Positions 1 through 41,165 of a stretch of DNA of 41,165 nucleotides are shown here, in pieces. Positions within the stretch are counted from its first letter, which is position 1. Each line of letters starts with the position of its first letter. The position numbers and the translations under genes are program-made. The notes under the pieces are model-generated. The model searched no databases and was not told the origin of the DNA. It saw only the letters and a program-made list of their open reading frames with translations. This stretch comes from a virus. Where the stretch lies: positions 1-41,165 of the IMG/VR virus record IMGVR_UViG_3300033145_000895; one strand, written 5' to 3'.

Positions 1-109
1 CCTTTCAGCCTTAGCAAGGGCGGCTTCGGCCAGGTTAATAGCGTCGATAACTTCGTCCGGCCCGCCGGTGTGCATCACCCCAACTGCCTCTTTCAACGCC
101 TCGACAAGC
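1..109. repeat. Terminal direct repeat, left copy
   Basis: These 109 bases are identical to 308-416 and to the last 109 bases of the window (41057-41165). On the minus strand they encode the end of a small protein (ELVEALKEAVGVM to AEAALAKAER) and a GGAG ribosome binding site used by the next gene. Identity of the two window ends suggests a circular contig; the internal copy means a break at an assembly repeat is also possible. Confidence 0.95.
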
Positions 110-297
110 TCATCATGGGCATTCCAACAGAGCATTAAGCGCTTTGCGTTAGGAAGGGCTGGAATAACTAAATCATCGCCTCGCGCTCGGCGATAAACCG
201 TGGCAACTTCCAACCCATTCACTAGAAGGTCAATACAACCGCCTGCCTCTAATTCAGGATGGCACAACAAACTACAAGTTCCTGGTGTATGTTCCAT
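1..297 (-). CDS. Small early protein with shared C-terminal module (runs off the window start)
   Basis: The ATG at 297 opens a frame that is still open at base 1 after 99 codons. If the ends join, it finishes at 41051 as a 100-residue protein ending AEAALAKAERS. The N-terminal half (MEHTPGTCSLL, then LVNGLEVATVYRRARGDD) is unlike its neighbour; the C-terminal 36 residues are identical to those of the gene at 302-577. The ribosome binding site GGAG lies inside the upstream gene's last codons. I do not recognise a family. Its place in a chain of overlapping early genes suggests an accessory protein. Confidence 0.8.
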   Translation of the reverse strand, partial: MEHTPGTCSLLCHPELEAGGCIDLLVNGLEVATVYRRARGDDLVIPALPNAKRLMLCWNAHDELVEALKEAVGVMHTGGPDEVIDAINLAEAALAKAER

Positions 298-301
298 GAT
301 T

Positions 302-577
302 CTAGCTCCTTTCAGCCTTAGCAAGGGCGGCTTCGGCCAGGTTAATAGCGTCGATAACTTCGTCCGGCCCGCCGGTGTGCATCACCCCAACTGCCTCTTT
401 CAACGCCTCGACAAGCACAAGCTCATCCAGCAGCGGGGCGAAGGCTTCGTCGATTTCCTTGGCCATTGCGCGAACCCCAACTTGCTGCCTGTCAGCTTCG
501 GTGAGGAAATAGGTCTCTCGCAGCGAAGGCATTATCTCGTCGGCTGCTTTCATGGCGTATTTGGAAGGTTCGCCCAT
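302..577 (-). CDS. Small early protein, paralogue with identical C-terminal module
   Basis: This gene encodes 91 residues starting MGEPSKYAMKAADEIM. The ATG at 577 shares its A with the upstream TGA (TGATG), so translation is probably coupled; an open frame extends further upstream but overlaps the preceding gene. The N-terminal 50 residues are predicted helical and charged. The last 36 residues equal those of the 1-297 gene except for a two-residue insertion (LV), caused by a tandem hexamer acaagc at 411-422. The family is not recognised. The protein is acidic and helical and has no membrane segment. Confidence 0.75.
   Translation of the reverse strand: MGEPSKYAMKAADEIMPSLRETYFLTEADRQQVGVRAMAKEIDEAFAPLLDELVLVEALKEAVGVMHTGGPDEVIDAINLAEAALAKAERS
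308..416. repeat. Internal copy of the 109-bp repeat
   Basis: This copy is identical to 1-109 and 41057-41165. Against the right-end copy the identity extends five more bases on the left (303-307), giving 114 bp. On the right, homology resumes after a six-base insertion. It includes the GGAG that serves the gene at 1-297. Confidence 0.95.
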
Positions 578-762
578 CAGTGCACTTGGATTTCTATCCG
601 CAGGAGGTATTCCCCGGCGGTGTTCTTTCGATAGATGCCGTAGATGCCGCCGTTGCGGCTTGCTCGCTTCCACGCGGAACGGATGTCCGCCAGCAAGTCC
701 TTCACGTCCTGATCGCTTGTCAATCTCAGGAACGATTCTTTTATTTGGGCCGATTCGGTCAT
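577..762 (-). CDS. Small hypothetical protein (61 aa)
   Basis: The protein begins MTESAQIKESFLRL. Its ATG overlaps the upstream stop (ATGA) and its own stop overlaps the next start (TGATG), so it sits in a translationally coupled chain. The middle (DVKDLLADIRSAWKRASRNGG) is probably helical, and the end (YLLRIEIQVH) looks like a beta strand. No family is recognised and no cysteine cluster or membrane segment is present. The reading frame is supported by the overlaps on both sides rather than by homology. Confidence 0.65.
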   Translation of the reverse strand: MTESAQIKESFLRLTSDQDVKDLLADIRSAWKRASRNGGIYGIYRKNTAGEYLLRIEIQVH

Positions 763-1025
763 GCCTTACCCCCCGACTTGCCGCTGGCGCTCAAAACTCC
801 TGAGCTAGCTACCGGGTTTTTTGATAACTCTGCCGCCGAAGGGGTAGATGCCATATATGCTGCCCCAAGTCGCTTACAGGCCGTTTCTGGGCGAATTCCA
901 AAACGGAACGGCCAAAGGCTACATAGCGGACCGTCGATGCCGTTTCGCGGGCAGAGCTTCACGGCCTTATACGAGCCACCCATACATTCGAGGCATTTTC
1001 GCCGGATGGCCTTGATCGGCGTCAT
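759..1025 (-). CDS. Small Cys-cluster phage protein (probable zinc-binding)
   Basis: The chosen start at 1025 has the site AAAGGTGG upstream and gives 88 residues beginning MTPIKAIRRKCLECMGG. The pattern KCLEC, then KLCP, then a cysteine before SLWPFRFG belongs to a small family common in phages and prophages (xxIRxKCLxCxxG ... LWPxRxG). Four cysteines (residues 11, 14, 23 and 34, approximately) could bind one zinc ion. The function is unknown. The last 25 residues are a low-complexity Ser/Ala/Gly tail. This is the last clear gene of the leftward operon before the divergent recombinase region. Confidence 0.75.
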   Translation of the reverse strand: MTPIKAIRRKCLECMGGSYKAVKLCPRNGIDGPLCSLWPFRFGIRPETACKRLGAAYMASTPSAAELSKNPVASSGVLSASGKSGGKA

Positions 1026-1339
1026 CTCGCCACCTTTTTCCCTTGACAAAAACCGCCTCTCGGCGTACAATTCTTGCGCACATGGAGGGCCATGTCATCA
1101 CGGAGGGTTTCCTCAGCCGCCAATGGCTTGAAATATGCTGGCCGGGGCCGCAGGCATCCATGTCCCGCGCTCGCCCCGAGCCAGCAAAAAAGCCACGCGG
1201 TTTCAACCTGCGAGAGTAGAAGTACCGCGCGGCTTAATTTGCTGTGTCGTCGGGATTGTCTCGCAGGTCGTTTCATTTTCTCGCCTGCGATATTGTACGG
1301 CGCGTTTTAGAGATGGAGGTTCAAGCGGAGGTCAAAAAC
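1026..1339. other. Intergenic control region between early operon and integrase
   Basis: About 310 bases hold no convincing gene. The region contains a plus-strand sigma-70 promoter at 1043-1071 and a long leader. Short open frames on both strands lack ribosome binding sites and recognisable sequence. A minus-strand TACAAT at 1292-1297 has no good -35 partner. The promoter of the leftward operon and the attachment site would be expected near here, but I could not identify either. Confidence 0.6.
1043..1071 (+). promoter_or_regulatory. Sigma-70 promoter toward the integrase
   Basis: TTGACA at 1043-1048 is followed after exactly 17 bases by TACAAT at 1066-1071. This is six of six and five of six matches to the consensus at ideal spacing. 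Transcription would start near 1078 and run about 330 nt before the recombinase start, and it would be divergent from the leftward early genes. The -10 end lies upstream of the Cys-cluster gene, so regulators bound here could affect both directions. Confidence 0.75.
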
Positions 1340-1402
1340 ATGGATACTGATTCGAGCCCTGTATCGCCCATTTACCTATCTGCTGAGGGGGCAGGGGGTT
1401 AG
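1340..1402 (+). CDS. Possible 20-residue leader peptide before the integrase
   Basis: GGAGG stands seven bases before an ATG that opens MDTDSSPVSPIYLSAEGAGG and stops at 1400-1402, seven bases before the integrase ATG. The ribosome binding site is better than that of the integrase itself, so the peptide may serve translational coupling or regulation. There is no homology to rely on and it could be chance. Confidence 0.35.
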   Translation: MDTDSSPVSPIYLSAEGAGG

Positions 1403-1408
1403 CTCATC

Positions 1409-2371
1409 ATGGCCGAAGGGAAAATTTTTTCACAAAATGCTAATTATTTTCTTGCCGCCGCTGGACACTTGGGTGCTTTGAGGCGGATCCCCGCGCGCCG
1501 GCCATCCCTGCCCGACCTCATAAAGGAGTTCGGAAAGGCTTTAAAATTAACGGCGAAACCAGCCCACATCGGCCAGGTCGTCGGCATCGTCAAGCGGTTT
1601 GTCTGGCGATACGCCATCGCCGATGTTCGGAAGATAACAACCCAACAGATTCAGGATCATCTATTCCGCCTTTTTGAGGAGGGCAAACGGACGAGCACCA
1701 TCCGCAACCACTTCTGGGCGATGAGCCGGTTTTGTAGATTCCTCCAGCAACGGCGAATCCTGGCAGGCAGCCCGACCGAGGGCATCGATCTCCCGCCGAC
1801 CGTGAAGCATCTGCCACGATTCCTGGACCAGACCGAATACAATCAGGTAATCCGCCTTGCCCATGAGCACGGAATAATCGCAGAAGTCGGCTTGGCCCTC
1901 TTGACGGGCTTGCGGATGGGCGAGCTCCGCCGCCTTCGGTGGGCGGATGTTGATATTGTCGCCAAAGCCCTGTACGTCATCGAATCGAAATCCCGCCGGC
2001 CGCGCGTGGTCTGGCTGAACCGCCGGGCGAAAATGCTGCTCCGTTGGCAGCGGCGGCGGACTGGCACGCGCGATTATGTCTTTCCCGGCTGGGACCGCTC
2101 GCGGCAGTTTCGCAACAAACCCAGGTGCATCGGCTGGTGGCAAAAGGCTTTGGGGCCGATAATCGAGGCCATCCCGAAGTTCAAGGAGGCACCGTCTCAG
2201 GCACCGGGCAGAAGGTGGCACCTGTTCCGGCACACTTTCGCCAGCCGGGCCGTCCAAGCCGGCGTGCCGATCTTCAAGGTCTCGCAATGGCTCGGCCATT
2301 CGGACGTGCGGACCACGCAAATTTACGCCCACCTTGCGCCGAGCTGGGATGCCGACATTGAGAAGGCATAA
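1409..2371 (+). CDS. int: Tyrosine recombinase (phage integrase)
   Basis: This 320-residue protein is a complete tyrosine site-specific recombinase that should integrate and help excise the phage DNA. Residues about 30-120 form the SAM-like core-binding domain (TSTIRNHFWAMSRF). The catalytic domain carries Arg169 (TGLRMGEL), Lys194 (IESK), His271-x-x-Arg274 (HLFRHTF), His297 (LGHSD) and the nucleophile Tyr306 (IYAHL). All catalytic residues are present. It is transcribed against most of the genome from the promoter at 1043-1071. The site before the start is only G-rich (GGGGG), so coupling to the small upstream frame is possible. It converges with the holin-like gene. Confidence 0.96.
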   Translation: MAEGKIFSQNANYFLAAAGHLGALRRIPARRPSLPDLIKEFGKALKLTAKPAHIGQVVGIVKRFVWRYAIADVRKITTQQIQDHLFRLFEEGKRTSTIRNHFWAMSRFCRFLQQRRILAGSPTEGIDLPPTVKHLPRFLDQTEYNQVIRLAHEHGIIAEVGLALLTGLRMGELRRLRWADVDIVAKALYVIESKSRRPRVVWLNRRAKMLLRWQRRRTGTRDYVFPGWDRSRQFRNKPRCIGWWQKALGPIIEAIPKFKEAPSQAPGRRWHLFRHTFASRAVQAGVPIFKVSQWLGHSDVRTTQIYAHLAPSWDADIEKA

Positions 2372-2382
2372 GCCGGTTTCGG

Positions 2383-2595
2383 TCATTCCGGCGGCTCTGC
2401 GTTAAGCAGGGTTTTCCGCGCCTTAACAGACGTAATGATCGAGATGACGGCGATGACAACAGCCGCCAGCCCGTTACCCAAAGCAGCCCAAGTGTCAGCA
2501 GCGACAGCTTCCTTGCCGAAGCGGATAGCGACGTAGCCAGCCAGAAGCCTTAGCGCGGCGGTTATAATCCACCGAATCGTTTCAGCTTTGTTCAC
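2383..2595 (-). CDS. Holin-like small membrane protein
   Basis: The 70-residue protein starts with GTG (then NKAETIRW), with AAGGATG about seven bases upstream; an ATG at 2604 is possible but too close to that site. Two hydrophobic helices, roughly residues 8-25 (IITAALRLLAGYVAIRF) and 38-56 (ALGNGLAAVVIAVISII), are followed by a charged tail (VKARKTLLNAEPPE). Size, two spans and a charged C-terminus fit small phage holins, which form the membrane lesion that releases endolysin. It is the last gene of the leftward lysis-type group. No sequence-specific holin motif is visible, so the role is inferred. Confidence 0.6.
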   Translation of the reverse strand: MNKAETIRWIITAALRLLAGYVAIRFGKEAVAADTWAALGNGLAAVVIAVISIITSVKARKTLLNAEPPE

Positions 2596-2635
2596 AATCC
2601 ACATCCTTCCCAAGTGTTTCCACGCGGCGAAAAGG

Positions 2636-2962
2636 TTAAAGTTTCACCATGAGCGGCGCCACGAATGGCGCCGCGACTTGGCCGAGGGCGGCGATGATTT
2701 GGACGAACATCACCGCTACCCTGGTCCGCTGAGTCTCCTTCTCGAACCCATCACGGGCCGCGTTAGCCTCAGCGATAACAGCCTGCACCTGGGAGCTTAG
2801 CGCAACAAGAGGAGTAATGCTTGTAACCGGGGGAAGTGTTGCCGAAATCTCTTCCGCCGCCGGACGGTTGGCTTCAATCTGCTTTAACGCCGCATCGAGT
2901 GCGTCCCGGACTTGCTTTGCGGTTTCAAGCTGTTCGTTAGTTAGCTGGTTGAGTGGCGACAC
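2636..2962 (-). CDS. Coiled-coil protein with C-terminal membrane segment
   Basis: The 108-residue protein starts MSPLNQLTNEQLETAK. Residues 5-35 and 60-85 are amphipathic helices likely to form coiled coils, and residues about 86-105 (VMFVQIIAALGQVAAPFVAP) are hydrophobic and could insert in the membrane. It overlaps the upstream lipoprotein gene by 26 bases and precedes the holin-like gene, so it probably belongs to the lysis cassette as an accessory membrane protein. No named family is recognised. A tail-anchored topology is predicted. Confidence 0.65.
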   Translation of the reverse strand: MSPLNQLTNEQLETAKQVRDALDAALKQIEANRPAAEEISATLPPVTSITPLVALSSQVQAVIAEANAARDGFEKETQRTRVAVMFVQIIAALGQVAAPFVAPLMVKL

Positions 2963-3305
2963 TTTCGGCCTCCTTAATCAGTTGGTTAAGTACCGCGCTG
3001 GTCATGTCCAGCAGTAGCCGAGCCGAAGTAACCGCCGAGTTTTCGGTGCGCAGCGCGTCCAGCCTGGCGTCGGCGTTGATGGCGAGCGTCATCGCCAAGG
3101 CCCTTGTGTCAGCGCGTAGCTGAACGGCGGCCTGTTCGTCACCTTGGGCTTCGGCGGCATTGCAGTAAGCCTCGACCGCAGGTTGGGCCTTAGCAACGTA
3201 GAGGCTCATCACGTTTACATCGGCGACGGCGAACCGCTGTTGCGCCGGAGTTGTGCAGCCAGCGAATAGCACCATCACCACCAGGATCATCATCAATCGT
3301 TTCAT
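2937..3305 (-). CDS. Lipoprotein, possible outer-membrane spanin-like subunit
   Basis: The start at 3305 has GGAGCAGG upstream and gives 122 residues with a lipoprotein signal: MKRLMMILVVMVLFAGC with lipobox LFAGC, lipidated Cys at residue 17. The mature part is helical, Ala-rich and acidic, and is predicted to extend in the periplasm. A small lipoprotein next to a holin and an anchored coiled-coil protein resembles an i-spanin/o-spanin pair, which fuses inner and outer membranes at lysis of Gram-negative hosts. No spanin signature is visible, so this is inference from topology. An in-frame extension to 3395 overlaps the preceding gene. Confidence 0.65.
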   Translation of the reverse strand: MKRLMMILVVMVLFAGCTTPAQQRFAVADVNVMSLYVAKAQPAVEAYCNAAEAQGDEQAAVQLRADTRALAMTLAINADARLDALRTENSAVTSARLLLDMTSAVLNQLIKEAESVATQPAN

Positions 3306-3306
3306 G

Positions 3307-3420
3307 TTACCTGCTCCTTCCACGTCCTTTGCTTCGGGTTGTTTTGCAGCCGCCTCGGCCACGATTGGCCCGGACACCACGACCACTTCCGTCATGTTTG
3401 GGTACGCCTTTTTTCGCCAT
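3307..3420 (-). CDS. Gly/Arg-rich 37-residue basic peptide
   Basis: AAGGAG stands before the ATG at 3420, which opens MAKKGVPKHDGSGRGVRANR and continues Gly/Arg-rich to the stop at 3307. Similar short peptides with a KxDGSGKGxRANxGRGGC-like sequence recur in unrelated phages, so this is probably a real gene although it is below usual length cut-offs. The two-base spacing to the lipoprotein start and the ribosome binding site of that gene inside this one (GGAGCAGG) suggest coupling. The high positive charge suggests RNA or DNA binding. The function is unknown. Confidence 0.7.
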   Translation of the reverse strand: MAKKGVPKHDGSGRGVRANRGRGGCKTTRSKGRGRSR

Positions 3421-3421
3421 G

Positions 3422-3676
3422 CTATTTCTCCTTAGTTCTGTCCAGTAAAATACCTACGTTGGTTTTAATTTCGGCTATGTCCTTCGCAACGGTCTCGTCG
3501 CGCTGTTCGCGAACTGTCATCCGGCGTTCAAGGCCGTCGGTTCTGGTAGAAACGGCAGCCACAGAGTAAACCGCGGTGGAAACTGTGGTGGTAACCACGA
3601 TGACCAGGGTGATTATTATCGCGATCAGGCGGACAGTGCCGTTGGTGCTGCCGTTTTTTGCACTACCGTTTTTCAT
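3422..3676 (-). CDS. Membrane-anchored coiled-coil protein, possible inner-membrane spanin-like subunit
   Basis: The 84-residue protein has a short Asn/Gly/Lys-rich N-terminus, one membrane span at about residues 16-38 (RLIAIIITLVIVVTTTVSTA) and a charged helical tail (TDGLERRMTVREQRDETVAK). One N-terminal anchor followed by a periplasmic coiled coil is the topology of i-spanins. It leads the leftward lysis-type operon and is divergent from the plus-strand cassette, with 53 bases between the two starts. The ribosome binding site is weak. Confidence 0.6.
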   Translation of the reverse strand: MKNGSAKNGSTNGTVRLIAIIITLVIVVTTTVSTAVYSVAAVSTRTDGLERRMTVREQRDETVAKDIAEIKTNVGILLDRTKEK

Positions 3677-3729
3677 TGCTTCGGTCTTTCGGTTGTAGGA
3701 TGATTCTCATTCGAGAAAGGAGCCTTGCC

Positions 3730-4062
3730 ATGAAACAACTCATCATCTCTCGCCCGCACCTGTTTCCATCGCTGCTGGCCTGTGGGATGCTTCTGGCCGC
3801 AACGGGCAGGTGGCCTTACGGCTACTACACCCTGCTGCGATTCGTTGTCTGCGCGGCGGCGGTGTTCGTCGCCTACGAGGGTTATGTTTGGCGAAGCCTC
3901 TGGGCCTGCTGGCTGTTCGGCTTCATAGCGGCCCTGTTCAACCCCCTTGTGCCGGTGCACCTGCGCCGCAGCACGTGGCAACCGCTGGACATCCTGGCGG
4001 CAGCGGCGTTCCTGATCGCCGTTTTTGTCTTGAAGGCACCGGGAGAGCGGGAAGCGGAATGA
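3730..4062 (+). CDS. Small integral membrane protein (DUF6804-like)
   Basis: The ATG at 3730 follows GAAAGGAGCC and gives 110 residues. Four hydrophobic segments are visible: residues about 8-24, 30-48, 52-66 and 90-106. The sequence carries WPYGYYTLLRFVV, then FGFIAALFNPLVPVHL, then LDILAAAAFLI, the hallmark order of a family of bacterial small membrane proteins that I match to DUF6804. No enzymatic function is known. It is transcribed opposite to the surrounding virion and lysis genes and is followed by a hairpin terminator, so it looks like a self-contained accessory (moron-type) unit. Confidence 0.75.
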   Translation: MKQLIISRPHLFPSLLACGMLLAATGRWPYGYYTLLRFVVCAAAVFVAYEGYVWRSLWACWLFGFIAALFNPLVPVHLRRSTWQPLDILAAAAFLIAVFVLKAPGEREAE

Positions 4063-4085
4063 GCCGAAATTATCTCGTTTTTCCC

Positions 4086-4113
4086 TTGCTTTTTGCCACC
4101 CATGACCGATAAT
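4086..4113 (+). promoter_or_regulatory. Weak promoter-like pair upstream of the tRNA
   Basis: TTGCTT at 4086-4091 and GATAAT at 4108-4113 are separated by 16 bases. The -10 is good and the -35 only moderate. It could drive the tRNA, but such a transcript would cross the hairpin at 4147-4175. Confidence 0.3.
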
Positions 4114-4146
4114 GTAAATGGAGACAATCATCTGTATGGTGGGAAT

Positions 4147-4184
4147 GGGCGCGATGCTAACGACACGTCGCGCCCTTCCTTTTT
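4147..4184 (+). terminator. Rho-independent terminator-like hairpin
   Basis: GGGCGCGA at 4147-4154 pairs perfectly with TCGCGCCC at 4168-4175 across a 13-nt loop and is followed by TTCCTTTTTT. It would end the transcript of the DUF6804-like gene. The T-tract ends directly before the tRNA acceptor stem, which is unusually tight. Confidence 0.65.
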
Positions 4185-4185
4185 G

Positions 4186-4272
4186 GGAGCTGTGCGCGAG
4201 TGGCTTATGCGGATTGTCTCCAAAACAATTAAACCCGTACAGGTTTCCTGGGTTCGAATCCCAGCAGCTCCG
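4186..4272 (+). tRNA. Class II (serine-type) tRNA with CCA anticodon
   Basis: All arms fold. The acceptor GGAGCTG (4186-4192) pairs fully with CAGCTCC (4265-4271), with discriminator G at 4272. The D-arm pairs CGC with GCG around GAGTGGCTTAT. The anticodon stem ATTGT/ACAAT closes the seven-base loop CTCCAAA, so bases 34-36 (4220-4222) read CCA, the anticodon for UGG (Trp). A long variable arm (AAACC/GGTTT with loop CGTACA) and the T-arm CTGGG/CCCAG with TTCGAAT follow. The long variable arm, G1-G2-A3 and G73 are serine-type features, which conflicts with the anticodon. CCA is not encoded at the 3' end. Confidence 0.88.
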
Positions 4273-4352
4273 TGTAACCGGGCGGTAGTTTTTCCTTGAC
4301 TTTGCGAGCGCTCTGCGCATAGTGGGGATCAGGGAAAACGGAGCGGCCAGAG

Positions 4353-4571
4353 ATGAATCGTAAACAGGTGGTTTTGCTGTGCGTGAGCGCCGTGGCGCTG
4401 GCGGCGGTTTGTTTCTTCCCGCCAACCACAAATATCTCCGCGTATGCCGCCCGCCGGGGATGGGCTGGCAGTAATGTTGACGTACCCTTGCTTTTAGCCC
4501 GATTCGCTGGCGTGGCTGTTCTCGCTGGCGCAGCCTTGTTCTTGACCAGAGACAAAAAAGCCCCAAGTTGA
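4353..4571 (+). CDS. Small membrane protein (72 aa)
   Basis: The ATG follows CGGAGCGG at good spacing. The protein has an N-terminal hydrophobic segment (VVLLCVSAVALAAVCFFPP, residues 6-24) and a second one at about 47-65 (LLARFAGVAVLAGAALFLT) ending in positively charged DKKAPS. Two-span proteins of this general form occur widely in bacterial genomes without known function. A possible promoter (TTGACT at 4296-4301, 18 bases, TAGTGG) lies just after the tRNA. Its stop overlaps the next start. Confidence 0.7.
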   Translation: MNRKQVVLLCVSAVALAAVCFFPPTTNISAYAARRGWAGSNVDVPLLLARFAGVAVLAGAALFLTRDKKAPS

Positions 4572-4966
4572 TGTTCCCGCTTATGGAACCTATACAGACA
4601 GAGACAATCGACTCCGCCCAGGTTGAGAAGACCCAAGACATCGAGGTCGCCGAAGCCAAGGCCGAAGGCCGTAAGGATCGCCGCGCATTAGTAAAATGCG
4701 TCATAGCCGTACTCCTTGGAGGCGCGACCTATGCACTGCTCGGTCAAGTCGCCAAAGAAACGCATTGGTTATCACTTTACCCATGGTGTTTCGTGTGGTG
4801 CTTTTTGCTCTTGCGAAAGGAATTAAAATCCCATAGCAAAAGCGAGCATTATTCACTGTTAGCTATGCCGTTCATGGGGGCCTTTGTTATCCTAATACCA
4901 ATCCTAGCCCTTACCGCGGTCGGCCTTGTCGTTGCTGGCGTTTTGTGGTTGCTTGGGATCATCTAA
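4571..4966 (+). CDS. Membrane protein with charged N-terminal region (131 aa)
   Basis: The ATG at 4571 shares a base with the upstream TGA (TGATG). A later ATG at 4583 is an alternative start. The first 45 residues are charged and Glu/Lys-rich (VEKTQDIEVAEAKAEGRKDR), followed by hydrophobic segments at about 46-64, 71-87 and 100-130 (FMGAFVILIPILALTAVGLV). It has no recognised family. It ends 16 bases before the end of the convergent large virion gene. Together with the preceding gene it forms a plus-strand two-gene unit of probable lysogenic-conversion type. Confidence 0.7.
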   Translation: MFPLMEPIQTETIDSAQVEKTQDIEVAEAKAEGRKDRRALVKCVIAVLLGGATYALLGQVAKETHWLSLYPWCFVWCFLLLRKELKSHSKSEHYSLLAMPFMGAFVILIPILALTAVGLVVAGVLWLLGII

Positions 4967-4982
4967 TAATGCCGCCTCTCGG

Positions 4983-7900
4983 TTACCTGCGTGCTCTCCT
5001 GCGTGCTTCCCTGCGTGTCCTTCTGGTCGCGCTCGGTTCTTTTTCTTTTCTCTTTTCCTGTGGCTCGCTGCCGAATAAAGCTTCTTGAAACGCCTCGACA
5101 AGATTCCGCTCTGCTTGATACGCCGACTTACGAACCTTGTAGGATTTGTCAAACTCTTGGCGGATTAAACGCAGGGCATAGCGATCAACGTTTTTCATCC
5201 CAGTCGTCGCGTCGGCGAGGTTGGAGAGCGCGTCGTACAACGGCACATAGAGCTTGGCCAAGCGGGGTATCTGAGCAATAAATTGCCCCAAGGCCTGCCG
5301 GTCGCCCATCCCGGCGCGAGTAAGAAGATAAACTCCCTTGGCGAGTTCCTCAACCGCTCCAACAACCAGCCCGCCAGGTTGCCATGTTAAGATGTTAAGG
5401 GGGTTGTAAGGATTTCGTTTTCGCCCTAGGAGCCGCTTGAAACCCTCACCGACCAACAGTGCAATTACCGACATCTGAAAGAGCCGCCCCAAAGCTCGTC
5501 GTCTTGTCGTATATGTGCCGCCGCGTTTTACTTTCCGGGCCTCCAAGACAATCCGCTCCGCCCAACTCCGGGGAAAGGCAAAAAGACTACCCCATGTCCG
5601 CCCCCCCGCCCCCATCTCTGCTGGGGACCGCTGTGCCCGCTCGTATGCAAAGTGGACGTTCATTGTGTGAGCAGCAGCTACGTACCGGGCCATCACATCC
5701 GGTCCTTTGCTGGCCAGTATCTCTAGCGCCGAACGTTGTTGTATCGGTTCTAAGCTGGCAAAGCCGCCCTTATCCATCATTCGTTTGACGCTCTGGGGGC
5801 TTGTGAAATCGGTGTCCCTCATTGCTCGCCGCACACGGTTGATGCGCCCCCAATAGGCCCAAAGCCGGTTCAACTTATCGGCAAGCGGGTAATGGGCGAG
5901 CCTGTCCGCTATGCGCTGAGTCCATCCGAAACCACGGAACGGCTTTTCCTCTTGCATGAGGTACTGTCTGTGAACGGCTCTTGTTTGATCCACATAAATG
6001 TCGAAGTATCTCCTGTCGGCTTCGGTCAGTGTTTTATTTCGTGGGTCAACTAAAACACCCAGCGTAAAATCTTCGTTAAATGCCATGTTCTGGAAAAGGT
6101 TACGGACGGACAAAACAGGCCGGATAAAGATCACCCGCATTACCTGCCCAGCTAATCGTCGTACAAATCGCCCAAGGGGTCCGCCGGTTTCAGGATACCC
6201 CTTAGCCTCATTGATTGCTGAGCTTAATTGCTCGGCAGATTGACGAGGATTAGCAAATGAATCGGTATGTTCGTCGAATAGTCGAACCAAGGCCCGAACG
6301 TCCTGTTCGAGTTTGGTCTTGTTGAGAATCTGTCGAACATAACTGTCCACTCGCTGAAAGATGGTTCGTTCCTGCGCGCGGGCTGGACCCTCCCGCACCC
6401 GGATGTGCCCCCGACCGAAAGCAATGGCTCCTGGCCGACGAAGCCTAATGCGGCCTGTGATTATTTCTTCCGGCTCGTAACCTCTTCTGATGATGCCCCA
6501 TTCCTTGTCGGCGAGATATTCCTTGACCGCCTCCAAGCCCTGGGATTCATAAATATCTGTGGCCTTGTGTACCTCTGTCTCAAGACCTTCCGGGATATCC
6601 TGCACCTTGTAGTAGTAATCAAGGAACTTGGCGAGCCTCACCAAGGGCCTGAACTGAGCCAAGACCCCCTCGATCGCCTGAGCAACCCTGATTTCCTCTG
6701 AGGTGATGCCCCTGGGATACGGCCGGGGGCCGCGCGCCAACTTGCTGGCGATATAGTCGCTGATCCGCGCGGAAGCCGCCCGGTCCTTGGCAATCCTTTG
6801 ATACTCCGGGCTGGCGCTTTCGATGCGTTTGTGGTGCTGTTCTATCTCCTGGCGGATCTCCAAGTGAGTCTTATTCATCGCCTCCCAAAGCCCGTTAAAC
6901 GACAACCCCGTTTGCTCTTCCATTCGCGACGTAACATATCGCATACTCCAAAGAGGGCCGACTTTGGCGGGCTTGCCGTATATCGCACGCTTTGTTCGTC
7001 TTTTGCCGATCTCTTTGTTCAGGCCATCCCGATGCGCCTTGACGCCCTCCATCCCCTTTTTGCCAACGGCGCGGCGGGTAGATTCACGCGCACGGATAAT
7101 GGGGGCCTCGTCAATCATTTTCTGGATTAACTCGTGCGCTTGTTTTTCCGTAATAAAGTTCTGGGCGTCGATATAGGCGGGCTGCTTAATCCTCATCTCG
7201 TTAAGCTGCCGCCTGAAATCCTCCTCTGTCAATTCCGCCCGGCCGATAAGCCGTTCCTTGAGCGTCTGTATCTTCTTCTCGGTCTTTTGGAGAACGACCC
7301 GTCTACCCCGCACTCGGCGTGGGCGAGCCCTTTGAACGGCCTTTAGAATCTTTTCCAGTTCGGGCAGGCCAACTTTTCGTGCCCGTAAGTGCCTGAATCC
7401 GCCGTGCTTCTTGGCGATCTCTTGGATTTGGGTCTTGGGTAAGCCTTTGGCGATGGCCGTTGCCATGATCTTCCGGCGGAGCTTGCGCTTGCTCGCCTCT
7501 ATGACGGCGGGGGTTGGGTGCAGTTCAGGCCTTACCCTTTCCAGACTGCCCTCATCTATTGGCACTCCCGTCTTGCTTTCGATGGCCCCGCTTACGCCAT
7601 CCTCCACTTCTATCTGCCCCGGCTCTTTGCTGATTACCCGGTATTTCTCTCCGCCGACAGTAAACGTGTCGCCTTTGTCTAGGGCGCTCGCGCGGACGAT
7701 TTGGACATTCGGGAAGTCTGCGCCTCTTAGGGCCTCATATTGTTGAATCTTCATCGCTAGGACCGGGTCCTGTATTATCTCGGCCCATTCCTTAGCGTAA
7801 GCGATAGTTCGCTCAACGTCCCCCTTCTTCCCGCCGATCAGATTATCCAGCCGGCGGAACCATTCATCGGTTCCCAGCGCCGCAAGCGATTCTTCGCCTG

Positions 7901-9899
7901 TACTGTAAGGGACGTTTCCCTTTATATATTTTCTATATTTGATGGGAACCACACCGCCATCGAACTCATCCATGACCTCGGCGGGTATTTTTCCACTAAA
8001 GGAAAAGCTGACTTCAACACCATACTGCTCGCCGCTAGCAACGGTTTCGGATATATCCCCACGACGTTCCCACTCGGCGTCATAATCCGTTTCTTTTTCT
8101 ATCTGTGCAACGATTTCGCGCCTTAACTTGGCACGGAGGCGGCCTGCCTTGATCCGCAGCCCCTTCAATTCCTTTTCTGTAAGCTCAGGGGTAGGCTCGC
8201 GCAGCTCCGCTTTTGCCGGCGGCTTGGCTTCCTCCACCTTCCCCTCTACTGCGGGACGGGCAAGGGCAGGGTATTCAGCAAGGACTTCGGCGGGGACAGG
8301 CTTGCCTTTTAGGATTTCAAAACCGTGAGGGATGTAGTTTTGTATTACATAACGAGCGACATCTTCGGGCCTATAGCCGTAAGCCAAGCCGATAGCAATT
8401 CCATCTCTCGCGTCTTCTATTGGTCCAAGCTGCCCCAGGCTTTTCCCGTAAGGCGTCATCGGCAATTTTGTTGGGGTTATATGCTTGTTCAGGTGTTCCG
8501 CAAGCAGCTCATTGCGGCTAGGTAGGTACTCTTTGGGGCCGATTTCGCCCTGCCGGGCTGCTGCGATAGGGTCGTCAAACTGCGACAAAAACGCCCCTAT
8601 TGCTTCTCGCTCTGCTTGGGGCGTACGCACTCGCTCTGCTCTAGGAATCTCCCACGGCTGCTTTCCCTCTACTGCGGGGGCTTTCGGTGGCGCCTCTATC
8701 GGCGGGGCAGCAGGCGGGGCTGGCTTAATCACCGGAGGCGCTGCTGGTGGTGGTTTGATAGCCGGTGGCGCTATGGGTGCCGCTGGCGGCGGTTGTATCG
8801 GACCTGGTCGGGCGAGCTGTCGCGCACCCATGAAGGCGACACTTGTTCCACCGCCCATCACCAGGCCGCCGATGCTACCAAGTACCCCCTCGATGCTGCG
8901 GCGATTCCAGAAACCTTTGGGGATTTCGGCGCCATAGACGCCCATGGCGACTAGGTCTTCCGTCGTGCCTTGCAAGACTTCTTCCAAGCCCTCCCCAACG
9001 GCCAGCTTCGCGCCCTCTCCGAGCAGCATCTTCCTCATCGCTCGGCGTGAGACTTCTTTGGACAACACGGCCTGAGCGCCTCTGCGCCCAAACTTTATCC
9101 AGCCTCCAACCTGCAACTGCTCAATAACAGCCTTAATCGCCCCACCAAACCTTGCCGCCCAAGCGGCCTGTTCTTCCGTTGCATCATTGGCGATGGCACG
9201 CTCATAATCGCTTTGGCCCTCCACGGCGTAAGCAATTAACGCGCTTGCGCCTGGACCGGCAGCCAAATACGCGGCTGTCGTTGCGGCCATGTAGGGGATC
9301 ATGGCGGCAAGGTTGCTGACGAGAGCCTTGGGATTTTCAAAGAGGTCTGCCGCCGTTTGAACCTGTTGTGGTGCCCAGTCGGGATGATCTTCTTGGAACG
9401 ACCGAAGCGATTCGGCAGCCCTCATCCCCGGGTGTACAGGGGCCAACTTCTTTGCCTCGGCGACCTGACGGCGGTACTCGGCCATGCTTGCCCGAATAGG
9501 CGGTTTGCCTTTGCGGGGGAACAACTCTGCGAGTTTCCTTGCAGGCCAGGTCAGCCAACCGAAGCCCGATTCCGCCTCTCTTTCGGCTACACGTAGAGTT
9601 GCTTCGGCGGTTCCAGCGGCTCCATGAACAAGAGCGCCGCCTGTGGCCTGTCCCCAAGTCTGAGGCCGCATCTCTGCACGCTCACCCGGCCTGAGCGCGA
9701 TTCTACGGGCTTCGAACGGCCTCTCGCCTTCTGCCAGCGCCTCTTCGGCCCAGGGGGGAGTCAGCAAGCCCGTAAGTCGGCTGGGGGCATCCTTCGGTCG
9801 GGGCGGCGGTGTTGCCTCCAGCAAACCAGTCAGGCGGCTCGGCGCGTCCTCTGGTCGAGGTTCGGGGGTAGCTTCCAGTAATGCCGTAAGTCGGCTCAC
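4983..9899 (-). CDS. Very large internal/ejection-type virion protein (1,638 aa)
   Basis: The GTG start overlaps the upstream TGA (GTGA). Residues 1-47 contain three tandem copies of SRLTxLLxxxPxPRPxDAP. Residues about 190-360 contain hydrophobic stretches (AAMIPYMAATTAAYLAAGPG; VLGSIGGLVMGGG), and 370-415 is a Pro/Ala-rich linker with repeated PPAAPP. The remainder is largely alpha-helical and basic, ending in a Lys/Arg-rich tail (ATRRTRREARRRARR). Very long helical proteins at the end of the structural operon of short-tailed phages are typically carried in the capsid and ejected into the host. I infer that role. No lytic or polymerase motif was found. Confidence 0.7.
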   Translation of the reverse strand: MSRLTALLEATPEPRPEDAPSRLTGLLEATPPPRPKDAPSRLTGLLTPPWAEEALAEGERPFEARRIALRPGERAEMRPQTWGQATGGALVHGAAGTAEATLRVAEREAESGFGWLTWPARKLAELFPRKGKPPIRASMAEYRRQVAEAKKLAPVHPGMRAAESLRSFQEDHPDWAPQQVQTAADLFENPKALVSNLAAMIPYMAATTAAYLAAGPGASALIAYAVEGQSDYERAIANDATEEQAAWAARFGGAIKAVIEQLQVGGWIKFGRRGAQAVLSKEVSRRAMRKMLLGEGAKLAVGEGLEEVLQGTTEDLVAMGVYGAEIPKGFWNRRSIEGVLGSIGGLVMGGGTSVAFMGARQLARPGPIQPPPAAPIAPPAIKPPPAAPPVIKPAPPAAPPIEAPPKAPAVEGKQPWEIPRAERVRTPQAEREAIGAFLSQFDDPIAAARQGEIGPKEYLPSRNELLAEHLNKHITPTKLPMTPYGKSLGQLGPIEDARDGIAIGLAYGYRPEDVARYVIQNYIPHGFEILKGKPVPAEVLAEYPALARPAVEGKVEEAKPPAKAELREPTPELTEKELKGLRIKAGRLRAKLRREIVAQIEKETDYDAEWERRGDISETVASGEQYGVEVSFSFSGKIPAEVMDEFDGGVVPIKYRKYIKGNVPYSTGEESLAALGTDEWFRRLDNLIGGKKGDVERTIAYAKEWAEIIQDPVLAMKIQQYEALRGADFPNVQIVRASALDKGDTFTVGGEKYRVISKEPGQIEVEDGVSGAIESKTGVPIDEGSLERVRPELHPTPAVIEASKRKLRRKIMATAIAKGLPKTQIQEIAKKHGGFRHLRARKVGLPELEKILKAVQRARPRRVRGRRVVLQKTEKKIQTLKERLIGRAELTEEDFRRQLNEMRIKQPAYIDAQNFITEKQAHELIQKMIDEAPIIRARESTRRAVGKKGMEGVKAHRDGLNKEIGKRRTKRAIYGKPAKVGPLWSMRYVTSRMEEQTGLSFNGLWEAMNKTHLEIRQEIEQHHKRIESASPEYQRIAKDRAASARISDYIASKLARGPRPYPRGITSEEIRVAQAIEGVLAQFRPLVRLAKFLDYYYKVQDIPEGLETEVHKATDIYESQGLEAVKEYLADKEWGIIRRGYEPEEIITGRIRLRRPGAIAFGRGHIRVREGPARAQERTIFQRVDSYVRQILNKTKLEQDVRALVRLFDEHTDSFANPRQSAEQLSSAINEAKGYPETGGPLGRFVRRLAGQVMRVIFIRPVLSVRNLFQNMAFNEDFTLGVLVDPRNKTLTEADRRYFDIYVDQTRAVHRQYLMQEEKPFRGFGWTQRIADRLAHYPLADKLNRLWAYWGRINRVRRAMRDTDFTSPQSVKRMMDKGGFASLEPIQQRSALEILASKGPDVMARYVAAAHTMNVHFAYERAQRSPAEMGAGGRTWGSLFAFPRSWAERIVLEARKVKRGGTYTTRRRALGRLFQMSVIALLVGEGFKRLLGRKRNPYNPLNILTWQPGGLVVGAVEELAKGVYLLTRAGMGDRQALGQFIAQIPRLAKLYVPLYDALSNLADATTGMKNVDRYALRLIRQEFDKSYKVRKSAYQAERNLVEAFQEALFGSEPQEKRKEKEPSATRRTRREARRRARR

Positions 9900-11749
9900 G
9901 ATTTTATTCCCAGCGCCCGTAAGATTTCAGGCATTCGTGAAGGGTCTCTGCTGATAATTTCGTTGGCCTCTTCTACTTCCTGGGCGGTAAGTTGCCCTGC
10001 GTTGACGGCTCGCTGGAGCGCGTCCATTCCCGCCTGCAATTCACTTGGGGGTTTCCCGGCAGCTTCCGGTGGCGGCCCCTCTTCCGATGCTGGCTGAGTA
10101 GTCGGCGCTGGTCCAGCTTCCGGCTTTGCGGGTCCTGTCTGAGGCTCTGAAGATCCCTCCGCTCCGCCCCTCAGCTGCTTACGGAAGGTTGTTACTTCCT
10201 CGGATTGCGGATCCCATTTGTTGTCCGAATCTTCGGCTACCGTCGAGTCCCAAATACCGTCCAACTGCTCCTGTTCCGACAAGGAAAGATTGCGATATCC
10301 GTAACTCTCGGCGAACCGCTTGTAGAGCCACATCATCACTGCCCCGGTGCGCTCGTCGCCTGTTCCCCAGCCGGGGGCATCTGTCTTGCCCACTTTTTCA
10401 ATCATGCCGGTAGCTTCCACTCGCAACGTAGCTGCCTCAGAGGGGCTATACAACTGGGACGGCTTTCCCGCCTTCGGTGCAGTTGCTTTGGGTTCTAGGT
10501 CGAGTTTGACACGGACGGCTTTCTCTGCTTCGGGTCTTGTCAGGCCGCGGTGCTTCATGTACCAGGCGACAGTACCCTCTTCCAACTTGGTCTTGTTGCG
10601 GTTGATCTTGTCGAGATTCGCCTGCGATGTTTTCAGTTCAACTTCCAGCTTTTTGCGTTTGAGTTCCGCCGTCTTTTTCGCGGCGGGGCTTGCAGCCTCA
10701 GCCATCTCGGTTTGAAGCTGCTGGATTTCCAGTTGCGTTTTTTCAATGCCTTGGGTCGCCTTGACCGCTCCGGCTTCTAAGGTCTTGAGCTTCGCCAGGC
10801 TCGCCCGCTGCTGCACCGTAAGCGGCGTTTCAGGCATCATGCCCTTCTTGATCTCGGCGTTGTAGGCTTTCTTCTGTGCAGCATGGGAGCCGCCGGCGTC
10901 TTTGACGGCCTTGGCGGCGTTGCGCGCGGTTTCTCGGACGCCAGCCACTCGTTCACGACGGCTTTGGGCTTCCGTGGCCCGCGTTTGTTTCTCTGCCGCT
11001 CTCTTGCTGCGTCTGTCGGCATAGAACTTCGCCAACGCCGCTTTTCGCCTGGCCTGTGAGGGCGTGGGGGCTGCCGGAGTTTCCGGTCGCTCTGCCGCTC
11101 TTTGCCGCATCCGTTCGTATGCCCCGGTTACTCTTTCCGGCTCGACGTATTCCGGGGTGTCCGAAGGCATCCCTTGCCTCCAGTTCCTATGCTGTGCCGT
11201 GCGGCTGCGAACATTGTCCTCCAATATCTGACGTTGCATGGGGGTCAAAGCGCCGATGCCGTAGCGGTCCAGGGCGTATTGAGCCTCGATGAGATTACGG
11301 CCCTCCTGCGTGGTCGGGTCGGTTCGTGTCCGTTTGGTCCAGTAGGTTATATCGGCGTCAGAAACAGCCCCTTGCCGTGGCATCGGCGGCATCTGTGCGG
11401 CGGGCTGGGTTGCTGGCTGCGTCGTCTGTCCAGTAGCCCCTCTTGCCAGTTCGTCCAGCCTGCTTTCTATCCGCGTCAACTGCTGTTCGTCAGGGGGGCC
11501 AGGCATGGCCGCTGCTGGCCGCTGCTGCGGCTGTTGTGGCTGCTGGGGAGGCACTGGCGGGCCGGGCATAGCCGATACAGGCCGAGGTCGCTGCTGAGGC
11601 GACGGCTGCGGTTCAATCCGCCCGGTTGTCGTAAACGGCTCTATCGTTCCGGTTGTTGCCCCAAGATCGGCCTTCTGCCATTCGCCGGTAATCGGGTCTT
11701 TTTTCCAGCCCTGGCGTTTCTTTTCTTCTTCATATCCCATGAAAGCCAT
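9896..11749 (-). CDS. Pro/Gln-rich coiled-coil structural protein (617 aa)
   Basis: TTAGGAGC precedes the ATG. Residues 1-30 (MGYEEEKKRQGWKKDPITGEW) are followed by a Pro/Gln-rich segment (about 45-130), then a long Lys/Arg/Ala-rich helical region at about 215-400 with heptad-like spacing (AELKRKKLEVELKTSQANLD), then a second Pro/Gly-rich linker. The C-terminus (QLTAQEVEEANEIISRDPSRMPEIL) is helical. It is coupled to the 1,638-residue gene, so it may be a second internal or ejection protein or an assembly factor. The family is not recognised. Confidence 0.65.
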   Translation of the reverse strand: MAFMGYEEEKKRQGWKKDPITGEWQKADLGATTGTIEPFTTTGRIEPQPSPQQRPRPVSAMPGPPVPPQQPQQPQQRPAAAMPGPPDEQQLTRIESRLDELARGATGQTTQPATQPAAQMPPMPRQGAVSDADITYWTKRTRTDPTTQEGRNLIEAQYALDRYGIGALTPMQRQILEDNVRSRTAQHRNWRQGMPSDTPEYVEPERVTGAYERMRQRAAERPETPAAPTPSQARRKAALAKFYADRRSKRAAEKQTRATEAQSRRERVAGVRETARNAAKAVKDAGGSHAAQKKAYNAEIKKGMMPETPLTVQQRASLAKLKTLEAGAVKATQGIEKTQLEIQQLQTEMAEAASPAAKKTAELKRKKLEVELKTSQANLDKINRNKTKLEEGTVAWYMKHRGLTRPEAEKAVRVKLDLEPKATAPKAGKPSQLYSPSEAATLRVEATGMIEKVGKTDAPGWGTGDERTGAVMMWLYKRFAESYGYRNLSLSEQEQLDGIWDSTVAEDSDNKWDPQSEEVTTFRKQLRGGAEGSSEPQTGPAKPEAGPAPTTQPASEEGPPPEAAGKPPSELQAGMDALQRAVNAGQLTAQEVEEANEIISRDPSRMPEILRALGIKS

Positions 11750-11760
11750 TGGGTTTGCTC

Positions 11761-12591
11761 CTAACTTGACACGGACAATCGCCCGCCTTCGCGGTTGAAG
11801 TTTGTTATGGTCAGGATGTTGTCAGGGTCGTAGATTTCCGCATCGTCGTACAGATTTACCGTGGTGATCGTCTTCGCCCTGTTGTCTTCACTCATGTCCA
11901 GAACCGCGTCGCCTCTGAGGTTCACCGTCGTCATCGTATCGGTGCTGTTGAAATAGATCGTGCCGCTGGAGGCGTTCAGCGTGGTCGGCTTGTTCTTGTG
12001 CTGGCGGAAGGTCCCGCCGCCGACATTGACCGTGGTTGCGTCGCAGTAGCTCTCCACTTCCCCGTCGGTCATATACAGGGTGGTCGTCGTTACCGATTCG
12101 CCGAGCGTTATATTCCCGCTAGCGATTATGATGGTCGTGAACTCGCCGCTCTGATCGCCCAAAGCCGCCACGCCGACTGAGTTCGAGCTGCCCGGGTCGA
12201 GGATCAGCAGCGTATTGCCTGTGCCCTCCAGGGTCATGCCGTAAGTCCATTCCGTGGAGCCGCTGGCTCCGTTCGTTACGCGGATTTCCGTGCTGTTGAC
12301 GATCTCAAACGCGGCATTGCCCTGCCCGGCATAGTTGAGGTAGTCGGTGTCCAGTGTCAAAGGCGTTTCCCTGGAACCGAAGTTCAGGTAGCAGCCTGCT
12401 TCGATAGTCGCCTCGGCCAAAAGGATGGCGCTTTCGTCCGACCCGTCGATGTCTTTCGTGGCATCGGCAGCAAGGGCTGGGTAAACGCAAGTGTCCGTGC
12501 TGGCCGGGGCATCGGTATCGTGCCAGTTGGCCGCCGTGGAATGGGCGTTGTCCCCATCACTTCCGTTCCAAATATGTGTTTCCGCCGCCAT
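11761..12591 (-). CDS. Beta-solenoid-like structural protein (276 aa)
   Basis: AAAGGAG stands before the ATG. The protein starts MAAETHIWNGSDGDNAHSTA and continues with NWHDTDAP, a GxxxxWxxxxxW-type start seen in secreted beta-solenoid proteins of Planctomycetota. The rest is Thr/Gly/Asn/Asp-rich with repeating short strands (TTTLYMTDGEVESY; TTVNVGGGTFRQ; TTVNLRGDAVLDMS; TTVNLYDDAEIYD), consistent with a right-handed beta-helix. A fibre, spike or decoration role is inferred. It resembles the gene at 24827-26140 in its opening and composition, which suggests paralogy. Confidence 0.65.
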   Translation of the reverse strand: MAAETHIWNGSDGDNAHSTAANWHDTDAPASTDTCVYPALAADATKDIDGSDESAILLAEATIEAGCYLNFGSRETPLTLDTDYLNYAGQGNAAFEIVNSTEIRVTNGASGSTEWTYGMTLEGTGNTLLILDPGSSNSVGVAALGDQSGEFTTIIIASGNITLGESVTTTTLYMTDGEVESYCDATTVNVGGGTFRQHKNKPTTLNASSGTIYFNSTDTMTTVNLRGDAVLDMSEDNRAKTITTVNLYDDAEIYDPDNILTITNFNREGGRLSVSS

Positions 12592-12611
12592 AATTCATAC
12601 TCCTTTGCTTA

Positions 12612-12854
12612 TCAGAACAGCCCTTCCGGGCACTTGAAGGATGGGTCTTTTAATCGCCGCCGCCTCTGACAATCTGCGAGCGGCTTTATCTCGCAATCGA
12701 AGTTCTGGCACACGGCACACAGCCTGATTCTTTCGGCGATCTTGGAGTCCACCTTCTTGCTGCGTTTCACCACTACCCCCGCGGCCGTCAAAGACCGCAA
12801 TCGCAGCCTTCGCAGGTCTTGTGGTGTCAGTAGTTTCCTTGGCTTCGCTTTCAC
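12612..12854 (-). CDS. Small basic Cys-containing protein (80 aa)
   Basis: A GTG at 12854 overlaps the upstream TGA (GTGA), so I prefer it to an upstream ATG at 12902. The N-terminal half is basic (KAKPRKLLTPQDLRRLRLRS). The C-terminal part carries CAVCQNFDC, then CQRRRR, then KCPEG, five cysteines that could form a zinc site. Such Cys modules appear in small phage proteins of unknown function. It lies inside the virion gene cluster. Confidence 0.6.
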   Translation of the reverse strand: MKAKPRKLLTPQDLRRLRLRSLTAAGVVVKRSKKVDSKIAERIRLCAVCQNFDCEIKPLADCQRRRRLKDPSFKCPEGLF

Positions 12855-13690
12855 GGGCAGGGGAATCCTATCGAGTCCACGTCGTCGCAAGCGTCTGAGC
12901 AATTGGCGAAGGCATCGACTACGGTTACGTCCCCCTGGCTTACGTCCTCGTCTTCATTTGCTTCGACGGTGTAGCACACGCCGTCATCTAGCTCGACGAC
13001 CTTGCCGACACAGGAAGATAAGTCGGTGTCAGTGTAAATCGGGTCGCCGCCAGGACAGCGGGAGTTTTGATCTTCTACGTCGCCCGGCACAATTGTGGCT
13101 GTGCCACCTATTCCAAAGGCGTTAATGGTACACTCGTCGTATATATTGGTCGCATGTCCTACTTCGTCGCACGCATCCGTGTACGACCCTTCAAAGAGGG
13201 CGGCTTCGGGGTCGTTAGAAGATGCCCATACTTCTGATACGTCTGCGTCTTTACGACGAACAGCAATATCCACAGTTTCGGAGCTTGTCGAATCGCCCGT
13301 GCAGTCTGTTTCATCGCCGTAGCGAGTTACTATTGGGCCAGGCTTCTCGGGCGCGATCCACCAACATTCGTTATCCCACTGGCCCGCCCACTCTAACACA
13401 TAAGAATCATTGAGGACGCCGGACGCCTTCCAACTGGTTTCCGACGCTCCCTGGCACTCCGTACAGATGCTAACATTGCTAAAAGTTACTGTCAAAAATA
13501 ACGGAGTCCCCGCCGGGCATCTCGGCCAAGTACACTCGGTGTTTACCTCGTAGCAAGGAATGAGCTTGTAGTCGGCAGGTTCGGGTTCTCCTTCGCAGCA
13601 ACACTCCTCAAACTGCGCCTGCGTTATCAGGACAGGGGTTCCGCCCTGAGTAGGAAACTTGCCGCTCGGCATTTTGTAGTATTTGGTCAT
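12851..13690 (-). CDS. Cys-rich minor structural protein (279 aa)
   Basis: The ATG at 13690 begins MTKYYKMPSGKFPTQGGTPV; an in-frame extension to 13783 overlaps the preceding gene. The protein is rich in Cys and acidic residues (ECCCEGEPEPADYKLIPC; VSICTECQG; VVDAFANCSDACDD), with short beta segments such as FLTVTFSNVSIC. A Cys-rich region followed by a TVTFSxV strand is common in minor proteins of phages and prophages of Planctomycetota-like bacteria. Disulfides or metal sites are likely outside the cytoplasm. Position suggests a fibre or adhesion role. Confidence 0.6.
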   Translation of the reverse strand: MTKYYKMPSGKFPTQGGTPVLITQAQFEECCCEGEPEPADYKLIPCYEVNTECTWPRCPAGTPLFLTVTFSNVSICTECQGASETSWKASGVLNDSYVLEWAGQWDNECWWIAPEKPGPIVTRYGDETDCTGDSTSSETVDIAVRRKDADVSEVWASSNDPEAALFEGSYTDACDEVGHATNIYDECTINAFGIGGTATIVPGDVEDQNSRCPGGDPIYTDTDLSSCVGKVVELDDGVCYTVEANEDEDVSQGDVTVVDAFANCSDACDDVDSIGFPCP

Positions 13691-13694
13691 CTTG

Positions 13695-14582
13695 TTATGG
13701 ACAGACGAAGGCTTCGGTCTCCACCCACGAAACGCTCCCGCCGCTGGCAACAAGGACGTGCGTACCCGAAGTCGGGACCGCAAGCCAAGCTATGCCCCCG
13801 CTGCTGCTGTAAAGCAGGTATTGATTCGCAGCGTTGGCCGCAAGCCATCCGATAGCGCCGCTGGTGCTACGGAGTAAGTGGTCAGGGGTAGCGTTGGCCG
13901 TAAGCCAGACCGCTCCGTTTGCGCCGTCGTAATGCAGTAGATGTTCCTTCGCGCGGTTGGGGATTTCTGGCAGCCCGTTCACCGTAATAACGAGGCCCTT
14001 GTTGTCGCCGAAAGGCAGATAGCCAACAATGTCATCCTTGGCAATTACCACATGCGCCGGGTCGCCGTCAGTTGGTGTAACCACGTAACCCGTAACATTG
14101 TCAGCCCCAGCGATGTCGGTTCCGTCCGGCGGGGCCGTGCACGGGTCAAGGGTTAAGGTGTTTGAGGAGCCGGAACTCCAGGCGGCCGTTGCTTTGCCCC
14201 ACGACAGGGCGGTTCCCCCCTCCGCCAACAACTCCGCCCCCTCCGGCGACTCCCGCCCATGGGCGACGGTAGCACCAGAGCCGTCTATCTGGCCTTCCAG
14301 GCCGTCGCCCAAGTATATTGGCAGCGGATCGTGCGTGGGGAAGTTTCGCCCCTCATCATCTTCGGTGGGCGGCGCGGCAATCGGCGGCAAGTCAACAAGC
14401 GAAGCGTCAATGTCGGACAACCCTGGTGCTTCCGCATCCGGCATCGCTTCGATGGTGCTCTGTTCGTCCGGCAGGTCGTCGAGGACGATTGGTTCATTCG
14501 TCTGCTCCTCTACGACTGGAACGGGGATCTCCGGAAGATCGTTCTGGCCGCGAGAGAATAGTTTTTTTATGAAGTCTAACAT
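13695..14582 (-). CDS. Fibre-like protein with C-terminal repeats (295 aa)
   Basis: The N-terminus is helical (MLDFIKKLFSRG) and is followed by an acidic, Pro-rich linker (residues about 15-85). The C-terminal third holds four imperfect repeats of a motif ending in WL or WV (GAVWLTANATPDHLL; GAIGWLAANAANQYLL; GGIAWLAVPTSGTHVL; GSVSWVETEAF). Repeated short hydrophobic strands with Trp are typical of phage fibre shafts and host-recognition tips. The site before the ATG is weak. It precedes the Cys-rich protein by four bases. Confidence 0.65.
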   Translation of the reverse strand: MLDFIKKLFSRGQNDLPEIPVPVVEEQTNEPIVLDDLPDEQSTIEAMPDAEAPGLSDIDASLVDLPPIAAPPTEDDEGRNFPTHDPLPIYLGDGLEGQIDGSGATVAHGRESPEGAELLAEGGTALSWGKATAAWSSGSSNTLTLDPCTAPPDGTDIAGADNVTGYVVTPTDGDPAHVVIAKDDIVGYLPFGDNKGLVITVNGLPEIPNRAKEHLLHYDGANGAVWLTANATPDHLLRSTSGAIGWLAANAANQYLLYSSSGGIAWLAVPTSGTHVLVASGGSVSWVETEAFVCP

Positions 14583-14588
14583 GATTAG

Positions 14589-15497
14589 CTACCACGATCT
14601 CAGGAGTTGGGCTACCCTGGAAAAGTTGTGTAGGTCAAATAGTGGACCGTAAGACCAATGGGCGGGATCGGCGGGCCGCCATAGCCTGACTGTGCTTTTC
14701 TCGCCCGTATCCTTCCCGTCAGCGTCGTACTTGGGCACCTCTTGCGTGGCGACCACGAACTTCTGACTGATCGTCTCCCACCTATCGGTGGACTTCCCGC
14801 CCCAGCCGGTGGGCGATGGAAACTGCGTAAAGCTGTTTGACGTTCCCGCCGGTCGCCATGCAGTCCATTTGCCAAGGAAAACATAATCAACCCAGGTCAG
14901 GCGATTGTCGAACTGTGATGGACGGGTAATCATGCCCGTTAATCGGAGGTGCCGGGGCTTCCCATAAGGGTCGAAATCAAACATCTTATTGGTGTTGACG
15001 CTACCAATATATTTCGCCATGCCTTCGATGTATCTCTGCCACGAATTCACGCAGGCCCGGACAACGAACGTTACCATCGTCTCGTAGTTAAGGCCGGTTC
15101 CATGTACGATCTTCCAAAGGGTCTGGCCTGTCGGGTCGCTTGGGTCGATGCCTTGTATCATCTGGCCGGTGCGGTCGGCATTGACTCGCCTTGAACGGTT
15201 TGCGGCGTTGGTAAGCAGTATCCCCCTTGGCGGGAACCGCTCCATATATTCGTTGTTCGTAAGCGTCCGGTACTGGACGACGATCTGGCCCCTGTCGCCG
15301 TACTCGTTCTTCTGCGTCGCGATGTCGATCGGGTAGGGCGCATACCGGGACCACCCGGTGTAACCGGACGCAACGCCACGCCACAGGACTGACCTGTACC
15401 CGGCGAGTTCGTTATTCGGCACCGAGTAGATTCGGGTAGCCGCGTAAGCATCCGGGCCAATCCGATGGTCTCTGGTTTTCAATAGCTTTAATCCCAT
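14589..15497 (-). CDS. Virion protein of unknown function (302 aa)
   Basis: AAGGCGAG precedes the ATG. The protein begins MGLKLLKTRDHRIGPDAYAA and is a mixed alpha/beta, aromatic-rich protein (WRGVASGYTGWSRYAPYP; FVVRACVNSWQRYIEGMAKY) without low-complexity sequence or membrane segments. It follows the head-tail genes and precedes the fibre-like proteins, so it may be a tail nozzle or hub component. I do not recognise the family. It has six bases to the next gene and is part of the same transcript. Confidence 0.6.
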   Translation of the reverse strand: MGLKLLKTRDHRIGPDAYAATRIYSVPNNELAGYRSVLWRGVASGYTGWSRYAPYPIDIATQKNEYGDRGQIVVQYRTLTNNEYMERFPPRGILLTNAANRSRRVNADRTGQMIQGIDPSDPTGQTLWKIVHGTGLNYETMVTFVVRACVNSWQRYIEGMAKYIGSVNTNKMFDFDPYGKPRHLRLTGMITRPSQFDNRLTWVDYVFLGKWTAWRPAGTSNSFTQFPSPTGWGGKSTDRWETISQKFVVATQEVPKYDADGKDTGEKSTVRLWRPADPAHWSYGPLFDLHNFSRVAQLLRSW

Positions 15498-15510
15498 ATC
15501 TCGCCTTGGG

Positions 15511-15813
15511 TTATGCCTCGATGTACCAGGCTCTGAAACGCACGGTAACGCGGGTTTCGGATGGAGTTACCCTATGGACTTGCGAGACTTGCACCGCTCG
15601 CGGAGTCGCATCGAGGAGGTCTCCGTTAACACCGTCCCCGCCGGCGCCGGTCCCTGTCGGCAGCGACTTGGTGCCTATGATATTGGTGATAGTGTCGCCC
15701 GGGTTCGGTTTTACTTCCGTTCCCACTGTGCCGCCGAACGTGATGATCCAGTCAACGTAATGCGGCGCGTTGTCTTCAACCCGTCTTGTCCCACGCAATT
15801 CTTTCCACGCCAC
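15511..15813 (-). CDS. Small structural protein, possible head-tail joining component (100 aa)
   Basis: It starts with GTG at 15813 behind TAGGAG. The sequence (MAWKELRGTRRVEDNAPHYV) is beta-rich (WIITFGGTVGTEV; VTVRFRAWYIEA). A small beta protein right after the connector gene is typical of joining or stopper proteins, but there is no recognisable family motif. It is part of the minus-strand virion operon. Confidence 0.6.
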   Translation of the reverse strand: MAWKELRGTRRVEDNAPHYVDWIITFGGTVGTEVKPNPGDTITNIIGTKSLPTGTGAGGDGVNGDLLDATPRAVQVSQVHRVTPSETRVTVRFRAWYIEA

Positions 15814-15824
15814 GGTAGTATCTC

Positions 15825-16070
15825 CTACGTTTCGACCTGGTGCTTGTAGCCGACCACTGAGACAATGCGAGCGCCGCCGCCCTTCGCCGGGGTGGACTTG
15901 GCGCTCACGATCTCATAATCACTGTCTTCCGGAAAAGCGTCACCCTCTTCCAAGCTGACATCGGACAGGGTCAGGTTTTCCAGTATTTGGTACCGGGCGA
16001 GCTTGAACTGCTCGTGCCCACGCTCGCTTACATCCAGCGACAGTAATTCCAAGTCTTTATTGCTTGCCAT
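15825..16070 (-). CDS. Small hypothetical virion-region protein (81 aa)
   Basis: It begins MASNKDLELLSLDVSERGHE four bases after the connector stop. It is acidic, with a strand-rich C-terminus (DYEIVSAKSTPAKGGGARIV; VVGYKHQVET). The family is not recognised. The tight packing between two structural genes supports its being real. Confidence 0.6.
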   Translation of the reverse strand: MASNKDLELLSLDVSERGHEQFKLARYQILENLTLSDVSLEEGDAFPEDSDYEIVSAKSTPAKGGGARIVSVVGYKHQVET

Positions 16071-16073
16071 CAG

Positions 16074-16913
16074 TTAGCTCGTCGGTGGGTAGTTGATCGC
16101 CTGAACATCGTCGTCCGCCTCTGGCAGCAGTAAGGCTATTTCCCGATGGTACGTTGCCAGGATGTCCCGATACTTGGGATGCTGAGTAAGGCTCAGGCCC
16201 TCTAGGTATTTCGCCATCACGCCGTTGTAAACCGCCTCCTGGAACTGATCGCCGTAAAGGATCGTTTCCTGGTCGGGGTGGTATCGCCAGTAGTGGATTG
16301 TCGCCCTGTACCCGGGGTCGATTACGCCATCCACCGTGGCGTCTGGAACAGCTTCGGAAACGACGATGCTGGTACTCGGTGAGCTGTAAGACGAAGAGGC
16401 GACGGTGTACGTCCCATCGTTGCCGGGCGAGCCGGTGATCTTGATACTGTCGGCTGCGACGAACCGCGATGCGTAACTGCCTTCAATCGTAAAGGTCTTG
16501 TTCCCTGTGTCCACGCCGGTTATCGAATAGGTCTTGGCAGTGTCCGGTATGGGGTCCAGGTAGAACGCCTTGCCACGCTTGGCGTACCTTCTCGGTTCTT
16601 CGTAACTTGCGGAGGTCTCGGACTCCCTCCTCCTGAGCCATTCGGGGTACTGTATCGAGTCCAGGGGCTTTCCTTCGTCGGTCCCGTCGAAGATTGTAAT
16701 GTAGTCCAGAATCCGGAAATTGGCGGGGTAGGCAATCGACGTATCGCCATTGAAGACGTTGACGATGACGGATGTATGCAGGTCCGGCCAGCGGGCGAAC
16801 TTGCTTATGTCGGACAAGGTCGAATAAATCTGGTCGGATATAGTGTCCGTATCTTCGTTCTTGTCCAGCCTCGCGTTCAGAGCAGCAACGATTTCATCCT
16901 CGGTTATCGCCAT
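16074..16913 (-). CDS. Head-tail connector/adaptor protein with inserted beta domain (279 aa)
   Basis: The N-terminal region (ITEDEIVAALNARLDKNEDT; IYSTLSDISKFARWPDLH) and the C-terminal helices (YRATIHYWRYHPDQETILYG; YNGVMAKYLEGLSLTQHPKY) fit phage adaptor proteins that bind below the portal, of the kind found with P22-type portals (gp4-like). Residues about 128-200 (TGVDTGNKTFTIEGSYASRF; ITGSPGNDGTYTVASSSYS) form a Ser/Thr/Gly-rich beta insertion that looks like a separate domain. The start lies 20 bases after the hairpin at 16933-16980. Confidence 0.7.
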   Translation of the reverse strand: MAITEDEIVAALNARLDKNEDTDTISDQIYSTLSDISKFARWPDLHTSVIVNVFNGDTSIAYPANFRILDYITIFDGTDEGKPLDSIQYPEWLRRRESETSASYEEPRRYAKRGKAFYLDPIPDTAKTYSITGVDTGNKTFTIEGSYASRFVAADSIKITGSPGNDGTYTVASSSYSSPSTSIVVSEAVPDATVDGVIDPGYRATIHYWRYHPDQETILYGDQFQEAVYNGVMAKYLEGLSLTQHPKYRDILATYHREIALLLPEADDDVQAINYPPTS

Positions 16914-16932
16914 GATTCATCTGCCTTAAACT

Positions 16933-16980
16933 GCATAGCGGAGCCGGGCTTCGGGAGGTCCCAACCCGACCCCGCTATGC
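16933..16980 (-). other. Long interrupted hairpin in the connector leader
   Basis: GCATAGCGG at 16933-16941 pairs with CCGCTATGC at 16972-16980, and the interior adds CGGG/CCCG and GGG/CCC pairings. The 48-base element sits 20 bases upstream of the connector start. It could stabilise the 5' end of a processed message or attenuate expression. It has no U-tract after it. Confidence 0.6.
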
Positions 16981-16993
16981 GCCTAACAAACGA

Positions 16994-17013
16994 ATCCCGA
17001 TATACATCGGGAT
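16994..17013 (-). terminator. Terminator-like hairpin after the secreted protein gene
   Basis: ATCCCGAT at 16994-17001 pairs perfectly with ATCGGGAT at 17006-17013 around a four-base loop, ten bases beyond the stop of the gene at 17024. On the minus strand it is followed by TCGTTTGTT, an imperfect U-tract. Partial termination is likely. Confidence 0.5.
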
Positions 17014-17023
17014 CGTCCCGGAT

Positions 17024-18430
17024 TTATTCAGTACCCCAAGTCCCATTCTTGGACAGGGTAACCCATCTTGTGGCGTCGATAGCAAGCAGCGTGATGTTCT
17101 GACCGAGCGCGTCTGTTACGCTCTCGATATAGTTGCCGTTCGTAGCGCCATCGATGTTGTCGCCTACCTGGCAGTCGATAATGACGTCATCGCCTCCGGT
17201 AAGAGAGTTGTCCACAAAATGGAAAATCAACCCGGCGGCAGCATCGGGGAGCGTATGCGTCTGCGTGCCCGTGTAGTCGGACACTAACACCTTTCCGCTC
17301 TCGGCGGCGGTTAATTCGTTGGTTTCCGTCGCAACCACCTCCACCGTCAAGAGGCCATTCGATACTGCCGCACCACCAAGGCTGTACGTGCCGGTAACGG
17401 CAAGCGTCAGGTCGCCGGCGGCGGTGAGGGTCATATCGTCCGCCGCATCAAGCTCGATGTCGCCGTTGCTGCTGCCGTCTGCGTGCACAAGTATTCCGCC
17501 ATCGGTCGTTTCGAGTATCAGGGCATCGCCCGCGACGGTCGTCGTGCAATCAATCTTGAAGGCGTCGTCGTCGTCTTCCTGAAACTCGATTTTTATGTCG
17601 TCGGCAGTTCCGAACGTAAGAAAGTCATCGTCGGAAATCCGAAGATCGACGCCAACGAAGTGCATCAGATCAGCGCTCGCATCGATGGTGATAATGCTGG
17701 ACGCGGTCTTGGTGTACCACAGCAAGTCGGCGGTATGGTTAGCGTCGCCGATCCCAAGAATGCTTGCGTCGTCTGTGGTAACCGGGATGAAATCCAGCCT
17801 CTTGGCGGCGTCGCAGTCAATCGTCCAATCCAGACCGGTTCCGAAGATTATGTCGCTGTCGTCGTCAAAATGAATGTCGGCATCGACGAACTCAAGCTGA
17901 TCATCGGAATAGTCCCATGTCACGGTATTCGACGCCGTATCGCCGAAAAGCAGGAAATCGACACCAGTGCCATCTACGCCGAGCGTCATGGTTCCGGTCC
18001 ACGTGGAGGCCACACCGGTCACAGTGCCGGTATAGGTCGCTGCGGAAGTTACGACCGCCCAGTTGGTGGCCAGCATGATCCGGTGGTCCATAGGCGTAAC
18101 TGTCAACACCTTGACCGCGTTCTCGTTGTCATCGTGCGTTACGATGATGTCGCACGTCCCGTACTCATACCAGAAGTCGATCTGGCCGGTTTCGATGCTT
18201 GTCAGTTCATCTGTAACCGCCGTATCGCCGGTGGCGTCCGTGTAAACGGTCGCAGCCGAGCTTCCGGCAATGTAAACAACACTGCTTGTGGCGTCAGTAA
18301 CCTTCTGGCCGAACTCGTCCACGATGGTCAGTGAGTAGTGCTTTAAGGCCGCTTCGGCCCCGCCAGCGCCGGATGCGACGGTAGCGAAGGCGAAGATGAC
18401 CATGCACCCTATTGCTAAGAGCTTCTTCAT
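17024..18430 (-). CDS. Secreted beta-rich protein with Sec signal peptide, in the capsid cluster (468 aa)
   Basis: The ATG at 18430 follows AAGGAGA and begins MKKLLAIGCMVIFAFATVAS, a clear signal peptide with cleavage probably near AEA-A (residues 26-30). The mature protein is very acidic, Asp/Thr/Gly-rich and strand-rich, with many short repeats around VDADIHFDDDSDIIFGTG and ISDDDFLTFGTADDI. The C-terminal region (TLPDAAAGLIFHFVDNSL; TRWVTLSKNGTWGTE) resembles ends of phage fibre proteins. It sits directly after the major capsid gene, separated by a terminator-like hairpin. A signal peptide on a virion gene is unusual. It may be a fibre exported to the cell surface. Confidence 0.7.
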   Translation of the reverse strand: MKKLLAIGCMVIFAFATVASGAGGAEAALKHYSLTIVDEFGQKVTDATSSVVYIAGSSAATVYTDATGDTAVTDELTSIETGQIDFWYEYGTCDIIVTHDDNENAVKVLTVTPMDHRIMLATNWAVVTSAATYTGTVTGVASTWTGTMTLGVDGTGVDFLLFGDTASNTVTWDYSDDQLEFVDADIHFDDDSDIIFGTGLDWTIDCDAAKRLDFIPVTTDDASILGIGDANHTADLLWYTKTASSIITIDASADLMHFVGVDLRISDDDFLTFGTADDIKIEFQEDDDDAFKIDCTTTVAGDALILETTDGGILVHADGSSNGDIELDAADDMTLTAAGDLTLAVTGTYSLGGAAVSNGLLTVEVVATETNELTAAESGKVLVSDYTGTQTHTLPDAAAGLIFHFVDNSLTGGDDVIIDCQVGDNIDGATNGNYIESVTDALGQNITLLAIDATRWVTLSKNGTWGTE

Positions 18431-18462
18431 CTCTGAATCTCCTTGTAAAACATACTTCTCTG

Positions 18463-18499
18463 TCAAAAACCTTGAAGCCAGCCAGCTACGCTAACTGGC
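18463..18499 (-). terminator. Terminator-like hairpin after the major capsid gene
   Basis: On the minus strand GCCAGTTAGC (18499-18490) pairs with GCTGGCTGGC (18486-18477) through a three-base loop, including two G-U pairs, and TTTTT follows after eight bases (18469-18465). It lies two bases past the capsid stop. The G-U pairs show that the structure is designed for minus-strand RNA. Confidence 0.55.
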
Positions 18500-18501
18500 C
18501 T

Positions 18502-19623
18502 TTAGTCCGCCGCGATCTGCGTGTCCACGGCCATCACGCCGTAGTCCACAGAGTTGAACACCGGCTTTGCCGCAGACATCATCACACCTGTTGCGATGCC
18601 CCAGCGGTCGCCGTACTGGAAATCTTTGAGCCGGTAGTACGGCAGTTGCCCATAAGCCTGGATACCGGCCTGAGCACCACAGAACAGCGACCTGGCAGCA
18701 TAGACGCCGCTCGCCAAGTCGTCGCCGCTCTCGAAATACTCGCTCGGCGTGGAGCCACCCGCACCCAAACGGGTAACAATCTTTTCCCATTCGTGGATGA
18801 TCACACCATCCCAGGCACCCAGAGCGCCCGTGAAGATGGGGTTTTTGCTGCCGCGAACATTGGCGTTCGATTGGATGTCTTTCCATTCCGCAGAAGCCTT
18901 GAGGCTCTTGGCCTGCAACGGATGGATTATCTGCACGAACCACGGCTTACCATCGACCATGATCGGACGCATAACCGGCTCTGCAAGCAGGGCGGCCCGC
19001 TTGACGGCCTCGATGACCCGCGGGCCGAAATACTCATCGGTCTCGCCGTTAGTCAAAGAAGCGTCAGTTGTGTCGCCAAATGAGGTGCCGGCAACATCTG
19101 CCACGGATTGCCCACCAACCCACTTCCTGCTCGGCGTAACGGCGGAAATATTACCGTCGGTGGTAGCCAGGCCCGATAGGGCGTACAGCGTGTAGAGGTC
19201 GATCTTGTGGGCAAGCCACTCGCCCAGGGCATCTTTCGCCTGCATCTTCGCATTGAAGATCACCCTTTTGTCCGAGAGCGTGCCTTGAGACTGAACGGCG
19301 TGGCGAATCTTGAAAAGCTCCGTACTGAAATCGTAGAAGCTCAGGGCTTCCTCGTTGCCTTCCAAGTCGTCATCGCCGGCCACGCCTTCGCCCGTCAATG
19401 GAGCGCGCATGCCGAATGTAACCTTGTCGCCCTTGCCCTTGGTGAAGTCGGTCTTCAACTGAATCATGGCATTGGGGCTGGTGGAAATGTCCACGCCTTT
19501 TTGAGGGACGTTCTTCCCAATGAACTTCGAGAAAAATGCCCTGAAGCGCATATATTGGAACATCACGGCAGACCACTTCTCCACGCGGAGAGCATGGCTT
19601 GTGCTGAATTCTGTTAAAGCCAT
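18502..19623 (-). CDS. Major capsid protein, N4-gp56 family
   Basis: TTAGGAG precedes the ATG. The 373-residue protein matches the N4-gp56 family of HK97-fold major capsid proteins: the early region with KGKGDKVTFGMRAPLTGEGV and LEGNEEALSFYDFSTELFKI, the conserved helix KMQAKDALGEWLAHKIDLYT, and a later segment with WVQIIHPLQAKSLK and GVIIHEWEKIVTR. It builds the icosahedral shell together with the upstream scaffold-like protein. Order portal, scaffold, capsid is normal for short-tailed phages. A second, unrelated capsid family gene is at 32983-34143. Confidence 0.93.
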   Translation of the reverse strand: MALTEFSTSHALRVEKWSAVMFQYMRFRAFFSKFIGKNVPQKGVDISTSPNAMIQLKTDFTKGKGDKVTFGMRAPLTGEGVAGDDDLEGNEEALSFYDFSTELFKIRHAVQSQGTLSDKRVIFNAKMQAKDALGEWLAHKIDLYTLYALSGLATTDGNISAVTPSRKWVGGQSVADVAGTSFGDTTDASLTNGETDEYFGPRVIEAVKRAALLAEPVMRPIMVDGKPWFVQIIHPLQAKSLKASAEWKDIQSNANVRGSKNPIFTGALGAWDGVIIHEWEKIVTRLGAGGSTPSEYFESGDDLASGVYAARSLFCGAQAGIQAYGQLPYYRLKDFQYGDRWGIATGVMMSAAKPVFNSVDYGVMAVDTQIAAD

Positions 19624-19638
19624 TTCGATACTCCTAAA

Positions 19639-20397
19639 TTACTCAAGTTCTTCCTTTTCAATTTGCGCAAGCAAGTCGTCCTCGGATGTGTCAAGGAGTT
19701 TGCTGATCTCGCTTGCCTCGGTTTGGCCGACGGGTTTCCCGCCGGACCCTTTGGGGATTCCCCCGGTTTTGAGCGTGTCTAGGAAACTTGCATTTTGAGC
19801 GGCAGATGCGCGCTTTTTGATGTCGGGCACAAGGGCAACCGACAGGTCGTACAGCTCTTGGGCGGAATCGCGAGATGCCCGTGCCGCCGCGTACAGGGCT
19901 GGCCTGTTCTTTGCAAGCCACCTGCTGCCTTCGGCAAGGACCGTGTTGGCGTCCATGCCCTTGGCGACCTTCTCAGTGGGGTAGTTCTCCCTGAGCCGCG
20001 CAAAGGACTCGTTCTCTTGTTCCACACGCCTTGCGCGCTCTTTGTCGGCCTCTTCCTTTTTGCGGGCTTCTTCCCGTTTCGCGAGCAGGGCATCTACTTC
20101 CCTGCGAGTCATCATCTCGTCGGGGTCGGCGTCTTCGGCTTTGGTTGCAGCAGCCGTCTCTTGTTGGTCAACGGCAGCTTCCAAAGCCGCCTTTGCGTCG
20201 GCCAGTTCCCGATTGTCGTCCCGCTGCTCTTGCAACTCGCGCAAGGTCCCCTTGAAGGCCGGTGTTTGCGAAGCGACCTCATGTGGAATCTGCTCCGGAT
20301 CGACCTGAGACCAGTCGATTTTTGGCTTCTCGTCCTGGCCCGTCTGTCCAGTTTCCGTTCCCATCTCATCCTCTGTCTTCTCATCCGCGCTCATCAT
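19639..20397 (-). CDS. Scaffolding-type protein (252 aa)
   Basis: AAGGAGA stands before two in-frame ATGs. The acidic, Glu/Asp/Gln-rich protein starts MMSADEKTEDEMGTETGQTG. It has a long charged helical region at about 60-145 (ALLAKREEARKKEEADKERA) predicted to be coiled coil, and a helical C-terminus (SKLLDTSEDDLLAQIEKEEL). Composition, length and position right before the major capsid gene are those of phage scaffolding proteins, which guide shell assembly and are then released. No protease motif is seen. Confidence 0.8.
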   Translation of the reverse strand: MMSADEKTEDEMGTETGQTGQDEKPKIDWSQVDPEQIPHEVASQTPAFKGTLRELQEQRDDNRELADAKAALEAAVDQQETAAATKAEDADPDEMMTRREVDALLAKREEARKKEEADKERARRVEQENESFARLRENYPTEKVAKGMDANTVLAEGSRWLAKNRPALYAAARASRDSAQELYDLSVALVPDIKKRASAAQNASFLDTLKTGGIPKGSGGKPVGQTEASEISKLLDTSEDDLLAQIEKEELE

Positions 20398-20520
20398 GCT
20401 TCTCCTTCTTTGCTGCCGGGTCAGGAGAGACCCGAAACTGCCTCAAAAGCCCTTGGCAGTAGGGATTCAGCCCCGCTCTTTGCCCCGGCGGGGATGGGGC
20501 AACGCCAACATGGCGCAATG

Positions 20521-20572
20521 AAAAAGCCCTGCGATCCGCCGGTTCAGGCGGGTCAACAGGGCTTTGGTTTTT
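20521..20572 (-). terminator. Bidirectional intrinsic terminator between portal and scaffold units
   Basis: AAAGCCCTG at 20523-20531 pairs with CAGGGCTTT at 20557-20565, and the inner CCGCC at 20536-20540 pairs with GGCGG at 20547-20551. On the minus strand it is followed by TTTTTC, and on the plus strand by GGTTTTT. It lies in the 211-base gap before the scaffold gene and should reduce read-through from packaging genes, so the capsid unit probably has its own promoter or an antitermination step. Confidence 0.75.
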
Positions 20573-20608
20573 CCAATCGTCCCTTGAAGCTATTTAATTT
20601 CTAAAGAG

Positions 20609-20788
20609 CTACGCCAGCTTCTCACCGGGGAACATCACGCTCTCTTCGATGTTCGCATTGACAGGCTCGCCGCCATGAAAATTGACCCGTATCGAGCCGT
20701 AGAAGTCGGGATTTTTCGTCAAAGTTTCCCTTGCCACTTCGCACACCTTTGCAATCGCTTCCAGTATTTTCGCCTTTTGATCCATCAT
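20609..20788 (-). CDS. Small protein coupled to the portal gene (59 aa)
   Basis: The ATGATG at 20788 overlaps the portal TGA, which fixes the start. The protein reads MMDQKAKILEAIAKVCEVAR and then a short strand-rich part (FYGSIRVNFHGGEPVNANIE). Its function is unknown. Position between portal and scaffold suggests an assembly or accessory role. The terminator at 20521 follows directly. Confidence 0.6.
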   Translation of the reverse strand: MMDQKAKILEAIAKVCEVARETLTKNPDFYGSIRVNFHGGEPVNANIEESVMFPGEKLA

Positions 20789-22590
20789 TGGGCGCCCGCC
20801 GGTTGCGGTTGTTGCGTCTGGCCGGCAGCGGCAGCCTGCGTCGCCGCCAACCGTTTCAGGAAGGCGATAATCTCTTCCTTGTTCGGCACGTCGGAAAGCT
20901 CCATAATCATTTCGGGCGGAATCGGGATTCCCAGCCGGACACATTCAAGCATCTGCTCGAAGTTGGCGAGCCTTATTGTTGGCAGGTTCGGCGACTGAGA
21001 AACCTTGACGCCGTACCGCCCCTGTTTCCAACTTCGCATCGGCGACAGGTCGATGGTCTGCTCGCCCGTAACCTCGTCAACCTGCATGAACCCTTTCAGG
21101 TGCGATTCCTCCACAACGGCCACGATTTCCTCGTCGGAGTAAACCTCCGAGTCCCGGATGACCTCCCAGAGGAACAGGCCGAGCTGCCTTTGTGTCCGGC
21201 GGAAGTTGTCGAAGATGATTTCGGATACCGTCAAGCCCGCCGTCTGGCGGATCAGCCTGGCCCTGCCGGACTCCGTCTGCTCCGGCTTCGTTCCCATCAT
21301 GTCGGGATTCACGCCGGAAATGTCCTTTATGTCCTTGGCCCCCTGCTGCGAAAGCAGGAAATGCCCCTGGTCCAGCGGCGGAGGGTCCATCCGTTCTATC
21401 TTTCCGCCAGCCTTGGATTCGTCAAGTATCACACCGGGTTTGGAACCAAACTTGGCAAGTTGCTTGTCGTAGTCGCCCATGACCTTCGCAACCTTGATGC
21501 CCGAATTGACCGACTGGTTCAGGTTGTGAAGCACCTGCGAGCGGTTCTTGTTGATCTCCTTCTGCGGGTCCAGCAGGTTATCGACAACGCCCATGATATA
21601 GCCATCCACCCAGTAGGGGCAGAAGCGAAAGAACGGGAAAAGCGCGATGTTGCCCAACGGGTTTTCGACGTGCTCCAGGACCATATCGCCCACGGCAACG
21701 ACCTTGTGCATGACCGGTGCCGGCCGCTCGACGACTCGCCACTCGCCCGATGTCAACAGGTCCGGGCGCTGCTCGTACAGCCTCTTCGCCTGGGTCTTTT
21801 TCAATCGGCGGATTTTCAGAGTCGGCACATGAACCAGAAAAACACAATTTTCCCACTCTTTGTACCAGCACTCTTTGATCAGGTAATGCGTTTTCGCCCG
21901 GGCAGCATCTTCATCGAAACCACCCTGGCCCAGCTCGCCGTAATCATCCTCCGTCGGATACTGCGAATACTTCTCAGAGGCCCATTCCGCCGAAGATGTA
22001 GCCTCCGACAGCAGCCCCTTCTTCTTCGGGTACTGCAACTCCACCTGGTGCTGGTTCCACCAATACCGCTTGAAAACATACGCGCCCTTGTTCAGGTCGT
22101 AGTCTTTATTGTTCTGGTCCTCCAGGATGTCGAATGGGCTTTCTTTGTTGACGACCAGGTCGCCGTTGATCGGATCGACGGTAAACTCCTGGTCTGCACC
22201 GACCCACCCCTTGCCGCCGATAAGCCCATCATGGAAGGCGTCAGATAGGGCGTACACGCCATCGCAGGTGTCCATCGTATGCTTGATAAGCTGCGTGCCT
22301 ATCGACGCGACAAGGACCGTTCCTCGCCTGCGGGGGTACAGGCGTATGTCGCTGCGGTTCTGCCGCTGGTATCCGGAGAGCATGTTGATCACCGGGAACA
22401 CATGGTTGATCGTCAGGGCTGGTCGGCCTTCGCGCACGAGTATTTCAATGACCGCCGGGTCCCACTGCTGGATTCCGGTGTAGAATCGGTACGCCTCCTT
22501 GGCGCGCTGTTCCCATTCGGCATTCACGTCAGCAGCGGCGTTATGCCACCCTTTGAGCTTGTCGATCAGCTTGGTCTCGGATTCAGGCAT
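20785..22590 (-). CDS. Portal protein, P22-type
   Basis: This 601-residue protein begins MPESETKLIDKLKGWHNAAA. The N-terminal region (EQRAKEAYRFYTGIQQWDPA; REGRPALTINHVFPVINMLS; GYQRQNRSDIRLYPRR) is diagnostic of P22-type portals, which form the dodecameric channel for DNA entry and exit. The central part has the clip/stem helices (LLDPQKEINKNRSQVLHNLN), and the C-terminus is a Gln/Ala-rich tail (AATQAAAAGQTQQPQPAG). It lies between the large terminase and the scaffold as expected. It overlaps the previous gene by eight bases. Confidence 0.9.
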   Translation of the reverse strand: MPESETKLIDKLKGWHNAAADVNAEWEQRAKEAYRFYTGIQQWDPAVIEILVREGRPALTINHVFPVINMLSGYQRQNRSDIRLYPRRRGTVLVASIGTQLIKHTMDTCDGVYALSDAFHDGLIGGKGWVGADQEFTVDPINGDLVVNKESPFDILEDQNNKDYDLNKGAYVFKRYWWNQHQVELQYPKKKGLLSEATSSAEWASEKYSQYPTEDDYGELGQGGFDEDAARAKTHYLIKECWYKEWENCVFLVHVPTLKIRRLKKTQAKRLYEQRPDLLTSGEWRVVERPAPVMHKVVAVGDMVLEHVENPLGNIALFPFFRFCPYWVDGYIMGVVDNLLDPQKEINKNRSQVLHNLNQSVNSGIKVAKVMGDYDKQLAKFGSKPGVILDESKAGGKIERMDPPPLDQGHFLLSQQGAKDIKDISGVNPDMMGTKPEQTESGRARLIRQTAGLTVSEIIFDNFRRTQRQLGLFLWEVIRDSEVYSDEEIVAVVEESHLKGFMQVDEVTGEQTIDLSPMRSWKQGRYGVKVSQSPNLPTIRLANFEQMLECVRLGIPIPPEMIMELSDVPNKEEIIAFLKRLAATQAAAAGQTQQPQPAGAQ

Positions 22591-22771
22591 GGCCTGCTAT
22601 CGCCTTATCAAGGTCCGATTCAGATGTCTTGCCCCGCATCTTCTGGTAGAGGGACATGACAAGCCGCCAGTATCGCTTGCCCTTGGCATCGGGATACTGC
22701 TTCCGCACGGCAAGTTTCGCCCGCTTCCACGCTCGTTCATCAGATTTTGACTTAACCGCGCTTACCGGCAT
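22583..22771 (-). CDS. Small basic helical protein (62 aa)
   Basis: The sequence MPVSAVKSKSDERAWKRAKL continues with VRKQYPDAKGKRYWRLVMSL. A predominantly basic helix-rich protein of this type often lies beside portal genes in phages. Its function is unknown. GAGGGCG precedes the ATG, and the stop lies within the portal start, so the two are probably co-translated. Confidence 0.6.
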   Translation of the reverse strand: MPVSAVKSKSDERAWKRAKLAVRKQYPDAKGKRYWRLVMSLYQKMRGKTSESDLDKAIAGHA

Positions 22772-22783
22772 CGTCGCCCTCTT

Positions 22784-23086
22784 CTATCCGGGTATGATTC
22801 GCTTCACCAAGCGGCCACCCAGGTCGATAAGCACTTCCTTGCCTCTCTTGGGCTTGGACGGCGGTTTCGGCTCAGGTGGGGCGTCCGCCGGCGGGAAGTC
22901 TTCTGCCTCTCCCTGAACCGGAAGCGGCGCCGGCGGTGCTTCCGGCGGCACACCTTCATCGAGCCGTATCAACGCCCGCAGCCGGTGTAAATCATCCGCC
23001 GCAGCGCTCTTCCTGACATTCCCCGCCTTGGTCAGGCACTTCGCCTTGAGCACTTCCAATTCTTTCTTCTCTGCCTCGTTCAACAT
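22784..23086 (-). CDS. Small protein with coiled-coil start and Pro-rich middle (100 aa)
   Basis: The ATG at 23086 with AAAGGAAC upstream is preferred over an extension to 23188 inside the terminase gene. The N-terminus (LNEAEKKELEVLKAKCLTKA) is helical, residues about 45-80 are Pro/Ala-rich, and the end is KRGKEVLIDLGGRLVKRIIP. The family is not recognised. It sits between large terminase and portal in the packaging block. Confidence 0.6.
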   Translation of the reverse strand: MLNEAEKKELEVLKAKCLTKAGNVRKSAAADDLHRLRALIRLDEGVPPEAPPAPLPVQGEAEDFPPADAPPEPKPPSKPKRGKEVLIDLGGRLVKRIIPG

Positions 23087-23108
23087 CGCTCGGTTCCTTT
23101 CGTTAAGG

Positions 23109-24449
23109 TTACATCGCCATCGCATCCACGGGGGTCTCGTCCTCGGCCCACGCATCGCGCTTGTTCTTTCTCTCGGCCGGCATGACAAACTGCAGGCCGT
23201 ACTGCATCATCACGTAGGCATCCGCCCTGTCCGGCGAGCGGCCGAGAATCTTCTTGGTCGCGTCTTTCGGGTCCAGTTGCAGCCGCCCGCTGGAATCCAT
23301 CACCTTATACCGCACGCCCGACAACTGCCTTCTCAGTTCCGAGTCCACCGGGTACGGCACCTCGTGGGCCTCCATCTGCTCCATGACGTACCACCACGCC
23401 TCCACCCGTAGGTTCCTGAACCTGTCAGAGTCGATGGCCTTTTCGGACGAGCAGAAGGGCTGGACGTTCTTGCCGAGTTCGGTAAGCCTGTCGGCGATCC
23501 CCTTGCCCAAGCCAATCGAGTCGATGATATAGTCGTCAATCTCGTACTTGGAGCCGAGTATCGCCAAGTGCCCGGCGATCTTCATCGTGTCCCGCTCGTG
23601 GAGGATCAGTTCGTCTATGATCTCCCCGTTCTCGCCGACGTAGCACACGCACTCATCCCCGCCGGTGGCCGGGTCGCAAGAGATAATCCGCCGGGTCTGG
23701 GGGTAAAGCCGCAGGGCAATCGCCTTCAGGCCCTCGATCATCCGGGAGGTTATCAGCGTCCGTTCCTCGTCGGTTATCCGGGCGCACTCAAACTCCTGGT
23801 CGTACAAGCTGGTCGGCATCTCCTGCCTGGCCTTGTCAAGCTCGACCTGTGGCAACAGATTAGATTCCGACGCCCTCAATGTCTGCCCAAACCAACCCTC
23901 CGACTCGCTCAACAATGCCCTGTCCAGCATCTCCGTCGCGTGGTTCGGCCCCTTCGGCGTGAAGGCGAACATCGCCCACCGCTTGGCGTTCTGAGCGATG
24001 ATCGGCCTGAATATCTCCGTCCATGCCTCCGGCTTGATCAACGCCCACTCGTCGAAGAACACCCCGGCTGCGTCGATACCTCGAAGCGAGTCGGGCTTAT
24101 CCGCCCCTCGAACACTGAGCAGGCTGCCGTTGGCGAACTTGACATGGAGCTTTTGCTCGTTCATCTTGCAGCCCATCTCCGCCTTGTCCGGCAGATAGGC
24201 ATCGAGCATGTTCGGATCGTCCCAGATGATGTTCCGGGCCTGTGTATAGGTCGGGGCAACGTAAACATAGGAGCTCTTGGGGTTCCGCACGCACTCGCGG
24301 ATGAGCAGGTTCAGGCCCAAGGTGGTCTTTCTCGCCCGACGGTGCCATTCAAGGGCGAAGAACCGGGCAAGGCCCTCATCGAACGCCTGTAAGACGCCCA
24401 ACTGCCAGTGATGAAGGCCGTCGTTGAATCGCTCGTTAGGTATGGACAT
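23109..24449 (-). CDS. terL: Terminase large subunit
   Basis: The 446-residue motor/nuclease cuts concatemers and pumps DNA into the prohead. AAGGAG precedes the ATG. The ATPase domain has a variant Walker A HRRARKTT (36-43) and Walker B VFFDEW (Asp133, Glu134). The RNase H-like nuclease domain has Asp259 (SCDPATGG), Asp310 (YIIDSIGLGKG) and Asp407/Asp410 (RSPDRADAYVM). All functional residues are present. The Walker A has Arg in place of the usual Gly before Lys, as in several phage terminases. It overlaps the small subunit by 14 bases. Confidence 0.94.
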   Translation of the reverse strand: MSIPNERFNDGLHHWQLGVLQAFDEGLARFFALEWHRRARKTTLGLNLLIRECVRNPKSSYVYVAPTYTQARNIIWDDPNMLDAYLPDKAEMGCKMNEQKLHVKFANGSLLSVRGADKPDSLRGIDAAGVFFDEWALIKPEAWTEIFRPIIAQNAKRWAMFAFTPKGPNHATEMLDRALLSESEGWFGQTLRASESNLLPQVELDKARQEMPTSLYDQEFECARITDEERTLITSRMIEGLKAIALRLYPQTRRIISCDPATGGDECVCYVGENGEIIDELILHERDTMKIAGHLAILGSKYEIDDYIIDSIGLGKGIADRLTELGKNVQPFCSSEKAIDSDRFRNLRVEAWWYVMEQMEAHEVPYPVDSELRRQLSGVRYKVMDSSGRLQLDPKDATKKILGRSPDRADAYVMMQYGLQFVMPAERKNKRDAWAEDETPVDAMAM

Positions 24450-24825
24450 TCGGTTTCTTCTCCTTCTTCTCCGGCTGTCCGTACAGCATGAGCGTAATGG
24501 GCTTATCGCCGCCGCCGAGATTCACATCCTTGGTATCCCGCCAGCCGGCCACGTTCTTGAGCATCTGCATGATGAACCACGATTGGCCGTCCTTGGTCAT
24601 CCCTTTGTGGACTAGCCGGGATTCCTGAATGTCCTTCGCCTGCGCCAAAGCGTCTTTGAAGACTTCCGACCGTGCCGCCCACTCGCTGAACCGCTGGGAC
24701 GAGTAGCCGCGTTCGACAGCAAAATCCTTGAGCCAGAAGCGGTACACGTCCGCCTTGAACCAGGCGAGCAACAGCTCGGCCTCTGCGGTCAAGTCCACCT
24801 TCGCGTATTTGGCTTTCTTCTCCAT
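24436..24825 (-). CDS. terS: Terminase small subunit
   Basis: The ATG at 24825 lies just after the stop of the upstream gene; a longer frame overlaps that gene. The 129-residue protein starts MEKKAKYAKVDLTAEAELLL and carries the DNA-recognition region typical of small terminases (FAVERGYSSQRFSEWAARSE; FKDALAQAKDIQESRLVHKG), then QMLKNVAGWRDTKDVNLGGG and a Lys-rich tail. It selects packaging sites and feeds DNA to the large subunit, whose gene it overlaps. Confidence 0.82.
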   Translation of the reverse strand: MEKKAKYAKVDLTAEAELLLAWFKADVYRFWLKDFAVERGYSSQRFSEWAARSEVFKDALAQAKDIQESRLVHKGMTKDGQSWFIMQMLKNVAGWRDTKDVNLGGGDKPITLMLYGQPEKKEKKPNVHT

Positions 24826-24826
24826 G

Positions 24827-26140
24827 TTATGCCGCCAACATCGCCAAGCCCGGCCCCATCGGTGCGGGACAATCGACGACGTTCGTGTTACCGCCAGCTC
24901 CGGGATTTGCCCTGCCGAAACAGTGGAGCGGCCCACTTGAGCTGAGATCAACGTCCTGAATAGTTCCGCCGTGAACGTGCGCTCCTGCGCTGGTGATGCT
25001 CATTTTCGTTGCACCGTAAGCTGTCCCGTCGTAAGTCCCCTCCAAGATCACGGTTCCCCCATTGTGGTCAATGCCGGTGGCAGCGGTTACAGATGCGCCA
25101 CCACCAGAGGCGAGGCCGTCTGCACCGATCTCGATAACACCCGACCCGCAGACGAGCCTGCCGTCTCTTGCATCGCCGCTGCCAGGATTCCCCACCCGGA
25201 CCCCCCCGGCGGACATGTTATGACCGTTCAGATCAAGCACAGTGGTGTCGTTATTACGACTGCCCGTACTAATTCGGAGCAACTTATCGCCGCCTATCAG
25301 GTCGCCTGTCATCGTCAGCGTCGGCGCTCCGGCGTCACTGCCATCACAACCCCACCACAAACCATCGTGGCAAGCTGAGAAATCAATACGACCATTGGAA
25401 TATTCTCTTGCAAAAAACGACAACTGCCAGGGCGCAAAGACCGCCGCCGGGTCTTGAGATTGCTCAAAGAAATCATCGGCGTAAGGTGTTATCACCAATG
25501 TGTGCTCGCCACCACCGTCCTCAACTGTTCCCGGCCCTGTAATGAGTTTCTTGGTCCAAACGTCCTGGCCCAATGTGCTTGTTTTGCCCGCTTTCGCACA
25601 GTCCAGCACGTCCCACGCATTCGTGTAAGTGGGATTCTGGAGATCTCCATCCTCCGTCTGCACAACTGTCCCGCTGTCAACCCAGGTGCTACCGGCTGGA
25701 CATACTATCGACCCGGCGATTGTCGCGCCTTTGTTTGCTCCATGCAGCGTACCGTCGTTGAATAATATGCCAACGCCGAGTAGCTCATCCGTCTGCGTAT
25801 ATTCACCGGAGAAGTTCTGCCAGCTTACGCCCTCGGTGTCGTTGCAAGTTATAGTCCCCGTGCCGGTAAGTGTGATTATGACCCCGCCGGTGATCGTTCC
25901 GCCAAGGGCGACAGCCCCGTCAACGGTGATGGTCCGATCCCCAGACTTGCTGAGCGTGCCGGCGTACCCCTCCATGTCCAGCTCGCCGAGCGCCGCAGAG
26001 TTTTCGTTCAGTACGACATCGCCGCTGGCGTAATCAAAGACGACAATATCGGTATCGACGGGGACTGCACCCTCTACCCAAGTGCTTGCGTCGCCCCAGT
26101 TGCCGCCGCCTGCCGCTACTGTTCGAGTGTCGCCAGCCAT
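24827..26140 (-). CDS. Beta-solenoid-like structural protein (437 aa)
   Basis: It starts MAGDTRTVAAGGGNWGDAST followed by WVEGAVPVDTD, the GNWxDxxxW opening of planctomycete-type secreted beta-solenoid proteins. The body repeats short strands with Gly/Thr/Val (LSKSGDRTITVDGAVALGGT; ITGGVIITLTGTGTITC). The middle (WQLSFFAREYSNGRIDFSAC) has a less repetitive domain. It resembles the 276-residue protein at 11761-12591 in design. A spike, decoration or adhesin role is inferred. Its location before the terminase genes, far from the other fibre genes, is odd. Confidence 0.65.
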   Translation of the reverse strand: MAGDTRTVAAGGGNWGDASTWVEGAVPVDTDIVVFDYASGDVVLNENSAALGELDMEGYAGTLSKSGDRTITVDGAVALGGTITGGVIITLTGTGTITCNDTEGVSWQNFSGEYTQTDELLGVGILFNDGTLHGANKGATIAGSIVCPAGSTWVDSGTVVQTEDGDLQNPTYTNAWDVLDCAKAGKTSTLGQDVWTKKLITGPGTVEDGGGEHTLVITPYADDFFEQSQDPAAVFAPWQLSFFAREYSNGRIDFSACHDGLWWGCDGSDAGAPTLTMTGDLIGGDKLLRISTGSRNNDTTVLDLNGHNMSAGGVRVGNPGSGDARDGRLVCGSGVIEIGADGLASGGGASVTAATGIDHNGGTVILEGTYDGTAYGATKMSITSAGAHVHGGTIQDVDLSSSGPLHCFGRANPGAGGNTNVVDCPAPMGPGLAMLAA

Positions 26141-26143
26141 CGG

Positions 26144-26509
26144 TTATGCCCGCCTAATGACATTCCAAGAGATGGTGGTTTCGGTCGCGGAGACCCGCTT
26201 GAAGTAGATTGACGCCTTGCCGTCAATCCCCGCTGCCGTCCGAAAGTTCAGGTTCGGCTGCCATGGCATACCGTCGAACCCGCCGATCAGCGTGTCGATG
26301 TCAGAGTCCGAAAGGCCAGCCGCACCGGTGTAAACGTACACCGCGCCGCCAGTGGCGATGAACTCGACGGCCACAGCGTTGTCTCCCAAGCTCGTCTCAT
26401 CATCCCCATCGTTGTAATCCCCATCGGTCAGTGTAACCACGTCCTGGGGCTCTCGCGTAAGGCCCCACCCCAGTAGCAACTTCTGCAATTCCGTGTTGCT
26501 CGCACCCAT
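26144..26509 (-). CDS. Virion accessory protein (121 aa)
   Basis: GGGAGAG precedes the ATG. The protein begins MGASNTELQKLLLGWGLTRE and is acidic and beta-rich (TGGAVYVYTGAAGLSDSDID; KASIYFKRVSATETTISWNV). Small beta proteins of this type are common next to fibre or decoration proteins. It ends four bases before the beta-solenoid gene, so the two are probably translated together. No family is recognised. Confidence 0.6.
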   Translation of the reverse strand: MGASNTELQKLLLGWGLTREPQDVVTLTDGDYNDGDDETSLGDNAVAVEFIATGGAVYVYTGAAGLSDSDIDTLIGGFDGMPWQPNLNFRTAAGIDGKASIYFKRVSATETTISWNVIRRA

Positions 26510-26539
26510 AATATCTCTCCCGCTATTTAAGGATTCCGT

Positions 26540-26734
26540 CTAGTTGCAGTCTGTTATCGCTTCGTAGAAGCTGGCTTTGGCTTGGTCCCGTGATTCTTGG
26601 GCTGCTGCCAGGGTGATGTGCTCGCCCTTGTTCGCCTGTGCGGCAATCTGCTCAGCCCGCTTGTATTTCCTGGCGGCTTCAAGGAGCAGTAGCAGCTTCG
26701 TCCGGCTCGGATGTCGCTTTAGGGGCGCGTTCAT
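26540..26734 (-). CDS. Small helical protein at the early/late junction (64 aa)
   Basis: ATG at 26734 (MNAPLKRHPSRTKLLLLLEA) is preferred because GGAAGG lies about ten bases upstream; a start three codons earlier is possible. The protein is entirely helical, Ala/Lys-rich (YKRAEQIAAQANKGEHITLA) and has one cysteine at its end. Its function is unknown. It lies between the HTH protein and the first virion genes. Confidence 0.5.
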   Translation of the reverse strand: MNAPLKRHPSRTKLLLLLEAARKYKRAEQIAAQANKGEHITLAAAQESRDQAKASFYEAITDCN

Positions 26735-26793
26735 ACACCACATGCCTTCCGTAATAAGGGGAAATCGGAACGTTTTTGGGCCGGGGAATCGAG

Positions 26794-26979
26794 CTAAATC
26801 AAGCGCCGCAATATAGGTACGCATTTTTTAGCGCGTTCCGCAATATACCGAACGGCGCGAGGAGTGGTCTTACGAAGCTCGGCTATCTGAGCGATGGTGA
26901 AGCCCTGCATCAGCCTGGCGATAACTTCGATTTGGGTCATGGTTAATGCACGGCGCGGGTTATCTCTGTTTCGCGGCAT
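26794..26979 (-). CDS. Small HTH DNA-binding protein, candidate late-gene regulator (61 aa)
   Basis: The sequence MPRNRDNPRRALTMTQIEVI continues with ARLMQGFTIAQIAELRKTTP and RAVRYIAERAKKC. Residues about 15-52 look like a LuxR/sigma-4-type helix-turn-helix (GFTIAQIAELRKTTPRAVRY). Such small proteins bind promoter DNA. Its place exactly where early genes give way to virion genes makes it a candidate late activator, which is inference. GGAAGGGAACGG precedes the ATG. Confidence 0.65.
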   Translation of the reverse strand: MPRNRDNPRRALTMTQIEVIARLMQGFTIAQIAELRKTTPRAVRYIAERAKKCVPILRRLI

Positions 26980-27011
26980 CCTTGCCGTTCCCTTCCGTCC
27001 ACAGATGGCGT

Positions 27012-27308
27012 TTATGGGGTGTCCAGCGGCCTCTCAGGCACGATCTCGTACTTATTCAGCCCTCGGTGGCAGCGTATGCGCGATATCCATTCTCCTGTGT
27101 GTTTTTGGAGATAAACCCGCAAGTCGCTGATCCGCGCGGTGTAGTTCAGGGCGATTCGCGCCAGCTCGGTGTTCATTGCCGCCCCTTGTCTCAACCGGGC
27201 TAGAATCTCCGCGTTCTGGCCGGCGAGCCTCTTGAGGTCCTGCGGTTCGGCACAGATCGCCGGGATCTCGGCTGGCTCAAACAGTGTCGCTTGGTCTTTT
27301 CTGGTCAT
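27012..27308 (-). CDS. Winged-helix DNA-binding protein (98 aa)
   Basis: AAAGGAG precedes the ATG inside the upstream gene. After a 30-residue N-terminus the protein shows ILARLRQGAAMNTELARIAL and NYTARISDLRVYLQKHTGEW, then IRCHRGLNKYEIVP, the form of small phage winged-helix proteins (NxELxxIAxRYxARIxDLR). DNA-binding regulator is the likely role; the target is unknown. It overlaps the Lar-like gene by 32 bases. Confidence 0.7.
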   Translation of the reverse strand: MTRKDQATLFEPAEIPAICAEPQDLKRLAGQNAEILARLRQGAAMNTELARIALNYTARISDLRVYLQKHTGEWISRIRCHRGLNKYEIVPERPLDTP

Positions 27309-27753
27309 CGGAGTTCTCCTTTCCTAAGTCTTCTCGCAGTTCCTCGATGATGTAAGCGGGAATACTAAACACCTGCCGTTCCGCCCCTTCTGGTATCTCA
27401 GCAGGGAAGCACAGTAATACTTTGTGTATGGCCGCCCGCAGCCGCTTGTTCTCGGCCTTCAGCGCCTTGATGCGCTCGCCTCTTTTAACTGAATCTATAG
27501 CGAACCCTGAGGCTTTAGCCTTGGCTTGGGCTAACTCCTTGCGGAGGCCTTTAATCATCGCCCGCTCATTCCATTTGCTAATTCCAGCGAGGTGCGTGAG
27601 GCGGTCGTTTGTCGGATGCGGGGGGCCTATTGGCCCCGAAGCCTCGCAATCTCCGCAGCAAATCACGGCCATACCCGGCGGGCTTGCGAGATTCGTTCCT
27701 CCGCAGAACGGGCAAGGTTCAATCTTGGCATACATGGAGTCTAAGTTAGTCAT
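27277..27753 (-). CDS. Lar-like zinc-ribbon protein with coiled coil (158 aa)
   Basis: GAAGGAG precedes the ATG. Residues about 10-65 (IEPCPFCGGTNLASPP; ICCGDCEASGPIGPP; AGISKWNERA) match the Lar-type zinc ribbon found in phage restriction-alleviation proteins, with CPFC and CGDC as metal ligands. Residues about 66-110 form a coiled coil (KGLRKELAQAKAKASGFAID; RIKALKAENKRLRAAI) that recurs in the gene at 37972-38214. Restriction alleviation is known for Lar of the Rac prophage and is inferred here. The C-terminus is a charged tail. Confidence 0.7.
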   Translation of the reverse strand: MTNLDSMYAKIEPCPFCGGTNLASPPGMAVICCGDCEASGPIGPPHPTNDRLTHLAGISKWNERAMIKGLRKELAQAKAKASGFAIDSVKRGERIKALKAENKRLRAAIHKVLLCFPAEIPEGAERQVFSIPAYIIEELREDLGKENSDDQKRPSDTV

Positions 27754-27806
27754 GATTTCTCCTTCGCCGCAGCTTCGGCGGCTTCGCGGGTGTCATGGTC
27801 GCTCCT

Positions 27807-28052
27807 TCACACCATCCGAATTTCCGGGCCGCCAGAGACTTTCAGCCCCTTCCATAAGCAGTGAATCGACCGCTTGCAATCGTGCTTCCGAGTGAACGAT
27901 TCGCCGTCTTCGGTGCTGGCGATTTCCCGGCCATTGGCTGATTTCGCTCGCCATCGCCAACCCGGCGCCCACTTGGCAAGCCCCCCGGCAGGAGGCGCGC
28001 TCCGTTGATAAACCATATAGATCTCAAACCATATCCGTCCCGTTTTGCTCAT
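27807..28052 (-). CDS. YegP/DUF1508-like protein (81 aa)
   Basis: The ATG at 28052 overlaps the upstream stop (ATGA). The start MSKTGRIWFEIYMVYQRSAP leads into WRWRAKSANGREIASTEDGE and SFTRKHDCKRSIHCL, the strand-strand-helix pattern of DUF1508 (YegP-like) domains (WRxxLKxxNGxxIAxSxxGYxxKxxxxxxI). The domain is widespread and its function is unclear. The position after the replication protein places it among early genes. Confidence 0.65.
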   Translation of the reverse strand: MSKTGRIWFEIYMVYQRSAPPAGGLAKWAPGWRWRAKSANGREIASTEDGESFTRKHDCKRSIHCLWKGLKVSGGPEIRMV

Positions 28053-29425
28053 GTCGGAGCTCCTTGTTTGCGGGGTGTCTGTGCGTATCTTTGCCTTTTC
28101 CGCTCCATCGCGTAGGCGCGCAGGGCCATCTTTAAAACCATGTCGTCCTTGGGGCTGCTCGGTAGAAGCGGCGAGTCTTCGGCCTTTTGCCTTGCCTCTG
28201 CTATCCACTTGTCGCGCTCGGTCTTGTCCAACTCCCCGAACGCCTTGCGGGTCGCCTCGGCCTCGGCGGCGTCTCTCGCCTTGACGGCTTGCAAGGCCAA
28301 TTCCCCCTCACTCGGCCCGGTAGATGTCTTCGTCCCGGGCTTGTACTCATCCTCGAACCATCTGCGGAACGTGCCGACACCCCAGCCCCATCTTTCCCGC
28401 TTGCCCCATGCCTTAGCCTTTTTGATCGTCTCCGCAGTGATCACGCTCAGGTCCACGCCGGCCTTGTGAAGCTCCAGAAAGTACTCTTTCCACTTTTGGG
28501 GCAATATCCCCACGGTCGTTGGATTATGTGCTGCACCTCGATAGGCATCGAGGAGAGGGCCGTAAACTTCAGGAGGAAGCTGTTCTGGCTCTGGCTGCGA
28601 AAACGGTCTCTGTGCTCCTCCGAATTCAAGAGGCGGATCGCCGAGGGGTTGCAATCCGATCACCCGCGTTATTCCATCTGGCGGTGGTTGGTTGGGGCCT
28701 TCTCGCAGAACAATTATCCGATGCCCGTTAATTTGCCGCAACTTGAACAGTGATTTTTCGCGCGGGGCTCTTCTGTCTAATTCGATGGCTATTGGGGGTT
28801 GAGCGTTTACGAGGATGTCGATAGCACCAGGGTGGCCGTCGCCACGATCCTTAACTTTGTGCTCTGTTTCCACAGCATACCCCGCCTCTGCCAAACGCGA
28901 AGCCGCTGTGTCTTGCAGCGCTTTGGCGTTTCCGCCCCTTGGGAGATTTTGCAAGATTGATATAGCGCGCTGAATATCGTCCACCCTTTGGGTGGATATA
29001 GGGGGGTCTTTTTTCTTCTTTGCAGAAGCAGAAGAAGAAGCAGAAGCAAGGCATACCAATTGCTTTGCATTTGCATTGCTTTTGCTTTGCCACCTGGCGC
29101 TCGCCGCGGATTGCCGTATCTTTCTTAACTTGCGTTGTTTACGGCGTTCTTCGCGGAGCCGTTTTGAGACAAGCCTCCCGTCAACCTCCAAAAAGATAGA
29201 AAAAGGTTGTTGAAGTTTTGCGCGAACTTGCGCCCATTTTTTGCGCGTTAGATGCAAAAGGGATGCAATTGCATCATCATCGTCGAGTAACGAATCCCGT
29301 CCCTCTGTCCACATGATCGCCAGCAGCTCGATGTAAACGCCCTTGGTGAAGTAATCCAGCCGCTTAACCTTGGCGTCCGAAAGCCAATCCTTCGTATAGA
29401 ATTGAAATGCCGGGGCTTTAGCCAT
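28049..29425 (-). CDS. DUF1376 replication-type protein with nuclease-like insert (458 aa)
   Basis: The start at 29425 (MAKAPAFQFYTKDWLSD) is the usual opening of DUF1376 proteins, which occur at the replication-initiator position in phages; residues 1-100 (YIELLAIMWTEGRDSLLDDD) complete that domain. Residues about 165-235 look like a PD-(D/E)xK-type core: AASRLAEAGYAVETEHKVKD, then GAIDILV and IAIELDRRAPREKSLFKLRQ, with Glu-x-Asp rather than Glu-x-Lys. The rest (KWKEYFLELHKAGVDLSVIT) is helical. It may combine origin binding with a nuclease-derived module. No helicase loader signature is visible. Confidence 0.7.
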   Translation of the reverse strand: MAKAPAFQFYTKDWLSDAKVKRLDYFTKGVYIELLAIMWTEGRDSLLDDDDAIASLLHLTRKKWAQVRAKLQQPFSIFLEVDGRLVSKRLREERRKQRKLRKIRQSAASARWQSKSNANAKQLVCLASASSSASAKKKKDPPISTQRVDDIQRAISILQNLPRGGNAKALQDTAASRLAEAGYAVETEHKVKDRGDGHPGAIDILVNAQPPIAIELDRRAPREKSLFKLRQINGHRIIVLREGPNQPPPDGITRVIGLQPLGDPPLEFGGAQRPFSQPEPEQLPPEVYGPLLDAYRGAAHNPTTVGILPQKWKEYFLELHKAGVDLSVITAETIKKAKAWGKRERWGWGVGTFRRWFEDEYKPGTKTSTGPSEGELALQAVKARDAAEAEATRKAFGELDKTERDKWIAEARQKAEDSPLLPSSPKDDMVLKMALRAYAMERKRQRYAQTPRKQGAPT

Positions 29426-29621
29426 CGCAGCGGCCCTCCCAGACAAAGGCGTAGTATCTGCGGCCGTCAGACAGCTCCCGCAGGGTGTAGTGGTGCCAGA
29501 AAAATCCGGTTTTCTTAGCTACCGATTGGTCGTAACCATAAGAATGATACTCCCCGCAGCCAATCCGCCGTCCGTGCATCGCACCGCCGATAAAGAGGAT
29601 TTTGTTGGTGGTTTTAGCCAT
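29418..29621 (-). CDS. Small conserved phage protein (67 aa)
   Basis: The sequence MAKTTNKILFIGGAMHGRRI, then YTLRELSDGRRYYAFVWEG, follows the pattern of short phage proteins with xLFIGGxxHGRRI near the start and a Tyr-rich, strand-forming end. Function unknown. It overlaps the methyltransferase before it and the replication gene after it by eight bases each, supporting its reading frame. Confidence 0.6.
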   Translation of the reverse strand: MAKTTNKILFIGGAMHGRRIGCGEYHSYGYDQSVAKKTGFFWHHYTLRELSDGRRYYAFVWEGRCDG

Positions 29622-30546
29622 TCTCCACCCCCGCCAGGCTACGGCAAGCTCCGCCTTGACAAGCGAATAGCGGCCCGTGTACGCGATCAGCAGTCAGGTC
29701 GCACTGGCTCTGCCGGACATCGATGGCGATGAATTTCCGCCCCGTGTTCCTCGCGACGGCGGCTGTTGTGCCGCTTCCGCTGAACGGATCACAGGTGATT
29801 CCGCCTGGCGGACAAAAGCTCTTGACGAAAAACTCGACCAGCCATTCAGGAAAAGGTGCTTCGTTCCTGTGCGCGAGCGGATGTCCCATAACGCCGCCGC
29901 CGACGATGCCGGTTATCACGTTTCCGGGGTTGGCGACGGCGGGTGCAACATAGCTCTGCGCCTCCATCTCACCATCAGCCCTCCGTTTCGTGTGCAACCT
30001 AGCGCCAGTTTTTGCGTTTCGCCGCCGCCCATCTTCTGTGCGGTTGGACATCGCCCCACCAACCGGGTAGGCGCAATCCTTTCCCATCGCCGTATTGTCT
30101 GACCAGGGGAGCTTCCCGCCGTTGGTGGCACAGACGACCGGCTCGTAGTCATTCCGCAGCCAGTCGGGGCCGCCGGAGCCGGGTATTCCGACACGGTTGA
30201 AGATTGGCGGGCGGCGGACGTGTATCCCTAAGCGGTGCAGGTCGGCCATGAGCAGCTCGGGCGTGCAGCTATACCGGAAGTCCTTGGTCTTGCCCGCGAC
30301 GACGAACGCCACCAAGCCCTTGCAGACGCGCAGCGACTCGACCACAATCGGAATCAACCAGTCCACCCAGTCCTGACCTTTGAGGCAGAAGTCAATGCCG
30401 TAAGTTCGGCGATTTTCGTAAGGCGGGCTGCCGAAAATCAGGTCCAGGCTCTCATCCGGCATCGTGCGGAGGACGGTCAAGGCGTCCCCGCAGACGATCG
30501 CGCCTTCGGATTCGCCGGTCAGGACTTTCGCTATGGCTTCGTTCAT
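29614..30546 (-). CDS. DNA methyltransferase, N4-cytosine/N6-adenine type
   Basis: The 310-residue protein carries the catalytic motif SPPY at residues 40-43 (DLIFGSPPYENRRTYG) and the S-adenosylmethionine site DPFSGSGTTAAVA at about 253-265, in the permuted order (motif IV before motif I) of beta-class enzymes. SPPY is most often seen in N4-cytosine enzymes, so m4C is the first guess. The middle of about 100 residues is probably the target-recognition region. No restriction endonuclease is adjacent, so it is an orphan enzyme that may protect phage DNA. Its first 13 residues are nearly repeated in the mini-gene at 30843-30920. Confidence 0.9.
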   Translation of the reverse strand: MNEAIAKVLTGESEGAIVCGDALTVLRTMPDESLDLIFGSPPYENRRTYGIDFCLKGQDWVDWLIPIVVESLRVCKGLVAFVVAGKTKDFRYSCTPELLMADLHRLGIHVRRPPIFNRVGIPGSGGPDWLRNDYEPVVCATNGGKLPWSDNTAMGKDCAYPVGGAMSNRTEDGRRRNAKTGARLHTKRRADGEMEAQSYVAPAVANPGNVITGIVGGGVMGHPLAHRNEAPFPEWLVEFFVKSFCPPGGITCDPFSGSGTTAAVARNTGRKFIAIDVRQSQCDLTADRVHGPLFACQGGACRSLAGVENG

Positions 30547-30552
30547 TGGCTC

Positions 30553-30846
30553 TCAGCGCGCGTAAGCGTCAGCAGCCTCGAAAAGTTTTGTTCTATGGTC
30601 ATCGGGCGCATCATCCCCCATGTCCCGCAGGTAAATCAGGGCCTGGGCCAAGGCGTCGGCAGGGTCATTAACACCCACCCCTATCATCACATCGACTAGA
30701 GCCTGGCCTAGCGCCCCGTTGCCAAAGGCGTGAATGGCGTATTCGCGAGCAGCGGTGCGAGACTCGGAGGGTTCGTCGTCGTAGAAGTCCCGAATCTCTA
30801 TCTCGCAGCGCACAATAGTTTGCGCTTCGTCTGCGTTTTCCATCAT
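30553..30846 (-). CDS. Acidic hypothetical protein between methyltransferases (97 aa)
   Basis: The start MMENADEAQTIVRCEIEIRD overlaps the stop of the preceding mini-gene. The protein is acidic and helical (RTAAREYAIHAFGNGALGQA; DPADALAQALIYLRDMGDDA). Family unknown. A strongly acidic small protein among DNA modification genes could be a DNA mimic, but nothing specific supports this. Real status rests on tight packing and a sensible frame. Confidence 0.6.
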   Translation of the reverse strand: MMENADEAQTIVRCEIEIRDFYDDEPSESRTAAREYAIHAFGNGALGQALVDVMIGVGVNDPADALAQALIYLRDMGDDAPDDHRTKLFEAADAYAR

Positions 30847-30920
30847 TCATATTCCTTTAGCTGCTCGGCGACGAGCTGGCCGGATTCGCCGGAGAGAACT
30901 TTTGCTATGGCCTCGTTCAC
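30843..30920 (-). CDS. Mini-gene resembling the methyltransferase N-terminus (25 aa)
   Basis: A GTG at 30920 opens MNEAIAKVLSGESGQLVAEQ and stops at 30843, overlapping the next ATG. Its first 13 residues differ at one position from the start of the DNA methyltransferase at 30546 (MNEAIAKVLTGES), and the DNA is similarly close. It is either a duplicated fragment or a functional short peptide. The start lies four bases after the stop of the cytosine methyltransferase gene. Confidence 0.45.
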   Translation of the reverse strand: MNEAIAKVLSGESGQLVAEQLKEYE

Positions 30921-30923
30921 TTA

Positions 30924-32024
30924 TCAATCTCCGTGCCACAGACAAGCCGCAAGAGACACGAACGCATACGCCGCCTGTAGGGGGACAACGGCATTTCCAA
31001 GCAGGCGCAGTTCGCCCACCCTATCGGAAGCCCCATCAGCCAACTTACGAAGCGCGGGTTCAAGCGCCGGGTCGATTTCGAGGACTTCTCGCCACGCTTC
31101 GATGCCGCCTGGGCCTGGTGGGAAAATTGGGATACCGCAATCTCTGTTAAGGGCTGGCCGCGTGGTGATTCTTCCTTCTTCATTCTCAGAAATTCCGGTC
31201 CGCCCGCGTTCCTTACGTCTCTCGCTGCTGGCGTCGGCCACATCTCTGCTTGCCCGCACAATGTCTCTTGAAAGCCCTTTTCTATCGCCCGCCTGCTTTG
31301 CGTTCGGCTTACCGCTTCCGCCGCGGCAGGGGTGCTCCATGTGTTCGCTTGCACCGACAGTTCGCCGCCCGCCCCTCCCGCCTTCCCTGTTCGGTCGAAG
31401 TTGCCGAATCCGTGTGGTGTCTGCCAGTTTGCCGCCTGCCCCGCGAGCAGCAGTTCGTCCTTGCGATCCCCGCCCCGGCTCCTGTTCCCCCCGCCCGGCG
31501 CAACAACGCCTTGCCAGGATGAACAACCGTTCCCGCCTGTGGCTTGCGCCGACTTCCGCCGCCGTAAACAGGCCCGCCGCAATCTCGTAGCCCATTCGTT
31601 CAATCTCTGCGAATACGGTATCGGCCCCAAGAGACAGATGGCCGGCGACGTTCTCGAAAAACAGCAGACCCGGTTCAATCTCGCCAACGATTCGAGCGAT
31701 TTCGGGCCAAAGGTGTCGAGGATCGGCTTCACCTTTTCGCTGACCGGCCTGGGAGAATGGTGTGCACGGATATCCCGCAATGATGCAATCCACGACTCCA
31801 CGCCACGGCTTGCCGTCGAAGGTGTGTATATCCGTCCAAACAGGCGCTTCATCCAGGGCTTGCGTTTCCATGCGCGAAGCCAGGATTTCGCAGCAGTAGG
31901 CTTCGTGCTCAACGCAGCAGACGATTCGAGCAGCCGGGACCGCCAGCTTGACGCCGAGGTCGAGTCCGCCGCCTCCGGTGCACAATGACAGGATGTTGAA
32001 GGTACGTGTATCCACATCGTTCAC
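30924..32024 (-). CDS. C5-cytosine DNA methyltransferase
   Basis: The 366-residue enzyme transfers methyl groups to C5 of cytosine in DNA. Motif I is LSLCTGGGGLDLGV (12-25), motif IV has catalytic Cys87 (AGYPCTPFS), motif VI is ENV (124-126), motif VIII is RRERLFIL (163-170), and motif X is RLLGNAVVPLQAAYAF (340-355). The region between motifs VIII and X holds the recognition domain and is Arg/Gly-rich. All conserved motifs are intact. The ATG overlaps the stop of the DUF1064 gene. No partner endonuclease is seen, so an anti-restriction or epigenetic role is likely. Confidence 0.93.
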   Translation of the reverse strand: MNDVDTRTFNILSLCTGGGGLDLGVKLAVPAARIVCCVEHEAYCCEILASRMETQALDEAPVWTDIHTFDGKPWRGVVDCIIAGYPCTPFSQAGQRKGEADPRHLWPEIARIVGEIEPGLLFFENVAGHLSLGADTVFAEIERMGYEIAAGLFTAAEVGASHRRERLFILARRCCAGRGEQEPGRGSQGRTAARGAGGKLADTTRIRQLRPNREGGRGGRRTVGASEHMEHPCRGGSGKPNAKQAGDRKGLSRDIVRASRDVADASSERRKERGRTGISENEEGRITTRPALNRDCGIPIFPPGPGGIEAWREVLEIDPALEPALRKLADGASDRVGELRLLGNAVVPLQAAYAFVSLAACLWHGD

Positions 32025-32524
32025 TTCACAAAGGCTTGGTTTTCTCCCAACAGATGCTCCAGCACAATTCGTATCAATTCCGGGCTGGGTTTCGGGAAGA
32101 TCACTTCGTCGGTTCCCCGCATGTGCTTGACGCGGTATTCACAGGGGCCGACCAGCGACCAGAGGCGTTTTTGCATGCCCCAGGTGTCGGTCTTGAAGCC
32201 TTTGAACTCGTGATAAATCGGCTTGCCGTTCTCGACGTAGAAGAAGTCCGGGCGCATGGATACGACGCCCAGGAGTTTGACGGAGGGCTGAAACTTCAAG
32301 CCGGATATTTCCCCCGCCTGCTGCCTCGCCCACAGGACCTCGGCGAATCGGCACTCGCCGCCGGAATGGAAGTTGCGACCGATGGTGTCGCTGTACGTGC
32401 GGCGATTGTGGTACTTCGACTTGGCAGGTTCAGCCTGAGCCGTCCCTAGTTCGGCGGCAATTTGGTCGGGCGTCTTGCCCGCCCGCTTCATGAATTGTCT
32501 GGCATCATCCGTGCTTATTGCCAT
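32021..32524 (-). CDS. DUF1064 nuclease-like protein (167 aa)
   Basis: AAGGACG precedes the ATG. After a helical N-terminus (AISTDDARQFMKRAGKTPDQ) the protein matches DUF1064: KYHNRRTYSDTIGRNFHSGG, ECRFAEVLWARQQAGEISGL, RPDFFYVENGKPIYHEFKGF and WGMQKRLWSLVG. DUF1064 is a PD-(D/E)xK-fold family; Glu in GGECRF, Asp in RPDFFY, and Glu and Lys in YHEFKG fit the active-site pattern. It may resolve recombination intermediates or act as a small endonuclease. It is found in the recombination and modification block. Confidence 0.82.
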   Translation of the reverse strand: MAISTDDARQFMKRAGKTPDQIAAELGTAQAEPAKSKYHNRRTYSDTIGRNFHSGGECRFAEVLWARQQAGEISGLKFQPSVKLLGVVSMRPDFFYVENGKPIYHEFKGFKTDTWGMQKRLWSLVGPCEYRVKHMRGTDEVIFPKPSPELIRIVLEHLLGENQAFVK

Positions 32525-32535
32525 CCGTGGCGTCC

Positions 32536-32964
32536 TTAACTTGTGATTCGTTCAAGAACAAGAAGCCCCCCTTTTGTATGGCCGCAACGCTGCCATCCGG
32601 CGCAAAGGAAACACCAGCCGGGATTTGACGATTTGACAACCTCTGCCCGAACGTAAGTGTAGTGCCTCTCACCAGGCCAGCAGAAATCAGCAACGGCGTC
32701 AGCTTCTCGGATAAGGTCAGATGATCGCAACGGCGACTCGTTTCGGAACACGGCGCAATTGATCCCATGCTGGCCGCTGCTATCCCGGAACCTTCTCCAG
32801 ACGAACAAGGCGGATCTGGCGGGAAGCGTGAGGACGATGTGCTCGCCAGGTCCGACAAATTTCTTGGGTCGCCTTCCGTCGCGGTATCGGCGGCAGGAGT
32901 AGTGGCGTTCATAGATTGCTCGAAGTTCCGGTTCACCGTCTTGTCCTATCAACCAATGGGCCAT
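32536..32964 (-). CDS. Conserved phage protein, GNAT-like (142 aa)
   Basis: The protein reads MAHWLIGQDGEPELRAIYER, HYSCRRYRDGRRPKKFVGPG, then FVWRRFRDSSGQHGINCAVF, RNESPLRSSDLIREADAVAD and KSSNPGWCFLCAGWQRCG. This is a widespread phage family with HYS near the start, FRNE in the middle and SxNPGxCFxxAGWxxxG near the end. The last motif recalls the acetyl-CoA-fold N-acetyltransferases, and the Mom DNA-modification enzymes share that fold. A modification role is inferred. It follows the capsid-type gene by 18 bases. Confidence 0.65.
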   Translation of the reverse strand: MAHWLIGQDGEPELRAIYERHYSCRRYRDGRRPKKFVGPGEHIVLTLPARSALFVWRRFRDSSGQHGINCAVFRNESPLRSSDLIREADAVADFCWPGERHYTYVRAEVVKSSNPGWCFLCAGWQRCGHTKGGLLVLERITS

Positions 32965-32982
32965 CCTTGGCTTCCTTGAAAA

Positions 32983-34143
32983 TCAGTCCGTGGACAAACC
33001 CGTAATCATTCCGTGGGCGTTTTCATTGCGAAATTCCAGCGTGTACTCGCCGATGATCTCGCCTGCTTCGTAATCGCCCGTACTGGCGAGGGGTTTGTAG
33101 TGGAAGCTCCTGCCGGCAAGGGGAAGTACTGCAATCCGCGAGCTGTCCAGCAGCAATACCGTGTCCGCCGGGATGTGCCGGCAAAGGATTACGCGGCAGG
33201 TGCCGAAGTCGCTTTCGTACATACCGACGAGGTCGCGGTAGGCCACGTCGTTTGGACCGTAAGCGCGGCTCGAACTGATAAAAGAGTTGATTCTCCGCTT
33301 CTGGAGGCCGCCGACAACGATGGTGTCAACGCAGCCGGTAGAGCGTTCCCACATTAAATGTAGGGCTGTGTCGAGCTGGACCTCGGTTAGATCGGTATCG
33401 GCGGGGAGGCCGCCGATGCCGGGCTTGAAGATATTGGTCGTCAAGCTCGGGATGATCCCCTTCATTGTTCGGCGCACTGTCTCGGAACCCTGGGGGTTAC
33501 TAGACGGCGACGCCCCGTTGATAACCGTACTTTCCAGATCACGGAGCAATTCACGAAGGCGCTCCTGCTTCTGGTAGTCCAGCTCGTCAGCGACAGCAAG
33601 ATTGCGTACAGCCAATTTGGAGCCGCTTACACGGACGGCAGCGGTGAATATCTGCGTCCAGTTGCCGTTTCGGACACGGTTGGTGAAGCGGACCGACGGT
33701 GCGTCGTCGCCCTCCAGGGCGGCGTTACCCAGGATGTGAAGCACCTGGTCGTCGGCGAGATCCTCAGCAGTTGTCCCGCCGTAGCCGCGGGTAACGGTGA
33801 TGGTATCGTTTCCCGTATCGACAGCGGTAACCAGCAGCAGTTCACCACTGCCGGCGGGGCGAACCTGGTCGCCCACACGGAAGCGATCCGCGTGCTCGGT
33901 GCCGAACGTCGTGTCGGCCGCCGGATCGGTCCACGAGTCATCGTCGATAACGTCGGTGTTGGGCAGCAGTTCATCCTCCAGCCATTCGTGGTAGGTGCTG
34001 GTAGCCGCTCGCGGCGGATCGCCAAGGTGGTCCAGCAAGGGGGTTTCGTAAGGCGATACGATGCTTACGATGTCGCTGATGTTCTCGGTACGTTCAGGCA
34101 TCGAATCGCCCGCCGAGTAAGTCGCTTTGCCTGTAAATGCCAT
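32983..34143 (-). CDS. Second capsid gene: SU10/DUF5309-family major capsid protein
   Basis: AAGGAGAG precedes the ATG. The 386-residue protein has the family opening (MPERTENISDIVSIVSPYET; YHEWLEDELLPNTD), an inserted beta segment (RFRVGDQVRPAGSGELLLVT), then RFTNRVRNGNWTQIFTAAVR, KQERLRELLRDLESTVING, and the end (PLASTGDYEAGEIIGEYTLE; FRNENAHGMITGLS). This is the SU10-type (DUF5309) HK97-fold major capsid family, unrelated in sequence to the N4-gp56-type capsid gene at 18502-19623. It sits among recombination and methylation genes without portal, scaffold or terminase. It could interfere with other viruses, coat another particle or be a remnant. It has no frameshift. Confidence 0.85.
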   Translation of the reverse strand: MAFTGKATYSAGDSMPERTENISDIVSIVSPYETPLLDHLGDPPRAATSTYHEWLEDELLPNTDVIDDDSWTDPAADTTFGTEHADRFRVGDQVRPAGSGELLLVTAVDTGNDTITVTRGYGGTTAEDLADDQVLHILGNAALEGDDAPSVRFTNRVRNGNWTQIFTAAVRVSGSKLAVRNLAVADELDYQKQERLRELLRDLESTVINGASPSSNPQGSETVRRTMKGIIPSLTTNIFKPGIGGLPADTDLTEVQLDTALHLMWERSTGCVDTIVVGGLQKRRINSFISSSRAYGPNDVAYRDLVGMYESDFGTCRVILCRHIPADTVLLLDSSRIAVLPLAGRSFHYKPLASTGDYEAGEIIGEYTLEFRNENAHGMITGLSTD

Positions 34144-34153
34144 GATGCTCTCC

Positions 34154-34432
34154 TTATGTTTTCAATTCGCGTCTCAGTTGTAGGAACCGCGCAACGTCCC
34201 GGCGGCTGCCCGTCTGGGTAGCTTGCTCGGCCGCTTTCGCCAGGGGGTCCGCAGGATGCAGTTTCTTCATCGCTTCTTCCAAGTCATCCGCGGCGATGGT
34301 GCAGTTATGCTCGCTGTCAGAGTCGAAGAAGTGCGCGCGGCGGATATGATGAATCAGCCTTGCGGCAAGCCGCTCGATGGCTTCAAGACGGCTCGTCAGG
34401 GCGGAGCCAGCCGTAGCCTGGGTGTCGGTCAT
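34154..34432 (-). CDS. Coiled-coil protein upstream of the second capsid gene (92 aa)
   Basis: The ATG at 34432 overlaps the preceding stop. The sequence MTDTQATAGSALTSRLEAIE, RLAARLIHHIRRAHFFDSDS is helical, and the end (GSRRDVARFLQLRRELKT) is basic and helical. It has no known family. It directly precedes the SU10-type capsid gene by ten bases, so an assembly-chaperone role is conceivable but unproven. Confidence 0.6.
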   Translation of the reverse strand: MTDTQATAGSALTSRLEAIERLAARLIHHIRRAHFFDSDSEHNCTIAADDLEEAMKKLHPADPLAKAAEQATQTGSRRDVARFLQLRRELKT

Positions 34433-34584
34433 GGCTTCACCTTCGGGGGCCTCTTTTCCGCGATTACAACTTCTTTTTCGTTCCCCACTTTCATGCTGAT
34501 ACTGTCAATGCTGCCTTCGTCAACGAGCTTCTGCATCCGCCTCTTGAAATCCCGTATTATCCGTCTCATTTTTTCGTCGCTCAT
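34429..34584 (-). CDS. Short basic protein (51 aa)
   Basis: The frame MSDEKMRRIIRDFKRRMQKL continues VDEGSIDSISMKVGNEKEVV and ends in KRPPKVKP. Both ends overlap neighbours by ATGA, and GGGAGA lies upstream. It is too short for usual gene finding but is clearly embedded in the operon. The basic helix suggests nucleic-acid or protein binding. Function unknown. Confidence 0.65.
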   Translation of the reverse strand: MSDEKMRRIIRDFKRRMQKLVDEGSIDSISMKVGNEKEVVIAEKRPPKVKP

Positions 34585-34676
34585 GGGGATTCTCCCTTTG
34601 CTGCTTCGGCGGATTCGGCAGCTAGTCGTGCAGCACCATAGACGAATTGCGCCCTGCGTTTTGTGATGTCAGTCAT
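34581..34676 (-). CDS. Short Ala-rich peptide (31 aa)
   Basis: The frame MTDITKRRAQFVYGAARLAA ends AESAEAAKGESP. The start overlaps the stop region of the exonuclease gene and the end overlaps the next start (ATGA). Its last codons contain the ribosome binding site of the next gene (AAAGGGAGA). It may serve mainly for coupling. Function unknown. Confidence 0.55.
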   Translation of the reverse strand: MTDITKRRAQFVYGAARLAAESAEAAKGESP

Positions 34677-35649
34677 CGCCGTTCTCCTCTTCATCCTCGC
34701 CGAGGAAGCCCGGCGTACCCTTGTTGAGCTTGAATTGCGGCTTTAGAGATATGACGTTGACGCCCCACCAGCCGTCATCGGTCTGAATCGGCCCGTGGGC
34801 CTTGACGTAGGCTTTCAACGCGGCCATGCGGGACTTGATCTCCGCCTTCATCTTCAACGTCGCGTTGGCGAAATCGACAGGGAACTCGTCGATCTCCGAA
34901 AACCGCCGCTCGGCGTCGCACTTCTCTTGGAAGCGGCACCATCGACACCGCTCCATGCCGGGGCTTGGCGACCAGTCTTCCTCCTGGAGATACTGCATTG
35001 CGGCCTGCTTGATGACCATCTCGGCCTCGGCCAGGGCGGCTTCGTCGAACTCATGGGGCTTGCCCAAGGTTCCGAAACGACAATGAAACGGTTGCCAGAT
35101 AACCCGCGTGGTCTCGGCCCATTTTCTCCACGCCACGACAGCGTAGAACATCGCCTGAAAATCGAACCCCGATTTGCCCCAGCCGGTCTTCCAATCCATG
35201 ATGTGAATCTCGCCGGGGCCATAACCATGTTTAACGTAATCCATGCGGCATGTGAGCTTGACAGTCTCGCCGGCCGGGCCGAAGTTGGGCAATTCATAAG
35301 CGCATTGAACTTCGTGGCCGATGTATCCGGGTATCCAGATGGAGATCCGCGGGCCGGTGAGCTGCGCCAAGTGCAATAACTCAGGCTGGTAGCGGGCATC
35401 CCCGGCGACGGCTAGGGCTTTCAGGGAATCGGTGTTGTGCCGCTCGCCTGCATGTAACAGCTCGGTTACGTAGTCGGCCATCACCCGATGGAACTCGGTC
35501 CCTACGTTCGCAGGCCGGTCGGCATCGGCATCGCCCCGATCTCCGGCGTCCTGGTCCAGCTTGCATTGCAGCGGACACGCCATGAACAGCTCCAGCGCTG
35601 AGCGGTCCAGGATGATGCCCTGTTGCGTCAAAGCATCTATCAATAACAT
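34669..35649 (-). CDS. Cas4/RecB-like exonuclease with iron-sulfur cysteines (326 aa)
   Basis: GGAGGGG precedes the ATG. The PD-(D/E)xK nuclease core has His54 (GTEFHRVMADY), Asp137 (CRMDYV), Asp152 and Lys154 (IMDWKTGW) and Gln165 (QAMFYAVV). Cys25/Cys29 (ACPLQCK) and Cys235, Cys238 and Cys244 (RCRWCRFQEKC) match the four-cysteine iron-sulfur cluster of Cas4 and AddB-type nucleases. Together with RecT it forms an exonuclease-annealase pair like lambda Red, here using a Cas4-type enzyme. The C-terminal 80 residues (NATLKMKAEIKSRMAALKAY) are helical. It shares its promoter gap with the divergent HNH gene. Confidence 0.85.
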   Translation of the reverse strand: MLLIDALTQQGIILDRSALELFMACPLQCKLDQDAGDRGDADADRPANVGTEFHRVMADYVTELLHAGERHNTDSLKALAVAGDARYQPELLHLAQLTGPRISIWIPGYIGHEVQCAYELPNFGPAGETVKLTCRMDYVKHGYGPGEIHIMDWKTGWGKSGFDFQAMFYAVVAWRKWAETTRVIWQPFHCRFGTLGKPHEFDEAALAEAEMVIKQAAMQYLQEEDWSPSPGMERCRWCRFQEKCDAERRFSEIDEFPVDFANATLKMKAEIKSRMAALKAYVKAHGPIQTDDGWWGVNVISLKPQFKLNKGTPGFLGEDEEENGDD

Positions 35650-35683
35650 TTATCGGCCCCTCCTGTTTTCATTTCTTTTTTGC

Positions 35684-35711
35684 TTGCTAAAGAACGGGTT
35701 CCCTGTATAAT
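35684..35711 (+). promoter_or_regulatory. Promoter for the HNH endonuclease gene
   Basis: TATAAT at 35706-35711 is a perfect -10, with TTGCTA at 35684-35689 as a -35 at 16 bases. The transcript starts near 35718 and first forms a hairpin (GCGGC with GCCGC, GCAG with CTGC around 35717-35745) before GAAGGAGA and the ATG. This independent promoter lets the inserted gene be expressed against the direction of the operon. Confidence 0.6.
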
Positions 35712-35778
35712 GAAGCGAGCGGCCCGCAGTATTAGCTGCAAGCCGCCCTGACCATGACAACCTACGAAGGAGATTATC

Positions 35779-36267
35779 ATGGCTAAAAAACATCTTATCA
35801 TCCCGCTGTTCACTCCCCAAGACATTCTTCGCTTTTGGTGCAAGGTTGATTTCGCCAGTCCTAACGGATGTTGGGAATGGCAGGCAAAACTGAACTCCGG
35901 TGGTTACGGACGCTTTGGGCTGGAAAGGGATGCGTTTCGCGCCCACCGCATTGCATGGTCCATGGCATATGGGCCTATTCCCTCCGGCCTGTGTGTTTGC
36001 CATCATTGCGACAATCCTTCCTGCGTGAATCCGGCTCATTTGTTCGTTGATAGCGTCGTTGGCAATAATGCCGACATGACGAGAAAGGGCCGGAGGCCTT
36101 GCGGAGAGCAACATTGGATTGCCAAACTCACGGCCAAGAAAGTCCGAGATATTCGGATGCGATATGCGAAGGGTGGCGCAACACTGACCGAGTTGGGCCG
36201 AAAGTATGGCGCCCACTTCGTGACAATTTGGGACGTTGTGCATCGGCGAACATGGAAACATGTTTAG
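35779..36267 (+). CDS. HNH endonuclease (free-standing homing type, 162 aa)
   Basis: AAGGAGA precedes the ATG. The HNH core is FWCKVDFASPNGCWEWQAKL, GGYGRFGL, FRAHRIAWSMAYGPIPSG, LCVCHHCDNPSCVNPAHLFV, with two zinc-binding cysteines and His residues. The C-terminal part (AKLTAKKVRDIRMRYAKGGA, TLTELGRKYGAHFVTIWDVV) is a NUMOD-like HTH for DNA recognition. Such enzymes cut DNA to spread their own gene. It lies on the opposite strand between the exonuclease and RecT genes and overlaps the RecT stop by four bases, which marks it as an insertion. Confidence 0.9.
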   Translation: MAKKHLIIPLFTPQDILRFWCKVDFASPNGCWEWQAKLNSGGYGRFGLERDAFRAHRIAWSMAYGPIPSGLCVCHHCDNPSCVNPAHLFVDSVVGNNADMTRKGRRPCGEQHWIAKLTAKKVRDIRMRYAKGGATLTELGRKYGAHFVTIWDVVHRRTWKHV

Positions 36268-37271
36268 TCTCCGGTTCCTTCACTGATCGTCTCCGCCTTT
36301 GGGCTTGGTAGCCAATCGGCATCGAGACCGTTGGCGGCAAGGTCTTCAAGACAAGCTAAGGCAAGGTCGTCTGACCAGGCCGAATCGTCCACGTATTCCG
36401 CCTCGGTGCCGCCGTTTGCGCGGACAGCGAGTTTCGGCATGATAACTTCGAGCATCTCATTCGGGACTTCCGGCAGCAAGGGCAGCGCAGCCTTTATTGC
36501 CGTTTCGAGAGCCAGAGCAACCCGCCGCAGCGGCGTCGTGGCCTTGTCCTCGGGGGATGAGCCTTCGAGCTGCTGTCTTTCCTCGCGAGGGAGGACGTTT
36601 GTGGAAGCCCCGGTTTCCGGCGGCAGTGGAAGGGCCTCGACATCGGTAAAGGAGACGCCAATTTCATCAGAAAACGCATTCCTGAACGCCTCGGAAACAG
36701 CGTTCTTTATCGCCATGCGAATCGGCATCGCCTTCCGTATGTCGGCGGACTGGTTCGGCAACTCAGATATGGGGATTTCGATCTCGACGGGAACCTTGCG
36801 ATCCTTCCGGTGCACCGTCGCCCACGCGCCGATGATCTTATGCTGGGCATCCTGGAGGAAATCGCAGGGCTTGCCGCGAACAGGTTTGCCATCTACCCAC
36901 CAGACAACACCGGCCGAATACCCGGCGAATTGCGAGTGCCTTTGCCCCTGATCGACGTAAACGTGGTAACTGACATGGAAGAAGGCGGGGGGCGCGGGCT
37001 TCCCGTTCTTTGCCTTATACTTGACGAAATGAATCGACCGGTCGAGGGGGTTACACCTTCTCGACATGCAGTACCCCAGAAACGATGCAATCTCGTAGTC
37101 GGTGGCCTCTCTAGCCCCCGGCACAAGCGACCTCACGATGTCCCGCGAGGCATGGACGTTCTTGCCGTCATAAGTACCGACCCAAACATCTTCGTTCTTG
37201 GCGATTGCCCGATAATCGACCTTTACCTTTACGATCTCCGTCGTTGTCGTTTTTCCGTTTCCGTTAGTCAT
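36264..37271 (-). CDS. RecT/Bet single-strand annealing protein
   Basis: AGGAGG precedes the ATG at 37271 (MTNGNGKTTTTEIVKVKVDY); a longer frame lacks this site. The 335-residue protein matches RecT: YEIASFLGYCMSRRCNPLDR, SIHFVKYKAKNGKPAPPAFF, HVYVDQGQRHSQFAGYSAGV and HKIIGAWATVHRKDRKVPVE. It coats single-stranded DNA and anneals complementary strands in recombination-dependent replication or repair. Its nuclease partner lies beyond the inserted HNH gene. The C-terminal 130 residues (PREERQQLEGSSPEDKATTP) are probably disordered or protein-binding. Confidence 0.9.
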   Translation of the reverse strand: MTNGNGKTTTTEIVKVKVDYRAIAKNEDVWVGTYDGKNVHASRDIVRSLVPGAREATDYEIASFLGYCMSRRCNPLDRSIHFVKYKAKNGKPAPPAFFHVSYHVYVDQGQRHSQFAGYSAGVVWWVDGKPVRGKPCDFLQDAQHKIIGAWATVHRKDRKVPVEIEIPISELPNQSADIRKAMPIRMAIKNAVSEAFRNAFSDEIGVSFTDVEALPLPPETGASTNVLPREERQQLEGSSPEDKATTPLRRVALALETAIKAALPLLPEVPNEMLEVIMPKLAVRANGGTEAEYVDDSAWSDDLALACLEDLAANGLDADWLPSPKAETISEGTGD

Positions 37272-37285
37272 AATTTGCCTCCTAG

Positions 37286-37975
37286 TTATTGTGTCAGTTT
37301 GAAGGAAACGCACCACACCCAAGGATTCTTGTCCCAGCCGTAGCCGCGCTTGCCGTTAAGAGAGTCCCACAGAGCTTGAAACGCCTCCTTGGGATAGGCG
37401 TTTAAGTGTGTCGCCGCGAAGTCGTTTTCAAGTGCCTCGCAGGCGGCTTCGGCGATCGCATCTTCGGTACTTATATCCTGCACCCGCTCGACGCGGACTT
37501 CTGTAACTTCCAGAAGAATGCGAGACGCCCAGCGCGGCGTGTGGACAGGGGGCCGCCACTTGCCATTGTTCATGTCGCATAACTGGCTGAATTGGTAGCC
37601 CGTATTGTTGTCAAGGCCAGTCGGCTTGCGGATTGCCTCGTCCGCTCTATATTCAACCACATCCCATAATTCGGGATGATGGGCGAACCGATGCGTTTCC
37701 CTCACCCACAGCCGGTCGCCTGGCTTGCCGTAGGGGCAGCGGACATGCTCGCCAACAGAAGCTATTTCATCGACTGTCGAGTTCTTTGTCTCTGGCGGTG
37801 TCCGGTGTTCGGCGGGATAATAGAACAAGTCCCGCGAGTACGGGTCCCAACATTGCTGATAGAACTGTGTTCGCGATAATGGCTGCGGCTTAATCACTCG
37901 TCGCGTCTGCGTCTTTCGCCCGGCGAGTATCGCCCGCACCATCGGGCCGCTGAAAATGATTGGCCGCTCTTTCAT
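37286..37975 (-). CDS. ASCH-like phage protein (229 aa)
   Basis: The ATG at 37975 overlaps the upstream TGA. The start MKERPIIFSGPMVRAILAGR, KTQTRRVIKPQP is the hallmark of a widespread phage family in the ASCH/PUA-like fold. Conserved later parts are YGKPGDRLWVRETHRF and RWASRILLEVTEVRVERVQD, ending in GYGWDKNPWVWCVSF. ASCH domains bind nucleic acids, often RNA, but the phage family has no established role. It lies in the early operon upstream of recT. Confidence 0.82.
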   Translation of the reverse strand: MKERPIIFSGPMVRAILAGRKTQTRRVIKPQPLSRTQFYQQCWDPYSRDLFYYPAEHRTPPETKNSTVDEIASVGEHVRCPYGKPGDRLWVRETHRFAHHPELWDVVEYRADEAIRKPTGLDNNTGYQFSQLCDMNNGKWRPPVHTPRWASRILLEVTEVRVERVQDISTEDAIAEAACEALENDFAATHLNAYPKEAFQALWDSLNGKRGYGWDKNPWVWCVSFKLTQ

Positions 37976-38214
37976 CCGCCGCCTTCCTTCGCCGCCTCGG
38001 CGGCTTCCCGCAGCCGCTTGTTCTCGGCCTCCAGCTCCTTGATGCGAGCCTTGGCTTGAGCGAGTTGGCGGTCGAGACAGCCCCGGGGTTCCATAGGTTC
38101 CCACCCGTGCTCTCGATGAAACCGCCGCCCGCACTCCGCGTAGTACCAGCCGTTGCGGTTGAAAGGCTTCGGTTTAAAGCCTGCCCCGCAATCTGGGCAC
38201 CTATCAGCCATCAT
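37972..38214 (-). CDS. Zinc-ribbon plus coiled-coil small protein (80 aa)
   Basis: Two adjacent ATGs (38214, 38211) open MMADRCPDCGAGFKPKPFNR. CPDC and a third cysteine in YYAECGRRFHREHG, with His residues, suggest a zinc site. The C-terminus (LAQAKARIKELEAENKRLRE, AAEAAKEGGG) is a coiled coil closely similar to the one in the Lar-like protein at 27277-27753. The last codons contain GCGAAGGAAGG, the ribosome binding site for the ASCH gene. It overlaps the endolysin gene end by 11 bases. Confidence 0.65.
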   Translation of the reverse strand: MMADRCPDCGAGFKPKPFNRNGWYYAECGRRFHREHGWEPMEPRGCLDRQLAQAKARIKELEAENKRLREAAEAAKEGGG

Positions 38215-38716
38215 CTTTCTCCATCCGCCATTCCACATCGCGCCAGTATCCCACGGTCGATTGCTTGAGCATCCCGTCAGGCCCGCCGTTCCAAAGCCGG
38301 GCGCGCTGCTCGTCAGTCTTGCACTTATACTTGTGCCAGTAGGCCAGCATGACGCACTCGGTATGCAGGCGGCTCCAAACGTACTTGTCGTAACTCCAGT
38401 TGACGCCCAACGCTTCGCAGCCGTCTTGCCAGGCCATTCGGCCGCATTGACCAGGGCCGCGAGAAACGCCGCCATCGCCAATCGCGTAGTCGTCGCCGGC
38501 GGATTCCTGCATACGGATTGCCTTGAAGATAGGCCGCGGCGCGAAAGAAACGCTGGGGGCCGCCTCGATGGGAGGGGCACCAAGACGGTCCCCAGCTTGC
38601 ACCCGACCCGCCAGGCGAGGGAGTACCTGGCTTGCGCGTTCTGCCTTCGGTCCAGCCACAACGAAGGCCGCGCCTATCAGAAAGCCAATCTCAAGATGTA
38701 TTATTGATCGCAGCAT
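38204..38716 (-). CDS. Transglycosylase/lysozyme-type endolysin with N-terminal anchor (170 aa)
   Basis: The start at 38716 (MLRSIIHLEIGFLIGAAFVV) gives one hydrophobic segment like a signal-anchor or SAR sequence. An in-frame ATG at 38746 lies in a hairpin loop and is less likely. The enzymatic region has the catalytic Glu in FKAIRMQESAGDDYAIGDG, then GVSRGPGQC and QRARLWNGGPDG, the pattern of the lysozyme/soluble transglycosylase fold. It should cleave peptidoglycan at lysis, and the anchor would hold it at the membrane until release. It is separated from the holin-like group by most of the early region unless the genome is circular. Confidence 0.75.
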   Translation of the reverse strand: MLRSIIHLEIGFLIGAAFVVAGPKAERASQVLPRLAGRVQAGDRLGAPPIEAAPSVSFAPRPIFKAIRMQESAGDDYAIGDGGVSRGPGQCGRMAWQDGCEALGVNWSYDKYVWSRLHTECVMLAYWHKYKCKTDEQRARLWNGGPDGMLKQSTVGYWRDVEWRMEKDDG

Positions 38717-38746
38717 CGCGTCAGTTTTCAATTTCCCCCGGACCAT

Positions 38747-38967
38747 CCGGGGGTGGGCCTTTGGTCGCTCAAAACCAGCCGTGTTTCGGTAGGCCCTATT
38801 GCGGCGGGGAGTTTCGAGGCTCCCTTGGATAGTCCTTTTAGTTTCGCCGGATCGTTCCTAACTAATCATGGTCCCCGGACTCGGATGCCACGCTCTGCCG
38901 TGGCCGCCGCCGCACTCTGCTCAAGTCCCTTTATCTCATTGTTATTCTCCTTGTTAAGTTTTTCACT
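38747..38967 (-). other. Structured leader of the endolysin gene
   Basis: No gene of normal length lies here. Hairpins on the minus strand include CCACG/CGTGG near 38890, GGGCCT/AGGCCC between about 38755 and 38801, and an eight-pair hairpin at 38735-38753 (CCCCCGGA with TCCGGGGG) whose loop contains an ATG. A two-codon frame lies at 38931-38939. The stretch looks like an untranslated, regulated leader that continues from the RNA upstream. Confidence 0.5.
38931..38939 (-). CDS. Possible two-codon minigene (Met-Arg-stop)
   Basis: AAGGAG at 38952-38947 stands exactly seven bases before ATG AGA TAA (38939-38931). The ribosome binding site is among the best in the window, yet the frame ends after two codons. 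Minigenes such as the lambda bar ATG-ATA-TAA frame are known to trap peptidyl-tRNA. A sequence error hiding a longer frame is the alternative. Confidence 0.35.
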   Translation of the reverse strand: MR

Positions 38968-39264
38968 GCGGCGGGCAGGAATTGCACCTACCTGTCGGGA
39001 CGCGTCCGGCCGACTATCTACTCGCCGCATAAGCTGGCGCGGCCGGGCTTCACCCACCCGACGTCGAAGGCTCGCGCTTTGGCTAGGCTTGTTAGGCCAA
39101 CGGCCCTCGGTTACTGCCCCTCGGAGCAGCCAAATGGACACGCCAGTTAATCGCTGGTGTGGCAGGATTGGCCTTACCCGCTACCTGCTGTGTGGGTTCG
39201 CGGGAATATCGTCGGCCCACTTATCCGACCCGCATAGCGTGTTCGCACCACGCCGCACACCAGC
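38968..39264 (-). ncRNA. Candidate structured RNA, about 297 nt, three consecutive helical domains
   Basis: Domain 1 is closed by nine perfect pairs (39256-39264 with 39153-39161) and holds three hairpins: 39237-39241/39249-39253, 39200-39204/39229-39233 with an inner 39212-39215/39225-39228, and 39162-39166/39184-39188. Domain 2 is closed by 39139-39146/39034-39041 with inner helix 39128-39134/39078-39084. Domain 3 is closed by 39023-39028/38968-38973 with hairpin 39010-39014/38994-38998. Two helices contain a G-U pair on the minus strand that would be A-C on the plus strand, so the RNA is minus-strand. It follows the 57-residue gene and precedes the endolysin leader. I could not match it to a known class. 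Confidence 0.65.
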
Positions 39265-39288
39265 TCACTATTCAGTTGTCAAGTTCCT

Positions 39289-39462
39289 CTACTCGCCCTT
39301 CACTAGCTTTAGGGCTTCGATTGCGCACTGAAGTTGTTCGCGTAGCTTCTTCACAACTTCGCACAAATACGCATCTTCGTTTTCTAATCTCTTACATCGT
39401 TCGCCCAACGCCTTTACCCGCTCCCACAAAGGCGGCTCTGGGTAATGGTCTCCGTTAGGCAT
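39289..39462 (-). CDS. Short coiled-coil protein (57 aa)
   Basis: AAGGAGAAAG precedes the ATG at 39462, which opens MPNGDHYPEPPLWERVKALG and continues GERCKRLENEDAYLCEVVKK to a stop at 39289. Residues 12-54 form a continuous charged helix with heptad spacing, similar in style to the coiled coils at 27277 and 37972. Strong ribosome binding site and position eleven bases after the upstream gene support it. Function unknown. It ends 24 bases before the structured RNA. Confidence 0.72.
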   Translation of the reverse strand: MPNGDHYPEPPLWERVKALGERCKRLENEDAYLCEVVKKLREQLQCAIEALKLVKGE

Positions 39463-39473
39463 CTTCTTTCTCC

Positions 39474-39992
39474 TTAGCTATCCAAAACAGTAGTTTCACC
39501 AGCACCACAAAATCCAGTCGGCTCATATTGCTCGATAACATCCTCGCATAGCTTGCGGAGAATCTTCGGCAACACAACGGCTTGCAAATCGTCGCATAGC
39601 TGAGCTACCGCTGCTTCTTTCTTGGCTTCGTCAACGGCGTATTTTATGGCGAAGCGCCAACTCTGCTGTTCGATTGTTCCGATGATAATGGCGGCCCTTT
39701 CGGCAATATCTCGATACGGCTCGTGTATAAAGCTGCTAACCAATCGAATAGGCACAATCGACTGCGCTAGTTCCAGCCTCTTGTCGTGTTCTTGGCTCGC
39801 CTTGTCCCGCCAGCCCGAAACCTCACGTTTGTGTTCTTCGTTCAAGCGCCGAAAGACACGGCTTCGCCATCGGTTATGCAACCACTCCCACCGAGCCAGG
39901 TTCGCGCGAACTTTTAAACACGTCTTCCTGCCAAACCGGAGTTGTATGACAATATAATCAAACACCGTCATTTTGCCGACTTCGGGTATCAT
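39474..39992 (-). CDS. Hypothetical protein, helical (172 aa)
   Basis: ATG at 39992 overlaps the stop of the small membrane peptide (ATGA), so it is preferred over the ATG at 40022. The protein begins MIPEVGKMTVFDYIVIQLRF and has a basic first part (ANLARWEWLHNRWRSRVFRR) and a helical second half (AERAAIIIGTIEQQSWRFAI). The C-terminus ends FCGAGETTVLDS. It has no recognised family and no membrane spans except a moderately hydrophobic segment near residue 100. Its neighbours suggest an early accessory gene. Confidence 0.6.
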   Translation of the reverse strand: MIPEVGKMTVFDYIVIQLRFGRKTCLKVRANLARWEWLHNRWRSRVFRRLNEEHKREVSGWRDKASQEHDKRLELAQSIVPIRLVSSFIHEPYRDIAERAAIIIGTIEQQSWRFAIKYAVDEAKKEAAVAQLCDDLQAVVLPKILRKLCEDVIEQYEPTGFCGAGETTVLDS

Positions 39993-40093
39993 TTCGCTCT
40001 CGCTACCCACAAAAACAGCCATCGCAGCACCACGGCGACAAAGGCTAGTACAGGCACGGTTAGTATCGTTCTAATTCCTTGCGGGCTCACCAT
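39989..40093 (-). CDS. Short single-span membrane peptide (34 aa)
   Basis: GGAG lies five bases before the ATG at 40093. The frame MVSPQGIRTILTVPVLAFVA continues VVLRWLFLWVARAK and stops at 39989. Residues 8-31 form one hydrophobic helix with positive charges at both ends. Overlaps with the genes on both sides (ATGGTGA upstream, ATGA downstream) support translation. Small membrane peptides in phages often modulate lysis, superinfection or host enzymes. Function unknown. Confidence 0.6.
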   Translation of the reverse strand: MVSPQGIRTILTVPVLAFVAVVLRWLFLWVARAK

Positions 40094-40500
40094 GCAGGCT
40101 CCGGCTGCTGTTCGGCTTCTAAGATTTCCACGGTCACAAGCCCTTGGTCGTTAGGATAACCAAGGGTTTTTGCGAGGAAACTTACGCCTTGGGCCGTCAT
40201 CCGCTTTTCTTCTGGCGGATCGTCGTTGAAGATTGAAACGTCAATAGTGAATCCACTTTTGTTGCAGACCACGCCCATCCCACTCTGCGTTCCGTCGGCC
40301 AGGCCGGGATCGCCTTCTCCCCAAGGCTCCTCCCTGAAACCGGCCTCCTCGACCATGAAGCGTATGGCCTCCCAGAATTGCTTCTCGTCAGGCGTGTCGG
40401 CGGTGTAGTCCACCGGCTTCTGACCAAGCGCCTTGGCGAGCTTGTCGCCAGTGGCGTTAATCTTCCGCGCGGTCTCAGCGAGTTCTTGTCCGATGGTCAT
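40087..40500 (-). CDS. Hypothetical early protein (137 aa)
   Basis: The ATG at 40500 overlaps the upstream stop (ATGA). The start MTIGQELAETARKINATGDK is helical, followed by FWEAIRFMVEEAGFREEPWG and a strand-rich part (GMGVVCNKSGFTIDVSIFND). The end (VTVEILEAEQQPEPAW) is acidic. No family is recognised and the protein is soluble. It belongs to the small-gene operon at the right end of the window. Confidence 0.6.
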   Translation of the reverse strand: MTIGQELAETARKINATGDKLAKALGQKPVDYTADTPDEKQFWEAIRFMVEEAGFREEPWGEGDPGLADGTQSGMGVVCNKSGFTIDVSIFNDDPPEEKRMTAQGVSFLAKTLGYPNDQGLVTVEILEAEQQPEPAW

Positions 40501-40742
40501 GGCGTGGCCCCTTCTGTTCGCTGATATAACCCCCTTGGCCTTGTGTCGAAGACTTTCTTTTTGCCTCCGCTGAAAGGGATAACATATACCTGTTTGCCGC
40601 AGGTGCGGCACTGAACCATCCACACGCCAAAGGTCAAAAAGCGGCCGTCGAGAAAGCCAACATGAACGCCATGTCGAACGTGGGGCAGAGAGTGCTTGTG
40701 CTGGAAAAGCCTTTTGAACGCGGCCATTATTCGGGCGCTCAT
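40497..40742 (-). CDS. Small basic protein with CxxC (81 aa)
   Basis: The start MSARIMAAFKRLFQHKHSLP overlaps the upstream stop, and the stop overlaps the next start (ATGA). His-rich segments (HKHSLPHVRHGVHVGF) and a CRTCG pair suggest a metal-binding site. The end is KKKVFDTRPRGLYQRTEG. Function unknown. Confidence 0.6.
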   Translation of the reverse strand: MSARIMAAFKRLFQHKHSLPHVRHGVHVGFLDGRFLTFGVWMVQCRTCGKQVYVIPFSGGKKKVFDTRPRGLYQRTEGATP

Positions 40743-41047
40743 GGCGTGGCTCCTTCTGGCGTAGTAGGTTGAAGCTGACTCAACACCTCCACCAAGCCGA
40801 TGCAGGCCAGCATATTGATTATGGATTGCTGCGAGTCGTCTTTACCGACAAACCCATTCTTCTGTGAAGCCTGATATGCGACAACAGTTCCAACGAACTC
40901 GTTGGACCAGCGAATACTTTCTTCAGGGTCTTTGCGGAAAAGTCGTAACGCATCCGCCATCCATTGGTCTTGGTGTCGCCGAAGCAGGATAACGAACAAA
41001 TCGTTTCCGTCTTGTGTTGGCGCTGGAGCGCAATCTTTGTCTGTCAT
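40739..41047 (-). CDS. Hypothetical early protein (102 aa)
   Basis: The site GGAG in the repeat lies eight bases before the ATG (MTDKDCAPAPTQDGNDLFVI). The protein is mostly helical (LLRRHQDQWMADALRLFRKD; QQSIINMLACIGLVEVLSQL) and ends in the same EGATP tail as the next gene's protein, which is a small shared module. Its function is unknown. It is the gene that would follow the repeat-containing gene if the ends join. Confidence 0.6.
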   Translation of the reverse strand: MTDKDCAPAPTQDGNDLFVILLRRHQDQWMADALRLFRKDPEESIRWSNEFVGTVVAYQASQKNGFVGKDDSQQSIINMLACIGLVEVLSQLQPTTPEGATP

Positions 41048-41050
41048 GGC

Positions 41051-41165
41051 TTAGCTCCTTTCAGCCTTAGCAAGGGCGGCTTCGGCCAGGTTAATAGCGT
41101 CGATAACTTCGTCCGGCCCGCCGGTGTGCATCACCCCAACTGCCTCTTTCAACGCCTCGACAAGC
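41051..41165 (-). CDS. 3' end of the repeat-containing small gene (runs off the window end)
   Basis: The frame is open at the window end and stops with TAA at 41051. Its residues equal the C-terminal module of the gene at 302-577 (LAEAALAKAERS). Joined to base 1 it completes the gene at 1-297 as a 100-residue protein, which supports circularity. The stop codon here is TAA, while the copy at 302 uses TAG. Confidence 0.8.
   Translation of the reverse strand, partial: LVEALKEAVGVMHTGGPDEVIDAINLAEAALAKAERS
41057..41165. repeat. Terminal direct repeat, right copy
   Basis: This copy is identical to 1-109 and 308-416. With the internal copy it shares five further bases on its left side. Circularisation of the contig through this overlap would give a genome of about 41,056 bp. 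Confidence 0.95.

Follow-up and report, generated by a model that had tools for sequence, protein, structure and literature searches.

The virus record IMGVR_UViG_3300033145_000895 was analysed over its whole length of 41,165 bases, which we refer to as the window. We regard it as a tailed phage because it carries genes for a P22-like portal, capsid and terminase proteins, RecT, an exonuclease, DNA methyltransferases and a tyrosine integrase (Table 1). Relatives of the portal with 41-43% identity are located on contigs of Planctomycetota MAGs, and relatives of a lysozyme-like ORF with 35-41% identity occur in three Planctomycetota genomes. Judging from these sequence relationships, the host of the phage is likely, although not proven, to be a planctomycete. 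Two distinct major capsid protein families are present within this one genome, and between the genes for the exonuclease and RecT there is an inserted ORF for an HNH endonuclease (35779-36267, plus strand), oriented against the genes on either side.

The region of interest is a gap of about 540 bases without genes. Near it, the genes are on the minus strand, in the order of a gene at 39474-40022, a 57-aa ORF, the gap and the lysozyme-like ORF. The preliminary description of this DNA had already pointed to the gene-free bases, and we agree that there is no convincing gene: neither the ORF lists nor a six-frame translation yielded a plausible protein on either strand of the gap, and the ORFs that overlap it in both orientations are not gene-like. 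A 91-aa ORF (38866-39141) was rejected since it has no Pfam or PHROG match and its GC pattern is not coding-like. Likewise, no conserved protein frame, which had been named as the alternative to an RNA, was found in the gap. The downstream neighbour had been called an endolysin; its phmmer matches to lysozymes of solved structure are weak (best E 0.003), and it belongs to no Pfam, PHROG or NCBIfam family. A search of the region for sigma-70 promoters found none, and the one terminator-like site is below the chance expectation of 1.6. Just downstream of the third of the folded domains discussed below is the two-codon frame ATG-AGA-TAA with a good ribosome-binding site, AAGGAG. This may be a minigene, similar to the phage minigene lambda bar, or it may have arisen by chance.

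Table 1. Positions of the features discussed in the text (window coordinates unless a locus is given).
Feature	Position	Strand	Remarks
Tyrosine integrase gene	1409-2371		
Capsid, Phage_capsid_3/phrog_334	18502-19623	-	beside the portal
Portal, P22-like	20785-22590		
Capsid, SU10_MCP/phrog_1328	32983-34143	-	far from the portal, amid recombination and methylase genes
Lysozyme-like ORF, 180 aa	38204-38746	-	flanks the gap; weak lysozyme similarity
Gene-free gap	38747-39288	-	ORF lists and six-frame translation
Possible domain 4	38800-38914	-	8-bp closing stem; from the helix list
Possible minigene	38931-38952	-	AAGGAG, then 7 nt on ATG-AGA-TAA; direct reading
Domain 3, tRNA-like, 63 nt	38967-39029	-	closing stem 39029-39023/38973-38967
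Domain 2	39034-39146	-	8-bp closing stem 39146-39139/39041-39034
Domain 1	39153-39264	-	9-bp closing stem 39264-39256/39161-39153; branched interior
57-aa ORF	39289-39462	-	flanks the gap
Gene	39474-40022	-	
Streptomyces phage element (YDN12, Abt2graduatex2, Geonosis)	L031:2420-2526, L032:2419-2527, L035:2499-2606		

Predicted folding of the gap

Within the gap, a stretch of 297 nt had been described as helical in almost every part. This impression was not borne out, since 60% of its bases are paired in the predicted fold, whereas dinucleotide shuffles average 65%. The minimum free energy (MFE) is -129.4 kcal/mol on the minus strand (z -0.99) and -123.6 kcal/mol on the plus strand (z -0.79), and a second set of shuffles gave a z-score of -0.71. 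After correction for composition, the stretch ranks 105th among 1366 segments of 300 nt in this genome. The 297 nt as a whole are thus predicted to fold in an ordinary manner for their base composition, and the preliminary description overstated how unusual they are.

Three successive domains with closing stems of 9, 8 and 6 pairs had been distinguished; the first two stems are as described, but the third consists of 7 pairs. We also identified a possible fourth domain, unreported before, in which the outer 7 pairs of the closing stem repeat the TGCGGCG/CGCCGCA of domain 3 (11/12 across the repeat) and a hairpin, GGGAG/CTCCC, is joined to the closing stem; nothing stands out in the way its interior folds. 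The succession of closing stems is of borderline significance. A tiling as good as that of the 511-nt stretch was obtained in 6 to 14 of 200 shuffles, the p-values against shuffles range from about 0.03 to 0.13, and 5-7% of the genome segments of the same length contain a row as good.

The individual domains differ in how well they are defined. The junction of three hairpins proposed for domain 1 is indeed drawn in the MFE structure, and the last hairpin (39188-39162) abuts the closing stem directly, but the domain, which has a z-score of -1.87, is predicted to be thermodynamically ordinary, and its ensemble is ill-defined. The interior of domain 2 comprises a hairpin (39130-39113), a long arm (39109-39065) and a 7-bp hairpin (39062-39042) placed directly on the closing stem. 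Its energy is -53.9 kcal/mol on the minus strand versus -42.1 kcal/mol on the plus strand, with a z-score of -1.84 and, on the minus strand only, an ensemble diversity of 0.056 per nt (2% of shuffles at or below this value); it ranks 56th of 3424 in the genome. For domain 3, the energies are -28.7 and -23.3 kcal/mol on the minus and plus strand, respectively, the z-score is -2.57 and the ensemble diversity is 0.024 per nt (0.5% of shuffles at or below this value), again specific to the minus strand. Each of domains 2 and 3 belongs to the top 2% or so of the genome for stability and well-definedness, although boundaries picked afterwards by the closing stems bias such domain-by-domain tests. 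The earlier assignment to the minus strand on the basis of G-U pairs therefore holds for these two domains, whereas the fold of domain 1 is about equally good on either strand. When the whole gap was folded at once, the closing stem of domain 3 was outcompeted by other pairings in the model.

A search with the tRNA model and with filters turned off gave no convincing match in domains 1, 2 and 4. No local structure in the genome is more stable than one located elsewhere, at 16921-17035 on the minus strand (z about -5), and its hairpin, GCATAGCGGGG...CTCCGCTATGC, is directly upstream of the ORF at 16074-16913.

The tRNA-like domain and the search for relatives

Domain 3 is predicted to be laid out like a tRNA that lacks a D-stem. 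Its minus strand, read in the 5' to 3' direction, consists of TGCGGCG, AGTAGATA, GTCGG-(11 nt)-CCGAC, A, GGTAGG-TGCAATT-CCTGCC and CGCCGCA. The two ends form an acceptor-like stem of 7 bp, followed on the 5' side by a D-like strand of 8 unpaired nt (AGTAGATA) and an internal stem (39014-39010/38998-38994). The T-arm (38992-38974) joins the acceptor stem directly and has a loop of 7 nt, with a T-stem of 6 rather than 5 pairs. A D-arm and an anticodon loop of 7 nt are absent from the domain, which has the 8 unpaired nt and the 11-nt loop in their place.

The resemblance was picked up by two covariance models, in both cases with scores below accepted thresholds. A covariance search against Rfam, as suggested in the preliminary description, recovered no family at gathering score in the whole window, including GOLLD, ROOL, group I and II introns and known ribozymes. 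At E<=10 there were three matches in the region, all at chance level. The best of these in the 1.2-kb region was tRNA-Sec, which covered exactly domain 3 at the full length of the model, with 17.4 bits and an E-value of 2.4 in cmscan, as compared to a gathering score of 47. ARAGORN called no tRNA in the gap, and no canonical cloverleaf was recovered there by ARAGORN or by Rfam at gathering score.

A second model was built from the 25 tRNAs of a dense array, which spans 3 kb on contig 68 of a Planctomycetota genome (G119, locus L039) and is likely to sit on a mobile element. The top match of this model in the window was the true tRNA at 4186-4271 (E 1.2e-4), which is the only one that ARAGORN calls in the window, and the second was domain 3, with 13.7 bits and an E-value of about 0.16, or 0.0023 when the region was searched alone. 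The test is not fully independent because the array itself was found by searching Planctomycetota for the 3' end of domain 3, but just 1 of its 25 tRNAs matched the domain. As in domain 3, the T-loop has an unusual start, TGC instead of TTC, in 5 of the 25. A tRNA-Gly of the array ends in GCAGGTGCAACTCCTGCCAGCCGCACCA, with 3 mismatches in 25 to the T-arm and acceptor end of domain 3, and only two sites with at most 3 mismatches to this end were found among 392 Planctomycetota genomes. The true tRNA of the window (4186-4272, plus strand) is itself peculiar: ARAGORN calls it a tRNA-Trp(CCA), yet its body of 87 nt is of type II, with a long variable arm and a G discriminator like those of a tRNA-Ser next to the Trp anticodon, and it is possibly a chimeric tRNA.

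In blastn searches of domain 3 against phages, the best matches (24/26 nt in the T-arm and acceptor end, E 0.2) were to an unannotated intergenic element of Streptomyces phages. Conserved among three phages, this element shows full compensation at two base pairs of an inner stem, contains T-loop-like hairpins and no D-stem, and, for two of these phages, is scored as tRNA-Sec with about 27 bits. Like domain 3, it is intergenic and combines a GCGGCGA 5' strand, a 6-bp T-stem and a CGCCG acceptor end with the lack of a D-stem. Unlike domain 3, it is about 105 nt long with three inner hairpins, and the sequence likeness is short and confined to the two ends, so that it could reflect convergence on tRNA sequence. 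A T-arm pattern searched in IMG/VR had two matches, namely an ordinary tRNA-Trp and, once more, the Streptomyces phage.

No DNA homologue of the stretch was detected in 50,697 phage records searched in distant mode, in nine portal-related records or genomes, or in the 392 Planctomycetota genomes. The search of the Planctomycetota genomes returned 16 short matches at E<=0.01, of which 8 were aligned and found to be short and chance-like. The best one aligns 23/23 nt with the beginning of domain 2 and lies in an AT-rich coding region. Scans of IMG/VR anchored on the lysozyme-like ORF, RecT and an upstream 182-aa ORF gave nothing, and patterns placed across the junctions of domain 1 and of domains 2/3 gave isolated matches of 16-22 nt only. 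In the same database, the portal query identified one 46% relative on a short contig, and a two-row portal alignment identified five further relatives at 24-52%, the closest (52%) on an 8-kb contig.

Compared to known RNAs, domain 3 shares with tRNA and tRNA-Sec (RF00005 and RF01852; clan CL00001) the acceptor-like stem closed by both ends and the T-arm, with its T-loop-like TGCAATT, abutting the acceptor strand. It differs from them by the missing D-stem, the lack of a usable anticodon loop, the length of 63 nt, a score far below gathering and the lack of an ARAGORN call. The tRNA-like domain of tmRNA (RF00023) has the same succession of acceptor, unpaired D-like strand, internal stem and T-arm, but no tag frame or pseudoknots were recognised here, nor was there a tmRNA match in ARAGORN or Rfam. 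GOLLD and ROOL are large structured RNAs known from phage genomes (PMC12286853); both are much larger, and no common sequence or fold was detected.

Interpretations of the gap

Three lines of evidence, namely the tRNA-Sec match in Rfam, the planctomycete tRNA model and the Streptomyces element, are each weak, but in combination they favor descent from a tRNA, or mimicry of one, above any other single reading of domain 3, and we adopt it tentatively from the sequence likenesses. With somewhat less than even confidence, we favor the account that the gap belongs to an untranslated part of a transcript running leftward, and that its 3' domain is a reduced or decayed tRNA without a D-arm. The sequence, its helices and a weak match to a tRNA model are observed, and we infer from there a transcript, an origin from a tRNA and a processing of domain 3. 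It is unlikely to be an ordinary translating tRNA because the D-arm and the anticodon loop are missing. One possibility is that it is the dead remnant of a tRNA gene; phages gain and lose tRNAs, and remnant tRNA genes are to be expected. Alternatively, if domain 3 is still active, it would most likely serve as a processing signal. RNase P would then cut at its 5' edge (around 39029/39030) and host enzymes for tRNA 3' processing at its 3' edge, and these cuts would separate the structured leader upstream from the lysozyme-like message downstream. One functional RNA, as in the preliminary description, finds no support in the folding energy of the 297 nt, which is ordinary, or in Rfam, where no family matches at gathering score, and no homologue was found for it. 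The support that we have is for domain 3 as a tRNA-like element, and the classes suggested earlier, such as a packaging RNA or a ribozyme, are unsupported.

We also considered the possibility that the gap contains no specific RNA, being an ordinary GC-rich leader or spacer with the helices to be expected from such a composition, in which domain 3 resembles a tRNA by chance. This seems unlikely to us, even though it agrees with the z-scores on the minus (-0.7 to -1) and the plus strand (-0.8), the paired fraction below that of shuffles, the closing stems equalled in other genome segments and the lack of a homologue and of an Rfam family. It is less easily reconciled with a gap of about 540 nt where the genome is otherwise tightly packed, with domains 2 and 3 being individually well defined and strand-specific, and with the position of domain 3 just behind a real tRNA under the tRNA model.

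Another hypothesis is that the gap encodes one compact RNA, non-coding and made up of three or four domains that work as a unit, a regulator or scaffold of an undescribed family, with the tRNA-like domain as its processed 3' end. In its favor, domains closed one after another by stems of 9, 8, 7 and 8 bp cover almost the whole gap, domains 1 to 3 each have their last hairpin directly on the closing stem, and ensemble diversity is low in domains 2 and 3. We nevertheless consider this improbable, given the borderline p-values of the tiling, the ordinary folds of domains 1 and 4, the lack of a homologue and the competition among domains when the full gap is folded.

Tyrosine integrases use tRNA-like 3' ends as attachment core. 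That the inverted repeats act as DNA, in a replication origin, packaging or recombination site, would suit the tRNA-like 3' end, the presence of an integrase gene and the similar folding of domain 1 on both strands, but it is very improbable in view of the better folding of domains 2 and 3 as minus-strand RNA, the distance to the integrase gene, which is not adjacent (about 3.6 kb off even if the genome is circular), and the mere two near-matching sites in Planctomycetota genomes.

Returning to the tRNA-derived domain, a more far-reaching conjecture, and in our opinion a long shot, is that phages of unrelated hosts, Planctomycetota and Streptomyces, share a class of untranslated RNAs whose end is a tRNA-like domain without a D-arm and with a T-stem of 6 bp; through it, tRNA-processing enzymes of the host would be recruited to phage transcripts in order to cut or stabilise them.

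We view the gap as a lead of modest weight and not as an established new RNA, and long helices that are spotted by eye in a GC-rich sequence provide little evidence of a functional RNA. If domain 3 is a decayed tRNA, its recognition is a minor point of annotation. If it is active, it would represent a phage-borne processing signal that has been overlooked by tRNA finders, and its likeness to a conserved, unannotated element in Streptomyces phages suggests that tRNA-like elements of phages may be under-annotated.
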